DNA of 57,536 nucleotides from Flavobacteriaceae bacterium (GTDB lineage Bacteria > Bacteroidota > Bacteroidia > Flavobacteriales > Flavobacteriaceae), in assembly GCA_009886755.1 (NCBI GenBank), contig QXYU01000031.1, positions 1 to 57,536 of the forward strand. The letters are read 5' to 3'. Shown in pieces: positions 1 through 57,536 of the stretch. The position numbers and the translations under genes are program-made. A model generated the notes under the pieces. That model saw only the letters and a program-made list of their open reading frames with translations, did not search any database and was not told the origin of the DNA. The number at the start of each line of letters is the position of its first letter. Within the stretch, counting starts at the first letter, position 1.

Positions 1-663
1 CGATATGAAAATTATGGAACCAAAGGGGAGTTTTTTGCCATCAGTAGCTTTGTCAAAAATTTTGATGATCCCATTGAGATTGTTTTGTTTGACCGCTCAA
101 CACCCAATGTATTTATCGCTCGTAATAACCCTGAGGCAACCGTAGTAGGAGCTGAATTTGAAGCGCGCAAGAATTTTATTGCAACCGATCGAAACAAACT
201 AGCCCTTAATGTAAACCTGTCAGTAATTGAATCCCGTCAGACCATGGGACCCATTGAGCGAAATATTCGCCAATTGCGACAGCCCCAAGGAATTGCTTTC
301 AAAAACTACCGTCAACTTCAAGGACAAGCACCGTATATCATCAATACGGGGATTAGCTTTGAAGAAATCGAGAAGAACTATGAAATGAGTCTCTTTTTTA
401 ATCGTCAGGGGAAAACGCTTCAAATTGTCGGAAACGATGATGTACCTGATGTTTTTTCACTTCCTTTCAATGCTTTAAACTTCACTTTTGAGAAAAAATT
501 TAAACAAGAAAACGGTGTGAACCGAACCTTACGGATTAAAATTGATAACATCTTAAACGATCAAAGAGAATCCCAATACGAGTTTTATGATTTCGAGACG
601 CAACCCTTCTCTTTCCGAAATTTTGGCACCTCCTTTTCATTGAGCTACGGAATTAAATTTTAA
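1..663 (+). CDS. TonB-dependent receptor, C-terminal fragment (5' end outside window)
   Basis: The frame is open from base 1, so the start lies upstream of the window. What is present is the end of an outer-membrane beta-barrel: alternating hydrophobic/polar strands, the GAEFEARKNF strand typical of the late barrel of TonB-dependent receptors, a GQAPYIINTGISF strand, and a last strand ending in an aromatic residue (SLSYGIKF), as expected for BAM-dependent insertion. The family imports siderophores, vitamins or glycans using TonB energy. The plug domain is not in the window, so the substrate cannot be named. The family call is firm from the barrel pattern; everything about specificity is unknown. 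Confidence 0.85.
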   Translation, partial: RYENYGTKGEFFAISSFVKNFDDPIEIVLFDRSTPNVFIARNNPEATVVGAEFEARKNFIATDRNKLALNVNLSVIESRQTMGPIERNIRQLRQPQGIAFKNYRQLQGQAPYIINTGISFEEIEKNYEMSLFFNRQGKTLQIVGNDDVPDVFSLPFNALNFTFEKKFKQENGVNRTLRIKIDNILNDQRESQYEFYDFETQPFSFRNFGTSFSLSYGIKF

Positions 664-705
664 TTCCGGAATTAATTTTCCATTTTTGTGTAACTACTTC
701 ACTAT

Positions 706-2976
706 ATGGAAAATTTTTATCTAGAAATTATAATCGTATTAAGTCTCCTAGCGATAGGAGACTTAATTGTTGGTGTTAGCAATGACGCCGTGAACTTTCT
801 GAACTCTGCCATCGGTTCAAAAGTCTTTAGCTATAAGAGCATCATGATTTTTGCCAGCGCCGGAATCGCCATGGGAGCCTTTTTCTCTAGTGGAATGATG
901 GAAGTGGCTCGAAAGGGTATTTTCAATCCTGAAGCCTTTGTATTCAACGAGATTATATACATTTTTCTAGCGGTTATGATTACCGACATTCTGCTGCTTG
1001 ATTTTTTTAATACCCTAGGAATGCCTACTTCCACAACGGTTTCTATTGTTTTTGAACTACTTGGAGCAGCCGTTGTTATTGCTATGATTAAAATCTACTC
1101 CAGCGATCAAAATCTGAATGATATAGACACCTACATCAATACCACTAAGGCCGTCCAGATCATTCTTGGGATTTTACTTTCTGTCTTTATTGCCTTTACC
1201 ATAGGAGCTCTGGTCCAAACCTTTTCACGCATATTATTGTCCTATGATTTCGAATCGCGTCCCTTTTATGTCAATGCGCTTTTTGGAGCCCTCTCTTCAG
1301 CAGCTATTGTCAATTTTATCTTGATCAAAGGAATCAAAGGAACGGATGTTGCCAATTCGTCTTATGAATGGCTCAATGGATTGACAATTAATGAGTTTTT
1401 AGAAACCAACTATCTCTTGGTGAATGTCTTTATTGCTTTCCTTTTGTTTTTACTGATCGCAGCTTTGATCCGTTTTGTAAAATTGGATGTTTATAAATTC
1501 ATTATTGGTTTGGGAACATTTGCATTGGCACTCGCCTTTGCTGGAAACGATCTGGTCAACTTCATTGGAGTTCCCATTGCGGCCTATCAGTCCTATTTGG
1601 CTTGGGTAAATTCAGGAGTCGAAGCAACCGTTTTTAATATGAGCGTACTTTCTGCTAAGGTGGCTACGCCTAGTATCTTCCTTTTTGCATCTGGTGGTAT
1701 TATGATTGTGACTTTGTGGTTTTCCTCCAAAGCAAAACGGGTTGTGCAAACTTCTTTGGATCTTTCCGATCAAAATCAAATCAAAGAACGCTTCCAACCC
1801 AACTACCTTTCCCGGCAACTGGTACGTGTTTTCTCTAGCAGCCACACGTTTCTTGCGAGTATTACTCCTGACAGCATCAATAGGATGATAAAAAAATCCA
1901 TGACTACTGAACGATTTTACACCCTCAACAACAAAGACCTCCCTGCCTTTGATAAACTGAGAGCCAGTATCAACTTGGTAGTCGCAGCAGTACTGATTGC
2001 CATTGCCACCTCGCTTAAATTACCCTTATCAACAACATATGTGACCTTTATGGTGGCTATGGGGACCTCTTTGGCCGATCGCGCTTGGGGTGCCGACAGT
2101 GCCGTTTATCGCGTCGCAGGAGTCATTAATGTTATTGTGGGATGGTTTTTTACCGCACTCAGTGCATTCGTTGTATGTGGCGTTGTTACAGCAACCATCT
2201 ACTACGGAGGTAACATTGCCATTGCTTTAATCATTTTAGCTGTGTTGGTCATCATTGGACGAAATTTTATTTCCAAAACAGACCTTAAAACTAAGGTCAC
2301 CTCTAAACTCAATTTAAATGCACGAACCAAAACCTTGGAAGCTGCTGTTATTGAATCTGGAGACAATGTTATAGGCATTTTCCAAGACACAATTGAAATT
2401 TACACCGAAATGGTTGAAGGGTTGGCAACAGACAATTACAGAAAATTGTATCAAGTGCGAAGAAAGTCAGAAGTCCTCAAAAATGACTTAGAGGAACTAA
2501 GAAGCGCCTCTTTCTTTTTTATTAAATCCTTACGGTCTGATAATATTTTACCTGTGTATTCTTATATCAATTTATTAGGTTTATTGCACGACTTAACAGA
2601 AGATATTCACTACATGACCAAGTTAAGCCACCGTCATATTTACAATAATCATAGTAAGATTAGTACTCCACAGCACGAGGAATTATTGAGTGTTTTATCT
2701 CAACTGAATCTGGTATTCAATATGATGCTTAAGATTTTTGAAAAAGGGATGACAGATTCTAAAGAATATCAAATGGTACTCGATCAGAAAGAAGCCTCCA
2801 TTGCGCTTATTCAAAAGATGATTCAAAAGCAAATTGTTCGAACAAAAGAGGTCGAAACCAGTGTTAAGAATACAGCGATGTACTTCAATCTATTGTTAAG
2901 AACAAAAGATTTGATTGCGCACAAATTTCAAACGATAGAGGAATATGCCGAAATGAATTCGGTGGAGAAAGATTAG
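706..2976 (+). CDS. Inorganic phosphate transporter, PiT family, with PhoU-like C-terminal extension
   Basis: The 756-residue inner-membrane protein should take up phosphate with a cation. The PHO4/PiT signature occurs twice, as GVSNDAVNFLNSAIGS (residues about 23-38) and FAGNDLVNFIG (about 279-289). A third conserved stretch, LPLSTTYVTFMVAMGTS, lies near residue 440. About eleven hydrophobic segments cover residues 5-530. From about 550 to the end the protein is soluble and helical, with no membrane segments, and resembles a PhoU-like four-helix domain; this long form is usual in Bacteroidota. It overlaps the convergent downstream gene by 4 nt. No phosphate-regulon genes lie nearby, so its regulation is not visible. 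Confidence 0.93.
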   Translation: MENFYLEIIIVLSLLAIGDLIVGVSNDAVNFLNSAIGSKVFSYKSIMIFASAGIAMGAFFSSGMMEVARKGIFNPEAFVFNEIIYIFLAVMITDILLLDFFNTLGMPTSTTVSIVFELLGAAVVIAMIKIYSSDQNLNDIDTYINTTKAVQIILGILLSVFIAFTIGALVQTFSRILLSYDFESRPFYVNALFGALSSAAIVNFILIKGIKGTDVANSSYEWLNGLTINEFLETNYLLVNVFIAFLLFLLIAALIRFVKLDVYKFIIGLGTFALALAFAGNDLVNFIGVPIAAYQSYLAWVNSGVEATVFNMSVLSAKVATPSIFLFASGGIMIVTLWFSSKAKRVVQTSLDLSDQNQIKERFQPNYLSRQLVRVFSSSHTFLASITPDSINRMIKKSMTTERFYTLNNKDLPAFDKLRASINLVVAAVLIAIATSLKLPLSTTYVTFMVAMGTSLADRAWGADSAVYRVAGVINVIVGWFFTALSAFVVCGVVTATIYYGGNIAIALIILAVLVIIGRNFISKTDLKTKVTSKLNLNARTKTLEAAVIESGDNVIGIFQDTIEIYTEMVEGLATDNYRKLYQVRRKSEVLKNDLEELRSASFFFIKSLRSDNILPVYSYINLLGLLHDLTEDIHYMTKLSHRHIYNNHSKISTPQHEELLSVLSQLNLVFNMMLKIFEKGMTDSKEYQMVLDQKEASIALIQKMIQKQIVRTKEVETSVKNTAMYFNLLLRTKDLIAHKFQTIEEYAEMNSVEKD

Positions 2977-3323
2977 TCTATAGAAGCAACGGCTCCACGC
3001 TCCCAGACAACATGATCAATCGGTAAGTTGTTTTCAAAACTCACTTCGGTCATGCGTTCGGATTGCCAGAAAAACCATTTGCCAATCTTTTTACCCTTTA
3101 GGAAAGTCCCTTGGGCTAGTTTTTCTCCCGTTTCGGTGTAGCTAATCCATTCACCATGAAGCTTATTATTTTTCAGATATCCTTTCTGAGCAATTTGTCC
3201 GTTATCATGATAACTGACCACGCTCACCAAGTTTTTTTCCTTTTTATAATCGGTTCTCTTTTGGCTATATCCTAGTTGGATACTCAATCCTAAAACCATC
3301 ATTCCTATAATAAACTGTCTCAT
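2973..3323 (-). CDS. Small secreted MORN_2/YwqK-repeat protein
   Basis: The 116-residue protein has an N-terminal signal peptide (hydrophobic residues 4-18, then GYSQ). At least two YwqK-type repeats follow, YHDNGQIAQKGYLKNNKLHGEW and TETGEKLAQGTFLKGKKIGKW in outline, each with the NG...K...G.W pattern of the MORN_2 family. In databases the family is often labelled YwqK antitoxin, but no toxin gene is adjacent, so I give no such role. The protein is probably periplasmic or outer-membrane exposed. It overlaps the end of the phosphate transporter by 4 nt in convergent orientation and has its own -7 promoter box 28 nt upstream of the start codon. Confidence 0.75.
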   Translation of the reverse strand: MRQFIIGMMVLGLSIQLGYSQKRTDYKKEKNLVSVVSYHDNGQIAQKGYLKNNKLHGEWISYTETGEKLAQGTFLKGKKIGKWFFWQSERMTEVSFENNLPIDHVVWERGAVASID

Positions 3324-3351
3324 TTTTCATTCCTTTTTAGGGGATTCAACT

Positions 3352-3359
3352 CAAATATA
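3352..3359 (-). promoter_or_regulatory. Bacteroidota -7 box upstream of MORN_2 gene
   Basis: On the minus strand the bases read TATATTTG, an exact match to the TAnnTTTG -7 consensus of Bacteroidota housekeeping sigma factors, 28 nt upstream of the start codon. No TTG -33 element lies at the right distance, so the assignment rests on the -7 box alone. Confidence 0.45.
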
Positions 3360-3422
3360 GGGATTATTTTACTCCTAATTAATGTTTGCGTAACATTTTC
3401 TTAACATTGGGGGTAAAATAAA

Positions 3423-3446
3423 ACCCCTTATGTTAAGATAAGGGGT
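3423..3446 (-). terminator. Rho-independent terminator after nrdA
   Basis: An 8-bp perfect stem ACCCCTTA/TAAGGGGT (3423-3430 with 3439-3446) with an 8-nt loop lies 12 nt past the nrdA stop codon. On the minus strand it is followed by a T-rich run (TTTATTTTA), as expected for an intrinsic terminator of the nrdBA transcript. Confidence 0.75.
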
Positions 3447-3458
3447 GAATTTAAACTT

Positions 3459-5927
3459 CTAAGAACCGCACATCAGACAGTCATCGTCTTCACTATTTTG
3501 GGATTGTGAAAGCATTTTTTTGAGTTCTTCGGGGGGGAGCGGATCCACGGCAATTTGCTGTCCTGCTTGGGCAGGAGACGCCTTGGTAGCGGTAGTTCCA
3601 CCAGCAGCAATGGGTGCCGCTGCTTCTACTGTTGTCCCGACTTTCTCCGCTGCTTTGTTGTCAATGGTAAATTTGATCGCATCTACAGCAGACTTCGTGC
3701 GCAGATAATACATTCCCGTCTTAAGACCTGACTTCCAGGCATAAAAATGCATGGAAGTCAGTTTTGCCATGGTCGCGCCTTCCATGAATAAATTCAATGA
3801 TTGTGATTGATCAATAAAATATCCACGATGGCGTGACATGTCAATAATGTCCTTCATACTCATTTCCCACACGGTACGATACAACTCTTTAATTTCTTCG
3901 GGTATGCCCTCAATATGCTGGATTGATCCATTGGCGCGCATCAATTCTTGCTTCATATCCTCATTCCATAAGCCAAGATCCACGAGGTCTTCTAATAGGT
4001 GCTTGTTTACTACAATAAACTCCCCGGAAAGTACGCGTCGGGTGTATATGTTTGATGTATAGGGCTCAAAACATTCGTTGTTCCCTAGTATTTGTGATGT
4101 CGAAGCTGTTGGCATAGGAGCAACCAACAGTGAGTTTCGAACACCGTATTTTTTGACTTGCTTGCGCAATCCGGTCCAATCCCAGCGTCCGCTGAGCTCT
4201 TCGTCCTTGATCCCCCACAGGTTGTGTTGGAAATCCCCTTTGGAGATTGGTGATCCTTTGTAGGTTTCGTAAGGTCCGTCTATTTTAGCTTCTTCGAGGG
4301 AAGCAGTTAGCGCAGCATAATAAAGCGTTTCAAAAATTTCTTGATTCAGTTCTTTGGCCTTTTCAGAGGTAAACGGCAAACGCAATAGAATGAACGTATC
4401 TGCTAATCCCTGAACACCAAGCCCTACAGGACGATGTCTAAAATTCGAATTGGCCGCTTCGGGTACTGGGTAATAGTTACGGTCAATCACACGGTTGAGA
4501 TTTTTCGTAACCTGAAGGGTTACCTCATAGAGTTTTTGGTGATTAAACGCTCCGTCTTCGACAAACATTGGCAGGGCGATGGATGCCAAGTTACAAACCG
4601 CTACCTCATCTGGAGAAGTGTACTCCATGATTTCGGTACAAAGGTTCGAAGAGCGAATGGTTCCTAAGTTCTTTTGGTTGGATTTACGGTTGGCCGAATC
4701 CTTGTACAACATATAAGGCGTCCCCGTTTCAATTTGAGATTCTAAAATCTTTTCCCAAAGTTCACGAGCGTGAATCGTTTTGCGGCCTTTCCCCTCTTTT
4801 TCATATTGAAGATAGAGCTTGTCAAAATCTTCTCCATGGCAATCAAAGAGTCCTGGGCATTCGTTGGGACACATCAGCGTCCATTCAGCATCTTGCTCAA
4901 CACGCTTCATGAATAAATCCGGCACCCACATGGCATAGAACAAGTCGCGTGCGCGCATTTCTTCTTTTCCATGGTTTTTCTTCAAATCAAGGAAATCAAA
5001 AATATCCGCATGCCAAGGCTCTACATAGATCGCGAAGGAGCCTTTTCGCTTTCCTCCTCCTTGATCCACATAGCGTGCCGTGTCATTGAAAACACGAAGC
5101 ATTGGAACAATTCCATTGGAGGTTCCGTTGGTTCCTGAGATATACGAACCCGTTGCGCGAATGTTGTGAATAGACAAACCTATCCCGCCAGCTGACTGTG
5201 AAATTTTAGCCGTTTGCTTCAGGGTGTCATAAATTCCATCAATACTATCGTCTTTCATGGCCAGTAGAAAGCAAGAAGACATTTGTGGCTTGGGGGTTCC
5301 TGAATTGAATAAGGTGGGTGTTGCGTGGGTAAAATAACGCTTCGACATCAGGTGGTAGGTTTCCAGAACCGAGTCCACATCCTCAAGATGAATCCCTACG
5401 GCAACGCGCATCAACATATGTTGGGGTCGTTCCACGATCACCCCATTGAGTTTTAATAGATACGATCGTTCTAGGGTTTTAAATCCAAAGAAATCATATC
5501 CAAAATCCCGATTATAGATAATGCTGGAGTCAAACAGCTCCGCATTTTTCTTGATAATTTTATACACCTCATCCGATAACAAAGGTGCTTTTTTCCCAGT
5601 TCTGGGGTTTACATATTCGTACAAATCCTTCATGGTATCCGAGAAGGATTTTTTGGTGTTTTTGTGTAGGTTCGACACCGAAATCCGTGCTGCCAACTGC
5701 GCATAATCCGGATGCGTTGTTGTCATTGTAGCTGCAATTTCGGCCGCCAAATTATCCAATTCTGATGTTGTAACGCCATCATAAAGACCCTCAATCACGC
5801 GCATTGCTACTCGTACCGGATCAACCAAATCGTTGAGACCATAACAGAGTTTGCGTACTCTTGCGGTAATCTTATCAAAGATTACGGGTTCTTTGTGGCC
5901 GTCTCTTTTTACTACATACATGCTCAT
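3459..5927 (-). CDS. nrdA: Ribonucleoside-diphosphate reductase alpha subunit, class Ia
   Basis: The large subunit reduces NDPs to dNDPs with the NrdB radical partner. An ATP-cone allosteric domain covers residues about 3-90 ([15 protein letters not shown]). The catalytic barrel has the SSCFLL cysteine, the NLCTEI active-site segment (Asn, Cys, Glu), a second redox cysteine region, and the [17 protein letters not shown] loop. The C-terminal tail ends DDDCLMCGS, the CxxC pair that passes electrons from thioredoxin or glutaredoxin. At 822 residues it is slightly long. The extra length is an Ala/Thr/Gly-rich linker at about residues 762-800, before the redox tail. It lies 50 nt downstream of nrdB in the same operon and is followed by a hairpin terminator. 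Confidence 0.98.
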
Positions 5928-5977
5928 AGGGAATCGGATTATTGGTTATTTTTTTGGTTAGGGAGGGAAGGTTGTGG

Positions 5978-6955
5978 CTAGAAATCAGCGTCAAAGGATA
6001 TCTTAGTTTCTGGTTCTTCTTTGTTGAGTACGCCCGCTTTTTGGTATTCTGATACGCGCTTTTCGAAGAAGTTGGTTTTCCCTTGGAGGGAAATCATATC
6101 CATGAAGTCAAATGGATTGGTTACGTTGTGTTGCTTTTCGCAGCCCAATTCGAGCAACAAACGATCCGTCACAAACTCTAAGTACTGAGTCATGAGTTTG
6201 GCGTTCATCCCGATGAGGCTTACGGGTAGAGATTCGGTGATGAATTCTCTTTCGATCTTGAGCGCATCTAGAATAATTTCTTGGATTCGCTTTTTGGGGA
6301 CTTTGTTTACCAAGTGATGATTGTGGAGGTGTACCGCAAAGTCACAGTGGACGCCTTCATCTCTTGAGATCAATTCATTGGAAAATGTTAGCCCTGGCAT
6401 TAACCCGCGTTTTTTCAACCAATAAATCGAACAAAAAGCTCCTGAAAAGAAGATTCCTTCAACAGCAGCAAAAGCAATCAGACGCTCTGCAAAAGAATCA
6501 GAATCAATCCAACGCAGTGCCCAATCGGCTTTTTTCTTAATCGCTGGAAAAACCTCAATGGCCTTAAAAAGATTCGATTTCTCTGCTTCGTCTTTTACAT
6601 AGGTGTCTATCAACAACGAATAGGTTTCCGAATGGATGTTTTCCATCATAATCTGAAAACCGTAGAAAAACTTAGCCTCGGAATACTGTACCTCGTTCAC
6701 GAAATTCTCCGCAAGATTTTCGTTGACAATCCCGTCAGAAGCAGCAAAAAATGCTAGAATGTGTTTGATGAAATATTTTTCATCCGCATTGAGCTTGTTA
6801 TTCCAATCGGTAAGATCTTGATGCAAATCAATTTCTTCAGCGGTCCAAAAACTAGCTTCCATTTTCTTGTACCACTCCCATATATCATGGTGTTGTATTG
6901 GAAAAATCACAAATCGGTTTTCGTTTTCTGCTAGGATGGGTTCCACTGCTGCCAT
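5978..6955 (-). CDS. nrdB: Ribonucleoside-diphosphate reductase beta subunit, class Ia
   Basis: The 325-residue radical-generating subunit has all visible diiron ligands: probable Asp47 (DLTDW), Glu105 and His108 in MENIHSETY, Glu166 (AVEGIFFSG), and Glu200 and His203 in RDEGVHCDF. The radical-bearing tyrosine is Tyr112, four residues after His108, so this is a canonical Tyr-radical class Ia protein rather than a class Ic type. It is the first gene of the nrdB-nrdA pair, the order common in Bacteroidota. A DnaA-box sequence lies 80 nt upstream of the start codon. No NrdR box is obvious upstream. Confidence 0.98.
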
Positions 6956-7034
6956 AGTTTACTGTTTTTCGTTGATTAGGTTACTTTCGAGACTAACAAA
7001 GATTTAAAAATGCTCGCAGAATTGAAAGGGGTAC

Positions 7035-7043
7035 TTATCCACA
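7035..7043 (+). promoter_or_regulatory. DnaA-box-like 9-mer upstream of nrdBA
   Basis: TTATCCACA is an exact match to the strong DnaA box and lies in the leader region upstream of nrdB (start codon at 6955). DnaA boxes are known upstream of the E. coli nrdAB promoter. Here a single copy is visible, so function is an inference and a chance match is possible. Confidence 0.35.
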
Positions 7044-7144
7044 AACAGCTCTAGTTTTTAACAAAAAACAGTTGTTGCCCGCTAATGGCTTAAAAAATAT
7101 AAAAGCGCAACCGTCTGTTTTTGAGTGTTTTAGGTTGTCAGAAA

Positions 7145-7159
7145 TGCGGCTATGCCGCA
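7145..7159 (-). terminator. Short GC-rich hairpin after DUF3109 gene
   Basis: A perfect 6-bp stem TGCGGC/GCCGCA with a TAT loop lies 15 nt past the stop codon of the minus-strand DUF3109 gene. Only three T follow on the minus strand, so it is a weak intrinsic terminator candidate. The rest of the 219-bp gap between nrdB and this gene holds only the DnaA-box sequence and no reading frame I trust. Confidence 0.4.
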
Positions 7160-7174
7160 GTATACTTGAAAACG

Positions 7175-7747
7175 TCAGTTTGACAATTCTTGGGCTGCTA
7201 AAACCAATTCATCATACCACGCTTGTCCAAATTTTCGAATCAAGGCTGTTTTGACAAATTCATAAACAGGGATTTTTTGCTGCGCTCCTAACGAACAGGC
7301 AGCCTTGCAAATATGCCATTGATGGTAATTAACTGCTGTAAAATCTGTGTATTGCTTTAATCGAACTGGATACAAATGACAAGAGATGGGCTTGTTCTGT
7401 GAAATGGCTCCTGCCTTGTAGGCTTTTTCGATACCACATTGCGCCATTCCTGTTTCTGAAAATACGGTATAGGCACATTCTTTCCCATCGACAAGTGGGG
7501 TTTCCAATTCATCACCAAACCCTTTTACATGGGGCCCTTGTTCGAAAATTGCTTCTTGCCCTTTGATGGGAATATAGGGTTTGATCTTGGGCCATTCTTT
7601 AGCTAAAAAGGTCGCTTCTTGAGGCTCCAAGGGGGCTCCTGCTTCGCCTTCTACACAGCAAGCTCCCTGGCAGCTATTCAAATCACAAGCAAAAGCTTCT
7701 TGCAAAACAGCTTCCGAAACCAAACAATCTTGAATTTGTACAATCAT
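7175..7747 (-). CDS. DUF3109 family cysteine-rich protein
   Basis: The 190-residue cytosolic protein has no signal peptide or membrane segment. Cysteines are arranged as in the DUF3109 family: C..NSCQGACCVEGEAGAPL near residues 21-38, then a central cysteine in GKECAYTVF, one in AQCGIEKA, the motif PISCHLYPVRL, and HICKAACSLG. The CxxxCC and CHLYPVR elements resemble those of YkgJ-type zinc/iron-binding proteins, so metal binding is likely. The biochemical role of the family is not known to me. It is transcribed divergently from the MarC gene. Confidence 0.85.
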   Translation of the reverse strand: MIVQIQDCLVSEAVLQEAFACDLNSCQGACCVEGEAGAPLEPQEATFLAKEWPKIKPYIPIKGQEAIFEQGPHVKGFGDELETPLVDGKECAYTVFSETGMAQCGIEKAYKAGAISQNKPISCHLYPVRLKQYTDFTAVNYHQWHICKAACSLGAQQKIPVYEFVKTALIRKFGQAWYDELVLAAQELSN

Positions 7748-7824
7748 AGTTGGGATTAGTGCTTAAAAATACTGAGAATAATACTAATTTCGCTGCAAAT
7801 TTTAATCCCATTAAATCCAGGGCT

Positions 7825-8397
7825 ATGTTTGATTTCAAAGAATTTTTAAGTGCCGGAATGATCCTGTTTGCCGTCATTGATATTTTTGGCAGTATCCCGA
7901 TCATCATCAGTTTGCGTGATAAAGTTGGTCATATCCAATCTGAAAAGGCCTCGATTGTGTCGGCTTTGCTAATGATCACCTTTTTATTCTTAGGAGAAGA
8001 AATTCTTAAATTGATAGGAATCGACGTGAGTTCCTTTGCCGTAGCTGGATCTTTAGTAATGTTTTTGTTGGCTGTTGAAATGATCTTGGGAGTGAGTCTT
8101 TTCAAAGGCGATATTCCTGCTTCCGCCTCTATTGTTCCCCTTGCCTTTCCAATTATTGCCGGAGCGGGGACCATGACCTCTATTCTCTCCCTACGAGCTG
8201 AATACCATGTAGTCAATATGATTGGTGCTATTGTGGTCAATATTCTGTTGGTTTATGGCGTCTTAAAATCTTCCAATGCCATTGGTCGATTTCTTGGACC
8301 TTCGGGGATTCAGATCATTCGAAAGGTTTTTGGCGTAGTGCTTCTGGCTATCGCCCTAAAACTTTTTGCTACAAATGTGGTGCAACTAGCGGCCTAA
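7825..8397 (+). CDS. MarC family integral membrane protein
   Basis: The 190-residue inner-membrane protein has six hydrophobic helices and the MarC-family N-terminus FKEFLSAGMILFAVIDIFGSIPI, followed by IPLA-type and GAGTMTSILSL motifs. I chose the ATG at 7825 over an upstream in-frame non-ATG codon at 7750, because the preceding 25 codons are not hydrophobic and do not resemble the family, while MFDFKEF starts like other members. MarC was named for multiple antibiotic resistance, but that role was not upheld; the transport substrate is unknown. The next gene, a tiny membrane protein, follows after 30 nt. Confidence 0.9.
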   Translation: MFDFKEFLSAGMILFAVIDIFGSIPIIISLRDKVGHIQSEKASIVSALLMITFLFLGEEILKLIGIDVSSFAVAGSLVMFLLAVEMILGVSLFKGDIPASASIVPLAFPIIAGAGTMTSILSLRAEYHVVNMIGAIVVNILLVYGVLKSSNAIGRFLGPSGIQIIRKVFGVVLLAIALKLFATNVVQLAA

Positions 8398-8427
8398 TAC
8401 AATCTTGTTTTTTACTTTTATCGAACG

Positions 8428-8628
8428 ATGAAAAAGTGGATTTACGTATTTATGTTTTTGGCAATAGCTGCCTTGGGGTTCAATACCTTTCAAATAGAAT
8501 GGAGTGCGCCTTTAGAAGGGAAAAGTTTGGTGGCCTGCATTGGAGTACTAGCTTCTGCTTGTGCCCTTCTCTTATTGGTTTTACTATCGCAATCGCTCAA
8601 AGTAGCTCAAAAGCTCAAAAGAAAGTAA
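8428..8628 (+). CDS. Small two-helix membrane protein, hypothetical
   Basis: The 66-residue product has two hydrophobic stretches (residues 3-19 and about 34-55), a short polar loop with the sequence EWSAPLEGKS, and a basic tail KVAQKLKRK. This topology would place both ends in the cytosol. It starts 30 nt after the MarC gene on the same strand and ends 1 nt before the convergent protease gene, so it is likely co-transcribed with MarC. The length, clear topology and start of MKKW support a real gene. No function can be assigned from sequence. Confidence 0.65.
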   Translation: MKKWIYVFMFLAIAALGFNTFQIEWSAPLEGKSLVACIGVLASACALLLLVLLSQSLKVAQKLKRK

Positions 8629-8629
8629 A

Positions 8630-10210
8630 CTAGTCTTCGATGCTTCGATGCGTGAGCGCGCGTTCTATAAAAACATCTTGCTGGGTCAGGATTTTGGCGT
8701 AGCAATTTTCGCCAAACAGCTGTAAGCCTAAGTATGCTTTGATGGCATTCCCAACGATTTGAGTGTCTTTTATGTTCAATGGCAAACCATTGTCTTTGCA
8801 GTAGGTTTTAAAATCTTGAATCCAACGTTGGGTGTTGGCTAAGGGAGTGGCGATGAAATCGGCTTCTGAAGCAAACTCATAAGCGCCTCGGTCTTCATCT
8901 ATCGTACTAAAAACAAAGTGATTCATCAGATTGGACCGCAATAAAAAGAAATCAAATTCTTCGGCACGAGTATTATTGTTTGGCACGTAAATATCTGGAG
9001 TAATCCCTCCACCTCCGTACACAGTTCGTCCTCCAGGTGTTTTATATACCAGCGTATCATTGACTGGAACTTTTGCTACATCGGCCATTTCACCACTGTC
9101 ATAGCGTTGGTTGACTTCATCGTAATAGGCCTCTTTGTCACTGCTGTAAGGGCGTTGAATGGAGCGCCCGGTAGGAGTGTAATAACGAGCTGTCGTCAGT
9201 CGTACGGCATCCCCATCGCCCAATGGAAGCTGTTGTTGAACAAGGCCTTTCCCAAAGCTCCTACGACCTACAATCCACGCCCGATCGTTGTCTTGCAGTG
9301 CCCCTGCCAAAACTTCTGCCGCTGAGGCTGATTGCTCATTGAGCAAAACATAGACCTCCCCTTTTTCATAACCTCCTTTTTCGGTTGCTAGTGTTTGTTG
9401 ACGTATTCCATTGTTGCTTTTTGTAATAACGATGGGGTTTCCATCCTCTAAAAACTCGTCGGCAATTTGCTTGGCTGGAAACATATACCCTCCTGGGTTG
9501 TCTCGCAAATCGAGAATTAGCTTTTTAGTTTGATACAGATCAAACGACCGCAAAGCCGTTATAAACTCTTCGTAAGTCGTTTGAGAAAAGCGATTGATTT
9601 TGATATAGCCTGTGGTCTCATTTACAGGAAAATGGGCCTCTACACTTTTTAATGGAACCGTTCCACGGGGCATGGTTAAGGAAAAAAGAGAATCATTTTG
9701 AGGACGATAGAACTGAAGGTTTACCGAACTATCGGGCGTTCCTTTGAGTTTGGACACAATATCTTCAATTTGGAACTCCTTTTGGTAGAGCGTGTCTGTA
9801 TCGGCTATCAAAATACGATCCCCCGCTAGGATGCCTGCTTTTTTACTAGGACCGCCCCCCAATACCCGGACAATCGTGACCGTATCTTGAACCATATAGA
9901 AACTAACCCCGATCCCTACGAAATTCCCCTGCATGGTTTCTGACAATGCCTGACTTTCTTCTTTGGGAATATAGACCGTATGGGGATCCAAACGATCGAT
10001 AATCTCTTGAATGACCTCAATCGTCAGCGCGTCAATATCAAGTGAATCCACATAGCGTTGATCGACATAGTCCATCAAAAGATTCAGTTTTGCTTGGGCC
10101 GAACTCCTTTCGGCAGAAAACAATCCCAACTCCTCGGAACGACTGCCCCAGAAAAAGCCAATCAATAACGATAGAACAACAATAACCAAAAGATAAAAGG
10201 TGTTTTTCAC
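8630..10210 (-). CDS. S41 family C-terminal processing peptidase (CtpA-like)
   Basis: This is a periplasmic serine protease tethered by an N-terminal hydrophobic helix (FYLLVIVVLSLLIGFFWG). In order there is an N-terminal helical region, a PDZ domain (GIGVSFYM...GGGPSKKAGILAGDRIL), and the S41 core. The core has the catalytic serine in SASAAEVLAGALQ and the lysine in RRSFGKGLVQ about 25 residues later. An ALTHRSIED tail follows. I chose the GTG at 10210, which gives MKNTFYLLV and leaves a 10-nt gap to the upstream gene. A TTG 42 nt further up would extend into the dCMP deaminase gene. The substrates are not predictable. Confidence 0.92.
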   Translation of the reverse strand: MKNTFYLLVIVVLSLLIGFFWGSRSEELGLFSAERSSAQAKLNLLMDYVDQRYVDSLDIDALTIEVIQEIIDRLDPHTVYIPKEESQALSETMQGNFVGIGVSFYMVQDTVTIVRVLGGGPSKKAGILAGDRILIADTDTLYQKEFQIEDIVSKLKGTPDSSVNLQFYRPQNDSLFSLTMPRGTVPLKSVEAHFPVNETTGYIKINRFSQTTYEEFITALRSFDLYQTKKLILDLRDNPGGYMFPAKQIADEFLEDGNPIVITKSNNGIRQQTLATEKGGYEKGEVYVLLNEQSASAAEVLAGALQDNDRAWIVGRRSFGKGLVQQQLPLGDGDAVRLTTARYYTPTGRSIQRPYSSDKEAYYDEVNQRYDSGEMADVAKVPVNDTLVYKTPGGRTVYGGGGITPDIYVPNNNTRAEEFDFFLLRSNLMNHFVFSTIDEDRGAYEFASEADFIATPLANTQRWIQDFKTYCKDNGLPLNIKDTQIVGNAIKAYLGLQLFGENCYAKILTQQDVFIERALTHRSIED

Positions 10211-10220
10211 AAATCGCGTT

Positions 10221-10646
10221 TTAAGAAGATAGGGGCAACTGGGTGACTTCAACCCCAGCGCGTTTTAAGAAATCAACTCCAGAAAGGTCTTTATAGGCTT
10301 TGGAATACACCACTCGTTGGATGCCTGATTGATGAATCAATTTACTACACTCTCTACAGGGAGAAAGAGTGATATAAAGTGTGGCCCCTTGGCAAGATTG
10401 AGTCGAGGCGGCTACTTTGAGAATCGCATTGGCTTCGGCGTGAAGCACATACCATTTGGTTGCGTATTCGTCATCTTCACAAACATTTTCAAAACCAGAG
10501 GGCGTTCCGTTATATCCATCGGAAATGATCATTCGGTCTTTTACAATTAGAGCTCCTACCTGCTTGCGTTTGCAATAGGAAAGCTGTCCCCAAGTGTGGG
10601 CCATCTCCAGATAAGCGCGATCGTATTTTTCCTGTTTACTTCCCAT
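10221..10646 (-). CDS. dCMP deaminase / ComEB-like zinc deaminase
   Basis: The 141-residue cytosolic enzyme belongs to the cytidine/deoxycytidylate deaminase superfamily. The zinc site is complete: His69-Ala-Glu71 in HAEANAILK, and Cys97 and Cys100 in SPCRECSKL. The segment SDGYNGTPSGF is typical of dCMP deaminases, which turn dCMP into dUMP for thymidylate synthesis. The gene sits just upstream of the S41 protease and downstream of the HupE-like gene on the same strand. Substrate choice (dCMP rather than free cytidine) rests on family resemblance. Confidence 0.9.
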   Translation of the reverse strand: MGSKQEKYDRAYLEMAHTWGQLSYCKRKQVGALIVKDRMIISDGYNGTPSGFENVCEDDEYATKWYVLHAEANAILKVAASTQSCQGATLYITLSPCRECSKLIHQSGIQRVVYSKAYKDLSGVDFLKRAGVEVTQLPLSS

Positions 10647-10688
10647 AGCCGACTAAGATACGAGTATTTAAAAAGCAGTGGTAGTTTT

Positions 10689-11264
10689 TTATCTCGGCCA
10701 ATTCTGGAGGGTCATTTCAAGAGCTTGTGAGAGAATCATGGCACCCGCGACCAACTTCCATTTTTCCTTGGTCAAGAGGCCAAAACGAACTACAAGTAAT
10801 TGTAACAACAATACACAAAGGATGATGACAATCTGTGCGGCCTCAACCCCAAAAGCAAAAGAAAACAAGGCGGAACCGGCATCCTCTCCAGACACAATCA
10901 TTCCAAAATAACGTCCAAATCCAAATCCATGAATGATTCCAAAAACAAAAATTAGCAAACTGAGTAAGGCTTGATAACGAGGAGATGGGATTGAGCCTTG
11001 CAGTAAGGGAACACACGCGACAAGAATGGATATGGGTATTAGAAACTCTATCCATTCCGATGGGGGATTGAGGGCAAAATAATAGTTGCCCATCAAAGAG
11101 AGCGTATGGCCCACCGTAAACAAGGTGGTCCACCATAGTAATTTTCGAAGGGCTTCAAAATGATAGGGCACAGTGAACGCCGCAATAAATAAGAGGTGGT
11201 CTATGGCTGTTGCATCCAACACATGCCAGAGTCCCAAGTCAAAATAAAACCATAACTGTTCCAT
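10689..11264 (-). CDS. HupE/UreJ family membrane protein
   Basis: The 191-residue protein has about six hydrophobic helices. Two histidine motifs mark the HupE/UreJ family: AIDHLLFIAAF (His23) in the first helix region and FGIIHGFGFGRYFG near residue 118. Relatives act in nickel handling for hydrogenase or urease, but no urease or hydrogenase genes are in the window, so a metal-transport role is only a family-level inference. It lies 9 nt downstream of the TerB-DnaJ gene on the same strand, suggesting co-transcription. Confidence 0.85.
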   Translation of the reverse strand: MEQLWFYFDLGLWHVLDATAIDHLLFIAAFTVPYHFEALRKLLWWTTLFTVGHTLSLMGNYYFALNPPSEWIEFLIPISILVACVPLLQGSIPSPRYQALLSLLIFVFGIIHGFGFGRYFGMIVSGEDAGSALFSFAFGVEAAQIVIILCVLLLQLLVVRFGLLTKEKWKLVAGAMILSQALEMTLQNWPR

Positions 11265-11273
11265 TGCTGTTGT

Positions 11274-11990
11274 TTAAAATCCTTTTTCTTTTTTAATGGC
11301 CTCATAGGCCTCTTGAATCTGAATAAATTTTTGTTGAGCCCCCTTTAGAAGTGCTTCGTCTTCCGTTTTGATTCGGTCGGGGTGGTATTTTTTTACTAAG
11401 GCTCGGTAGGCTTTTTTGATTTCTTCATTGGTCGCTTTAGGGCTTACTTCCAATATTTTAAAAGCTTGCCCGGTTTCTTTTACAAACATCGCCTTGATGC
11501 GATTAAAGTCTTGGGAGCGCAATCGCATGGCCGAAGCAATTTCACGTAATTTGGCCTCCTCACTTTCCGACATATTCCCATCGGCGAAGGCAATCCCAAA
11601 TAAAAAATGAAGGATTTGAACCCGTGTCGCATAGACGGTTCCTCGCACAAAATCCATGCCTAACCCAGCCACACTTTGAGATTCTTTTTTGATCTCCTCA
11701 TTAAAAGTTTGAAAAATTTCTTGAGCCCTTTGCGTTCCGTATTGCCCAATAAAGTAGTTGCGAACGTAGCGCAATTCTTCTTTTAAAATCGTGCCATCAG
11801 CTTTGATGACCACAGCTGCCAAAGCCAATAACTTTAGTTCAAAAGAGCTTTTAGAAAGTCCTTGACCCGGAGGACGAAATCGAGGATTACTTCTACTCGC
11901 CTGATCCAATAGGCTTCCAATCACAAAGCCCAGTACCGCTCCAGGAAAACGATATATTAAGTACCCGATTAGGGCAGCCATCCATTTCAC
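11274..11990 (-). CDS. DjlA-like protein: TerB domain plus C-terminal J domain
   Basis: The 238-residue protein has a hydrophobic N-terminal segment (MKWMAALIGYLIYRFPGAVLGFVIGS) that should anchor it to the membrane. A TerB-like helical domain covers about residues 45-160 (acidic helices with ALAAVVIKADG and FGIAFADGNMSESEEAKL). A J domain is at the C-terminus with the HPD motif at residues 203-205 (KKYHPDRI). This order matches DjlA-type DnaK co-chaperones. It is the upstream member of a run with the HupE-like gene, dCMP deaminase and S41 protease. Confidence 0.88.
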   Translation of the reverse strand: MKWMAALIGYLIYRFPGAVLGFVIGSLLDQASRSNPRFRPPGQGLSKSSFELKLLALAAVVIKADGTILKEELRYVRNYFIGQYGTQRAQEIFQTFNEEIKKESQSVAGLGMDFVRGTVYATRVQILHFLFGIAFADGNMSESEEAKLREIASAMRLRSQDFNRIKAMFVKETGQAFKILEVSPKATNEEIKKAYRALVKKYHPDRIKTEDEALLKGAQQKFIQIQEAYEAIKKEKGF

Positions 11991-12089
11991 CTATCATTGT
12001 TTATTTGTTTTGCAAAGGAAAAAATTAATTCAAATACAAGACCTGTAAATATTTAAAAAAAGGGAGGGGACAATACCAAACGAACTTTA

Positions 12090-12097
12090 TATCTTTG
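12090..12097 (+). promoter_or_regulatory. -7 box of the bacilliredoxin gene
   Basis: TATCTTTG is an exact TAnnTTTG match, ending 13 nt before the ATG at 12111. A TTG -33 element at the expected 17-23 nt spacing is not present. The short distance implies a very short leader. Confidence 0.5.
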
Positions 12098-12110
12098 GAA
12101 AAAAATAATT

Positions 12111-12521
12111 ATGTACCCAGCAGAGATTGTAAAACCCATGCGAGAAGAACTGACAACCCTTGGATTTGAGGAGTTGTTTCAAGAAGGAGATGTGGACATG
12201 GCCCTAGCCAAAGAAGGAACTACCTTGGTTGTTGTAAATTCTATTTGTGGCTGTGCCGCCGCCAACGCACGTCCAGGCGTACGAATGTCGTTGGGACAAG
12301 ACAAAACTCCAGACAACCTTTTCACGGTATTTGCCGGTGTGGATCGTGAAGCTACCGATGCCGCTCGTGCCAAAATGATTCCATTTCCACCTTCTTCCCC
12401 AAGCATCGCCTTGTTCAAAGATGGAGAATTAGTGCATATGATCGAAAGACATCATATCGAAGGGAGACCTGCTCAGATGATTGCTGAAAATCTGCAATCG
12501 GCCTACAGCGAGCACTGCTAA
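12111..12521 (+). CDS. BrxA/BrxB family bacilliredoxin
   Basis: The 136-residue thioredoxin-fold protein has the family motif CGCAAANARPG, with Cys46 and Cys48. In Firmicutes such proteins remove bacillithiol from oxidised cysteines. Many Bacteroidota also make bacillithiol, so this role is plausible but not proven here. Further family marks are the PFPPSSPSIALFKDGELVHMIERHHIEGR segment in outline and the acidic C-terminus ending EHC. It is followed after 12 nt by plsC on the same strand. Confidence 0.93.
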   Translation: MYPAEIVKPMREELTTLGFEELFQEGDVDMALAKEGTTLVVVNSICGCAAANARPGVRMSLGQDKTPDNLFTVFAGVDREATDAARAKMIPFPPSSPSIALFKDGELVHMIERHHIEGRPAQMIAENLQSAYSEHC

Positions 12522-12533
12522 ACCCCTTTTGCT

Positions 12534-13283
12534 TTGAAAAAAGCACTGTCGTATCCGCTTTCTTTACTGTACTACTTGTGCTTTGGGAGTACCCTTATTC
12601 TTTTTCACGGAGTTCAAGTGATTTGTCTGAGGTTATTCGGATACCAAGCACATAAAAAAAGTGTGGATTTACTCAATTGGTGCCTCTTACGTTGCCTCAA
12701 TATCCTGGGAATCCGTTTTGAACTGCACGACCTGCCCAAGTTGAATCGAAACAGATCCTCTATTATTGTTGCTAATCATCAAAGCACCTATGATATTCCA
12801 CCCCTGATTTGGTATTTGAGGGCTTGTCATCCCAAGTTCATTAGTAAAAAAGAATTGGGAAAAGGCCTGCCTAGTATATCTTACAATCTAAAAAACGGAG
12901 GCTCAGTCTTGATTGATCGGAAAAATAAAATCAAAGCGCTGGAAGACATCAAAACCTTTGCCCAAACAGTGCGCCAAAACAACTGGTCCGTTGTCATTTT
13001 TGCCGAAGGAACGCGCAGTCGAGACGGGCTCCCCAAACCCTTCCAAAAAGGAGGACTGCTTACGCTTTTTAAAGAAATTCCCGACGCGCAGATCATTCCT
13101 GTAAGCATTGGTAATTCATGGCAGCTGAGTCGTTACAATTACTTTCCCTTCCCCCTAGGCATACCAATTATTTTTAAATTTCACCCCCTCCAGGAAATCA
13201 ATACAAAGGCACCTGAAGAAACGATCAATTCTCTTGAAAAAATGATTCATCAAGGCGTCAATAGCATCCAATCTGATTCTTAA
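12534..13283 (+). CDS. plsC: 1-acyl-sn-glycerol-3-phosphate acyltransferase
   Basis: This membrane-bound enzyme acylates lysophosphatidic acid to phosphatidic acid. The HxxxxD catalytic motif is NHQSTYD (His82, Asp87), and the glycerol-phosphate-binding motif is FAEGTRSRDG (Glu158 to Gly165). A hydrophobic helix is present at residues 8-30. The only start codon giving the full hydrophobic N-terminus is TTG at 12534; the next in-frame ATG would cut off the catalytic region. The 3' end overlaps the convergent histidine kinase by 4 nt. It probably shares a transcript with the bacilliredoxin gene. Confidence 0.92.
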   Translation: MKKALSYPLSLLYYLCFGSTLILFHGVQVICLRLFGYQAHKKSVDLLNWCLLRCLNILGIRFELHDLPKLNRNRSSIIVANHQSTYDIPPLIWYLRACHPKFISKKELGKGLPSISYNLKNGGSVLIDRKNKIKALEDIKTFAQTVRQNNWSVVIFAEGTRSRDGLPKPFQKGGLLTLFKEIPDAQIIPVSIGNSWQLSRYNYFPFPLGIPIIFKFHPLQEINTKAPEETINSLEKMIHQGVNSIQSDS

Positions 13284-14746
13284 AGCAAGGGAATTTTTAC
13301 CTCAAATTTAGTACCCACTCCTTCTTTGGATGTAAAGGATATTTCTCCATTGTGAGAGGTAATAATGTTCTTGACAATCCCAAGACCAAGACCCATCCCT
13401 CTGGTTTTGGTGGTAAATTTTGGTTCGAAAATCTTGTCTTTATTCTCAGCCGCAATTCCGTGCCCATTGTCTTTTACAGTAATCACAACCCAATCTGCTT
13501 GAATTTTGATTTGGACTTTGATTTTGGGTGTTTTTTCAGAAGGCACTGACTGAATCCCATTTTGAATCAAATTGGTCATCACACGAATCCACTGGGTTCT
13601 GTCTAGCAATACATACTGGCTTTTGATGGTGGTTGTAAATTCAATATTTTCCTGTTCAAAAACATCCGCAGCTCTTCGTGTTAGCTTTACAATGTTGTCT
13701 TCTTGCAATTGTGCTTTGGGCAGGGTTGCATAATCGGAAAAAGCGTTTGCCACCTGACTCATCGTATCGATTTGCGTAATCAACATAGACGAAAATTCAT
13801 GAATTTTTTCTCTTAGTTCGGGATCATTCGGATCCAAACGCCGTTGAAAACTCTGTACTGTGAGCCGCATGGGAGTGAGTGGATTTTTGATTTCATGCGC
13901 CACCTGTCGTGCCATCTCCTGCCAAGCCTGTTCCCTTTCTGTTTTGGCCAATAGCTCTGCGCTTTGTTCCAGATCATCAATCATGTTGTTGTAGGAGTTG
14001 ACCAAGCCTTCAATTTCACGAGTCGCATTATCCAAATGGATTTTTTTGTTTCGTGTCAAAAAACCGGTCTGTCCAATCATTTGCCGAAGTTTCTCCAGCG
14101 ATCGCGTCACGTAGCGTGATATGAAATAAGCAAAGAAAATAGCCACTACCAGCATGATCAAATACACCTGATACAGCCTTTGCAAGAACTTATTTAGTTC
14201 GTTTTCGGAAAAAGAAATGTCTTCAAAATAAGGGAAAAACAAGATGGCATACGGCGTCCCATTTTCCGTTTTCAACAAACTGTAAGACGATTGAAATTTT
14301 CCAATTTCATCATTGCTTTCTTCCAAATATCGTGTCCCGGATTTTTCAAATACTTTGGCTACTAAGCTTGAATCGATCTTGTAGTTGTTCGCAATGATTT
14401 TAAGGGGTGTAAAGGAGACAAAAAGCGAATCTCCTTCAAGACTAAAAATGGAAAACTCCACTTTATGAATTTTACTAATAGATCGCAGGTCTTTTACATA
14501 ACTCGCCCAAACGGAATCAGAAGCTTCTTCCAGATCGTACTTATCTACTAAATAATTGAGCTGACGTTGAATTTGCTGCTCTTTTCGATCCAAACGAAAT
14601 AAGTTGTAGTCATCTGCTTCGGTTTGATACTGTATATAGGTCGCAGCTAAGATGAGCATACAAGCCAAAAAGACCAATAATATCATGGACAGGAATAGCC
14701 GTGTACGCAATGATAGTCTTCGATTAAAAAGCGCCTTTAACGTCAT
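13280..14746 (-). CDS. Membrane sensor histidine kinase (NtrY-like)
   Basis: The 488-residue kinase has two membrane helices (about residues 18-38 and 193-212) around a 150-residue periplasmic sensor. A HAMP segment follows, then the HisKA helix with His284 in [12 protein letters not shown], and a HATPase domain with N box (NLIQNGIQS), G1 (KDNGHGIA) and G2 ([12 protein letters not shown]). No response regulator is encoded next to it, so it is an orphan kinase here. Its start overlaps the end of hemJ by 4 nt, suggesting that it is the last gene of the AraC-hemH-MATE-VPS10-hemJ run. The ligand is unknown. Confidence 0.92.
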
Positions 14747-15288
14747 GTGTTTTGCTTTTTCCGAATTCGTTTATACAGTCGAATGCCCAACATCAAAAAT
14801 ACGCCCAAGAGTACAATTCCTACTACGCCAAAAACCCAGTGAAAGCTATTTTTTAGGGTCACCAAAAAAACAATGGCAAATAAAATAAGTGTGGCCCCTT
14901 CATTCCAAATTCGCATAAAATTAGCACTGTACGGGTATATACCGCCTTGCATCTGACGGAATATCATGTGCGTTTTGAGGTGATAAACAATCAAAACTCC
15001 AACAAAAGCCAGTTTGATCCACATCCAAGATTGAACCAACCAAGAAGGCATCAGATACAACAAAGCCGAAGCAAAAAGAATGGCTAGAACAGCAGAAGGC
15101 CAGGTGATGATATACCACAATCGATAGGCCATCAACTTAAATTGTTCCGTCAATATGCTGCGAGCTGGCACCTCCTTTTGCTGCGCTTCTATCCAGTAAA
15201 TAAAAAGCCGCGGCATATAAAAAAGCCCCGCAAACCATGTGATTACAAAAATCAGATGCAAGGCTTTTATATAGTTGTAATAACTCAC
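14743..15288 (-). CDS. hemJ: Protoporphyrinogen IX oxidase HemJ / CopD-family membrane protein
   Basis: The 181-residue protein has four to five membrane helices. The N-terminus YYNYIKALHLIFVITWFAGLFYMPRL in outline is the HemJ (UPF0093) signature, with the conserved His11 in helix 1, and LRQ-type charged loops follow. HemJ oxidises protoporphyrinogen IX to protoporphyrin IX in bacteria lacking HemG or HemY, and neither of those is in this window. Placement two genes downstream of ferrochelatase and across from hemACDEFB supports the role. It begins 1 nt after the VPS10-like gene's end and overlaps the kinase by 4 nt. Confidence 0.88.
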   Translation of the reverse strand: MSYYNYIKALHLIFVITWFAGLFYMPRLFIYWIEAQQKEVPARSILTEQFKLMAYRLWYIITWPSAVLAILFASALLYLMPSWLVQSWMWIKLAFVGVLIVYHLKTHMIFRQMQGGIYPYSANFMRIWNEGATLILFAIVFLVTLKNSFHWVFGVVGIVLLGVFLMLGIRLYKRIRKKQNT

Positions 15289-15289
15289 T

Positions 15290-18200
15290 TTAGTCTTCGA
15301 TCGTTAGATAATCCAGTGCTTGTTTTGAAAACTCTAAGTTAAAGGATTTTACGTCTGTTTCTTTGATTTTTTCAAAAGTTGCTAAGGCTTCGTCAATGGC
15401 TTTTGTAAGGGCTTCCCGAACGGCTTCATCCTGACGGGTAGGCCCAAAATCATCCATTCCCACCAAGCGGTTAAGATGCGCCAATTTATTGGTTAATTTT
15501 ATGGGGAAGTTCAACGGATCCTGATTGCTTCTGTTTTGTGTTTGGTAAAGTGTTTTTTCAACATCCAAGAGGGCTGTTTGAATTGCTTTTGCCTGATCAA
15601 CCAGACCCTTCAATGAAGCATCCGAAGCAAAATTGGCTTCGAATCCAGCCAATTTCTCCCGAATCAAACGCATGCTTTTGATGGCTTTGTGCGCCTTGTC
15701 GTTGGTGGTGTTTACTTGCTGTATAAAGTCAAACTGCTTTTGCATATCTGCCAAAGTAGCCTCCCCAGCAGGATTGGGAAGAATGGTGAAGTCTTGTTGA
15801 AGATTTTCACCGTTAAGATTTAGTTGCACCTTGTAATTCCCAGGAACCGCCTTGGGTCCCGAAAAGGAAGCACTCCAAAAAATCATGTCCTCCAATGTCA
15901 TTGCCTTTTCATAACGAGTGTCCCACACAAAACGATTCCCTCCTTTTTCAGGTTCAAGAGGGTTTTCTTCATCGAAAGAAGTAATCGTTGTGATTGGGCT
16001 GCCGTATTCTTCCATAAAGTGGATGGAAAGACTGTCTTTTTCCGCATCCCAACTCGGTAGATAATAATGAACAATAACCCCATTGGAAAGGTTGGTTCCT
16101 TGGGTTTTTGAGCGGTCTCCCCCACGACCCGACATACGGTAACTGTCTTTAGGCGCATACAGACGTAGCTTTTGATCTGTGGCGGTATCGGGTAATTGAT
16201 GTAATACTGACAAATCATCGAGCATCCATAAACTACGCCCTTGGGTGGCGACAATCAAGCTCTTTTCTTTAATCGTTAGGTCTGTGATCGGAACCAAAGG
16301 AAGGTTTTGCTGAAAAGGACTCCATGAATTTCCATCGTCAAAGGAAATATACATCCCCGATTCGGTTCCGGCATACAAAAGTCCCTTCCGATCTGGATCG
16401 GCACGAAGCACACGGGTAAAGTGCTCCGAAGGAATGCCTTTGTTGATTGCTTTCCACGTTTTTCCATAATCTGAAGTCTTGTACAAATTCGGGCGGTAAT
16501 CCCCCATTTTGTATCGTGTTCCAGACACATAGCAAACGGCCGGATCTTCGTAAGAGGCTTCTATACTATTAATTTGTGTCCATTCGGGAAGCGACTTCGG
16601 CGTGACGTTTGTCCAGTTTTTACCTCCGTCTTTTGTCAAATGAATCAAACCGTCATCGCTTCCCACCCACATAAGACCTTCCTGCAACGGCGATTCGTTG
16701 GCGGCAAATAAGGTACAGTAATACTCTACTCCAGTATTGTCTTGTGTAATGGGCCCTCCGGAAGAGCGCAATTTGGCTGGATCATTCCGAGTCAAATCCG
16801 GACTGATTACTTCCCAACTTTGTCCTTCATTTTCGGACATATGCACCTGATTGGAAAAGGTGTAAAGTCTCTTTGGATTATGACGGCTAAAGAGAATGGG
16901 GAAATTCCATTGAAAACGATAACGCATCCCTTCGGCACCATAGCCCATAGGATTATCCGGCCATACGTTGATGCCTCGTTCGGTATCTATTTCGTGATTG
17001 ACACGTGTAAGATAGCCGCCATAGCTTCCTCCGTAAACAATTTCATTGTTTAGAGGGTCAACCGCTATATGGGCCGACTCCCCACCTGCAGTGGGTTCCC
17101 AATGATCCGTTCCCAAATAGCGTCCCGTGGAACGATGCTGAATCCGGATGGTGGAATTGTCTTGTTGTGCAGCATAGATACGATAGGGAAAGGCGTTGTC
17201 TGTCGTCACCCGATAGAACTGTGCCGTAGGTTGATTTTGGTAGGTACTCCAATGGGCTCCCCCATCATAACTCACTTGGGCTCCCCCATCATCTCCAATA
17301 ATCATTCGCTGATTGTCCTCAGGGGCAATCCATAAATCGTGATGATCGCCATGGGGCGCATTAAAGCCTTCAAAGGTTTTTCCCCCATCGGTGGATTTGT
17401 GATAGGATACGTTCATCACATATACAATGTCTTCGTTTTGAGTGTCTGCGTAGATCTTAGAATAATACCACGCACGCTGACGTAAAGCCCGACTGTCATT
17501 GATATGCTCCCAAGAGGTCCCACCGTCTTTAGAATGGTAAACCCCTCCGTCTTCTTTATTTTCTACAATGGCCCACACTTTCTGAGCATTTAAGGGAGAC
17601 ACCGTTACACCAATGATTCCGAGTGTTCCTTGGGCAAAACCTTCATGTTGGCTTATTTCAGTCCAGTTTTCCCCGGAGTCCGTACTCTTCCACAGCGCAG
17701 AACCCGATCCCCCGCTGCTCAGGCTATAAGGCGTTCGTTGCACACGCCAAGTGGCTGCATATAAAATTCTAGGATTGGTCGGATCCATCTGAAGCTCAAC
17801 GGCTCCGGCTTGATTGTTTGAAAACAGAACTTTTTTCCATGTTTTCCCACCATTGATGCTTTTATAAACCCCTCGTTCGGATGTTGGTTTATACAAATCC
17901 CCAAGAACCGCTGCGTAGACGATATCGGGATTGTTTGGGTCAATAGCGATTCGTGGAATATGCCGTGAATTGGGAAGCCCCACAAATTGCCATGTCTGTC
18001 CAGCATCGGTGGTTTTCCACATACCATAGCCCGAAGACACATTTCCACGAACAGTGACTTCACCTCCTCCTACATAGATCACATTGGGGTCACTGGGGGC
18101 TACTGCTACCGATCCAATACTGCCTCCAAAATAGCCGTCTGAAATATTCTCATAGGTTTGCCCTCCGTCTGTGGTACGCCATACGCCTCCTCCGGTACTT

Positions 18201-18418
18201 CCCATATAAAACAACTTGGGTTGTCCGGGTACGCCCGTGACCGCAGCAGAGCGACCGCCTCTAAAAGGTCCGATCTCACGATATTCTAAACTGCTGTATA
18301 GAGCACTGTCTATTCCCGTACTCTTTGTTTTTCGCTTTTTCTGTGCTTCTATTGTGCTGGGAGCCAGCGCCAATAAAAACCCTAGAATAACAACTACATA
18401 CTTGCCCATTGCTTTCAT
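15290..18418 (-). CDS. Secreted VPS10/sortilin-type BNR-repeat protein, 1042 aa
   Basis: It has a signal peptide at residues 1-25 (hydrophobic core VVVILGFLLALAPS, then IEAQKKRK). Many BNR/Asp-box repeats of the form S/TxDxGxxW follow: KTTDAGQTW, KSINGGKTW, KSTDSGENW, HSKDGGTSW. These build a beta-propeller of the VPS10/glycosyl-hydrolase-like superfamily (residues about 45-740). The last 300 residues form an Ig-like strand region and a helical tail, with no T9SS C-terminal domain that I recognise. It is often annotated as glycosyl hydrolase, but no catalytic residues can be assigned. A paralogue lies at 47253-50081. Confidence 0.9.
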   Translation of the reverse strand: MKAMGKYVVVILGFLLALAPSTIEAQKKRKTKSTGIDSALYSSLEYREIGPFRGGRSAAVTGVPGQPKLFYMGSTGGGVWRTTDGGQTYENISDGYFGGSIGSVAVAPSDPNVIYVGGGEVTVRGNVSSGYGMWKTTDAGQTWQFVGLPNSRHIPRIAIDPNNPDIVYAAVLGDLYKPTSERGVYKSINGGKTWKKVLFSNNQAGAVELQMDPTNPRILYAATWRVQRTPYSLSSGGSGSALWKSTDSGENWTEISQHEGFAQGTLGIIGVTVSPLNAQKVWAIVENKEDGGVYHSKDGGTSWEHINDSRALRQRAWYYSKIYADTQNEDIVYVMNVSYHKSTDGGKTFEGFNAPHGDHHDLWIAPEDNQRMIIGDDGGAQVSYDGGAHWSTYQNQPTAQFYRVTTDNAFPYRIYAAQQDNSTIRIQHRSTGRYLGTDHWEPTAGGESAHIAVDPLNNEIVYGGSYGGYLTRVNHEIDTERGINVWPDNPMGYGAEGMRYRFQWNFPILFSRHNPKRLYTFSNQVHMSENEGQSWEVISPDLTRNDPAKLRSSGGPITQDNTGVEYYCTLFAANESPLQEGLMWVGSDDGLIHLTKDGGKNWTNVTPKSLPEWTQINSIEASYEDPAVCYVSGTRYKMGDYRPNLYKTSDYGKTWKAINKGIPSEHFTRVLRADPDRKGLLYAGTESGMYISFDDGNSWSPFQQNLPLVPITDLTIKEKSLIVATQGRSLWMLDDLSVLHQLPDTATDQKLRLYAPKDSYRMSGRGGDRSKTQGTNLSNGVIVHYYLPSWDAEKDSLSIHFMEEYGSPITTITSFDEENPLEPEKGGNRFVWDTRYEKAMTLEDMIFWSASFSGPKAVPGNYKVQLNLNGENLQQDFTILPNPAGEATLADMQKQFDFIQQVNTTNDKAHKAIKSMRLIREKLAGFEANFASDASLKGLVDQAKAIQTALLDVEKTLYQTQNRSNQDPLNFPIKLTNKLAHLNRLVGMDDFGPTRQDEAVREALTKAIDEALATFEKIKETDVKSFNLEFSKQALDYLTIED

Positions 18419-18466
18419 GTTTTCTGAATTTTAACGGGTAAATTACAAAAAAGTATCTGAGTAGGT

Positions 18467-19822
18467 CTAAGCCTCTGGAACTTCGCTATTCCGATATTTT
18501 TTAAGCTCTCGAAACAAAAAGAAAGCCGTAATAATAGTAGCCAAAGCTTCTCCTATTGGAAAGGCCATCCAGATACCATCAATACCAAAATAGCTTGGGA
18601 GTATAAATACTAGAGGGAGAAAGAAAAACCCCTGTCGTGTAAGAGTAAGCAACAAAGCTGGAATGGCTTTTCCAATGGCTTGAAAATAGGCCGCCCCGAT
18701 TAACTGAATCCCCAAAATTGGGGTGGCTGCGAATACCCACCGAAGGGCATAAGGCGTTTGGGTAATGACTTCGCTATCGTTGGTAAAAAGCTGTGCAATG
18801 GGTGCTGCAAAAATAAAAATGAGTCCAAACACAAGACTCGCCATTACAGTAACCACTATGAGCGTAAGCCGAATCAAGGTAATCACACGCTCTTTGTTAT
18901 GGGCACCGTAATTAAATCCAGCAATGGGTAAAAAGCCTTGGGTAATTCCCAATACCGGAAAGAGTGCAAACATAAGCATCCGACTAATGATGGCATAAAC
19001 GGCAAGCTGTGCCTCCCCTCCATAATCAAACAATAGATTGTTCACAATCAACACCACCAGGCTGACCACTGCTTGACGGGCAAGTGTAACCATCCCTAAA
19101 CTTCCAATTTCTTTAACAATAACTGGTTTGAGAAGCAACTGTTCCCAATGAATTTTCAGTTCGCTATGTCGAATAAAAAAATAGAGCAGATAACTCGCAC
19201 AAACACCATAGGAAAGAGTGGTTGCCCATGCGGCTCCGGTCATCCCCCAGCCCATTCCTTTGATAAAAATAACATCCATTAAAAGATTGGATATCGACGG
19301 AAGCAACATGGCATACATCGAATATTTGGGTTTCCCTTCGGCACGAACCACATTATTTCCCATCATACAAAATCCTAATACGGGAACTCCATACAATACA
19401 ATAACATAATAGGTTTTGGCTAAGGAAAACAAACGCCCCTGCCCCCCAAATAAAGGAATTAAACTATCAGAAAAATAAAGCCCTCCCAATACAAAACTCA
19501 AACACAAAAGCAGGGTCAGGGTCAACTGGTTTCCAAAAGTCTCACGGGCTTTTTCAGCATTGCCTTTGCCTAAGGCTCTGGAAATGATCGAACCACCCCC
19601 AATACCAATAGCCATTCCTAAGGCACCAATAAAAAAAGATACGGGTAAAACCACATTGATCGCAGCAATGGCATCGGCACCAATCCACTGTCCAACAAAA
19701 ATCGTGTCCACCAAAATATTAATGGACATCGCCAAAATCCCGATGGATGCCGGCACCGATTGTTGCAACAGTAACTTCCCTATGGGAAGCTGCCCTAATT
19801 GAGCAGCTTTTTGGGTAGCCAT
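18467..19822 (-). CDS. MATE family efflux transporter
   Basis: The 451-residue protein has twelve hydrophobic helices in two MatE halves. Motifs include PVSFFIGALGMAIGIGGGSIISRALGKG in outline in the first half and FALFPVLGITQGFLPIAGFNYGA in the second. The family exports cationic compounds against Na+ or H+. The start codon overlaps the hemH stop codon as TAATG, so it is translationally coupled to ferrochelatase. That coupling suggests, but does not show, a link to porphyrin or heme homeostasis; a general drug exporter is equally possible. Confidence 0.93.
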   Translation of the reverse strand: MATQKAAQLGQLPIGKLLLQQSVPASIGILAMSINILVDTIFVGQWIGADAIAAINVVLPVSFFIGALGMAIGIGGGSIISRALGKGNAEKARETFGNQLTLTLLLCLSFVLGGLYFSDSLIPLFGGQGRLFSLAKTYYVIVLYGVPVLGFCMMGNNVVRAEGKPKYSMYAMLLPSISNLLMDVIFIKGMGWGMTGAAWATTLSYGVCASYLLYFFIRHSELKIHWEQLLLKPVIVKEIGSLGMVTLARQAVVSLVVLIVNNLLFDYGGEAQLAVYAIISRMLMFALFPVLGITQGFLPIAGFNYGAHNKERVITLIRLTLIVVTVMASLVFGLIFIFAAPIAQLFTNDSEVITQTPYALRWVFAATPILGIQLIGAAYFQAIGKAIPALLLTLTRQGFFFLPLVFILPSYFGIDGIWMAFPIGEALATIITAFFLFRELKKYRNSEVPEA

Positions 19823-20853
19823 TAAGGGTTTACCGCTTCAGCTGTAGCCCATTCATCTACCCAACGACTCATCACATTCACCCAGTCTTCACGATCGTTG
19901 ATACATGGAATAACATGAAGGTGGTCACCCCCTTTTTCTTCAAAATCTTCTACGGCTTCCATTCCGATTTCTTCTAACGTTTCCAAACAGTCTGACACAA
20001 AAGCAGGCGTTACAATGGCCATGTTCTTTACTCCCGATTGGGCCATCTTGGCAACTGTTTTGTCAGTGTAGGGTTGCAACCAAGGATCCAAGCCCAAACG
20101 CGACTGGAAGGAAGTAGAATAGGAATCGGATTTTAACTCCAAATATTCGGCCACCAAACGAGTTGTTTCAAAACATTGATGACGATAACAAAATTGGTGG
20201 GCTGGAGAGGCCGTTTGACAGCATTGTCCGTCTATTTTGCAATGGGACTTGGTGCTATCCGATTTGCGAATATGGCGCTCAGGAACCCCGTGATAGGAAA
20301 ACAAAAGATGCTCCCATTCTTTTCCTTTTAGCGATTCTTCTATCGATTGGGACAAGACTCGAATGTAATCCGGATGCTTGTAAAAAGGGGGTAGCGTGGT
20401 GAACTCCATCTGAGGGAAATGCTTTTGACGCAAGGATTCCGCCAACACCAAAATGGTTTCCGTGGTTGCCATGGCAAATTGTGGGTACAACGGCACCAGC
20501 AACACTTCTGTAACACCCTTATCCGCTAATTCTTGCAAACCACTTTGAATGGAGGGATTTCCATAGCGCATTCCCAAAGCCAAGGGCAGCTGCACTTTAG
20601 CCTCCATCTTTTGAAGGAGTCGTTTGGAAAGCACAATCAAGGGCGACCCTTCTTTCCACCATATTTTTTTATATGCTTTGGCCGATTTCTTAGGCCGTGT
20701 ATTCAAAATAATCCCACGAACCAAGAGGGTTCTAAGAAATGATGGGAGATCAATAACCCGCTCGTCCATTAAAAATTCATCGAGATATACCTTCACATCT
20801 TTGGGGTCCGGACTTTCCGGGGAACCCAAATTCACCAGCAAAACACCTTTCAT
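19822..20853 (-). CDS. hemH: Ferrochelatase
   Basis: The enzyme inserts Fe2+ into protoporphyrin IX, the last step of protoheme synthesis. The N-terminus KGVLLVNLGSPESPDPKDVKVYL in outline is characteristic. The catalytic histidine is in FSYHGVPERHI and the acidic metal-path segment is ETLEEIGMEAVEDFEEKGG. A cysteine-rich stretch CKIDGQCCQTASPAHQFC lies in the middle. It is 343 residues, normal for the bacterial form. It follows the AraC regulator with a 9-nt gap and is coupled to the MATE gene by a TAATG overlap. Confidence 0.97.
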   Translation of the reverse strand: MKGVLLVNLGSPESPDPKDVKVYLDEFLMDERVIDLPSFLRTLLVRGIILNTRPKKSAKAYKKIWWKEGSPLIVLSKRLLQKMEAKVQLPLALGMRYGNPSIQSGLQELADKGVTEVLLVPLYPQFAMATTETILVLAESLRQKHFPQMEFTTLPPFYKHPDYIRVLSQSIEESLKGKEWEHLLFSYHGVPERHIRKSDSTKSHCKIDGQCCQTASPAHQFCYRHQCFETTRLVAEYLELKSDSYSTSFQSRLGLDPWLQPYTDKTVAKMAQSGVKNMAIVTPAFVSDCLETLEEIGMEAVEDFEEKGGDHLHVIPCINDREDWVNVMSRWVDEWATAEAVNP

Positions 20854-20862
20854 CGCTTTTTT

Positions 20863-21717
20863 TTACGAAGATACAGACATTAGGTATTTTTTGGGAGTCG
20901 TACCAAACTTCTTTTTAAAGGCGGCTATAAAATGACTCGAGGTGCTGTATCCCAACTTTAAGCCTACTTCATTGACGTTATACTGCTGTGAATCCAGCAT
21001 ACGCCGTGCTTCTTCCATTTTATGATCCAATAGATACGAAAATACCGTCTGTCCATAAAGTTGCTTAAAGCCCTCTTTGAGCTTTTTGGTATTCAGGCCT
21101 ATTTCAGCTGACAAGTCCGTCAATGAAGGCGGTGCCGTCATGCGTTCTAAAATAATTTTTTTAGCCAAATGAATTTTCCCCACCTGGGCTTCATCGACCA
21201 AAAAAGGGCAGCTTTCGACATCCTCATCACCTCCTTTGTTGAAAAACAGACTCAACAGCTCGTAAACTTTTCCTTTAAAGTAAAGCGCACGAATACTGTC
21301 ATGAACCTTTGCCTGAAGCATTTGACTCAAAACAACTGCCATTGCAGGCGTCAATGGTTTGTTCTCATAGAATTTTTTAGCCACATTTTCGGGACTCAAA
21401 AAGTGAATATGATCGGCATCACTGGAAAAGAGAGAATGAAATTTTTTAATCGATAAAATCAAGCTCAGCATCCATGTGCCTGGGCTCAACAGAGCATCAA
21501 TTGGCAACCCCTTCTGAGGATTACAGAGCAACATCGTTTGGGACTCATTCACTGTGAACTGATAGGCATTGGAATTGTATGAAAAAACAGCTTTTCCTTT
21601 CAAACAAAAATGAAATTGAATATACTCTTGACTCAAAGGGCGAGTAACTTGCAAATCCTCCGTCGCTTCATTTTGATGCCGAATTACATAAAACCCATTT
21701 TCTATTGTTGTTTCCAT
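20863..21717 (-). CDS. AraC family transcriptional regulator
   Basis: The 284-residue protein has an N-terminal cupin-like sensing domain (about residues 1-165). Its C-terminal AraC domain has two helix-turn-helix motifs, LTDLSAEIGLNTKKLKEGFK and the conserved second one VNEVGLKLGYSTSSHFIAAFKKKFGTTPKKYL in outline. It is first in the run leading to hemH and is divergent from hemACDEFB, which suggests it controls the heme locus. Three GCGTTRTT copies in the 215-bp divergent gap are candidate binding sites. What the sensor domain binds is unknown; iron or a porphyrin are guesses. Confidence 0.92.
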   Translation of the reverse strand: METTIENGFYVIRHQNEATEDLQVTRPLSQEYIQFHFCLKGKAVFSYNSNAYQFTVNESQTMLLCNPQKGLPIDALLSPGTWMLSLILSIKKFHSLFSSDADHIHFLSPENVAKKFYENKPLTPAMAVVLSQMLQAKVHDSIRALYFKGKVYELLSLFFNKGGDEDVESCPFLVDEAQVGKIHLAKKIILERMTAPPSLTDLSAEIGLNTKKLKEGFKQLYGQTVFSYLLDHKMEEARRMLDSQQYNVNEVGLKLGYSTSSHFIAAFKKKFGTTPKKYLMSVSS

Positions 21718-21729
21718 TTTGACCTTTTA

Positions 21730-21884
21730 GCGTTATTTTTACGTTTTGTGTCTTTTTATTATTTAGACCTTTTCTAAATAGCGAAGTGCTTAAGAGTGCC
21801 TATGTTTACTGGCAGAAACCGAATAACAACGCTTTAGGGTTTAAAATTACGCATTTTGATAGTTTTAGTTCTTTTTGCGTTGTT
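21730..21884. promoter_or_regulatory. Three GCGTTRTT repeats in the AraC/hemA divergent region
   Basis: GCGTTATT lies at 21730-21737 (plus), GCGTTGTT on the minus strand at 21825-21832, and GCGTTGTT at 21877-21884 (plus). The third copy covers the hemA -33 TTG and the first is 13 nt from the AraC start codon. The arrangement fits autoregulation and hemA control by the adjacent AraC protein. This is inferred from position only. Confidence 0.4.
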
Positions 21885-21911
21885 TTTTAATTTCTTCAAA
21901 CGGTATTTTTG
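21880..21911 (+). promoter_or_regulatory. hemA promoter, TTG-N21-TATTTTTG
   Basis: TTG at 21880-21882 and TATTTTTG at 21904-21911 match the Bacteroidota -33/-7 consensus with a 21-nt spacer. The -7 box ends 21 nt before the ATG at 21933. It overlaps an upstream in-frame TTG codon at 21909, which argues against that codon being the hemA start. Confidence 0.6.
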
Positions 21912-21932
21912 CATTGGATATTTAGAAATGGA

Positions 21933-23141
21933 ATGAAAAACAATCCTACCCATAAGGATTTTTATGCCGTTGGAATCAGCTATAAAAATGCCGATGCCGA
22001 AACACGAGGAAAATTTAGTCTGAGCCAGCAGCAATCGGAAGCCCTAATCGCCAAAGCCAAAGAAAGAGGATTGGACGAAGTGATGATTAATACCACCTGT
22101 AACCGGACTGAGCTGTATGGTTTCGCGGACTCTCACAAAGCACTTAAAGAATTACTCGTTGAACATAGCCAAGGAGATCAAGGAATTTTCGATTCATTGG
22201 GATATGAGTTTCAAAAAGAAGAAGCCATCAATCATTTGTTCAAGGTAGGAACAGGTCTTGACAGTCAAATCTTAGGAGACTTTGAAGTCATCAGTCAATT
22301 GAAAAAAAGCTTCTACCTGTCCAAAAAGCAAGGCATGGTCAATGGCCATTCGGAACGACTCGTCAATGCTGTGATTCAAGCCAGCAAGCGCGTCAAAACA
22401 GAAACAAAACTCTCCACGGGCGCTACCTCTGTTGCCTTTGCTGCAGTACGATTTATTTTAGCCCAGCAAAAACAGCTTAGCCACGCTAAAATTGTATTGT
22501 TTGGTACAGGTAAAATCGGACGAAATACGTGTCAAAACCTTGTCAAGCATGCTCCCGATAACGAAATTGTTCTCATCAACAGAACCACTGAAAAAGCAAA
22601 TCAAATTGCAGGTAAGTTTGATTTAACCGTAAAACCCCTTGGCGATCTGGCAGCAGAAATTCGCCAAGCAGACATTCTCATTGTAGCCACAGGTGCCTCA
22701 GGATATACCATCAGTAATGAATTGGTTCATCTGAAAAAACCACTTCTGGTTCTAGACCTTTCGATTCCTCGAAATGTTGATCCTTCTCTTACCGAAAACC
22801 CATTGGTGCGCTTGGTTCCACTCGATGAACTTTCCAAAATAACAGATGCCACACTAAACGAACGCAAAAAATACATCCCCCAAGCTGAAGCCATCATTGA
22901 AGAAGTCAAAGACGAATATATGGAGTGGCTCCGACTGCGAAAGTATGCGCCACTGATTCACGCCCTGAAAGAAAAATGGCAGTTGAACGACCTTAGCGAA
23001 ACTCCCAATCCTCAACAACAAAAATTCCTCAAGGTAACTGGGCAGATTGCTAGTTTTTTGCGTGAAAATCCAGAAAAAGCAGATCATACTGCCGAAGTAC
23101 TGCGAGATCTTTTCGATTTGGAAATCCCTTCCCATGTCTAA
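21933..23141 (+). CDS. hemA: Glutamyl-tRNA reductase
   Basis: The enzyme reduces glutamyl-tRNA to glutamate-1-semialdehyde, the first step of C5-pathway tetrapyrrole synthesis. The catalytic cysteine is Cys56 in INTTCNRTELYG, the substrate motif AVGISYKNADAETRGKF is at the N-terminus, and the NADPH fold has GTGKIGRNT. A helical dimerisation domain ends the protein. I chose ATG 21933 because a promoter -7 box lies over the upstream alternative TTG. It is the first gene of the hemA-C-D-E-F operon and overlaps hemC by 8 nt. The usual next enzyme, HemL, is not in the window. Confidence 0.97.
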   Translation: MKNNPTHKDFYAVGISYKNADAETRGKFSLSQQQSEALIAKAKERGLDEVMINTTCNRTELYGFADSHKALKELLVEHSQGDQGIFDSLGYEFQKEEAINHLFKVGTGLDSQILGDFEVISQLKKSFYLSKKQGMVNGHSERLVNAVIQASKRVKTETKLSTGATSVAFAAVRFILAQQKQLSHAKIVLFGTGKIGRNTCQNLVKHAPDNEIVLINRTTEKANQIAGKFDLTVKPLGDLAAEIRQADILIVATGASGYTISNELVHLKKPLLVLDLSIPRNVDPSLTENPLVRLVPLDELSKITDATLNERKKYIPQAEAIIEEVKDEYMEWLRLRKYAPLIHALKEKWQLNDLSETPNPQQQKFLKVTGQIASFLRENPEKADHTAEVLRDLFDLEIPSHV

Positions 23142-24045
23142 AAACCCACTTCGGATTGGAACGCGCTCAAGTCCGCTAGCCCTGTGGCAAGCGCATTGGG
23201 TACAGGCACTTTTGCAAGAAAAAGATATTGCATCGGAACTGGTTCTTATTCAGAGCCATGGCGATCAAGACAGCCGTCAGCCGTTGTATGAAATGAATAT
23301 TCAAGGAATATTCACCAAAGCATTGGATACAGCCTTACTCAATAATCTAATCGATATTGCTGTACATAGTTATAAGGATGTTCCCACCCAACTTCCTGAA
23401 GGAATTTCCAAACTCGCTGTGTTGAAACGAGGCAATCCCACCGACTTACTCGTTTACAAAACCAACGAAAGCCAATGGTCGGAAAATGCCACCATTGGCA
23501 CTTCCAGTCTCCGACGGAGTGCCCAGTGGAAGCATCGGTATCCAATGCATCAAACAGCCATTCTTCGAGGAAATGTTCAAAAAAGATTGGAGACACTTGA
23601 AGCCAATGATTGGGTAGGCGCTTTGTTCGCCCAAGCGGGATTGGAGCGTGTCAACAGCCGCCCGCCCCAAAGCAAACGCCTTGACTGGATGATTCCTGCC
23701 CCCGCCCAAGGAGCTGTATGCATGGTCGCTCGAGGTGCTGATTTGGAGTCCTTGTCCGTTGCCGCCCAACTAGAATGTTCAAACACCTTTATGGCCACCC
23801 AACAAGAACGGATATTCCTCCGCTTGCTTGAAGGAGGTTGTACGGCTCCCATTGGAGCTTTGATGCAACCCACCCAAGAAGGATGGTATTTCAAAGGAGG
23901 CGTCTTTTCATTAGACGGAACCGAAAAAGCCCTATTTGAAAAACATTTTTCAAAAGACGCTTGGGAACGAATCGGAGAAGAAGCTGCCCTAGCCGTCTTA
24001 AAAGAAGGAGGTGCCGCCATCATGTCCCAAATAAAAAAAGCTTGA
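23134..24045 (+). CDS. hemC: Hydroxymethylbilane synthase (porphobilinogen deaminase)
   Basis: The enzyme joins four porphobilinogen units to make hydroxymethylbilane. The dipyrromethane cofactor cysteine is Cys236 in EGGCTAPIGA, and the catalytic aspartate is Asp82 in HSYKDVPT. The N-terminus LRIGTRSSPLALWQA is diagnostic. At 303 residues it has the usual length. ATG 23134 gives this N-terminus; codons upstream in the same frame lie inside hemA and do not resemble the family. The stop codon is TGA, followed by hemD after 1 nt. Confidence 0.97.
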   Translation: MSKNPLRIGTRSSPLALWQAHWVQALLQEKDIASELVLIQSHGDQDSRQPLYEMNIQGIFTKALDTALLNNLIDIAVHSYKDVPTQLPEGISKLAVLKRGNPTDLLVYKTNESQWSENATIGTSSLRRSAQWKHRYPMHQTAILRGNVQKRLETLEANDWVGALFAQAGLERVNSRPPQSKRLDWMIPAPAQGAVCMVARGADLESLSVAAQLECSNTFMATQQERIFLRLLEGGCTAPIGALMQPTQEGWYFKGGVFSLDGTEKALFEKHFSKDAWERIGEEAALAVLKEGGAAIMSQIKKA

Positions 24046-24046
24046 G

Positions 24047-24706
24047 ATGCGATTACTGGCCACCAAAATATTAGCTCCCGAGTTTAAAGAACGATTGATT
24101 CAACAGGATTTCTCGGTGATCGAATATCCTTTTATAAAAATTCGGCCTTTGCCCTTTCCAAAAAACACATTTCAAAAACACATAATTCTCACCAGTCAAA
24201 ATGCAACCCAGCTTTTATTAGAGCAGGCTTCTTTTCGCTTGCAACTGAGCCAATACGAATTTTTTTGCGTTGGTGAAAAAAGTGCCAAAATGCTGAAAGC
24301 CCAAAAAGCAACAGTTGTGGAAATAGCCCCTTCCGCCTCGGCTCTTGCCGAAACAATATGCCGATCTTATTCGGATTATACCTTCAGCTATTGCTGTGGC
24401 CGTAAACGACTGTCCATCATTGAAACGCAGTTGGAGCAGGTAAAAATAAGCCTACACATTCACGAGCTGTACGACACAGTACTCACGCCTAAACAAATAA
24501 AAACCGCTCCAGATGGTATTTTATTTTACAGCCCCTCAGCTGTTGAAAGCTATCTATTAAAAAATAAAATGGAGCAGGCTCAATGCTTCTGTATCGGTCC
24601 GACTACAGCCGAAAAAGTACGCGAACACACTCAAAATTATAGCGTGGCCAAAGCCCCGCATAACAACTTTATTTTTCTGGATTTAATGCAACACTATCAT
24701 GCCTAA
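24047..24706 (+). CDS. hemD: Uroporphyrinogen-III synthase
   Basis: The 219-residue protein is the fast-evolving enzyme that closes hydroxymethylbilane with inversion of ring D. Sequence support is modest, as is normal for HemD: the alternating alpha/beta pattern, the [10 protein letters not shown] segment after strand 3, the conserved [11 protein letters not shown], and [12 protein letters not shown] near the C-terminus. Operon position between hemC and hemE makes the call firm. It starts 1 nt after hemC and its last codons overlap hemE by 8 nt. Confidence 0.93.
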
Positions 24707-25721
24707 AAACGACTTATTCCTTCAAGCACTCGCTGGTCAAACGGTTTCTCGCCCTCCCGTATGGATGATGCGACAAGCTGGACGTTATTTGCCCAACTTT
24801 ATGAAGCTCAAGACCAAATATGATTTTTTTACGCGCTGTCAGACACCAGAACTTGCCGCTGAAATTACCGTCATGCCCATTGACCAAGTGGGACCCGATG
24901 CTGCCATCCTTTTCAGCGATATTTTGGTGGTCTTGCAAGCCATGAACATAGAAGTGGAAATGAAAGATGGTGTGGGACCTTGGCTGCCCCACCCCATTCA
25001 GAACACCTCCGACTTGGATAAGGTGATTGTCCCTGATGTGAATGAGACTTTGGACTATGTTTTTGGCGCGATCAAACTCACCTTGGAACAATTAGATGAC
25101 CGAGTACCCCTTATTGGATTTGCTGGATCTCCTTGGACATTATTGTGCTATGCCGTAGAAGGACAAGGGTCCAAAACCTTTGACAAAGCCAAGGCTTTTT
25201 GTTTCGAACAACCCGAACTAGCGCACTGCTTACTCCAAAAAATAACCGATACCACCATCGCTTATTTAAAAACCAAAGTCCAACACGGGGTGCACGCCCT
25301 ACAGCTATTCGACTCCTGGGGAGGCTTACTTTCCCCTTCGGATTACCAGCGCTTTTCATGGCCTTACATTCAACAGATTGTCGATGCGCTGAAAGACGAT
25401 ATCCCTGTCATTGTTTTTGGAAAAGGATGCTGGTTTGCACTCAAGGAAATGAGTCAATCTGGGGCATCTGCCTTGGGTGTTGATTGGACCTGTTCCGCAG
25501 CCAATGCTCGCTATTTGTCCGGAGGAAATATTACCCTACAAGGAAACTACGACCCTGCCCGACTATTGTCTCCCATATCTAAAATCCAAGAGGATGTTCG
25601 TCAAATGATCGATGCCTTTGGAAAAGATCGATATATTGTAAATTTAGGCCATGGCATACTGCCCAACATTCCAGTTGCCCACGCAAAGGCCTTTGTTGAC
25701 GCAGTAAAAAATTATTCTTAA
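24699..25721 (+). CDS. hemE: Uroporphyrinogen decarboxylase
   Basis: The 340-residue cytosolic enzyme removes four carboxyl groups from uroporphyrinogen III. The N-terminal signature [13 protein letters not shown] carries the two substrate-binding arginines (Arg25, Arg29). The second signature [20 protein letters not shown] in outline and the aspartate in [12 protein letters not shown] are present, as is [11 protein letters not shown]. Length and motif order are canonical. It overlaps hemD by 8 nt and lies 4 nt before hemF. Confidence 0.98.
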
Positions 25722-25725
25722 AATC

Positions 25726-26628
25726 ATGAAAGAACAGTTCTTTCCTTACATTCAAAACCTACAAGATCAAATCACTCAAAAATTTGAGTCCTTGGATCAT
25801 TTGGGCCAATTTAAAGAAGAAAACTGGGAGCGCCCCGAAGGAGGCGGTGGACGAACACGCGTGTTAGAGAAGGGCGCTGTTTTTGAAAAAGGGGGAGTCA
25901 ATATCTCTGCCGTGCATGGTGAGCTTCCCAAAAGTATGCAAGACTATTTCAAGGTAGGGGAATCTACTTTTTACGCTTGCGGCCTGAGTCTGGTCATTCA
26001 TCCAAAAAATCCAATGGTGCCAACCGTTCACGCGAACTTTCGCTACTTTGAAATGTACAACAAACAAGGGGAGTTACAGGATCAATGGTTTGGCGGAGGG
26101 TTGGACTTAACGCCTTATTATTTGATCCAAGAAGACGTACAACACTTTCATCAGTGCTGTAAAAATAGCTGCGATGCGTTTGATGCTTCTTTTTATCCCA
26201 GCTTTAAAAAACAATGTGATGATTATTTTTGGAATACCCATCGCAACGAAGCCCGTGGGGTTGGCGGCTTATTTTTTGACTATCTTAAACCTACCGAAAC
26301 CATCAGCCTGCAAGATCGATATGACTTTGTGACCAAGGTTGGAGACAATTTTCTCAATGCCTATGTACCCATCTTGCAAAGAAGAAAAAACTATCGCTAC
26401 ACCCCACAACAACGCACCTGGCAAGAAATACGTCGCGGTCGCTATGTAGAATTTAATTTGATTCACGACAAAGGCACCTTGTTTGGGTTAAAAACCAACG
26501 GTCGGATTGAAAGTATTTTGATGAGCTTGCCTTCCCATGTGCAATGGAAATATGATTTTCAACCAGAAAACGGAAGCGAAGAAGCTGCTTTAATTGCCGT
26601 TTTGGAACAACCTCAAGAATGGGTATAA
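25726..26628 (+). CDS. hemF: Oxygen-dependent coproporphyrinogen III oxidase
   Basis: The 300-residue enzyme converts coproporphyrinogen III to protoporphyrinogen IX using O2. Family marks are GGGGRTRVLEKGAVFEKGGVN in outline, HANFRYFEMY, WFGGGLDLTPYY, ARGVGGLFFDYL and GRYVEFNLIHDKGTLFGL. Presence of the oxygen-dependent form in the operon suits an aerobic organism; the oxygen-independent HemN is not in the window. It is followed after 22 nt by the antiporter gene. Confidence 0.98.
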   Translation: MKEQFFPYIQNLQDQITQKFESLDHLGQFKEENWERPEGGGGRTRVLEKGAVFEKGGVNISAVHGELPKSMQDYFKVGESTFYACGLSLVIHPKNPMVPTVHANFRYFEMYNKQGELQDQWFGGGLDLTPYYLIQEDVQHFHQCCKNSCDAFDASFYPSFKKQCDDYFWNTHRNEARGVGGLFFDYLKPTETISLQDRYDFVTKVGDNFLNAYVPILQRRKNYRYTPQQRTWQEIRRGRYVEFNLIHDKGTLFGLKTNGRIESILMSLPSHVQWKYDFQPENGSEEAALIAVLEQPQEWV

Positions 26629-26650
26629 TCAAAACATAAAACAACCCCCA

Positions 26651-27976
26651 ATGGACACCAAACAAATATTGCTTCTGATCCCTTTGCTGATCATCTTTTC
26701 CTATCTGTTTGATGCTTTTTCCCGAAAAACAAAGTTCCCTTCCGTACTGTTATTACTGGGAACCGGAATTATTGCCCGTGCTTTTGCAGATTGGTCTGGC
26801 TTTGGCGGTTCCAGGATTCTCGATGAACTCATTGCTGTTTTGGGAACCATTGGTCTTATTTTAATTGTCTTGGAAGGTGCCTTAGAGCTTCAAATTAAAA
26901 AAGAAAACCTCGGTCTATTACTAAAGGGCTTTGTTGCTGCCTTGGTGGTATTACTCCTCAACATCGCCTTGGTGAGTCAATTAATCGGCGCCTTGACGGA
27001 TCTAGACAATCACCTCTCCGTACTCTTAACCGTTCCTTTGTCAATCATCAGTAGTGCTGTGGCCATTCCCTCGGCGACAGGCTTATTAGAGCAAGACAAA
27101 GAATTTGTCGTTTTTGAATCTACCTTTTCAGATATTTTAGGGATTCTGATTTTCAATTATGCCCTTGGACAATACCAAAAAGAAGAGGTGCTGCTTGCAT
27201 CGGCACCATTGATTAATCTAGGGATTCAACTTGTTGGAATTGTAGCTCTTTCTTTGGTTATTGCTTTTCTTCTTTTTCAGTTGCTGCAACGAATCACGCA
27301 TCATGTAAAGTTCTTTCTTATTCTTGCCATACTGATTCTTCTTTATGCCATTGGAAAGTACTTACACCTCCCGGCCTTGGTTACCATCTTTATTTTTGGT
27401 TTGTTTTTGGGGAACGTCTCCACCTTTTTCCCTCGGATTTTGGCACAGTATCTGGATCCTGAAAAAACCGAAAACGAACTGCACGAATTTCATATCCTAA
27501 CTGGAGAATCCACCTTCTTGGTGCGCACTTTCTTTTTCCTGTTTTTTGGCTTTTCGATCACCCTAGACAACTTTTTGTCACCAGATCCTTATTTCTACGG
27601 ACTGCTGATTTTGGGGGTTATGTTTTTGGCGCGATATGCTTATTTTTCACTTAGCGAGTTCAAATTACAACCCAGCACAAAAGTCTTTCTCTCACCCCGT
27701 GGCCTTATCAGTATCCTACTATTTTTTCAGCTCCAAGACAGTAATATTCCTGGTTTGGATAACCAACCCATCAACGAAAAAGTCCTGCTGATTGTCATTA
27801 TTTTTTCAATGCTGATAATGATTGTTGGCACATTGCGTAAAACCCCTCCCAAACAAGAGGAAGAAGCCGAGGAAACAGAAGAAACTGTTGCCTTTTCGAT
27901 TACCAATCCGGATACAACACTTGAGTCAAACACAGAATCTTTAAACGAAACCGATGTACCCACTCCAGAGGAATAG
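26651..27976 (+). CDS. Cation:proton antiporter (CPA family)
   Basis: The 441-residue membrane protein has about twelve helices, starting MDTKQILLLIPLLIIFSYLF, with the family segments VLLLLGTGII, LVLEGALEL and SSAVAIPSATGLL. The C-terminal 45 residues are strongly acidic and Thr/Ser rich (QEEEAEETEETVAF and onward), a cytosolic tail of unknown role. I chose ATG 26651 because the upstream in-frame codons lie in hemF. The gene lies between hemF and hemB and its end overlaps hemB by 23 nt, so it travels with the heme operon. Exchanged ions (Na+ or K+ for H+) cannot be told apart. Confidence 0.88.
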   Translation: MDTKQILLLIPLLIIFSYLFDAFSRKTKFPSVLLLLGTGIIARAFADWSGFGGSRILDELIAVLGTIGLILIVLEGALELQIKKENLGLLLKGFVAALVVLLLNIALVSQLIGALTDLDNHLSVLLTVPLSIISSAVAIPSATGLLEQDKEFVVFESTFSDILGILIFNYALGQYQKEEVLLASAPLINLGIQLVGIVALSLVIAFLLFQLLQRITHHVKFFLILAILILLYAIGKYLHLPALVTIFIFGLFLGNVSTFFPRILAQYLDPEKTENELHEFHILTGESTFLVRTFFFLFFGFSITLDNFLSPDPYFYGLLILGVMFLARYAYFSLSEFKLQPSTKVFLSPRGLISILLFFQLQDSNIPGLDNQPINEKVLLIVIIFSMLIMIVGTLRKTPPKQEEEAEETEETVAFSITNPDTTLESNTESLNETDVPTPEE

Positions 27977-28931
27977 ACGCTTGCGTCAGAATACAAGCAT
28001 TCGCAACTTAGTTCGCGAATTTCAAATCCACACCGATGATTTTATTGTACCCCTCTTTGTTGTGGAAGGGCTGCAAAAGAAGGAAGAAATTCCCTCCATG
28101 CCCGGGTATTATCGATACTCCTTGGATTTTTTGGAAAAAGAAGTAGAAGAACTCTGGCAACTAGGTCTCCAAGCCGTTTTGCTCTTTGTTAAAGTTCCCG
28201 ATGCCAAAAAAGACAATAAAGGAAAGGAAGCACTAAACACTGAGGGATTGATGCAACGTGCCATCCAGACGGTAAAAAAGGCCTGTCCAGAAATTTTGGT
28301 AATGACCGATGTAGCCCTCGATCCCTATTCCAGTTTTGGTCATGATGGGATAGTAGAACAAGGCCAGATTGTCAATGATGCTACGTTAGAGGTTTTGACC
28401 GCAATGGCACTATCCCATGCACAAGTTGGGGCCGATTTTGTGGCACCCAGCGATATGATGGACGGTCGTATTTTGAGTATCCGTAAAGGATTGGAAGCGG
28501 CTGCATTTACCGATGTGGGCATCATGAGCTATAGTGCCAAATACGCCTCTTCCTTCTACGGGCCTTTTCGCGACGCCTTGGATTCTGCACCCGGTTTTGG
28601 AGATAAAAAAACCTATCAAATGGATTTTGCCAATCGTTCTGAGGCACTGATAGAAAGCCAAAGGGATGCTGATGAAGGGGCTGACATCCTAATGGTCAAA
28701 CCAGGAATTGCTTACCTCGATATACTTTACGAACTCAAACAAAAACTCAATACGCCCTTGGCCGTGTATCAAGTTAGTGGGGAATATGCCATGCTCAAAG
28801 CAGCGGCAGAGAAAGGCTGGCTCGATTATGAATCCGTGATGTTGGAGCAACTTGTGGCCTTTAAGCGGGCAGGAGCCTCTCTTATTGCCTCTTACCATGC
28901 CAAAGAAGTGGCATTGCTTCAACAGTTTTAA
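27954..28931 (+). CDS. hemB: Delta-aminolevulinic acid dehydratase (porphobilinogen synthase)
   Basis: The 325-residue enzyme condenses two 5-aminolevulinate to porphobilinogen. The Schiff-base lysines are in YSAKYASSFYGPF and MVKPGIAYLD. The metal-site segment reads DVALDPYSSFGHDG, so the three zinc cysteines are replaced and this is the Mg-dependent type. The N-terminus MYPLQRNRRLRQN is typical; the start lies inside the end of the antiporter gene. It is the last gene of the plus-strand heme run. Confidence 0.98.
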   Translation: MYPLQRNRRLRQNTSIRNLVREFQIHTDDFIVPLFVVEGLQKKEEIPSMPGYYRYSLDFLEKEVEELWQLGLQAVLLFVKVPDAKKDNKGKEALNTEGLMQRAIQTVKKACPEILVMTDVALDPYSSFGHDGIVEQGQIVNDATLEVLTAMALSHAQVGADFVAPSDMMDGRILSIRKGLEAAAFTDVGIMSYSAKYASSFYGPFRDALDSAPGFGDKKTYQMDFANRSEALIESQRDADEGADILMVKPGIAYLDILYELKQKLNTPLAVYQVSGEYAMLKAAAEKGWLDYESVMLEQLVAFKRAGASLIASYHAKEVALLQQF

Positions 28932-29083
28932 AGGAAAACGCTCCAAAACAAGCCTCTGTGATGGCTCCTTAAATGGGATTTTAATACCTATAAAAAGGGC
29001 ATTATATCATACAGGTAAAACAGTCTCGATATTTTGTTTAACTTTAGTCCAAACCTTTTGACTATTTTAAGCAACCATTTATA

Positions 29084-29557
29084 ATGGATAAAGCCTTTTA
29101 CAATAGCCCGCTAGGGTGGATCGAAATCTGCACTAATACTAACGGCGTTACCCACATCTATTTTGTTGAAAAACCTCAAAAAACCGCTTCCAAAGGGACG
29201 GCTTTCTTAGATCTTGTCGTTAAACAATTAGATAATTATTTCACTCATAACCATAAAACCTTTTCATTTCCTTTAGATCCTTCGGGCACCGAATTTCAAC
29301 TTGCTGTATGGAAATTGCTTGATCAGATTCCTCACGGCACAACACTACCCTACCTAAAGATGGCACAGAAATCTGGAGATATTAAAAAGGTTCGAGCCAT
29401 TGCCAATGCTATTGCCAAAAACCCTATCCTGATCGCCATTCCCTGTCATCGAGTTATTGGCAGTGACCGAAGCTTGGTTGGCTACTCAGGAGGACTGGAA
29501 CGAAAACGAAAACTCCTTGAACTAGAGGGTTTTCCAAAACAAAATTCCCTATTTTAG
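29084..29557 (+). CDS. ogt: Methylated-DNA-[protein]-cysteine S-methyltransferase
   Basis: The 157-residue suicide DNA-repair enzyme takes the alkyl group from O6-alkylguanine onto its cysteine. The active-site motif is IAIPCHRVIG, followed by GYSGGLERKRKLLELEG, which is standard for Ogt/MGMT. The helix-turn-helix with the arginine finger is VRAIANAIAKNP. The N-terminal domain is short, as in Ogt. It stands alone, 152 nt after hemB and 147 nt before the next gene; those gaps hold no feature I can name. Confidence 0.94.
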   Translation: MDKAFYNSPLGWIEICTNTNGVTHIYFVEKPQKTASKGTAFLDLVVKQLDNYFTHNHKTFSFPLDPSGTEFQLAVWKLLDQIPHGTTLPYLKMAQKSGDIKKVRAIANAIAKNPILIAIPCHRVIGSDRSLVGYSGGLERKRKLLELEGFPKQNSLF

Positions 29558-29704
29558 GAGAAGATTTAGTTTATGATTTTATGAAAGCTAGTTGTCTGCC
29601 TCCGGTAAACAAGCCTGCCTAGGATAGATTTAATAGACATCATATACTAATATCCACTAACATGATGAAAGTCTCAACACGAACTACATACACTTATTAA
29701 ACAG

Positions 29705-30871
29705 ATGAAAAAGAAAATTTCAGTCATTATTATTGGCCTTGCATTTGCTTATGGTTTGCTATTTATTTCAGGATACGATTGGTTCCTTAAAGGAATAGGT
29801 GTGATTTATTTCACGGGTCACGACACTGCTTTTTTGGAGGACTACCGCTATTTTGATAATCGAGCCGTTGCTGCTCCTAAAGTGGCACAACCATGGCCAG
29901 AACACGAACAGTTCAACCAACTGGAAGTGTCTGAAGCCCTAGAAGATTATCATAAAGAAACCAAGTCAGTGGCATTTTTGGTGATCAAAAACGACAGTCT
30001 TCTTTATGAGAAATACTACAAAGGATATGGCCCTTCTTCCAAGTCCAACTCTTTCTCGGTGGCTAAAAGCATGGTTTCTGCTTTACTAGGAAAAGCCATC
30101 ATGGATGGCTATGTCACGAGTTTAGATCAAAAAGTGATCGACTTCATTCCCGAGCTCAAGGGAACTTATGCACAACAGGTTACCATGAGGGATCTTTCCA
30201 CCATGGCTTCTGGCATGAAATGGGATGAGAAATACTACAATCCCTTTTCCGTTACGGCAGCAGCCTATTTTGTCAGTGATTTAACCCCCTTGATTTTAGA
30301 TCAACCCATTATTGATGAGCCAGGAAAAAGTTTTAGCTACCTCAGTGGCGCTACTCAAATATTGGGAATTGCACTCACAAGAGCTACCAAAAAAACACTT
30401 AGTGACTATCTCTCTGAGAGCTTTTGGAAACCCATGGGTGCCGAGCAAGAAGCCCTTTGGCAATTGGATTTGGAAGCCAATGGAATGGAAAAAGCCTATT
30501 GCTGCTTTGCTACCAATGCTCGCGACTTTGCGCGCTTTGGAAAACTCTATAAAAACCACGGTCGCTGGAACAATACCCAGTTATTGGATTCAACTTTTAT
30601 TGCAAAATCCATTCAGCCGCGCTTTGAAGCAAGCCCCGAATACGGCTATGGCTGGTGGTTAGAAACCTATAAGGGGCAAAAGGTTTTCATGGAAAGAGGG
30701 CATTTGGGACAATACGTAATTGTTTTTCCAGAGTTGGATCTAATCATCGTTCGATTGGGAGAACTCAAAGGAAACCGCACAGAGGATAAACCCTATACAG
30801 AAGATATTTATATTTACATGGACGCCGCACTTGAAATGGCTGAAAATGTTACACAAAATAAACCTTCATAA
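29705..30871 (+). CDS. Serine hydrolase, beta-lactamase/class C family
   Basis: The 388-residue exported protein has an N-terminal hydrophobic helix (ISVIIIGLAFAYGLLFISG) that may be a signal anchor. The class C beta-lactamase fold is indicated by the SxxK motif SVAK in SFSVAKSMVSALLGK, a Tyr-containing YLSGATQILG second motif, and RGHLGQYV as the C-terminal HxG box. Such proteins act as D-amino-acid peptidases or esterases rather than true beta-lactamases. The 3' end overlaps the exonuclease gene by 26 nt. The substrate is unknown. Confidence 0.88.
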   Translation: MKKKISVIIIGLAFAYGLLFISGYDWFLKGIGVIYFTGHDTAFLEDYRYFDNRAVAAPKVAQPWPEHEQFNQLEVSEALEDYHKETKSVAFLVIKNDSLLYEKYYKGYGPSSKSNSFSVAKSMVSALLGKAIMDGYVTSLDQKVIDFIPELKGTYAQQVTMRDLSTMASGMKWDEKYYNPFSVTAAAYFVSDLTPLILDQPIIDEPGKSFSYLSGATQILGIALTRATKKTLSDYLSESFWKPMGAEQEALWQLDLEANGMEKAYCCFATNARDFARFGKLYKNHGRWNNTQLLDSTFIAKSIQPRFEASPEYGYGWWLETYKGQKVFMERGHLGQYVIVFPELDLIIVRLGELKGNRTEDKPYTEDIYIYMDAALEMAENVTQNKPS

Positions 30872-31565
30872 TGTTTTGTTTCTAGATATAGAGACGGTTC
30901 CATTACAGGAAAACTTCTCCGATCTACCCGAAACCGAACAGTATCTTTTTAGTGATAAGACCGCCTATCAAAGAGCGGAAGGGCAAAGTGCTTCATCCTT
31001 TTATGAAAGAGCCGGCATTTGGGCCGAGTTTGGAAAGATCATCTGTGTTTCGGTGGGTTATTTTGCCTCCAAGTATCAACCCAGACAATTCCGGATCAAG
31101 AGTTTTTCCGGAGAAGAAAAAGAACTTCTTCTTGACTTCAAGACCTTGCTGGATAATTACTATAGTGGTTCTCGGCATCTTCTCTGTGCGCATAATGGCA
31201 AAGAGTTTGATTTTCCCTATATCGCTCGACGTATGCTCATCCATCAAATTGCACTCCCTAAAATCCTATCGCTCCACGGAAAGAAACCCTGGGAAATTCC
31301 CCACCTTGACACCATGCATTTATGGCGTTTTGGAGACTTTAAGCAATATACCTCACTGAAGCTTCTTGCGCATGTGTTTGGAATTCCCTCCCCCAAAGAC
31401 GATATTGACGGAAGTCAAGTGGCACAAGTGTACTACCAAGAAAAAGATATTGAACGTATTGTTCGTTACTGCGAGAAAGACGTGGTGACCGTTGCACAAG
31501 TACTCTTAAAAATGCGTCAAGAACCACTTCTTAGCCCCGAAGAAATAGAATTTAATCTCCAATGA
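30846..31565 (+). CDS. Predicted 3'-5' exonuclease (PolB-like DEDD fold)
   Basis: The 239-residue cytosolic protein has an RNase H-like 3'-5' exonuclease fold. Motif I is LFLDIETVP with the catalytic Asp and Glu, motif II is AHNGKEFDFPYIARRM, and motif III lies in RIVRYCEKDVVTVAQVL. It has the short LDTMHLWRFGDFKQYTSLKLLA segment in outline of the PF10108 group. I prefer ATG 30846 (MLHKINLHN) over the first ATG 15 nt upstream. It overlaps the serine hydrolase and the ABC gene (ATGA), so the three likely form one transcript. Confidence 0.88.
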   Translation: MLHKINLHNVLFLDIETVPLQENFSDLPETEQYLFSDKTAYQRAEGQSASSFYERAGIWAEFGKIICVSVGYFASKYQPRQFRIKSFSGEEKELLLDFKTLLDNYYSGSRHLLCAHNGKEFDFPYIARRMLIHQIALPKILSLHGKKPWEIPHLDTMHLWRFGDFKQYTSLKLLAHVFGIPSPKDDIDGSQVAQVYYQEKDIERIVRYCEKDVVTVAQVLLKMRQEPLLSPEEIEFNLQ

Positions 31566-33208
31566 AAGCACTCCTTGAAGTAAAAGACCTCAGCATCGAA
31601 ATCGGAAGCAAACGGCTTGTGGATTCTATTGGATTTTCACTGGATGAAAACCAGACCTTAGCCATTGTAGGAGAGTCTGGAAGCGGAAAGTCCCTCACCG
31701 CCTTATCCTTGTTGGGCTTGCTGCCAGAAGGCAGCAAAGTCCATGCCGAAAAAATTCATTTTGACTCCATATCGCTTCTAGGTTTAGAAAAAAAAACTTG
31801 GCAGCAATTACGAGGGGAAGCCATCGGAATGGTATTCCAAGAGCCACAGTCCAGCTTAAATCCTAGTATGCGTTGTGGTCCACAAGTTTTGGAAGTGCTT
31901 CAACAACATCGTTCCTCAGAAGAAGCTACTCAAGAAATAGTTTTAACCGCGTTTGAACAAGTGCTTCTCCCCGAACCCAAACGCATTTTTAAGGCCTATC
32001 CTCACGAATTGAGTGGCGGTCAAAAACAACGAGTCATGATTGCCATGGCATTGATTTGTCAACCCAAACTGCTTATTTGCGATGAGCCAACCACAGCACT
32101 GGATGTTACCGTTCAAAAGGAAGTTTTAGCCCTACTCAAACAATTGCAACAGCAGTATAAAATGAGCATTCTTTTTATCTCTCACGATTTGTCATTGGTG
32201 CGATCCTTTGCCGATTCAGTATTGGTAATGCAAGGAGGAAAGATTGTCGAACAAGGAAGTGCCAAAAGCCTTTTTTCCAAACCGCAACACGCTTACACCA
32301 AAGGTTTGTTGAGCGCTCGTCCTCCCCTAGATCAACGGCCGGAAAGGCTTATAACACTGGCCGATTTTTTAAGTGACAATACCGATGTTGCCATAGAACC
32401 CCAATCGAGACGAAAGCAGCATCTTGAAAAACTCTATAAAAACACCCCCCTTTTAGAGGTGCATCAGCTCCGAAAAGCATATCTTAAAAACACTTTTTTT
32501 TGGCAAAAAAAGGAGGAAACAGAAGTCCTAGCTCCCATAAGTTTTGAAATATATCCCGGTGAAACCTTAGGTTTGGTTGGAGAATCTGGTAGTGGAAAAT
32601 CCACACTCGGACGAAGCTTGAGCTATTTGACACCCCCTAGTGGAGGTCGCGTATTATTCGAAGGGGAACCCATCATACTAAAAACTGAATACGCACGACA
32701 AAAACTCCGAAAAGACATCCAATTTATATTTCAAGACCCCTATGCCGCCTTGCATCCTCGAAAAACAATTGGGCAAATGCTTGCCGAAGTCCTTCGACAT
32801 TATAAAACGAAAGCAATTAGTGAAAGGATTGAAGAACTCCTAGAGCAAGTAGGTCTTGAAAAAGAAATGCAAGTACGCTACCCCCACCAACTTTCTGGCG
32901 GACAACGGCAACGGGCAGTAATCGCACGAGCACTGGCCCCAAAGCCCAAACTGATCATCTGCGATGAAGCCGTGTCAGCCTTGGATATTTCCATCCAAGC
33001 ACAGGTTTTGAATTTGCTCAACCGACTTAAAAAACAATTGGGATTGTCCTATCTCTTTATCTCTCACGATATGGCTGTAGTTCGCTATGTGTCTGACCGT
33101 ATTCTTGTTCTGAACCGAGGAAAAATGGAAACCCTTCAGGAAGCAGATCAACTATTTTTGGAGCCAAACAACGCCTATACCCAAAAATTAATTGACGCCA
33201 TCCTCTAG
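31562..33208 (+). CDS. Duplicated ABC ATPase, oligopeptide/GsiA-YejF type
   Basis: The 548-residue protein carries two complete ATP-binding cassettes. The first has Walker A GESGSGKS (37-44), signature LSGGQKQR and Walker B LLICDEPTTALD. The second has GESGSGKST, LSGGQRQR and LIICDEAVSALD. This tandem form energises dipeptide, glutathione or microcin importers, but no permease or binding-protein genes lie in the window. It overlaps the exonuclease gene by 4 nt. The transported solute cannot be given from sequence. Confidence 0.95.
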   Translation: MKALLEVKDLSIEIGSKRLVDSIGFSLDENQTLAIVGESGSGKSLTALSLLGLLPEGSKVHAEKIHFDSISLLGLEKKTWQQLRGEAIGMVFQEPQSSLNPSMRCGPQVLEVLQQHRSSEEATQEIVLTAFEQVLLPEPKRIFKAYPHELSGGQKQRVMIAMALICQPKLLICDEPTTALDVTVQKEVLALLKQLQQQYKMSILFISHDLSLVRSFADSVLVMQGGKIVEQGSAKSLFSKPQHAYTKGLLSARPPLDQRPERLITLADFLSDNTDVAIEPQSRRKQHLEKLYKNTPLLEVHQLRKAYLKNTFFWQKKEETEVLAPISFEIYPGETLGLVGESGSGKSTLGRSLSYLTPPSGGRVLFEGEPIILKTEYARQKLRKDIQFIFQDPYAALHPRKTIGQMLAEVLRHYKTKAISERIEELLEQVGLEKEMQVRYPHQLSGGQRQRAVIARALAPKPKLIICDEAVSALDISIQAQVLNLLNRLKKQLGLSYLFISHDMAVVRYVSDRILVLNRGKMETLQEADQLFLEPNNAYTQKLIDAIL

Positions 33209-33225
33209 ATCGTAATAGTGAAAAA

Positions 33226-33444
33226 TTAAAAGTCAAGAAAATCTCTTAGTGACACATTAAAAGCTTTAGAGATTTCCCAGAGTGTATAAATCGTGTGATT
33301 TACATTTCCGTTCTCAAGTTTATGAATGGCTTGTCCATCCTTGAATGAAGCTCGTGCCAAGTCTGATTGACTCCATCCTCTTTGCTGCCTCATCGCAATG
33401 GTTCTTTGACCAATTTTTTTATTCAACTCCTTTTTAGTCACCAC
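33226..33444 (-). CDS. Mini XRE-family helix-turn-helix regulator
   Basis: The 72-residue DNA-binding protein consists of one XRE/Cro-type domain: IGQRTIAMRQQRGWSQSDLAR, then the recognition helix region KDGQAIHKLENGNVNHTIYTLWEISKAF, in outline. The start is not certain. GTG at 33444 is used here, but no ATG exists in frame and an AGGAGG is seen 18 nt upstream on the minus strand (33463-33468), unusual for this phylum; it is better spaced for a CTG codon. The gene is convergent to the ABC gene. A 13-bp palindrome upstream is a candidate operator. Confidence 0.8.
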   Translation of the reverse strand: MVTKKELNKKIGQRTIAMRQQRGWSQSDLARASFKDGQAIHKLENGNVNHTIYTLWEISKAFNVSLRDFLDF

Positions 33445-33813
33445 GATAAATTTCAGCCAGTTCCTCCTATATTATGTCATACTAAAAATTAACATTGTTA
33501 AAATTTGTTTTTTTACACGGTCAATAAAGATCCTACGAATAGTACTTAGCGTTACGGAATTGCTTTATTCAACCGTACACATCCTTAAAAAATATACTGA
33601 TAATGCTAATTACAAATGAATTAGTATAATTAACAGTATGGAAAAAGTTTTTGTAGGGCTATCCTGATTTTTTTTCTAATTTCTCAAAAGCGTGAAAGAA
33701 TACAAAAATCTAAAAAACCTTATTGTCTTCCTTTAAGGCATCAAAGGCGCTTTATGGTTATTTACATAAAACTATGGAGATTTTTTCCTAAAAAAAGAGA
33801 AGTCAGAAAAATC
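33445..33813. other. AT-rich intergenic region with two inverted repeats
   Basis: This 369-bp stretch has no credible reading frame. It holds a palindrome TTAACATTGTTAA at 33489-33501, 44 nt upstream of the XRE start codon, an inverted repeat CTAATT/AATTAG with a 7-nt spacer at 33606-33624, and an AGGAGG on the minus strand. Poly-A/T runs are frequent. I see no RNA gene or terminator in it. Confidence 0.6.
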
Positions 33814-34851
33814 TTAAACAGCTGGATCTGGGATCGCGTTGTGAATACGATCAATTTCTTTAAGAACCTCTTTGGAAAGTCGTACTTCTGCCGAATCAAT
33901 ATTTTCCTTGAGTTGTTCTAAGTTTGTAGCTCCAATAATATTGGAAGTTACAAACGGACGATCATTAACAAAAGCTAATGCCATTTGCGTAACGCTCATT
34001 CCATGGGCCTCAGCCAATTCCATATACCGTTTTGTTGCTTGGGTACTTTGTGGACTGCTATAGCGATTGAATCGCGGGAAAAGCTTCAAGCGTGCATTTT
34101 CAGCGGCCGTTTCATGAATATATTTCCCCGTAAGTACACCAAAACCCAAGGGGGAATAAGCCAAAAGGCCAACGTTTTCATAATGACAAATCTCTGCATT
34201 ACCGACTTCGAAAGGGCGACAAAGGAGCGAATAGGGATTTTGAATCGTAATCATCCTTGGACGATCGGCATTAGCCGCTTGCAAAAACCGCATCATTCCC
34301 CATGGAGATTCATTAGAAAGACCCACTTGCCGAATATTACCTGCTTTCACATGCCCCTGAAGCGCGTCTAAAACCGCTTTGAAGTTTTCTACCCATTCGT
34401 TTTTGGGGTTATGAATAAAACCACGTTGCCCAAAACGATTGTTATCACGTTCTGGCCAATGCAATTGATAAAGATCAATGTAATCCGTTTGCAGTCGTTT
34501 GAGACTTTTGTGAACCGCTTCGTCTATATGTTCTTTTCGGAAACTCAGATTTTCACGAATGTGCTGAGTATAGTCCCCTGGGCCAGCCACTTTGGAGGCC
34601 AAAATAACCTTTTCACGATTACCTGTTTTTTTGAACCACGTTCCCATAATACGTTCCGTTTCCCCTTGTGTTTCGGAGGTTGCTGGAACAGGGTACAACT
34701 CAGCGGTGTCAAAAAAATTAACCCCTTGTTCGAGTGCATAGTCCATTTGTTCGTGCCCTTCAGCTTCGGTGTTTTGATTTCCGAAGGTCATGGTTCCCAA
34801 GCAAATTTTACTGACTTTTATGTCGGTATGGGGTAATAAGCGATATTCCAT
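33814..34851 (-). CDS. Aldo/keto reductase, Tas-like
   Basis: The 345-residue NADPH-dependent oxidoreductase has the AKR catalytic set: Asp48 and Tyr53 in FFDTAELYPVPATSE, Lys87 in VILASKVAG, and His131 in DLYQLHWPER. ETQGETERIMGTW and the closing NIIGATNLEQLKENID segment are typical of the Tas/YajO group. The physiological carbonyl substrate is unknown. It is 5 nt downstream of the OmpA-type lipoprotein gene and probably part of a run with xth and that gene. Confidence 0.93.
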   Translation of the reverse strand: MEYRLLPHTDIKVSKICLGTMTFGNQNTEAEGHEQMDYALEQGVNFFDTAELYPVPATSETQGETERIMGTWFKKTGNREKVILASKVAGPGDYTQHIRENLSFRKEHIDEAVHKSLKRLQTDYIDLYQLHWPERDNNRFGQRGFIHNPKNEWVENFKAVLDALQGHVKAGNIRQVGLSNESPWGMMRFLQAANADRPRMITIQNPYSLLCRPFEVGNAEICHYENVGLLAYSPLGFGVLTGKYIHETAAENARLKLFPRFNRYSSPQSTQATKRYMELAEAHGMSVTQMALAFVNDRPFVTSNIIGATNLEQLKENIDSAEVRLSKEVLKEIDRIHNAIPDPAV

Positions 34852-34856
34852 TTAAT

Positions 34857-35756
34857 TTATTCCTTATTGAGCAGATCAGTGATAGCATCTAAATTGGGGC
34901 TTAGAACAACTTCGATTCGGCGGTTGGCGGCACGGCCTTCAGCAGTGCTGTTCGGAGCAATGGGTATAAATTCCCCACGGCCGGCGGCTGTTAGGTTTTG
35001 AGAAAGAATATCTGCGTTTTGCTCCAAAAGCTTTACGATAGCTGTAGCGCGCTTGGCTGACAGATCCCAATTTCCTTCCAGGGCTCCTTTCCCAGAATAA
35101 GGAACATCATCTGTATGTCCTTCGATAAGAACGCCTATATCTGGATTTTCAGCCAAGACAGTTCCCAATTGAGCAATCGCCACACGCCCCTCCGAGCCTA
35201 CTTCCCAGCTACCTGATCGGAATAAAAGCTTGTTTTCCATCGAAACATAGACTTTGCCATTACGCTGCTCAACTGTTAGCCCCTTGCCTTCAAAATTCAG
35301 AAGGGCATCACTCAAGCGCTGCTTCAATTCGTTCATTGCATTTTCTTTCTCTGCAATCAGGTTTTCCAAGTCTGTAAGACGTGCTTCTCGTTCCGTAAGC
35401 ATTTGTTCTTTCTGGGAAATTTCAGCGAGCAATTCGTTGTTTTTGGCAATACTCTTTTGTATTGCGGCATCCGAATTTTCCTCTAGAGCACTGTATGCAC
35501 TTTGCAAATTGGTGTAATCTTTCCGTGTCTGCACCAAACTATCCTGCGTTTTTGTCAAATTTTTTCTATTGATCTCTAACTCCTTTTCAAGTGCTTTGTT
35601 CGACTGTTGAAGAGAGTCATATTTTTTATTCAAATCCGTATGAACCACTTTAAGGTCTGCATAACGGCTTTCTAAATCAGCGAATACTTTGTTGGCAACA
35701 CAACTGCTAAACAAAGTTGTCACTAACAAAACGAGGGGGATGAAATGTTTTTTCAT
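34857..35756 (-). CDS. OmpA-family lipoprotein with coiled coil
   Basis: The 299-residue protein has a lipoprotein signal peptide (FIPLVLLVTTLFSSC, lipobox Cys19). A long coiled coil covers about residues 27-150 (heptad-like Leu/Lys/Glu repeats). A C-terminal OmpA domain follows, with VLIEGHTDDVPYSG and NRRIEVVLSP, which bind diaminopimelate of peptidoglycan. The likely role is a tether between the outer membrane and the wall, comparable to Pal-like proteins. Its start overlaps the end of xth by 4 nt (ATGA). Confidence 0.92.
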   Translation of the reverse strand: MKKHFIPLVLLVTTLFSSCVANKVFADLESRYADLKVVHTDLNKKYDSLQQSNKALEKELEINRKNLTKTQDSLVQTRKDYTNLQSAYSALEENSDAAIQKSIAKNNELLAEISQKEQMLTEREARLTDLENLIAEKENAMNELKQRLSDALLNFEGKGLTVEQRNGKVYVSMENKLLFRSGSWEVGSEGRVAIAQLGTVLAENPDIGVLIEGHTDDVPYSGKGALEGNWDLSAKRATAIVKLLEQNADILSQNLTAAGRGEFIPIAPNSTAEGRAANRRIEVVLSPNLDAITDLLNKE

Positions 35757-36520
35757 AAATCAAAATTTAGTTCAACACCCACCGGACAATGATCGGAATG
35801 GCGGGCTTCCGGCAAGATGTAGGATCTTGCAATATGTTTTTGTAGGGGAGTACTCACCAAAGCATAATCAATGCGCCAGCCTTTGTTGTTGGCTCGTGCA
35901 TTAGCCCGATAGCTCCACCAGCTATAATGATGCGGATCTGGGTTTAAATAACGAAAGGAATCGATAAAGCCGCTTTTTAGGAAACCATTTAACCAGGCAC
36001 GTTCTTCGGGTAAAAATCCCGATACCGTTTTGTTGCGAACCGGTTCATGAATGTCAATGGCCTCATGACAAATATTGTAATCTCCACAGATGACCAGATT
36101 AGGGTATTCCTTTTTAAGGCTGTCAATATAGGCTTGAAATTCATCCATGAATTGGAATTTATAATCCAAACGAGCGCTGTTAGTTCCCGATGGCAAATAG
36201 AGGCTGATGACCGAACAACTTTCAAAATCAACACGAATCACTCGTCCTTCAAAGTCGATATGGTCAATGCCTGTTCCATAGGCCACGTGTTTGGGTTTTT
36301 CTTTTGTCAATATAGCCACGCCACTGTAGCCTTTTTTTTCAGCCGAAAACCAATAGTGGTAATAGCCTGCGGCATCCAACAACTCGGTATCTACCTGCTC
36401 TTTTAAAGCCTTCGTCTCTTGCAAACACAATACATCCGGGGCAGCGGCCTGCAACCAGCCCATAAAGTCTTTTTTGAGTGCCGCACGAATTCCATTGACG
36501 TTATAGGAAAGAATATTCAT
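35753..36520 (-). CDS. xth: Exodeoxyribonuclease III
   Basis: The 255-residue AP endonuclease/3'-exonuclease begins MNILSYNVNGIRAALKK; the ATG at 36520 gives this family N-terminus, while codons upstream are TTG and GTG. Catalytic marks are LCLQETK (Glu), ICGDYNICHEAIDIHEP and RIDYALVS, and the final HSDHCPVGVELN has the catalytic Asp-His. The enzyme repairs abasic sites. It is the first gene of the xth-ompA-AKR run, divergent from the broken barrel gene at 36587. Confidence 0.96.
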   Translation of the reverse strand: MNILSYNVNGIRAALKKDFMGWLQAAAPDVLCLQETKALKEQVDTELLDAAGYYHYWFSAEKKGYSGVAILTKEKPKHVAYGTGIDHIDFEGRVIRVDFESCSVISLYLPSGTNSARLDYKFQFMDEFQAYIDSLKKEYPNLVICGDYNICHEAIDIHEPVRNKTVSGFLPEERAWLNGFLKSGFIDSFRYLNPDPHHYSWWSYRANARANNKGWRIDYALVSTPLQKHIARSYILPEARHSDHCPVGVELNFDL

Positions 36521-36548
36521 CAACACTAAAATAGCAATCTGAGCGTTA

Positions 36549-36556
36549 TAAATTTG
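36549..36556 (+). promoter_or_regulatory. -7 box upstream of the broken small barrel gene
   Basis: TAAATTTG matches TAnnTTTG exactly and sits 30 nt before the ATG at 36587. It overlaps an earlier in-frame codon (36554), so the ATG at 36587 is the likely original start. No -33 TTG is found. Confidence 0.4.
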
Positions 36557-36586
36557 AAGAAACCCCGAATCTTTATCCTCAAATCT

Positions 36587-37174
36587 ATGAACACTTTATT
36601 GCCGCCCTTCAGAAATGTTTTTCTGCCACTTTCCCTAATCGTTTTGAGTTTTTATAATCCGCTGAGCGCGCAAAATCTCCAAAACAAAGACAGCCTTCCC
36701 AGCAAATATGAAATTCGACTGGATATCTTTCAACTCATCATATTGCCCGGTTTTGATATTTCCTATGAACATTTTATTGATCCTGTTTCCAGTTGGGGTG
36801 TCACAGGTTTTGTGAATCTTGATAGCAACTTATCAGAAGGGTATCGCTTTGACCGATTTGAATTTTCTCCCTACTATCGTTTGTATTTTAGTCAGAAAGA
36901 ACAAAACAACAGCGGCTTTTTCGTGCAACCGTTTATAAGTTGGCTTAGTACAGCGTATGATTCTTATACAAATTCAACAGACAGTTTTGTCTCAAAAGAT
37001 TTTTTGGGATTTGCTTGAGGGGCTTTGATCGGCTTCAAATGGATCAACCAAAAAAACTACAGTTTTGAAGTTCATGGTGGTGTTGGACGCTACTTCATGC
37101 CAACAAACGAAGAGAGTGCTACCGACAATACTGCCTATCCCCGCATCAACTTTTCCATTGGTAAACGCTTCTAA
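36587..37174 (+). pseudogene. Outer-membrane beta-barrel-like protein interrupted by in-frame TGA
   Basis: The first part (MNTLLPPFRNVFLPLSLIVL and on) has a signal peptide ending near LSAQ. Then comes a small barrel of alternating strands (EIRLDIFQLIILPGFDISYEH in outline). The reading frame stops at TGA 37016-37018 (after KDFLGFA). It continues with no further stop in the same frame as GALIGFKWINQKNYSFEV, GGVGRYFM and a barrel-like end FSIGKRF, to TAA at 37172. The full length would be about 195 residues, and its 3' end meets glyS with a 4-nt overlap as other genes here do. One substitution (for example GGA or CGA to TGA) explains it. Function unknown. Confidence 0.75.
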
Positions 37175-38712
37175 ATTTTTTGCAGCCAGTATTTTGGATT
37201 GAGTTTTTCATCCAAGAAACGATCCAATTGATCCACCGCAATTCGCTCTTGTTGCATACTGTCACGATCTCGTAGGGTTACCGTTTGATCCTCAAGAGAT
37301 TGGTGATCTACTGTAATGCAGTAGGGCGTTCCCAGCGCATCTTGACGACGATAACGACGTCCAACAGCATCCTTTTCATCGTAATTGACAGCATAGTTCC
37401 ACTTAAGATCATTTTGGATTTTTCGTGCCAAATCCGGTAGGCCATCTTTTTTGACCAAAGGCAAGATTGCTACTTGGGTAGGAGCCAATACAGCAGGGAG
37501 CTTCAAAACCGTTCGGCTACTACCGTCTTCTAGAGTTTCTTCTTGTAGTGATTTGGAAAAAACAGCCAAGAACATACGATCCAATCCTATGGATGTTTCC
37601 ACCACATAAGGAACATAGTTCTCATTGCGTTCCGGATCAAAATATTGTAATTTCTTTCCTGAAAATTCCTCATGGCTACCCAAGTCAAAATCGGTGCGGG
37701 AGTGAATTCCCTCTAGTTCTTTAAATCCAAAAGGAAACTTAAACTCAATGTCGGAAGCTGCATCGGCATAATGTGCTAGTTTTTCATGATCGTGAAAACG
37801 GTAGTTCTCTTCGCCCAATCCTAGAGATTTGTGCCAATTGAGTCGTGTATCTTTCCACTTTTCGTACCATTCTTTTTGGGTTCCTGGAGGGATGAAAAAC
37901 TGCATTTCCATTTGTTCAAATTCGCGCATGCGAAAAATAAACTGCCGGGCGACAATTTCATTTCGAAAAGCTTTCCCTATTTGGGCAATTCCAAAAGGCA
38001 CTTTCATTCGCCCTGTTTTTTGAACATTCAAAAAATTGACAAATATGCCTTGGGCCGTTTCTGGACGTAAGTAAAGATCCATAGCAGAATCAGCGGAAGC
38101 TCCGAGCTTGGTGCCAAACATTAAATTAAATTGCTTAACGTCAGTCCAATTACGAGAGCCTGATTCGGGACAAGCGATCTCTAATTCCTCAATCAAATTC
38201 TTAACGTCCGCTAGGTCTTCCTTTTCCAAGGATTGACCCAAACGCTTTAGAATTCCATCGATCTTTTCTTGGTAGCCAACTACTCTCGGGTTGGTGGCTA
38301 AAAATTGCTCTTTGTCAAAGGCTTCTCCAAAGCGTCTTGCGGCTTTGGTTACTTCTTTTTCTATTTTGACTTCCAATTTTCCACAGTAATCCTCGACCAA
38401 TACATCGGCTCGGTAGCGTTTTTTGGAGTCTTTATTATCAATCAAAGGATCGTTAAAGGCATCTACGTGACCCGAGGCCTTCCAAGTAGTGGGATGCATA
38501 AAAATTGCAGCATCGATCCCTACAATATTATCGTGCAGCTGCACCATCGCACGCCACCAATAGTTTTTGATGTTGTTTTTCAGTGCAGCCCCATTTTGAC
38601 CGTAATCATAAACGGCACTGAGTCCGTCATAAATTTCGCTGGAGGGGAATACAAAACCATACTCTTTAGCATGGGAAATTACTTTTTTAAAGAGGTCATT
38701 TTGTGTTGCCAT
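37171..38712 (-). CDS. glyS: Glycyl-tRNA synthetase, homodimeric class II
   Basis: The 513-residue synthetase charges tRNA-Gly. N-terminal KKVISHAKEYGFVFPSSEIYDGLSAVYDYGQNG in outline is the archaeal/eukaryote-like homodimer form (alpha2). Class II motif 2 is RNEIVARQFIFRMREFEQMEMQFF in outline, and motif 3 lies in the VVETSIGLDRMFLAVF segment. The C-terminal anticodon-binding domain has PTQVAILPLVKKDG. A -7 promoter box ends only 4 nt before the start codon on this strand. The gene's end overlaps the broken barrel gene. Confidence 0.97.
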   Translation of the reverse strand: MATQNDLFKKVISHAKEYGFVFPSSEIYDGLSAVYDYGQNGAALKNNIKNYWWRAMVQLHDNIVGIDAAIFMHPTTWKASGHVDAFNDPLIDNKDSKKRYRADVLVEDYCGKLEVKIEKEVTKAARRFGEAFDKEQFLATNPRVVGYQEKIDGILKRLGQSLEKEDLADVKNLIEELEIACPESGSRNWTDVKQFNLMFGTKLGASADSAMDLYLRPETAQGIFVNFLNVQKTGRMKVPFGIAQIGKAFRNEIVARQFIFRMREFEQMEMQFFIPPGTQKEWYEKWKDTRLNWHKSLGLGEENYRFHDHEKLAHYADAASDIEFKFPFGFKELEGIHSRTDFDLGSHEEFSGKKLQYFDPERNENYVPYVVETSIGLDRMFLAVFSKSLQEETLEDGSSRTVLKLPAVLAPTQVAILPLVKKDGLPDLARKIQNDLKWNYAVNYDEKDAVGRRYRRQDALGTPYCITVDHQSLEDQTVTLRDRDSMQQERIAVDQLDRFLDEKLNPKYWLQKI

Positions 38713-38716
38713 TCGG

Positions 38717-38724
38717 CAAAAATA
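38717..38724 (-). promoter_or_regulatory. Possible glyS -7 box, very close to start
   Basis: On the minus strand TATTTTTG matches TAnnTTTG exactly, and its last base is 4 nt from the glyS ATG. If used, transcription would start at or near the ATG and the mRNA would be leaderless. No -33 TTG is apparent, so a chance match is possible. Confidence 0.25.
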
Positions 38725-38789
38725 ACGGCTTTTTCCCTATCTTAAACATCCCTCTACTTTTTTTCCATAAAAAAATACTTTCATCGCTG

Positions 38790-39465
38790 ATGGAAAACCT
38801 GCTTTTCTTTCTTTTTTCCTCGCTTTTGCCCGGGCTGTTCCATAGAAATGATGCCCTATGAAAGACCTTGTTGCTTGCATTGTCAAGCGAGTCTCCCTTA
38901 TACCCATTTTGAAACCTTTCACAACAATCCGGTCTACGAAAAACTGCTCCAATGGATTCCCATTGAGCAGGGAACGGCGTTGTTTTATTTTGAAGAGAAT
39001 AGCCCCCTTCAAAACATCATTCATCAACTGAAATTTATGGGACAAGAACAACTCGGCCACTGGCTGGGTGTTCTTGCTGCGGAGCGACTTCGAAATACGC
39101 CCTGCCAAAAATGCACCGCGATTGTCCCACTACCTCTCCACCCTCATAGACAACGGCAACGCGGCTACAATCAGGTAGATTTGCTTTGTCAAACATTCGC
39201 TTCACAACTTAATATTCCCTATACGCCCAACCTCATCTAACGTGTAAAAAACACCCAGTAATTGTCTCTAAACAAAACATCGGATCGGTTTGAAGAAATG
39301 CACCAAGCTTTTCAACGGACCCAAGTAGACCCTTTTGAAAAACCGCATTGGTTGCTCGTAGATGATATCATTACTACGGGAGCTAACTTACAAAACTGTG
39401 GAAAAAGTATGCTCGTGGCTCCAAAATCGAAACTGAGTATCCTGGTCATCGGGTGTAGGAAGTGA
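38790..39465 (+). pseudogene. comF: comF (phosphoribosyltransferase-like) with frameshift and two in-frame TAA
   Basis: ComF is a PRPP-fold protein used in natural transformation. ATG 38790 gives MENLLFFLF. Dropping one T of the T6 run at 38812-38817 continues this into the frame reading FPRFCPGC, then RPCCLHC; these two CxxC pairs are the ComF zinc ribbon. The frame goes on through LPLHPHRQRQRGYNQ, is stopped by TAA at 39238-39240 and again at 39259-39261, then continues as DRFEEMHQAF and the PRPP motif LLVDDIITTGANL. All three lesions lie between recognisable ComF segments, so the gene is broken unless the assembly is wrong. Confidence 0.85.
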
Positions 39466-39492
39466 TGGGAATATGTTGTTATTTTGTCTGAG

Positions 39493-41169
39493 ATGAAATC
39501 GACCTTTTTTCGTTTTTTACTAGGCCTTAGCCTTGCCCTGACACTTTCATACTGTGCCAAACGCGGTGCTCCTACTGGTGGTCCTCTTGACAGTATTCCT
39601 CCTGTGTTACAGAATGCTTCTCCCAAACAAAGAACCACTTTTTTTGATAAAGAAAAGTTCGTTCTGACCTTTGATGAGTACATAAAACTGAGAGATCTCC
39701 AAAAACAGTTGATCATTTCACCCCCTATGGAACCTAGTAATTACAAGGTGTATCCGCAAACAGGGGTTTCCAAAAAGCTGAGTGTGGTTTTCAAAGACAG
39801 TCTTCGGAATGACACGACCTATACCTTCAATTTTGGCGAAAGTATTCAGGACAATAATGAAAGTAATATCCTCTCCTATTTTAGCTATACCCTTTCCACA
39901 GGAGCTACCATTGATTCCCTTCAATTTAGAGGAACTGTTACGGATGCTTTTGAAGCAGAAACACCCCCTTATGTCTCCCTACAGCTTTATCCTATTGACA
40001 GTACGTACAATGACTCTACGGTTTACACTCAAAAACCCTTATACGTTGCCAGCACGCTAGACAGCACTATTTATCAGTTTCAAAACCTCAAGGCAGGAAA
40101 ATATGAACTGATTGCTTTACTGGACAATGCTTCTAACTATTTTTTTGATCAAAACATTGATAAAATTGGGTTTATAGAAAAACAAATCGAGTTGCCCGGC
40201 GATAGTGTTGTTGATCTTAGAATTTTCAATGAGATTCCCAATTTTTCTTGGAGCAAGCCCGAATTCATTAACGAGCACCACATTGTTTTGCCTTACTTTG
40301 GCCGCTATACGGGACAATCCATGGAGATGATTTCTGAGGTTCCCGGTGATTTTGAAAGTTTAATCACCCGAGACCGAGAAAAAGACAGCTTGAATTTTTG
40401 GTTTAAAAACCCCCCTAAGGATTCGCTGCAGTTTCGCTATCCCTACAAAGATAGCCTACGAACACATACGGTAAAATATTCAACCCCCACTCCCGATTCT
40501 TTAGTCGTCAAAAAGACCAGTCCTAAAGTTTTACATCTTATGGATTCTGTGCTTCTAATAGCCAACCTACCCATTATCAAAATGGACAATAGTAAGATTC
40601 AGGTGCGAAATAAAGATTCTGTTTTTGTTCCTTTTCAAGTCAATCTTCATCCAAACAAAGATGAAATTCGACTCTCTATTCCCAATCTGGGACCTAATGA
40701 CAAATACTTTTTTGACATTTATCCCAACGCATTCACTGACTTTTTTGGTGCCACCAACGACACCATCGCTTTTGATGTGGTAACCAGTAAATACGAGAGT
40801 TATGGGAAACTGATCGTACAATTCAAAAACTTGGAGGACAGTCCCCTTGTGGTGGATCTGCTCAACAGTCGTTATAAACTCAAACGAAGAATTACCAAAG
40901 CCTTACCTAACAATCAGCATACTTTTGAATACCTCCCTCCTGGAAAATATATCATTCGCGTGATCAAAGATGTTAATGATAATAATAAATGGGACACCGG
41001 AAACTACTTGAAAAAAATTCAGCCTGAGGAAGTCATCTACCTCCCTGAAGAGATTGATGTTCGAGCGAACTGGGATGTCAATCAAGTTTTTGATCCCATA
41101 CAAATTCGTCTCGATCGGCTAAAAAGTTCAACCGCTTCCGAAGTGACCGAAGTGGATCAAGTTCCATAG
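39493..41169 (+). CDS. Lipoprotein with Ig-like (Big_5) domain
   Basis: The 558-residue protein starts at ATG 39493 with a lipoprotein signal (FFRFLLGLSLALTLSYC, lipid Cys21, with Tyr at -1, tolerable in this phylum), then AKRGAPTGGPLDSIPPVL. That N-terminus is typical of a widespread Bacteroidota lipoprotein. A Big_5 domain follows (residues about 45-130: FDEYIKLRD...YTFNFG.SI.DNNE). The rest is a set of beta-rich repeats and a C-terminal NDNNKWDTG segment resembling carboxypeptidase-regulatory-like domains. It is probably exposed in the periplasm or outer membrane. The 3' end overlaps the convergent omega-amidase by 92 nt. Confidence 0.85.
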   Translation: MKSTFFRFLLGLSLALTLSYCAKRGAPTGGPLDSIPPVLQNASPKQRTTFFDKEKFVLTFDEYIKLRDLQKQLIISPPMEPSNYKVYPQTGVSKKLSVVFKDSLRNDTTYTFNFGESIQDNNESNILSYFSYTLSTGATIDSLQFRGTVTDAFEAETPPYVSLQLYPIDSTYNDSTVYTQKPLYVASTLDSTIYQFQNLKAGKYELIALLDNASNYFFDQNIDKIGFIEKQIELPGDSVVDLRIFNEIPNFSWSKPEFINEHHIVLPYFGRYTGQSMEMISEVPGDFESLITRDREKDSLNFWFKNPPKDSLQFRYPYKDSLRTHTVKYSTPTPDSLVVKKTSPKVLHLMDSVLLIANLPIIKMDNSKIQVRNKDSVFVPFQVNLHPNKDEIRLSIPNLGPNDKYFFDIYPNAFTDFFGATNDTIAFDVVTSKYESYGKLIVQFKNLEDSPLVVDLLNSRYKLKRRITKALPNNQHTFEYLPPGKYIIRVIKDVNDNNKWDTGNYLKKIQPEEVIYLPEEIDVRANWDVNQVFDPIQIRLDRLKSSTASEVTEVDQVP

Positions 41170-41869
41170 TAACCTCTGCAATACCTTCTTTTTTATTCAA
41201 GTCCTGGCTCATCTGACGACCGAGCGCATCATAAGCAGCGGAATGACCCGGGTAAATATTGCCATTGGCATCTTCCCCTACGCGATTCACTCCAATGCAA
41301 TAGCTTAGATTTTCAATAGCTCTTGCTTGGAGTAAGGTGTCCCAAGCGTGAATGCGTGGTTGTGGCCAGTTGGCGACAAAAAGAAGCAGATCATAGTTTT
41401 CTGTATTACGTGCCCAGAGGGGAAATCGCAAGTCGTAACAGATCCGCGGGCAGATTCGCCACCCCCGATACTCAAAAACAGCTGTATTGGTTCCTGCTGT
41501 ATAGACCTTATCTTCCCCAGCCAAGGAAAAGCCATAGCGCTTGTCATAAGTATGGTGCGATCCGTCGGGAAGCACCCATAAAAACCGATTGTAGTAAAGT
41601 CCCTTTTCTTCAATAGCCAAACTTCCCGCCAATACTTTTTGATAGTTCGCAGCCCAAGCCTGCATCCATTGAACCGTAGGACCTTGCATGGATTCTGCAA
41701 ACTCCTGAGGATTCATACTAAAACCTGTGGCAAACATTTCTGGTAACAAAACTATTTCCGCCTTTGAGCTCACACGCTCCAGAAGGGTTGTAAGTTGTTT
41801 TTGATTTTCGAGAGGGTTTTCCCACACAGCATTTGCCTGAACCAAGGCTATTGTCAAATGTGAATGCAT
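41078..41869 (-). CDS. Omega-amidase / nitrilase-superfamily amidohydrolase (YafV-like)
   Basis: The 263-residue cytosolic enzyme carries the Glu-Lys-Cys triad of nitrilase-fold amidases: Glu44 in VLLPEMFATGF, Lys110 in TYDKRYGFSLAGED, and Cys144 in ICYDLRFPLWARN. YafV-like members hydrolyse alpha-ketoglutaramate and 2-oxosuccinamate as metabolite repair. The C-terminus LNFLADRDEFVW is family-typical, so the 92-nt antisense overlap with the Ig-like gene appears genuine rather than a readthrough artefact. Confidence 0.93.
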   Translation of the reverse strand: MHSHLTIALVQANAVWENPLENQKQLTTLLERVSSKAEIVLLPEMFATGFSMNPQEFAESMQGPTVQWMQAWAANYQKVLAGSLAIEEKGLYYNRFLWVLPDGSHHTYDKRYGFSLAGEDKVYTAGTNTAVFEYRGWRICPRICYDLRFPLWARNTENYDLLLFVANWPQPRIHAWDTLLQARAIENLSYCIGVNRVGEDANGNIYPGHSAAYDALGRQMSQDLNKKEGIAEVTMELDPLRSLRKRLNFLADRDEFVWDQKLD

Positions 41870-41913
41870 AGCTTTATCTTGTACACCATAAAAATACTTG
41901 ATTCTGTTTTGCT

Positions 41914-42570
41914 ATGAAACCTCTTTCCTACTATAAAGCCCTAATTTTTGACATGGACGGCACCTTGGTCGATAATATGCACTATCATCATGATGCCTGG
42001 ATGCAATTCATTGATGCAAAACAATTGGGAATTGACGCGGAAACCTTTGAACGAGACTACCACAAAGGAACCATTGTTGAAGTAATGGCACGCTTTTTCC
42101 CACACCTAAAAACAGAAGAAGCACTGCGAGCTGTAGGGAACGAAAAAGAAGCCCTCTACAGAGACACTTTTGGCTCCTTATTGCAACCGTTACCTGGATT
42201 GCATTCTTTTTTCCAATATTTAAAAACACTGGACATCCCCCTTGGATTGGCCACAATGGGTGACCAAAACAATCTGGACATGACCCTAAAACAACTGAAA
42301 ATCGAGGCGTATTTCCACTCAACTACGGGAGGCGATCAAGTTACTAAGGGCAAGCCACATCCCGAGATATTCTTACGTGCAGCAGCAAAAATCCAAATGA
42401 CACCCGAGCACTGTCTCGCTTTTGAAGACACCCTTTCTGGAATCCAAAGCGCACAGGCTGCAGGTATGGATGTGGTAGGCGTGGCTACGCAGTTTAGTAA
42501 ACAACAACTCCTAGATTTAGGCTGTGTTAGTGCCATTGCAGATTATACGGAGATGGTTCTTGAATCTTAA
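41914..42570 (+). CDS. HAD-superfamily phosphatase, beta-phosphoglucomutase-like
   Basis: The 218-residue cytosolic enzyme has HAD motif I FDMDGTLVDNM (Asp13 nucleophile, Asp15 general acid), motif II LATMGD (Thr), motif III lysine in VTKGKPHPEIFLRAA, and motif IV CLAFEDTLSGIQSAQAAGM. The cap domain sits between motifs I and II (subfamily I). Relatives act on sugar phosphates, for example beta-glucose-1-phosphate, but the substrate cannot be fixed. It is divergent from the omega-amidase by 44 nt and is not obviously in an operon. Confidence 0.9.
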   Translation: MKPLSYYKALIFDMDGTLVDNMHYHHDAWMQFIDAKQLGIDAETFERDYHKGTIVEVMARFFPHLKTEEALRAVGNEKEALYRDTFGSLLQPLPGLHSFFQYLKTLDIPLGLATMGDQNNLDMTLKQLKIEAYFHSTTGGDQVTKGKPHPEIFLRAAAKIQMTPEHCLAFEDTLSGIQSAQAAGMDVVGVATQFSKQQLLDLGCVSAIADYTEMVLES

Positions 42571-42672
42571 TCCCTTCTCTTTTTTTACGCTACCTATTGG
42601 CTGAAAAGTTTTTTACCTTTTCAATGACGCAAATAGATTGGTCGACAGGTATCATCATCATGACCAAACAAA

Positions 42673-42696
42673 AAACCCACTAAAAATAGTGGGTTT
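42673..42696 (-). terminator. Strong intrinsic terminator after sdhB
   Basis: A perfect 10-bp stem AAACCCACTA/TAGTGGGTTT with an AAAA loop lies 24 nt past the sdhB stop. On the minus strand the stem runs into a TTTTT tract followed by GTTTGG, so it ends the sdhCAB transcript. It may also serve the HAD gene read from the plus strand. Confidence 0.8.
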
Positions 42697-42719
42697 ACTA
42701 ATAAGGTTAGGGGAGTGAT

Positions 42720-43466
42720 TTATCCTTTGATACTCGCTGTTAAATACTCGCGGTTCATTCGGGCGATATTTTCAAGTGAGATTCCTTTTGGACATTCCAC
42801 TTCGCAGGCCCCGGTGTTGGTACAGTTTCCAAACCCTTCTTCGTCCATTTGCTTGACCATGTTTAGCACTCGATCTGTAGCTTCTACTTTTCCTTGCGGC
42901 AGAAGTGCGTATTGCGACACCTTTGCGGAAACAAAGAGCATGGCGGATGCGTTTTTACAGGTCGCTACACAGGCTCCGCAGCCAATGCATGTTGCTGCAT
43001 CAAAAGCGCGATCGGCGTCGTGTTTTTCAATAGGAATGGCGTTGGCATCTTGGGTGTTTCCAGAAGTGTTCACACTGATAAACCCCCCGGCATGTTGCAC
43101 GCGATCAAAAGCGGAACGATCCACCGCTAAATCTTTGACTACTGGAAATGCTTTGGCGCGGAAGGGTTCGATGATGATGGTGTCTCCATCTTTAAATTTC
43201 CGCATATGCAGCTGACAAGTAGTAACCAAACGATCGGGTCCGTGGGCCTCTCCGTTTATAAACATCGAACACATTCCACAAATTCCCTCACGACAATCGT
43301 GGTCAAAGGCAATAGGATCGATTCCTTTTTGAATCAATTCTTCATTGAGTACATCCATCATCTCCAAGAAAGACATATCAGGAGAAACATCTTCAATGGA
43401 ATAGGTTTCAAAGTTCCCTTTAGTAGTGGTGTTGGCTTGGCGCCATACTTTTAAGGTTAGATTCAT
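42720..43466 (-). CDS. sdhB: Succinate dehydrogenase / fumarate reductase iron-sulfur subunit
   Basis: The 248-residue subunit carries three Fe-S clusters that pass electrons from SdhA to the membrane subunit. The [2Fe-2S] ligands are Cys58, Cys63, Cys66 (CREGICGMC) and Cys84. The [4Fe-4S] and [3Fe-4S] sites are [15 protein letters not shown] and [15 protein letters not shown]. All ligands are present. It is the last gene of sdhC-sdhA-sdhB, 18 nt after sdhA, and is followed by a strong terminator. Confidence 0.98.
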
Positions 43467-43484
43467 ATTATTCTTTTATAGTGC

Positions 43485-45488
43485 TTATTTGTAAGAACGA
43501 GTTTTCACTTCTATCTCTTCATAATTCAAGGCTTCCTTGTGGAGTTTGGCTTTGGCAGGTTCGCCTTGGTATTCCCAAACGGATACAAAAGTGAAATTCT
43601 CATCGTCGCGCAAGGCCTCTCCCTCTGGCGTCTGTGACTCTTCTCGGAAGTGTCCTCCGCAGGATTCATTTCGTTCCAAAGCGTCTTTGGCAAACAACTC
43701 CCCCAGCTCTAGAAAATCAGCCACACGACCTGCTTTCGCAAGTTGTTCATTGAATTCATGTAGGCCCCCAGGAACTTTTACATTTTTATAAAAGTCTTCG
43801 CGTAATTCTTTTATCTCGGTCATGGCCTCTTTGAGGTCTTTTTCATTGCGAGACATTCCACATTTATTCCACATGATTTTACCCAGCTTCTTGTGGTAAT
43901 AATCCACTGAATTTTTTCCGTCATTATTGATAAAAGCCTCCAAGCGATCTTGAACCTCTTTCTCAGCGGTATCAAATTCTGGGGTATCAGTCGCGATGGT
44001 TCCCGTTCGGATATCGTCCGCCAAATAGTCTCCGATGGTATATGGCAAGACAAAGTAACCGTCGGCCAAACCTTGCATTAGGGCTGAAGCTCCTAAGCGA
44101 TTGGCTCCGTGGTCGGAGAAATTGGCTTCTCCAATGGCATAACAACCCGGAATACTGGTCATCAAGTTATAATCAACCCAAGTACCTCCCATAGTGTAGT
44201 GCACCGCTGGGTAGATCATCATTGGGGTTTCATAGGGGTTTTGATCTACGATTTTCTCGTACATCTGAAATAAGTTTCCATATTTGGAACGCACTATTTC
44301 TTGCCCTAGTTTTTTAACCAATTGGGCATCGTTTTCATCCAGTCCTTTGACATGGGCTTCTTCTTTTCCATACCGCACAATAGCAGTGGCAAAGTCCAGA
44401 TAAACTGCTTCTCCTGTTTTATTGACTCCAAATCCAGCATCACAACGCTCTTTGGCTGCTCGAGAGGCAACGTCGCGCGGCACGAGATTTCCAAAAGCAG
44501 GATAGCGTCTTTCCAAATAGTAGTCTCGATTTTCTTCGCCCAATTCCGTGGGCTTTAAATGTCCCTCACGAATGGCTTTGGCATCTTCTATTTTTTTTGG
44601 TACCCAAATACGGCCATCATTCCGCAAAGATTCGGACATCAGTGTTAGTTTCGACTGATGGTCTCCAGATACAGGAATACAGGTTGGGTGAATTTGCGTA
44701 AAACAAGGGTTGGCAAAATGCGCTCCTTTTTTGTGAATTTTCCATGAGGCAGATACATTGCTTCCCATCGCATTGGTTGATAGAAAGAAAACGTTTCCAT
44801 AGCCTCCAGAAGCGATCACCACCGAATGGGCTCCGTGCCGTTCTAGTTTTCCAGTTACTAAATTACGTGCAATGATCCCTCGGGCTTTGCCATCAACAAC
44901 AACCAAGTCCATCATCTCATGTCGGTTATACATTTTAATTTTTCCACGACCAATTTGTCGGTTCATAGCAGAATAAGCTCCAAGCAGTAACTGCTGGCCC
45001 GTTTGTCCTTTGGCATAAAACGTACGGGATACCAGTACCCCCCCAAAGGAGCGATTGTCTAGCAATCCACCATAGTCACGAGCAAAAGGAACGCCTTGGG
45101 CGACACACTGGTCAATGATATTAGCCGACACCTCTGCCAAACGATGTACATTGGCTTCTCGGGAACGATAATCCCCTCCTTTAATAGTGTCATAAAAAAG
45201 ACGGTGGGTAGAGTCTCCGTCTCCTTGATAGTTTTTCGCCGCATTAATTCCTCCCTGAGCTGCAATGGAGTGGGCTCTTCTGGGAGAATCTTGGAAACAA
45301 AACGTCTTGACGTTGTAACCCAATTCTGCCAGTGTAGCTGAAGCCGAAGCTCCTGCCAATCCCGTTCCAACCACGATAACATCAATCAATCGCTTGTTGG
45401 CAGGACTCACCAAATTAATATTGCTTTTGTGTTGTGTCCACTTATCAGACAGTGGTCCTTCCGGTATGTTAGAGTTTAATGTTCCCAT
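43485..45488 (-). CDS. sdhA: Succinate dehydrogenase / fumarate reductase flavoprotein subunit
   Basis: The 667-residue catalytic subunit oxidises succinate to fumarate with covalent FAD. The Rossmann motif is [19 protein letters not shown], and the flavin-linking His is in the [18 protein letters not shown] segment. Substrate-binding motifs include [14 protein letters not shown] and the final [14 protein letters not shown]. Length matches the larger diheme (type B) complexes. It starts 3 nt downstream of sdhC and precedes sdhB by 18 nt. Confidence 0.98.
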
Positions 45489-45491
45489 TGT

Positions 45492-46145
45492 TTATAATGC
45501 ATTAAAATGGTGAAAGAGCGCAATAAATACAAAGCCCGCAGGAATCGCTATTGCGAATATTTTAGTAAAAGTCTTAATCGCCGGTGTGTATTTGTTATTG
45601 AGTCCCATGGACTGAAAAGAAGACCCGAAACCATGTAACAAATGCAAGGCAAGAAAGAAAAACGAAACGACATAAAGCCCAACACGAACAGGACTCACGA
45701 ATTTGTGAACCAGTTCTTCGTAATAACGTGTTGGATCTTCTGGAAGTACCTCAATGTATTTATAGTTCATCTCGGGGACCCAAAAATCGTAGAAGTGAAG
45801 TCCTAGAAAAGACAAGACCACTACTCCTGATAAAATCATATTACGAGACATCCAACTGGCATTAGCGCTTCCTTTGTAGGATCCATATTTGTTTGCACGT
45901 GCTGAACGATTTTGAAGTTCAAGAATAAAGCCCATTACAAAATGAAAAACTACTCCAAAAATTAAGATAGGTTGTAGGATGAATTGAACAAGTGGGTTGT
46001 TTCCCATAAAGTGGGACAACTCATTAAAGCTGTCTTTACTGACAACTGAAGCCAGATTGATGGTAAAATGCTGTCCCAAAAAAACAACCAAGAAAAGACC
46101 TGAAAGTGCCATGGCTACTTTTCTTACGATTGAAGATGTGATCAT
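45492..46145 (-). CDS. sdhC: Succinate dehydrogenase cytochrome b subunit (five-helix, SdhC)
   Basis: The 217-residue membrane anchor has five hydrophobic helices, the single-subunit diheme type used with menaquinone in Bacteroidota. Candidate heme ligand histidines are in FLGQHFTINL, ELSHFMGNN, FHFVMGF, LHFYDF and ALHLLHGFGSSFQS. This type-B complex is expected to be electrogenic with low-potential menaquinone, a family-level inference. It is the promoter-proximal gene of sdhCAB, with a well-matched promoter just upstream. Confidence 0.95.
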   Translation of the reverse strand: MITSSIVRKVAMALSGLFLVVFLGQHFTINLASVVSKDSFNELSHFMGNNPLVQFILQPILIFGVVFHFVMGFILELQNRSARANKYGSYKGSANASWMSRNMILSGVVVLSFLGLHFYDFWVPEMNYKYIEVLPEDPTRYYEELVHKFVSPVRVGLYVVSFFFLALHLLHGFGSSFQSMGLNNKYTPAIKTFTKIFAIAIPAGFVFIALFHHFNAL

Positions 46146-46167
46146 AAAAATAAATTCAATTTGTAAT

Positions 46168-46199
46168 CAAAATTACAGCATAAAGACTTCTGTTCCCAA
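46168..46199 (-). promoter_or_regulatory. sdhCAB promoter, TTG-N21-TAATTTTG
   Basis: On the minus strand TTG (46197-46199) and TAATTTTG (46168-46175) are separated by 21 nt, an exact match to the Bacteroidota consensus. The -7 box ends 22 nt from the sdhC start codon. It is one of the two best promoters in the window, with hemA. Confidence 0.65.
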
Positions 46200-46309
46200 C
46201 CCTTATGCTTTTTTTTTGGCTTGCCCCTGTATATCTATAACAATTCTAATCTTTTGTTGAGGGTTTTTAATCCCACTTGCTCAAAATGTGACTGTTTGCT
46301 TCAACAAGA

Positions 46310-47203
46310 CTAGTACGGCAGCGCTATTGATAGCCCAAAAATTTGACGCACCTGTAAATCCGCAATGGCGTTATCGTCATAGATCAACTGCAGTTCAAAC
46401 AGCGCACTTACATGCTTATTGACCTTCATTTGTGACGTTAAGGTGTAATCAAAATCGACATTTTTAAATTCTTCAAGATAATTGGTTACTACATTCAACT
46501 TATTCCGCAACAAAATGTTGGTCGCCACCTCAATATTACTCTTCATCGATACGGACACACCTGCTTCCCATCGACTGCTTTTACCAGCTGCCACGCCAAA
46601 ATAGGTTTCTCCCGCAGCAAGATCTTTTGTGAAATCAGCATCAACCACGATCACTCTTGCGTTTATGGGGTTCCATTGCAGCTGAAAAGAATCGCCTTTT
46701 GCATAAGCGAGTCCTGTTCCCAACTGCATATAAGCCGGAGAAAAAAAGTGCGTTGATTGAATTTTATCGGGCTGGTTTTTATCCAAAACAATTGACCCTG
46801 GAGCATTTTGTGTTTTTAAATCAAAACTGGAAGAAAAATTCCAAGCTTTTTCGGAACGGACTTTCAAGACTGATTGAAACACCTATTGATCATCCATTTT
46901 GGTGTAATCACTCGATTCATTGGTGCGCGCATAACCTAAAGCGAGATCAAGACGATTGGTCCAATCCCAGTGCTTATTTTTGAAGTTCAGATTATAGCTG
47001 GCATTAAACGTTCTGCTGAAGTTATTGACCCCTCCTGCCAGCCAGTTGGAAAAACTGGCTTGATTGAGTAAAATTCCTATCGAGTGTTGGTGTTTCCAAC
47101 GGGGTAGACTGTCGGAATTTTCCTCCTGACTCCATAACGAAGGAATGGAAAACAAAAGGAGAGGTAACCAATGGTTGTGACGTAAACAAATCGTCTTCAG
47201 TAT
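46310..47203 (-). pseudogene. DUF3078-type outer-membrane barrel, interrupted by TAG and lacking a start
   Basis: Read on the minus strand, the frame begins with a signal-like segment LKTICLRHNHWLPLLLFSIPSLWSQE. The codon where ATG is expected (47201-47203) is ATA, and the first alternative start is a TTG at 47153-47155 inside the signal peptide. The DUF3078 pattern follows (LLNQASFSNWLAGGVNNFS; WDWTNRLDLALGYARTNESSDYTKMDDQ in outline), then TAG at 46883-46885. The same frame continues with SVLKVRSEKAWNFSS, barrel strands, and an end QIFGLSIALPY. Two lesions plus intact flanks indicate a recent pseudogene. The sdh promoter lies downstream. Confidence 0.75.
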
Positions 47204-47252
47204 TCTAAAAGGGGGTATCTATTAAAAGGTATTCGTTAAAAGTGCTTTTCGG

Positions 47253-50081
47253 TTACTCCAGGGTAAAGTTTCTCTTTTGTATGCCTTGGTCTGTTTTAAT
47301 TTCAAGAGTGTAGATTCCCGGTTGCAAATAATAATTTCCATCCTCGGCAGGCTTCATCGTTTTTTTCTTTTTTCGTGAAGGGCGCATATTCTTTTTACCA
47401 TAGGTTAAAGAATAGCTAAGGCTAGAAAATCCTCGTTCTAAAGATCCTTGGGATTGATATACAGAAATTCCATCATTGGATTTAATCGTCAAGGCATAAG
47501 GTGTGGCAGCTGCAGTAAAAAGCTGGAATTCAAAATTGGGATAATTCCATTCTGACCAAGAGGCTTTTCGGCTTCCCCATTTTTTGGAATGCTTCATTTT
47601 CTCTGGAACAAATAGCTGTAGGGTCTGTTTTGGGTCTCTTTCTTGCAAGGCCGCTATTGAGGCTTTGTAAATAGAACGTCCATGAGTTCCTACCAGAAGA
47701 TGTTTTGCTTTTGGCTGAATTTTCAAGTCGTGAACCGCCACGGTTGTCAGTCCTTTTTCAAAGGCTTCCCAAGAGACACCTTGGTCAAAACTGACATAAA
47801 CCCCTCGATCCGTTCCTACAAAAAGAATATTCTCCTTGACAGGGTCTTCTACAATTACATTCACTGGAGCCGCTGGTAAATTTGCCGCTATGGCTTTCCA
47901 ACTTTCTCCAGCATTTTCGCTCACGTACACATAAGGCGTGAAATCATCATTTCGATACCCGTTGAGCGTTGCATAAACTCGGTTTTTCTTATGCGAAGAA
48001 GCCACAACCCGACTCACCCAAAGGTTTTGAGGTAACTTATTTGAAAGCAACTCCCAACTGGCACCGCCGTTTTGGGTTCCCTGAATTTGACCGTCATCAC
48101 TTCCCGTGTAAAGCATCCCAAATTGAAAAGGAGATTCGCTAAAGGTGGTCAAAGTTCCAAAGGCCACATTGCCTTTCTTTCCTCCTTTGGTCAAATCTGG
48201 AGAAATGGCCTCCCAGTCGTTTCCTTGGTTAAAGGAACGATGGAGTTTATTACTTCCCAAATAGAGAATGTCTTGATTGTGCGAGGACAAACAAATAGGG
48301 GTTTGCCAGTTGAAACGCAGTGGAGCTTCCCCCAACTCGTGTTTGGGTTGCACGGCTTCATAAGAATCCGAAGCCAAATCCAATCGGTAATAATTCCCAA
48401 ACTGATAACCGGTATAAACGATATTAGAATTTCTATCATCAATCGCCACCTGCATTCCGTCGCCACCCATGATTTCCTTCCAAGGATATTGACCGTTGGC
48501 TTGCCAACTGCGATCTTCTTTTGCATTGTGAGGGCCTTTCCAAACACCATTGTCTTGCAAGCCGCCATAGACATTATACGGCTCTTCATGGTCGATGTTG
48601 ATCGCGTAAAACTGCCCCACTTGAGGGGTGTTGTTTTTACTCCAATGTGCTCCGTCTGTGTAGGTGATATTGACCCCACCATCATTTCCATTGATCAGGT
48701 GACCGGGTTGCTTGGGGTTGATCCATAGGGCATGATGATCGGAATGGACATTGCGTTTGGACAGATATTCAAAGCTTTTACCCCCATCATTAGAGGTCAA
48801 AAGAGGAACCCCATAGATGTAAATTTTATCTGCATCATAGGGTGCTACATGAATGTGTCCAAAGTAGTATCCGTAACTGTAATACACTCCATCTAGGTAG
48901 CCCTCATGGGTTTTCTGCCAATTGGCGCCACCATCGGTGCTTTTGTAAACCTCTGCTCCTACCACAGGAGTGTCAAAGAGTAAAGAATTGGCGTCTTCCA
49001 AATAGGTCGCCAAATCAACCGGCCTGATCTGTCCGTTACGCACTTGGTTTTTTAAATTTTCAGCTCGGTATTTTTCTTGGAAACCATTTTGCTTGAGATA
49101 GGTGTTGATTTCTTTATTGGGCAAGGCTAAAAAAGCATTACGACTCATGGTCTTAAAATCCGATTTGGTCAAACCCTGGCTTTCTTTTTCAGCTTCTTTT
49201 TCTCGACGAAACTGGCTGTCATGGATGGCATAAATAGTATTGGCATCGTAAACAGCCAATCCGATACGACCCACTCCGTCCCCCGTACGAAAACCACTTT
49301 CAGGTGTACTCATCAGTCGCCAAGTCTGCCCGCCATCGGTACTTTTGTAAATCCCCGAATGGGAACCGCTCCCAGAAAAATTCCAAGCCTTACGATCTTT
49401 TTGCCAAGCCGCCGCAAAAACAACATTGAAATCAGCCGTCAAAGAGACCATGTCTATAATTCCTGTTTCATCATTGATATAAAGCGTCTGCTCCCAAGTG
49501 GCTCCGGCATCTGAAGTAACATAAACGCCACGTTCCGAATTGGGGGTGTATAAATGGCCTGTTACTCCCACTACCAAATGATTTGGATTGTTGGGATCAA
49601 TCAAAATTTTTCCAATATGATGACTGCTATTGAGGCCGTGCTGCGTCCAAGTAGCGCCATTGTCTGTGGTGCGGAGCATCCCGATACCGGCGTAGGAAGA
49701 ACGGGAGGAATTGTTTTCTCCCGTACCAACCCAGAGGGTTCGGGAAGGCCAGTGCATGGCTATTTCACCGATGTTTTGCGTGGGAGCATTGTCTGTAATG
49801 GAGACAAAGCTGATTCCATTGTCTTGGGTATGCCATACGCCTCCAGAGGCATAGGCCACATAAAATTCTGTTGGTAGTTCAGGGTTCACCGCCAAGGCCA
49901 CCACCCGACCGCTCATAATGGAGGGACCGATATTTTCAAAAGGGATGTTTTTGACATAAGAAGCCGACTGCATTTTTTCATGCTCTACAGTAGCTGCGAG
50001 AATTGCTTCTCCTGAAGTGGGTTGTGCACGAACCAAAAAAGACCCTAAAAGCAAGCAAAGTGGAAACCAAAGATTTTTCAT
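47253..50081 (-). CDS. Secreted VPS10/sortilin-type BNR-repeat protein, 942 aa
   Basis: It is a paralogue of the protein at 15290-18418, with a signal peptide (LWFPLCLLLGSFLVRAQ). Asp-box repeats of the S/TxDxGxxW type are RTTDNGATW, VTSDAGATW, KSTDGGQTW and KSTDGGANW. An insertion with many charged residues lies near residues 295-345 (REKEAEKESQGLTK), absent as such from the longer paralogue. The C-terminal region has a basic patch KKNMRPSRKKKKTMKP and ends with a strand pair. The beta-propeller is predicted to be periplasmic or secreted; no catalytic residues are assignable. Confidence 0.9.
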   Translation of the reverse strand: MKNLWFPLCLLLGSFLVRAQPTSGEAILAATVEHEKMQSASYVKNIPFENIGPSIMSGRVVALAVNPELPTEFYVAYASGGVWHTQDNGISFVSITDNAPTQNIGEIAMHWPSRTLWVGTGENNSSRSSYAGIGMLRTTDNGATWTQHGLNSSHHIGKILIDPNNPNHLVVGVTGHLYTPNSERGVYVTSDAGATWEQTLYINDETGIIDMVSLTADFNVVFAAAWQKDRKAWNFSGSGSHSGIYKSTDGGQTWRLMSTPESGFRTGDGVGRIGLAVYDANTIYAIHDSQFRREKEAEKESQGLTKSDFKTMSRNAFLALPNKEINTYLKQNGFQEKYRAENLKNQVRNGQIRPVDLATYLEDANSLLFDTPVVGAEVYKSTDGGANWQKTHEGYLDGVYYSYGYYFGHIHVAPYDADKIYIYGVPLLTSNDGGKSFEYLSKRNVHSDHHALWINPKQPGHLINGNDGGVNITYTDGAHWSKNNTPQVGQFYAINIDHEEPYNVYGGLQDNGVWKGPHNAKEDRSWQANGQYPWKEIMGGDGMQVAIDDRNSNIVYTGYQFGNYYRLDLASDSYEAVQPKHELGEAPLRFNWQTPICLSSHNQDILYLGSNKLHRSFNQGNDWEAISPDLTKGGKKGNVAFGTLTTFSESPFQFGMLYTGSDDGQIQGTQNGGASWELLSNKLPQNLWVSRVVASSHKKNRVYATLNGYRNDDFTPYVYVSENAGESWKAIAANLPAAPVNVIVEDPVKENILFVGTDRGVYVSFDQGVSWEAFEKGLTTVAVHDLKIQPKAKHLLVGTHGRSIYKASIAALQERDPKQTLQLFVPEKMKHSKKWGSRKASWSEWNYPNFEFQLFTAAATPYALTIKSNDGISVYQSQGSLERGFSSLSYSLTYGKKNMRPSRKKKKTMKPAEDGNYYLQPGIYTLEIKTDQGIQKRNFTLE

Positions 50082-50144
50082 ATCGGACTGAATTTTAGGG
50101 TATCAAAGTACAAAAAACTACCTTAGTGTTTTAAATCTTACAGT

Positions 50145-51437
50145 ATGCGTTACGAACCCTTATCTTCTGACATTTATCAAAAGAATCGACAGTCTTTTAT
50201 GGCGGCTTTAAACCCCAAAAGCCTGGCTGTGTTCAACTCCAACGACACCTATCCCATCAGCGCAGACAGCACCCTTCCTTTTGCGCAACACACTGATATG
50301 CTTTACCTCACAGGGGTGGATCAAGAAGAAACCATTTTGATCCTTTTCCCCGATGCCGCGGATCCCAAGCATCGAGAGGTTTTGTTTTTACGAGAAACCA
50401 ATCCCCATATTGCCGTTTGGGAAGGAGCCAAACTCACCCGAAAAGCCGCTCGCGATTTGACCGGTATTGAGACGATCTATTGGGTTCAGGATTTCGAAAA
50501 GGTTTTCTTTGAATTAGCCGCCCAATGCGACACTTTCTACTTCAATAAAAATGAGCATTATCGTGCGGCAGTGGAAACCCAAACACGAGAAGACCGCTTT
50601 ATCGAATGGGCTCAAAAAAATTATCCTACTCATCAATCGGCCCGAAGCAATCCGATTTTACAAAAATTACGCTCTCTTAAATCCGCAGCAGAAATCGAAC
50701 AAATCCGAAAGGCTTGTGAAATCACCCATCAAGGGTTTCGACGAATACTTTCCTTTGTAAAACCCGGTGTTTGGGAATACGAAATTGAAGCTGAATTCAT
50801 ACATGAATTCCTACGCCACCGATCGGACGGCTTTGCTTATGAACCCATTATCGCCAGTGGCGCCAATAGCAATGTGCTTCATTATACCGAAAACAAAAAC
50901 CAGTGCCAGGCAGGAGACCTATTACTGCTCGATGTTGGAGCTAGTTATGGTCGTTATAGTTCGGATATGACCCGAACCATTCCTGTGTCAGGGCAGTTCA
51001 CCCCACGACAAAAGGCGGTCTACAATGCCGTACTTCGTGTTAAAAATGAAGCGACAAAGCTCCTCCGGCCCGGCGTCCTTTGGAAGCAATATCATTTTGA
51101 GGTGGGTAAAATCATGACTAGTGAATTACTAGGGCTTGGCTTGCTTGACAAAGCAGATGTCCAAAATGAGACCACAGCAAAACCGGCCTATAAAAAGTAT
51201 TTTATGCATGGGACTTCACACCATTTGGGCTTGGATACCCATGACTATGGTTTGCTGCATCTTCCTATGGAGCCCAATATGGTCTTTACCGTTGAACCCG
51301 GTATTTATCTTCCCGACGAGGGCTTTGGCATTCGCTTGGAAGACGATGTGGTGGTACAAGCTTCTGGAGAACCCATAAATATAATGGCGCAGATTCCACT
51401 TGAAGCAGATGAAATTGAGGACTTAATGAATGCCTAG
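50145..51437 (+). CDS. pepP: Xaa-Pro aminopeptidase (aminopeptidase P)
   Basis: The 430-residue cytosolic metallopeptidase removes N-terminal residues before proline. An N-terminal creatinase-like domain is followed by the pita-bread domain with two-metal ligands: Asp in LLLDVGASYGRYSSD (two Asp), His in MHGTSHHLGLDTHD, Glu in FTVEPGIYLP, and Glu in IRLEDDVVV. It is divergent from the VPS10-like gene by 63 nt and convergent with the broken SRPBCC/GyrI-like gene, overlapping it by 4 nt. Confidence 0.95.
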   Translation: MRYEPLSSDIYQKNRQSFMAALNPKSLAVFNSNDTYPISADSTLPFAQHTDMLYLTGVDQEETILILFPDAADPKHREVLFLRETNPHIAVWEGAKLTRKAARDLTGIETIYWVQDFEKVFFELAAQCDTFYFNKNEHYRAAVETQTREDRFIEWAQKNYPTHQSARSNPILQKLRSLKSAAEIEQIRKACEITHQGFRRILSFVKPGVWEYEIEAEFIHEFLRHRSDGFAYEPIIASGANSNVLHYTENKNQCQAGDLLLLDVGASYGRYSSDMTRTIPVSGQFTPRQKAVYNAVLRVKNEATKLLRPGVLWKQYHFEVGKIMTSELLGLGLLDKADVQNETTAKPAYKKYFMHGTSHHLGLDTHDYGLLHLPMEPNMVFTVEPGIYLPDEGFGIRLEDDVVVQASGEPINIMAQIPLEADEIEDLMNA

Positions 51438-52368
51438 GCTTTTGCTGGAAAGAGTATTTCACTTTTTAATTCCAATTCTGAAGTGTCCTTAGGGTTGTTC
51501 CAATACACTTCCATTGGGGGTGTTTTTTTAAGAGGCTTAAACTGTTTGCTTCGCAAATGCATAGCGGCTGCCGACCAAGCATTGGCAATATGCCGATAAG
51601 GACCTTGGTGCAATACGGAATAGACCTGCATGGCAGGGAGCGTTCCGGTAACCATATCCGACTCTAAATCTGTAGGTATTTCCGTCAAGGGAAGGGCTGC
51701 CGTATATATTACCTTTTTACGAACTACATCAAACTTGTGGTAAATGGAAAAAGGAGCACCTGCTTGAAGGGCTTTCCACTTTTGATGAAAAAGGGGCGTC
51801 AAGCGACCAAAGTCTTCTCCCATACATTGTTCCATCTCAGCAGTACTGATGCTTCTTTGAAGCCCTACATATTGCATTGCTGGGTGCTTTTTCAATCCCA
51901 AAAACTTGATTGAAGAATTGGTTTTTCCCGTTTCTGCAAAATCTTTTAGAAGCCGTAGGCCACGTCCATAGTCTTGACTGATATAGGCCTCCATGGATTT
52001 TTTCATCCAAAACAAAAAGAAAGGTATGCCGCTATCTATGGTCCATCGAACTTGAGTAGATGCTCCTTCTTCTTTTAGATAAAAAGCTACTTTGGCTTGG
52101 GATTTCCAAGGTTTTAAGAATGTCAAATCCATCAGTGAAAAATCATGCTTTGCTGACTTTCGGGTGATTTGCATTTGTCCCGAACCGATGATTTGGCCCT
52201 CCCACTGGTAAAATCTCCAGAGTCTGCAATAGTGACTTTTGCTTCGGGTTCTGCCAGCAACCAAGGCGACCAGGTCTGCCAATGGTGGTAATCACTTAAA
52301 ATGGAATAGATTTTTAAAGGTTTTTCTTGGATGACGATGGACTCGTCGATACGCATTTTGGGCATCAC
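51434..52368 (-). pseudogene. SRPBCC + GyrI-like effector-binding protein with 1-nt frameshift
   Basis: The N-terminal frame (from ATG 52368) gives an SRPBCC-type start: RIDESIVIQEKPLKIYSILSDYHHWQTWSPWL in outline, on to EAKVTIADSGDF. At the AAAA run 52210-52213 the frame must gain one base; the other frame then reads YQWEGQIIGSGQMQITR and continues without stop. It covers a hydrophobic patch, a GyrI-like domain and an end LKSEILFPAKA. With one base restored the product is 311 residues. Homologous proteins are SRPBCC-AraC effector-binding fusions. The lesion could be a homopolymer error. Confidence 0.8.
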
Positions 52369-52450
52369 ATAAGGTTAAAGTTCAACTTTTTTAGAATCGT
52401 TTGGCAAGCTGGGGGCTTTCCATTACGAACTTACATAAAATTGAAAACTT

Positions 52451-52573
52451 CTAACAGTCGCAATTTTTCCCACAACTGGAGTCGGACTTAGAGGGCATCC
52501 AAAAACGGCGATACAATAAACGGAGTGCCAAAAAAGCCGCTAGGGTTACTAAAAGTACTTGAAGCCAGTCCAT
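52451..52573 (-). CDS. FeoB-associated Cys-rich membrane protein, 40 aa
   Basis: This small protein has one hydrophobic helix (LQVLLVTLAAFLALRLLYRRFW) and a C-terminal cysteine tail SSCGKNCDC, matching the FeoB-associated Cys-rich family. The start is ATG 52573, whose first base is the last base of the feoB stop (TAATG), so it is translationally coupled to feoB. It may assist ferrous iron uptake through its cysteine motif; the mechanism is not established. The longer frame upstream is not used. Confidence 0.88.
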   Translation of the reverse strand: MDWLQVLLVTLAAFLALRLLYRRFWMPSKSDSSCGKNCDC

Positions 52574-54669
52574 TAGGATAAAATTTGATAGGCCGCAAAG
52601 GCAGTGACATAGGCGATTACAGTCATCAGACCCAACTGAAGCAATGGCCATCGCCAGCTGTTTGTTTCTTTTTTGACAATGGCTAAGGTGCTCATGCACT
52701 GCATGGAAAAGGCATAAAATAACATCAGAGAAATTCCAGTAGCCAGATCAAACACCACTTGTCCATTGGCTCTTTTTTCTTGGGCCATTTTGTTTTTTAT
52801 GGGGGTTTCTTCTTCGCTCCCAACGCTGTAAATCGTTGCTAAACTTCCTACAAAAACTTCACGCGCCGCAAAGGAACTAATCAAAGCGATGCCTATTTTC
52901 CAATCATAGCCCAAAGGTCGGATGACAGGTTCAATGGCTTTCCCTAAGATCCCAATGTAAGAATGCTCCAGGCGATAGGAGGCTATTTCAGCTTCGAGAG
53001 CCTCTTCGGTCAATGGGTTATTGATATTGGCTTCGCGTACAATCGTATCGGCCTTGGTGAATGGCTCGCCTGGACCAAAGGAGGCCATTAACCAGAGTAG
53101 TACCGAAAATGCCAAGATAATTTTACCCGCTTCGGTAACAAAGGATTTTGTTTTTTCAAGTACTGTGATTCCCACGTTTTTTAACTGCGGCATTTTGTAG
53201 TTGGGCATCTCAACGACAAAATAACTTTTGGTCGTGGTTTTAAAATAGCTTTTCAAAATCCAAGAAGAAAGCAAGGCCATGGCAAAGCCAAGGATATATA
53301 ACCCCATCAGGGTAAGTCCCTGTGCATTGATCCCCAAAATACTCCGTTCGGGAATGACCAATGAAATCAAAATTAAATAGACCGGAAGCCGTGCGGAACA
53401 GGTGGTGAAAGGAGTCACTAAAATCGTGAGCAGGCGTTCTTTCCAGTTTTCAATATTTCGGGTGGCCATCACCGCCGGAATGGCACAGGCCGTTCCCGAA
53501 ATCAAGGGGATCACGCTTTTACCACTCAAGCCAAAACGGCGCAATCCGCGATCCATCAAAAATACCACGCGACTCATATAGCCCGATTCTTCCAACAAGG
53601 AAATGAACAAAAAGAGAAAAGCAATCTGAGGGATAAATATTACAATCCCTCCCAAACCGGGAATAATTCCTTCTGCCAATAAACTGGTGAAAAGACCGGG
53701 GGGTAATTCGGCATTGACCCACTGACTCAGTTGAGCAAAACTCGAATCAATGAAGTCCATGGGAACGCTGCTCCAATCAAAAATAGACTGAAAAATCAAG
53801 AACAGTAGTGCAAAAAAGAAAACATAGCCCCAAACCTTGTGGATCAAAATGCGATCAATTCGACTACGAAGATCCGTAGCTGCATCATTGTTTACCTGAT
53901 AGGTCTGCTTCAGCGTTTGATTGATGATCTGGTAGCGCTTGATGGTTTCTTTTTGCTGCAAACGTTTGAGCACTGCATCGCTTTGGACTTTGAAATCACT
54001 GGCAGCTTGAATTCGCTTGCGCTCTAGACTGGAGAAATTCACGTCTTGCGTGATCACCAGCCACAACTTGTATAAGGATTCTGTTGGAAAGGTTTTTTGC
54101 AATCGAGAAAAATAATCCGCATCAATGGTTTCCAGATCGAGCAAAGGCGTTGTGGGCAGTTGTCGGTAATTGACGAGGGCTTCTTTGAGTGCTGCTACAC
54201 CTTCTTGATGGCGCATGCTAGTCAGAATCACTTGCGTGCCTAAGTCCGCTTGTAGCTGTTCTACTTCAATACTGATTCCTTTGCGTTTCATTTGGTCGGA
54301 CATATTGACAACCAAAAGCGTAGGAATCTCCAAATCCTTGATTTGAGTGAAGAGCAGTAAATTTCTTTTTAGATTTTCCACATCAGTAACCACTACAGCA
54401 ACATCAGGAAAGTCTTTGTTGTTTCGATTGAGCAACAATTCGATGACAACACTCTCATCCATCGAAGATGCATTGAGGCTGTAGGTCCCTGGTAGGTCTA
54501 AAATGTGCGCTTTGGTGGTTCGGTTCAAGCGGCAGCTCCCTTCTTTTTTTTCCACCGTAATTCCGGGATAGTTCCCTACTTTTTGATTGAGGCCTGTAAG
54601 TGCATTGAATACGGATGTTTTGCCCGTATTCGGGTTTCCAATCAACGCTACTTTGAGGAAGTGCGCCAT
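52573..54669 (-). CDS. feoB: Ferrous iron transport protein B
   Basis: The 698-residue inner-membrane Fe2+ transporter has an N-terminal GTPase domain: G1 GNPNTGKT (11-18), the switch II DLPGTYSLN segment, and VVNMSDQMKRKG as the G4-like region. Two Gate domains follow, with the motif IPLISGTACAIPAVMATR and PFTTCSARLPVYLIL carrying a cysteine, and a second Gate half near the C-terminus. A helical GDI region links them. It is 3 nt from feoA upstream, and the FeoB-associated gene follows with a TAATG overlap. Confidence 0.97.
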   Translation of the reverse strand: MAHFLKVALIGNPNTGKTSVFNALTGLNQKVGNYPGITVEKKEGSCRLNRTTKAHILDLPGTYSLNASSMDESVVIELLLNRNNKDFPDVAVVVTDVENLKRNLLLFTQIKDLEIPTLLVVNMSDQMKRKGISIEVEQLQADLGTQVILTSMRHQEGVAALKEALVNYRQLPTTPLLDLETIDADYFSRLQKTFPTESLYKLWLVITQDVNFSSLERKRIQAASDFKVQSDAVLKRLQQKETIKRYQIINQTLKQTYQVNNDAATDLRSRIDRILIHKVWGYVFFFALLFLIFQSIFDWSSVPMDFIDSSFAQLSQWVNAELPPGLFTSLLAEGIIPGLGGIVIFIPQIAFLFLFISLLEESGYMSRVVFLMDRGLRRFGLSGKSVIPLISGTACAIPAVMATRNIENWKERLLTILVTPFTTCSARLPVYLILISLVIPERSILGINAQGLTLMGLYILGFAMALLSSWILKSYFKTTTKSYFVVEMPNYKMPQLKNVGITVLEKTKSFVTEAGKIILAFSVLLWLMASFGPGEPFTKADTIVREANINNPLTEEALEAEIASYRLEHSYIGILGKAIEPVIRPLGYDWKIGIALISSFAAREVFVGSLATIYSVGSEEETPIKNKMAQEKRANGQVVFDLATGISLMLFYAFSMQCMSTLAIVKKETNSWRWPLLQLGLMTVIAYVTAFAAYQILS

Positions 54670-54672
54670 GTG

Positions 54673-54897
54673 TTAGGGACGTTCAATCTCTATAAGGGAG
54701 GCTACCTCTCTTCGGATGGCCATGTGGCAGCCGTCGATCTCCAAATAGAGTGGACAGTTAAAAGGTGCTCTGTGAAGAAGGCAGACCTTATTGCCAGGAA
54801 GACAGCCCATTTCAATGAGCTTCAAAGGCAATTTTTCGGTTTCGAAATCCACAATCGTTGCGTGTTCTCCGGGCTCTAGTGAATCAAGAAATTGCAT
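54673..54897 (-). CDS. feoA: Ferrous iron transport protein A
   Basis: The 74-residue cytosolic SH3-like protein has the FeoA pattern: LDSLEPGEHATIVDFE, KLIEMGCLPGNKVCLLHRAPFNCPLYLEIDG in outline, and AIRREVASLIEIE. It is needed for FeoB activity. It is first in feoA-feoB-FeoB-associated and has a -7 promoter box and an 8-bp direct repeat immediately upstream. Confidence 0.95.
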   Translation of the reverse strand: MQFLDSLEPGEHATIVDFETEKLPLKLIEMGCLPGNKVCLLHRAPFNCPLYLEIDGCHMAIRREVASLIEIERP

Positions 54898-54898
54898 T

Positions 54899-54917
54899 AT
54901 TTAGAATCAATTTAGAA
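54899..54917. repeat. 8-bp direct repeat in the feoA leader
   Basis: ATTTAGAA occurs at 54899-54906 and 54910-54917, an 11-bp period (about one helical turn), between the feoA -7 box and its start codon. The position suits an operator for an iron-responsive repressor, but it does not look like a canonical Fur box. Confidence 0.4.
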
Positions 54918-54919
54918 AA

Positions 54920-54927
54920 CAAAAATA
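54920..54927 (-). promoter_or_regulatory. feoA -7 box
   Basis: On the minus strand TATTTTTG matches TAnnTTTG exactly and ends 22 nt upstream of the feoA ATG. No clear -33 TTG is present. It indicates that feoAB is transcribed separately from the SCO gene. Confidence 0.5.
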
Positions 54928-54962
54928 GGATATTTTAGGGAAGCGGAAACAGAAAATGAGAA

Positions 54963-55640
54963 TTAAGGTTGGGGAAATTCGAGTTGAAGGATGGCCACGT
55001 CTTTGATAAGCTGCTCCATCGCCTCTGCTTGAGTGCCATCGTAAAATCCACGAATGCGTTGCAACGGGTCAACCAAAACAAAGTTCTCCGTGTGGATCAT
55101 ATCATACGGTCCACCATCTCCATCGTTTTTGGCAACCAAATACGATTGACGTGCTAGTTTGTAAATTTCTTTTTTGTCCCCTGTAAGAAGATTCCACTTT
55201 TGATCGTTTACGCCTTTTTCCAAAGCGTATTTTTTGAGCTGCGCGACCGAGTCAATTTTGGGGGTTACACTGTAAGAAAGCAGTCGAATTTGATCGTCTG
55301 CAGCAAATGCCTGCTGCAAGTCATGCATGTTGGCGGTCATTATGGGGCAAATGCTGGGGCAGGTCGTAAAGAAAAAATCAGCGATGTGGATCTTGTCCAC
55401 CACCCATTTTTGACTCACCCACAGACCGTTTTGATTTTGCAAACGAAAATCGGCAATGCGATGGTATTTTTTAACATGTTGAAGGGTGCTGTCCACCAAT
55501 TCAAAGTTCACCATTGCGGGTTGAAAAATGGGAAGGTACGGTTTGGGTTGCAAGGCCCGATAGAACAACCACAAAATGATGGTGCTTACAGCAGCAAACA
55601 CAATTAAAAACCGTCGGTATTTTTGAAAAAATGCCTTCAT
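54963..55640 (-). CDS. SCO1/SenC family protein
   Basis: The 225-residue protein has an N-terminal membrane anchor (RRFLIVFAAVSTIILWLFY) and a thioredoxin-like domain in the periplasm. The copper ligands are Cys94 and Cys98 in FFTTCPSICPIM, with the third ligand His in MIHTENFVLVD. SCO proteins deliver copper to cytochrome c oxidase CuA or act as thiol-disulfide reductants. The neighbouring genes are not oxidase genes. It has its own -7 box 15 nt upstream of the start codon. Confidence 0.94.
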   Translation of the reverse strand: MKAFFQKYRRFLIVFAAVSTIILWLFYRALQPKPYLPIFQPAMVNFELVDSTLQHVKKYHRIADFRLQNQNGLWVSQKWVVDKIHIADFFFTTCPSICPIMTANMHDLQQAFAADDQIRLLSYSVTPKIDSVAQLKKYALEKGVNDQKWNLLTGDKKEIYKLARQSYLVAKNDGDGGPYDMIHTENFVLVDPLQRIRGFYDGTQAEAMEQLIKDVAILQLEFPQP

Positions 55641-55654
55641 AGTTATTTTCAGAG

Positions 55655-55662
55655 CAAAGGTA
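55655..55662 (-). promoter_or_regulatory. SCO gene -7 box
   Basis: On the minus strand TACCTTTG is an exact TAnnTTTG match ending 14 nt from the ATG at 55640. No TTG -33 element is seen at the normal distance. Confidence 0.45.
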
Positions 55663-55741
55663 CATAATTGTCATTCGGCCATCGTACCACTGCGCTACTA
55701 TTTAGAAAGTGTTAAAATACATACTGCTCGTAAAAAAAGTT

Positions 55742-55749
55742 TAATTTTG
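55742..55749 (+). promoter_or_regulatory. rseP -7 box
   Basis: TAATTTTG matches TAnnTTTG exactly and ends 20 nt before the rseP ATG at 55770. A -33 TTG is not found at 17-23 nt. Confidence 0.5.
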
Positions 55750-55769
55750 GACACCTTTTAAATCCACCT

Positions 55770-57089
55770 ATGAGTCCATTTGCTATCAAAGCGATCCAGT
55801 TATTTATGAGTTTGTCCTTGCTTATTATTTTGCATGAGTTGGGTCACTTCATCCCTGCCCGAATTTTTAAAACCCGTGTCGAAAAATTCTTTTTGTTTTT
55901 TGATGTCAACTTTGCCCTCTTCAAAAAGAAAATTGGTGATACCGTCTACGGGATCGGCTGGCTGCCCTTGGGGGGCTATGTAAAGATTGCTGGAATGATT
56001 GATGAAAGCATGGATACCGAACAAATGAAACAACCCGCACAGCCTTGGGAATTTCGTTCCAAACCAGCTTGGCAACGATTGATTATCATGCTGGGTGGGG
56101 TGACGGTCAACCTCATCCTAGGGTTTTTGATCTATATGATGATTCTCTTTGTTTGGGGTAAAAATACGCTAACCAATGAAGCCCTTCCTTTGGGATTACA
56201 ACCCAGTCCTATTGCCCAAGCCATCGGTTTTGAAAGCGGAGATAAGATCCTCCGTGTGGACGGTGCCGAGCTCGACAATGTGTTGGAAGTCAACCGTTAT
56301 TTGTTTTTGCGGAGTGTTGAAGAAATTGATGTAGTGCACGCCGACGGACGCAAAGAAAGCATTGCGATCCCAGAAGATTTTGGACAACAGATGTTTGAAA
56401 GTGGAGAGATGCAGTCTTTCCGCCCTTTACTATCCCCTGTAATAGATTCTGTGGTACCCAATATGGCTGCCGATCAAGCAGGACTTAAGGTGAACGACCG
56501 CATCATTGCCGTAAACGATCAGGCAATCACCCACTGGCAGGAGTTTGTCGCTAAACTCAATACCAATAGTAACCCCATAACTTTAGTGATGCAAAGAGGA
56601 CGAGAAATCGACACCCTTCAACTCACGCCCAATGAAGAAGGTAAAATAGGAGTGAATAAGCTCTATACCGGCATTGAATCTACGCATGTGGATCTTGGTT
56701 TTCTCGAAAGCATTCAACAGGGGTTTTCGTACGGCTATTGGACGCTTTACGACTATGTGGCGCAATTTAAATATATATTTACTAAAAAGGGAGCTAGTCA
56801 AGTCGGTGGCTTTGGTGCTATTGGTAATTTGTTCCCTGGCAGTTGGGACTGGCAAGGTTTTTGGTTTAGCACCGCTTTGATATCAATCATGTTGGCCTTT
56901 ATGAATGTATTGCCCATCCCCGCTCTCGATGGTGGTCATGTCATGTTTTTGGTGTATGAAATCATTACAGGTCGAAAGCCTCATGACAAAGTGATGGAAT
57001 ACGCTCAGGTGATTGGTTTCTTCCTTATTTTAGGATTGGTGCTTTTTGCCAATGGAAATGATGTGTATCGTTATCTTTTTGGAAGCTAA
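55770..57089 (+). CDS. rseP: Site-2 intramembrane metalloprotease RseP
   Basis: The 439-residue inner-membrane protease cleaves membrane-embedded anti-sigma factors. The zinc motif is HELGH (His22, Glu23, His26) in the first helix. Two PDZ-like regions lie in the middle (IGFESGDKILRVDGAEL and AADQAGLKVNDRIIAVND). The third zinc ligand is in NVLPIPALDGGH, near residue 395. The final helix has VIGFFLILGLVLFANG. It is followed by a gene with a separate promoter. Confidence 0.97.
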   Translation: MSPFAIKAIQLFMSLSLLIILHELGHFIPARIFKTRVEKFFLFFDVNFALFKKKIGDTVYGIGWLPLGGYVKIAGMIDESMDTEQMKQPAQPWEFRSKPAWQRLIIMLGGVTVNLILGFLIYMMILFVWGKNTLTNEALPLGLQPSPIAQAIGFESGDKILRVDGAELDNVLEVNRYLFLRSVEEIDVVHADGRKESIAIPEDFGQQMFESGEMQSFRPLLSPVIDSVVPNMAADQAGLKVNDRIIAVNDQAITHWQEFVAKLNTNSNPITLVMQRGREIDTLQLTPNEEGKIGVNKLYTGIESTHVDLGFLESIQQGFSYGYWTLYDYVAQFKYIFTKKGASQVGGFGAIGNLFPGSWDWQGFWFSTALISIMLAFMNVLPIPALDGGHVMFLVYEIITGRKPHDKVMEYAQVIGFFLILGLVLFANGNDVYRYLFGS

Positions 57090-57130
57090 TTTTTTTTTGG
57101 ACTGCTTTTTCGAGCCAACAAGGAGTTTCT

Positions 57131-57138
57131 TATCTTTG
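57131..57138 (+). promoter_or_regulatory. -7 box of the terminal secreted protein
   Basis: TATCTTTG matches TAnnTTTG exactly and ends 23 nt before the ATG at 57162. The nearest TTG is 31 nt upstream, too far for a standard -33 element. Confidence 0.4.
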
Positions 57139-57161
57139 AGCAAACAACAAACTATATCTTT

Positions 57162-57536
57162 ATGAAAAAGTTTCGCTCTTTACTGCTCATTTTAGTAGTT
57201 TTTGGTCTGGCAACTCCCATCGCTGCACAGGTTCAAAAAGTGGGTATCGAAGACTTTATCGAACAACATCAGGGGTTTGAAGAAAACGCCGATGGAGAAA
57301 TCATCCCGATCAACATCAAAGAAATCAATAAAAAGATTCGCTTTTTTGTGGAAGAAAAATACCCGAATGTAGAATACACACGAAATATCATCTGGGATTC
57401 CTATGAGACTTTTATAAGTCCTTTCGATAAATTCCACTTTCATACATTTATTTGCCAAATTAAAGTAACCGATATGCAACGGTTAAAGTATTTGGAAGTT
57501 ACCTTCAACCCTCTGGATGGTAAGGTAAACAGTGAC
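57162..57536 (+). CDS. Secreted hypothetical protein, 3' end outside window
   Basis: The first 125 codons are present and the frame is open at the window edge. A clear signal peptide (RSLLLILVVFGLATPIAAQ) ends near AAQ. The mature part has no motif I recognise; it is a mixed alpha/beta sequence with FFVEEKYPNVEYTRN and FHFHTFICQIKVTDMQRLKYLEV. No function can be assigned. Confidence 0.7.
   Translation, partial: MKKFRSLLLILVVFGLATPIAAQVQKVGIEDFIEQHQGFEENADGEIIPINIKEINKKIRFFVEEKYPNVEYTRNIIWDSYETFISPFDKFHFHTFICQIKVTDMQRLKYLEVTFNPLDGKVNSD

Follow-up and report, generated by a model that had tools for sequence, protein, structure and literature searches.

Does a flavobacterium whose comF gene is interrupted still make a working ComF protein, and has it lost a single gene or a whole route of DNA uptake? 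The question arises from a contig of a Flavobacteriaceae bacterium (GenBank assembly GCA_009886755.1, contig QXYU01000031.1), placed in this family on the basis of its glyS relatives. The window, i.e. the whole stretch of 57,536 nucleotides that was analysed, is the entire contig C25 of a 1.78 Mb genome (G000) in 51 contigs, with an estimated completeness of 97.2% and contamination of 0.16%. We are highly confident that positions 38767–39465 of the window hold a unitary comF pseudogene, and that the lineage has ceased to produce ComF and has dismantled the ComEC–ComF–DprA–ComM route, which would normally bring in and recombine single-stranded DNA. The parts of the locus are as follows.

38767–39465, + strand: comF pseudogene (ComF-family zinc-ribbon phosphoribosyltransferase), the former full reading frame, from TIGR00201 matches and alignment to the congeners G001, G002 and G003.
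38767–38769, + strand: lost start codon, reading ATA, aligned with the start codon of the open frame of the sister species G001.
38788–38790, + strand: in-frame stop TGA, a sense codon in the sister.
38812–38817, + strand: T6 run, no lesion; of equal length in the sister, with the frame continuous.
38827–38883, + strand: zinc-ribbon cysteines, kept (codons 38827, 38836, 38872 and 38881), in columns identical in 26 of 26 reference rows.
39238–39240, + strand: in-frame stop TAA, a sense codon in the sister.
39259–39261, + strand: in-frame stop TAA, a sense codon in the sister.
39361–39387, + strand: PRPP-binding loop, recognisable, with its last threonine (codon 39385) changed; kept by 26 of 26 reference rows and by the sister.
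37171–38712, − strand: glyS, glycine–tRNA ligase, the intact divergent neighbour, whose protein is 98% identical to that of the sister.
39493–41169, + strand: Big_5/DUF2141 protein, the intact downstream neighbour, from the first in-frame ATG (the listed open reading frame starts at TTG 39484).

The assignment to the ComF family on the + strand, made in the initial annotation, is borne out by the TIGR00201 profile, against which the two open pieces score 53.6 and 26.6 bits and the gene with its stops read through scores 95.2 bits over profile positions 1–176 of 190, i.e. over most of its length; the score lies below the curated cut-off of 233.55, as it does in all 60 genomes searched. Both TAA codons that had been reported were confirmed. 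The 5′ end had been misread as 38790, and alignment to the sister places the true start at 38767; the loss of the start codon and the TGA had been overlooked. The third lesion originally claimed, a frameshift in the T6 run, is rejected, as the run is as long as that of the sister and there is no indel inside the gene, which two contig pieces of the sister jointly cover; the apparent shift came about because an out-of-frame ATG at 38793 was taken as the start. What holds is the broader claim of decay rather than sequencing error, with the loss of transformation that it would imply, now supported by four separate disabling changes, all of them substitutions.

How much of a ComF protein is still encoded? 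Like members of the ComF/ComFC family, the window gene has the profile match, four of four conserved zinc-ribbon cysteines, the RGYNQ motif and, within the PRPP loop, the DDxxTTGA stretch, but it differs from them in its lost start, its three nonsense codons and the change of an invariant loop residue. In other words, the motifs described earlier as recognisable are so with the exception of the last threonine of the loop, and no frame that opens with a start codon runs uninterrupted through the gene. This likeness is drawn through the family profile. Among the 23 columns in which 90% or more of the 26 reference rows agree (the sister was kept out of this set, as were G056 and G043, whose comF rows contain a stop), the window gene departs at two: one departure is identical in the sister, and the other is the PRPP-loop threonine. 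The sister itself departs at one further conserved column. Could a shortened product still function, either the 130-residue protein that begins at an internal ATG at 38848 and runs to 39240 or the 67-residue 3′ piece? The former frame is open and keeps half of the zinc ribbon as well as RGYNQ; the PRPP loop, however, sits in a different open piece and has lost an invariant residue, and neither comEC nor dprA, its partner genes, is intact (see below), so that we consider a functional fragment extremely improbable.

Searching the window genome with TIGR00201 revealed no second comF copy. The only other match, which scores 26 bits against the C-terminal portion of the profile, falls in an open frame of 337 residues that we take to show the pattern of a PRPP synthetase, as we do for similar weak matches in most relatives. 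At the same locus comF is open in all three congeners, and G002 has the same order glyS–comF–Big_5, as have G001 and G003 within the limits of their contigs. With several disabling lesions, open orthologues in its relatives and no second copy, the window comF is a unitary pseudogene. More widely, 80 loci were collected by way of glyS, some of them truncated, and 63 of these have comF nearby; of 16 comF loci from this set, 15 have a single match with one stop, which we assumed to reflect a match extending past the start codon and did not count. Two oddities were also seen: the comF that neighbours glyS in Winogradskyella psychrotolerans RS-3 (L051) gives matches split between two reading frames, suggestive of a frameshift or of an error in the sequence, and in a single-contig genome (G144:C1:491139-492678) glyS matches in two overlapping frames, probably through a sequence error or an odd split.

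If ComF production has ended, what is the state of its partners? We chose comEC and dprA because the initial annotation had named them, before their state was known, and both turned out to carry stops of their own, on contigs other than that of comF.

G000:C28, from 39761: comEC, broken by two internal stops, TAA at C28:40841 and TGA at C28:41408.
G000:C31: dprA, broken by TAG at C31:22709 and by a 21-nucleotide deletion near the 3′ end.

The comEC gene also has a run of 10 N near its end. A search for comM (TIGR00368) in the window genome, which is an estimated 97% complete, gave only a match of 32.9 bits to profile positions 11–173 in a frame of 821 residues, presumably Lon-like, and the neighbourhood of the G002 comM has no match in the sampled stretches of G000. 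The window genome thus does not hold comEC, dprA and comM intact together.

The weight of these lesions depends on how rare broken genes are in this assembly. As a control, congener open reading frames of at least 100 residues (G001–G003) were matched to the window and to two other stretches of G000, giving 82 gene loci (48, 21 and 13 per stretch; comEC counts as two loci, its G002 copy being split), and a locus was flagged when all of its references showed either a stop at 12% to 95% of the length or a match broken into more than one piece. The flagged loci were comF, comEC, dprA, one frameshifted gene and one doubtful frame, probably no gene at all, at C31:31839-32267; of about 78 other matched genes, 76 or 77 were unflagged. 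The contrast between three of three competence genes broken and one or two of about 78 others has a Fisher p of 5e-5 to 1e-4. A looser pass also marked loci whose stops lie only in terminal extensions, one locus cut at a contig end and one case of repeated ABC domains, which were set aside after partial inspection. The frameshifted gene, at window positions 51440–52365 on the − strand, encodes some 310 residues, SRPBCC/GyrI-like by eye, with the shift in the N-terminal third; it is open in G002 and G003.

These numbers bear on the possibility that the comF lesions are assembly or consensus errors and that the gene is intact in the organism. The lesions are known from the consensus of a 51-contig assembly, and in the sister assembly comF is split by a contig break (ends of G001:C191 and G001:C189; L121 and L122) with overlapping ends that differ at several sites, which suggests strain variation at the locus. 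Errors would, however, have to account for four separate substitutions without an indel, for stops in comEC and dprA on other contigs and for the near absence of other broken genes among those sampled; moreover, the window has no N. We therefore judge error unlikely as the cause, and an intact comF in the organism very improbable.

When did comF die? Compared with the sister, comF has a dN/dS of 0.139, the highest of 10 genes (0.016–0.110 in the others) and still far below 1, at a dS of 0.59 (0.43–0.70 in the other nine). From codon 27 onward and polarised with G003, the window branch carries 14 nonsynonymous, 2 nonsense and 18 synonymous changes and the sister branch 10 nonsynonymous and 23 synonymous; with G002 as the outgroup, the counts are 14, 1 and 13 on the window branch and 8 and 19 on the sister branch. 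With the stops counted as nonsynonymous, the G003-polarised branches do not differ (16:18 versus 10:23, p 0.21), and the comF window branch does differ from the window branch of Big_5 (p 0.007). For comparison, window and sister branches stand at 16:61 and 18:57 in Big_5, 4:14 and 13:18 in a HAD gene and 7:25 and 17:17 in a nitrilase gene; in dprA they stand at 29:50 (plus one stop) and 37:36 (plus one stop), the latter inflated by a one-base gap in the sister. Since the comF window branch does not differ from the sister branch, and since the sister-branch ratios of the open nitrilase and HAD genes are as high as that of comF, relaxed selection on comF can hardly be seen in the counts. It is thus probable that selection maintained the gene through most of the period since the two species diverged, and that its decay is recent relative to that divergence.

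The congeners offer a view of how far the decay extends. In G001, G002 and G003 dprA is open, with the one-base gap in G001, near the 3′ end, lengthening its frame, and comM is full-length and open in G002 and G003, as it is in G023; no comM match was found in G001 (66% complete), nor was comEC found in G001 or G003 (66% and 72% complete). Like the window genome, G002 has a broken comEC, with a frameshift and a TAG (G002:C20, L144, about 8682–10681), although the lesions are different ones and a shared visible comEC lesion is therefore rejected; unlike the window genome, it still has comF, dprA and comM open. From these sequences, it appears that comEC decay took place independently in two species of this genus. 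By glyS protein identity the nearest named record is a Candidatus Arcticimaribacter contig (L067), at 90%; at the DNA level its glyS is 75% identical to that of the window, and that of G002 is 76% identical. The flanking genes of L067 on the comF side match the window only in short pieces. The nearest named records, together with a paper on the NS5 group (PMC9122927) that names the cultured isolate Arcticimaribacter forsetii AHE01FL, point to a probably marine habitat for the window organism.

Is this genome an isolated case? Our survey covered 129 Flavobacteriaceae genomes at least 90% complete, one per genus and the window genome included. No comF match at 1e-8 was obtained in five of them (G007, G033, G076, G087 and G152); G113 has six stops in its comF and G069 has one, the window genome has two within the matched part, and the match in G063 is partial, near a contig end. 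For comEC, searched with a profile that covers the N-terminal part only, there was no match in G007, G033, G076, G087, G113 and G152, and 123 genomes had a match; for dprA there was none in G007, G076, G087, G113 and G152, with 124 genomes matched and only a partial match, of 88.7 bits, in G033. The window genome alone has a stop inside its comEC match, and likewise inside its dprA match. Among the 17 chosen genomes in which comM was searched, no match above 40 bits was seen in G007, G033, G076, G087, G113 and G152, and G069 gave a full match with one stop. In G113, which belongs to another genus and has no dprA, comEC or comM match, a decayed comF remnant lies between glyS and a Big_5 gene (G113:C3:210363-210958, L160). 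Open comEC frames of 459–544 residues, against a usual 650–700, occur in G086, G107, G149, G019, G135 and G072, four of these six genomes being 1.6–2.0 Mb in size; such frames may be further truncated genes or contig cuts, and more comEC decay may be under way. As a control gene xseA was rejected, with matches in only seven of the 129 genomes.

The genomes that lack comEC are the very ones in which comF is absent or has six stops (six of six among the 128 others), a co-loss with a Fisher p of 2e-10, or 1e-9 if G069 is treated as comF-broken, uncorrected for kinship. A broken or absent comF is also commoner among small genomes: 5 of the 14 of up to 2.3 Mb show it, against 2 of the 114 above that size (p 1e-4, again with kinship uncorrected). 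In a glyS tree of 32 genomes, G076, G087 and G113 join weakly (80/83), beside the genus of the window (83/90), and G007 and G152/G033 are placed elsewhere; given these placements, the competence losses in the family were probably several separate events. ComF shares the fold of type I phosphoribosyltransferases, and its biochemical function is unsettled. Might comF then have decayed for reasons unrelated to competence, e.g. as a dispensable metabolic phosphoribosyltransferase, the damage to comEC and dprA being coincidental? Alongside the fold, this reading could call on G069 and on two genomes outside the family (G056 and G043), which have a stop in comF and an open comEC. The joint loss of comF and comEC in six of six cases argues against it, and we hold it to be very improbable. 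The same three genomes led us to reject a fixed order of loss in which comEC goes first.

Outside the family, within the same order, the competence genes are found in various states. For example, the comF of G058 lies in two pieces that carry five stops, its dprA is truncated and has a stop, its comM is a remnant and comEC has no match; in G056 both comF and dprA contain stops, comM is split and comEC is open; and G043 combines its stop in comF and its open comEC with a dprA fragment and no comM. Two genomes that are 88% and 86% complete, G041 and G054, are without comF, dprA and comM, and G054 has a 20-bit comEC remnant with four stops. Three others (G006, G039 and G059; 76–83% complete) have no comF match and keep dprA and comEC, and the 0.3 Mb genome G051 has no match for comF, dprA or comEC.

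What would such losses do to a cell? In a transposon study of Riemerella anatipestifer (PMC8459023), ComF (RA0C_RS05105), ComEC, DprA and RecA are essential for transformation, as are four further proteins of unknown role (DUF5689, carboxypeptidase-regulatory, HHH and DUF1343), and a comF insertion mutant transforms below detection; citing others, the same text places ComFA–ComFC between uptake and DprA-dependent recombination. Because ComF, ComEC and DprA are essential there, the window organism should be non-transformable. We infer that it makes no functional ComF and that the cell is not naturally transformable; its lineage has very probably abandoned natural transformation. Possession of the genes does not alone mean competence: according to PMC7965970, Riemerella columbina is competent and Flavobacterium johnsoniae is not under the same conditions, despite having DprA, ComEC and ComM homologues. 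A similar loss is described in PMC12955456 for Piscirickettsia salmonis, in which an essential DNA-uptake gene is likewise broken across the lineage, comEC being interrupted by transposable elements in the available genomes. In P. salmonis, however, comEA, comFB, comM and dprA are intact, whereas in the window genome point changes have broken comF, comEC and dprA, the last of which also has a deletion, and no comM was found. Loss of competence genes is thus already known, and further literature treats competence genes and pseudogenes elsewhere; among titles and abstract openings of the open-licence literature, we found no paper on competence loss in Flavobacteriaceae, Bacteroidetes or streamlined genomes. 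The window is a well-supported new case of competence decay, and the package-like co-loss in the family may be the new part.

As the cause we propose that selection on competence relaxed in this flavobacterium, which has a small genome and is probably marine: after the loss of one essential step of competence, the remaining genes would be free to drift. Whether Flavobacteriaceae discard competence as a package (comF, comEC, dprA and comM), repeatedly and chiefly where genomes are small, is to our minds about evenly balanced. If they do, then ComF, DprA and ComM would have no role beyond transformation important enough to preserve them here, these natural knock-outs would support the place of ComF in the transformation pathway of the family, and the window genome together with its congeners would represent a lineage partway through the process. 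Transformation in Bacteroidota is poorly known, and broken comF, comEC and dprA set against the open comF and dprA of the congeners, together with the family-wide joint absence of comF and comEC, provide an evolutionary test of which genes the transformation pathway comprises. The case also bears on whether small-genome, probably marine flavobacteria abandon DNA uptake.
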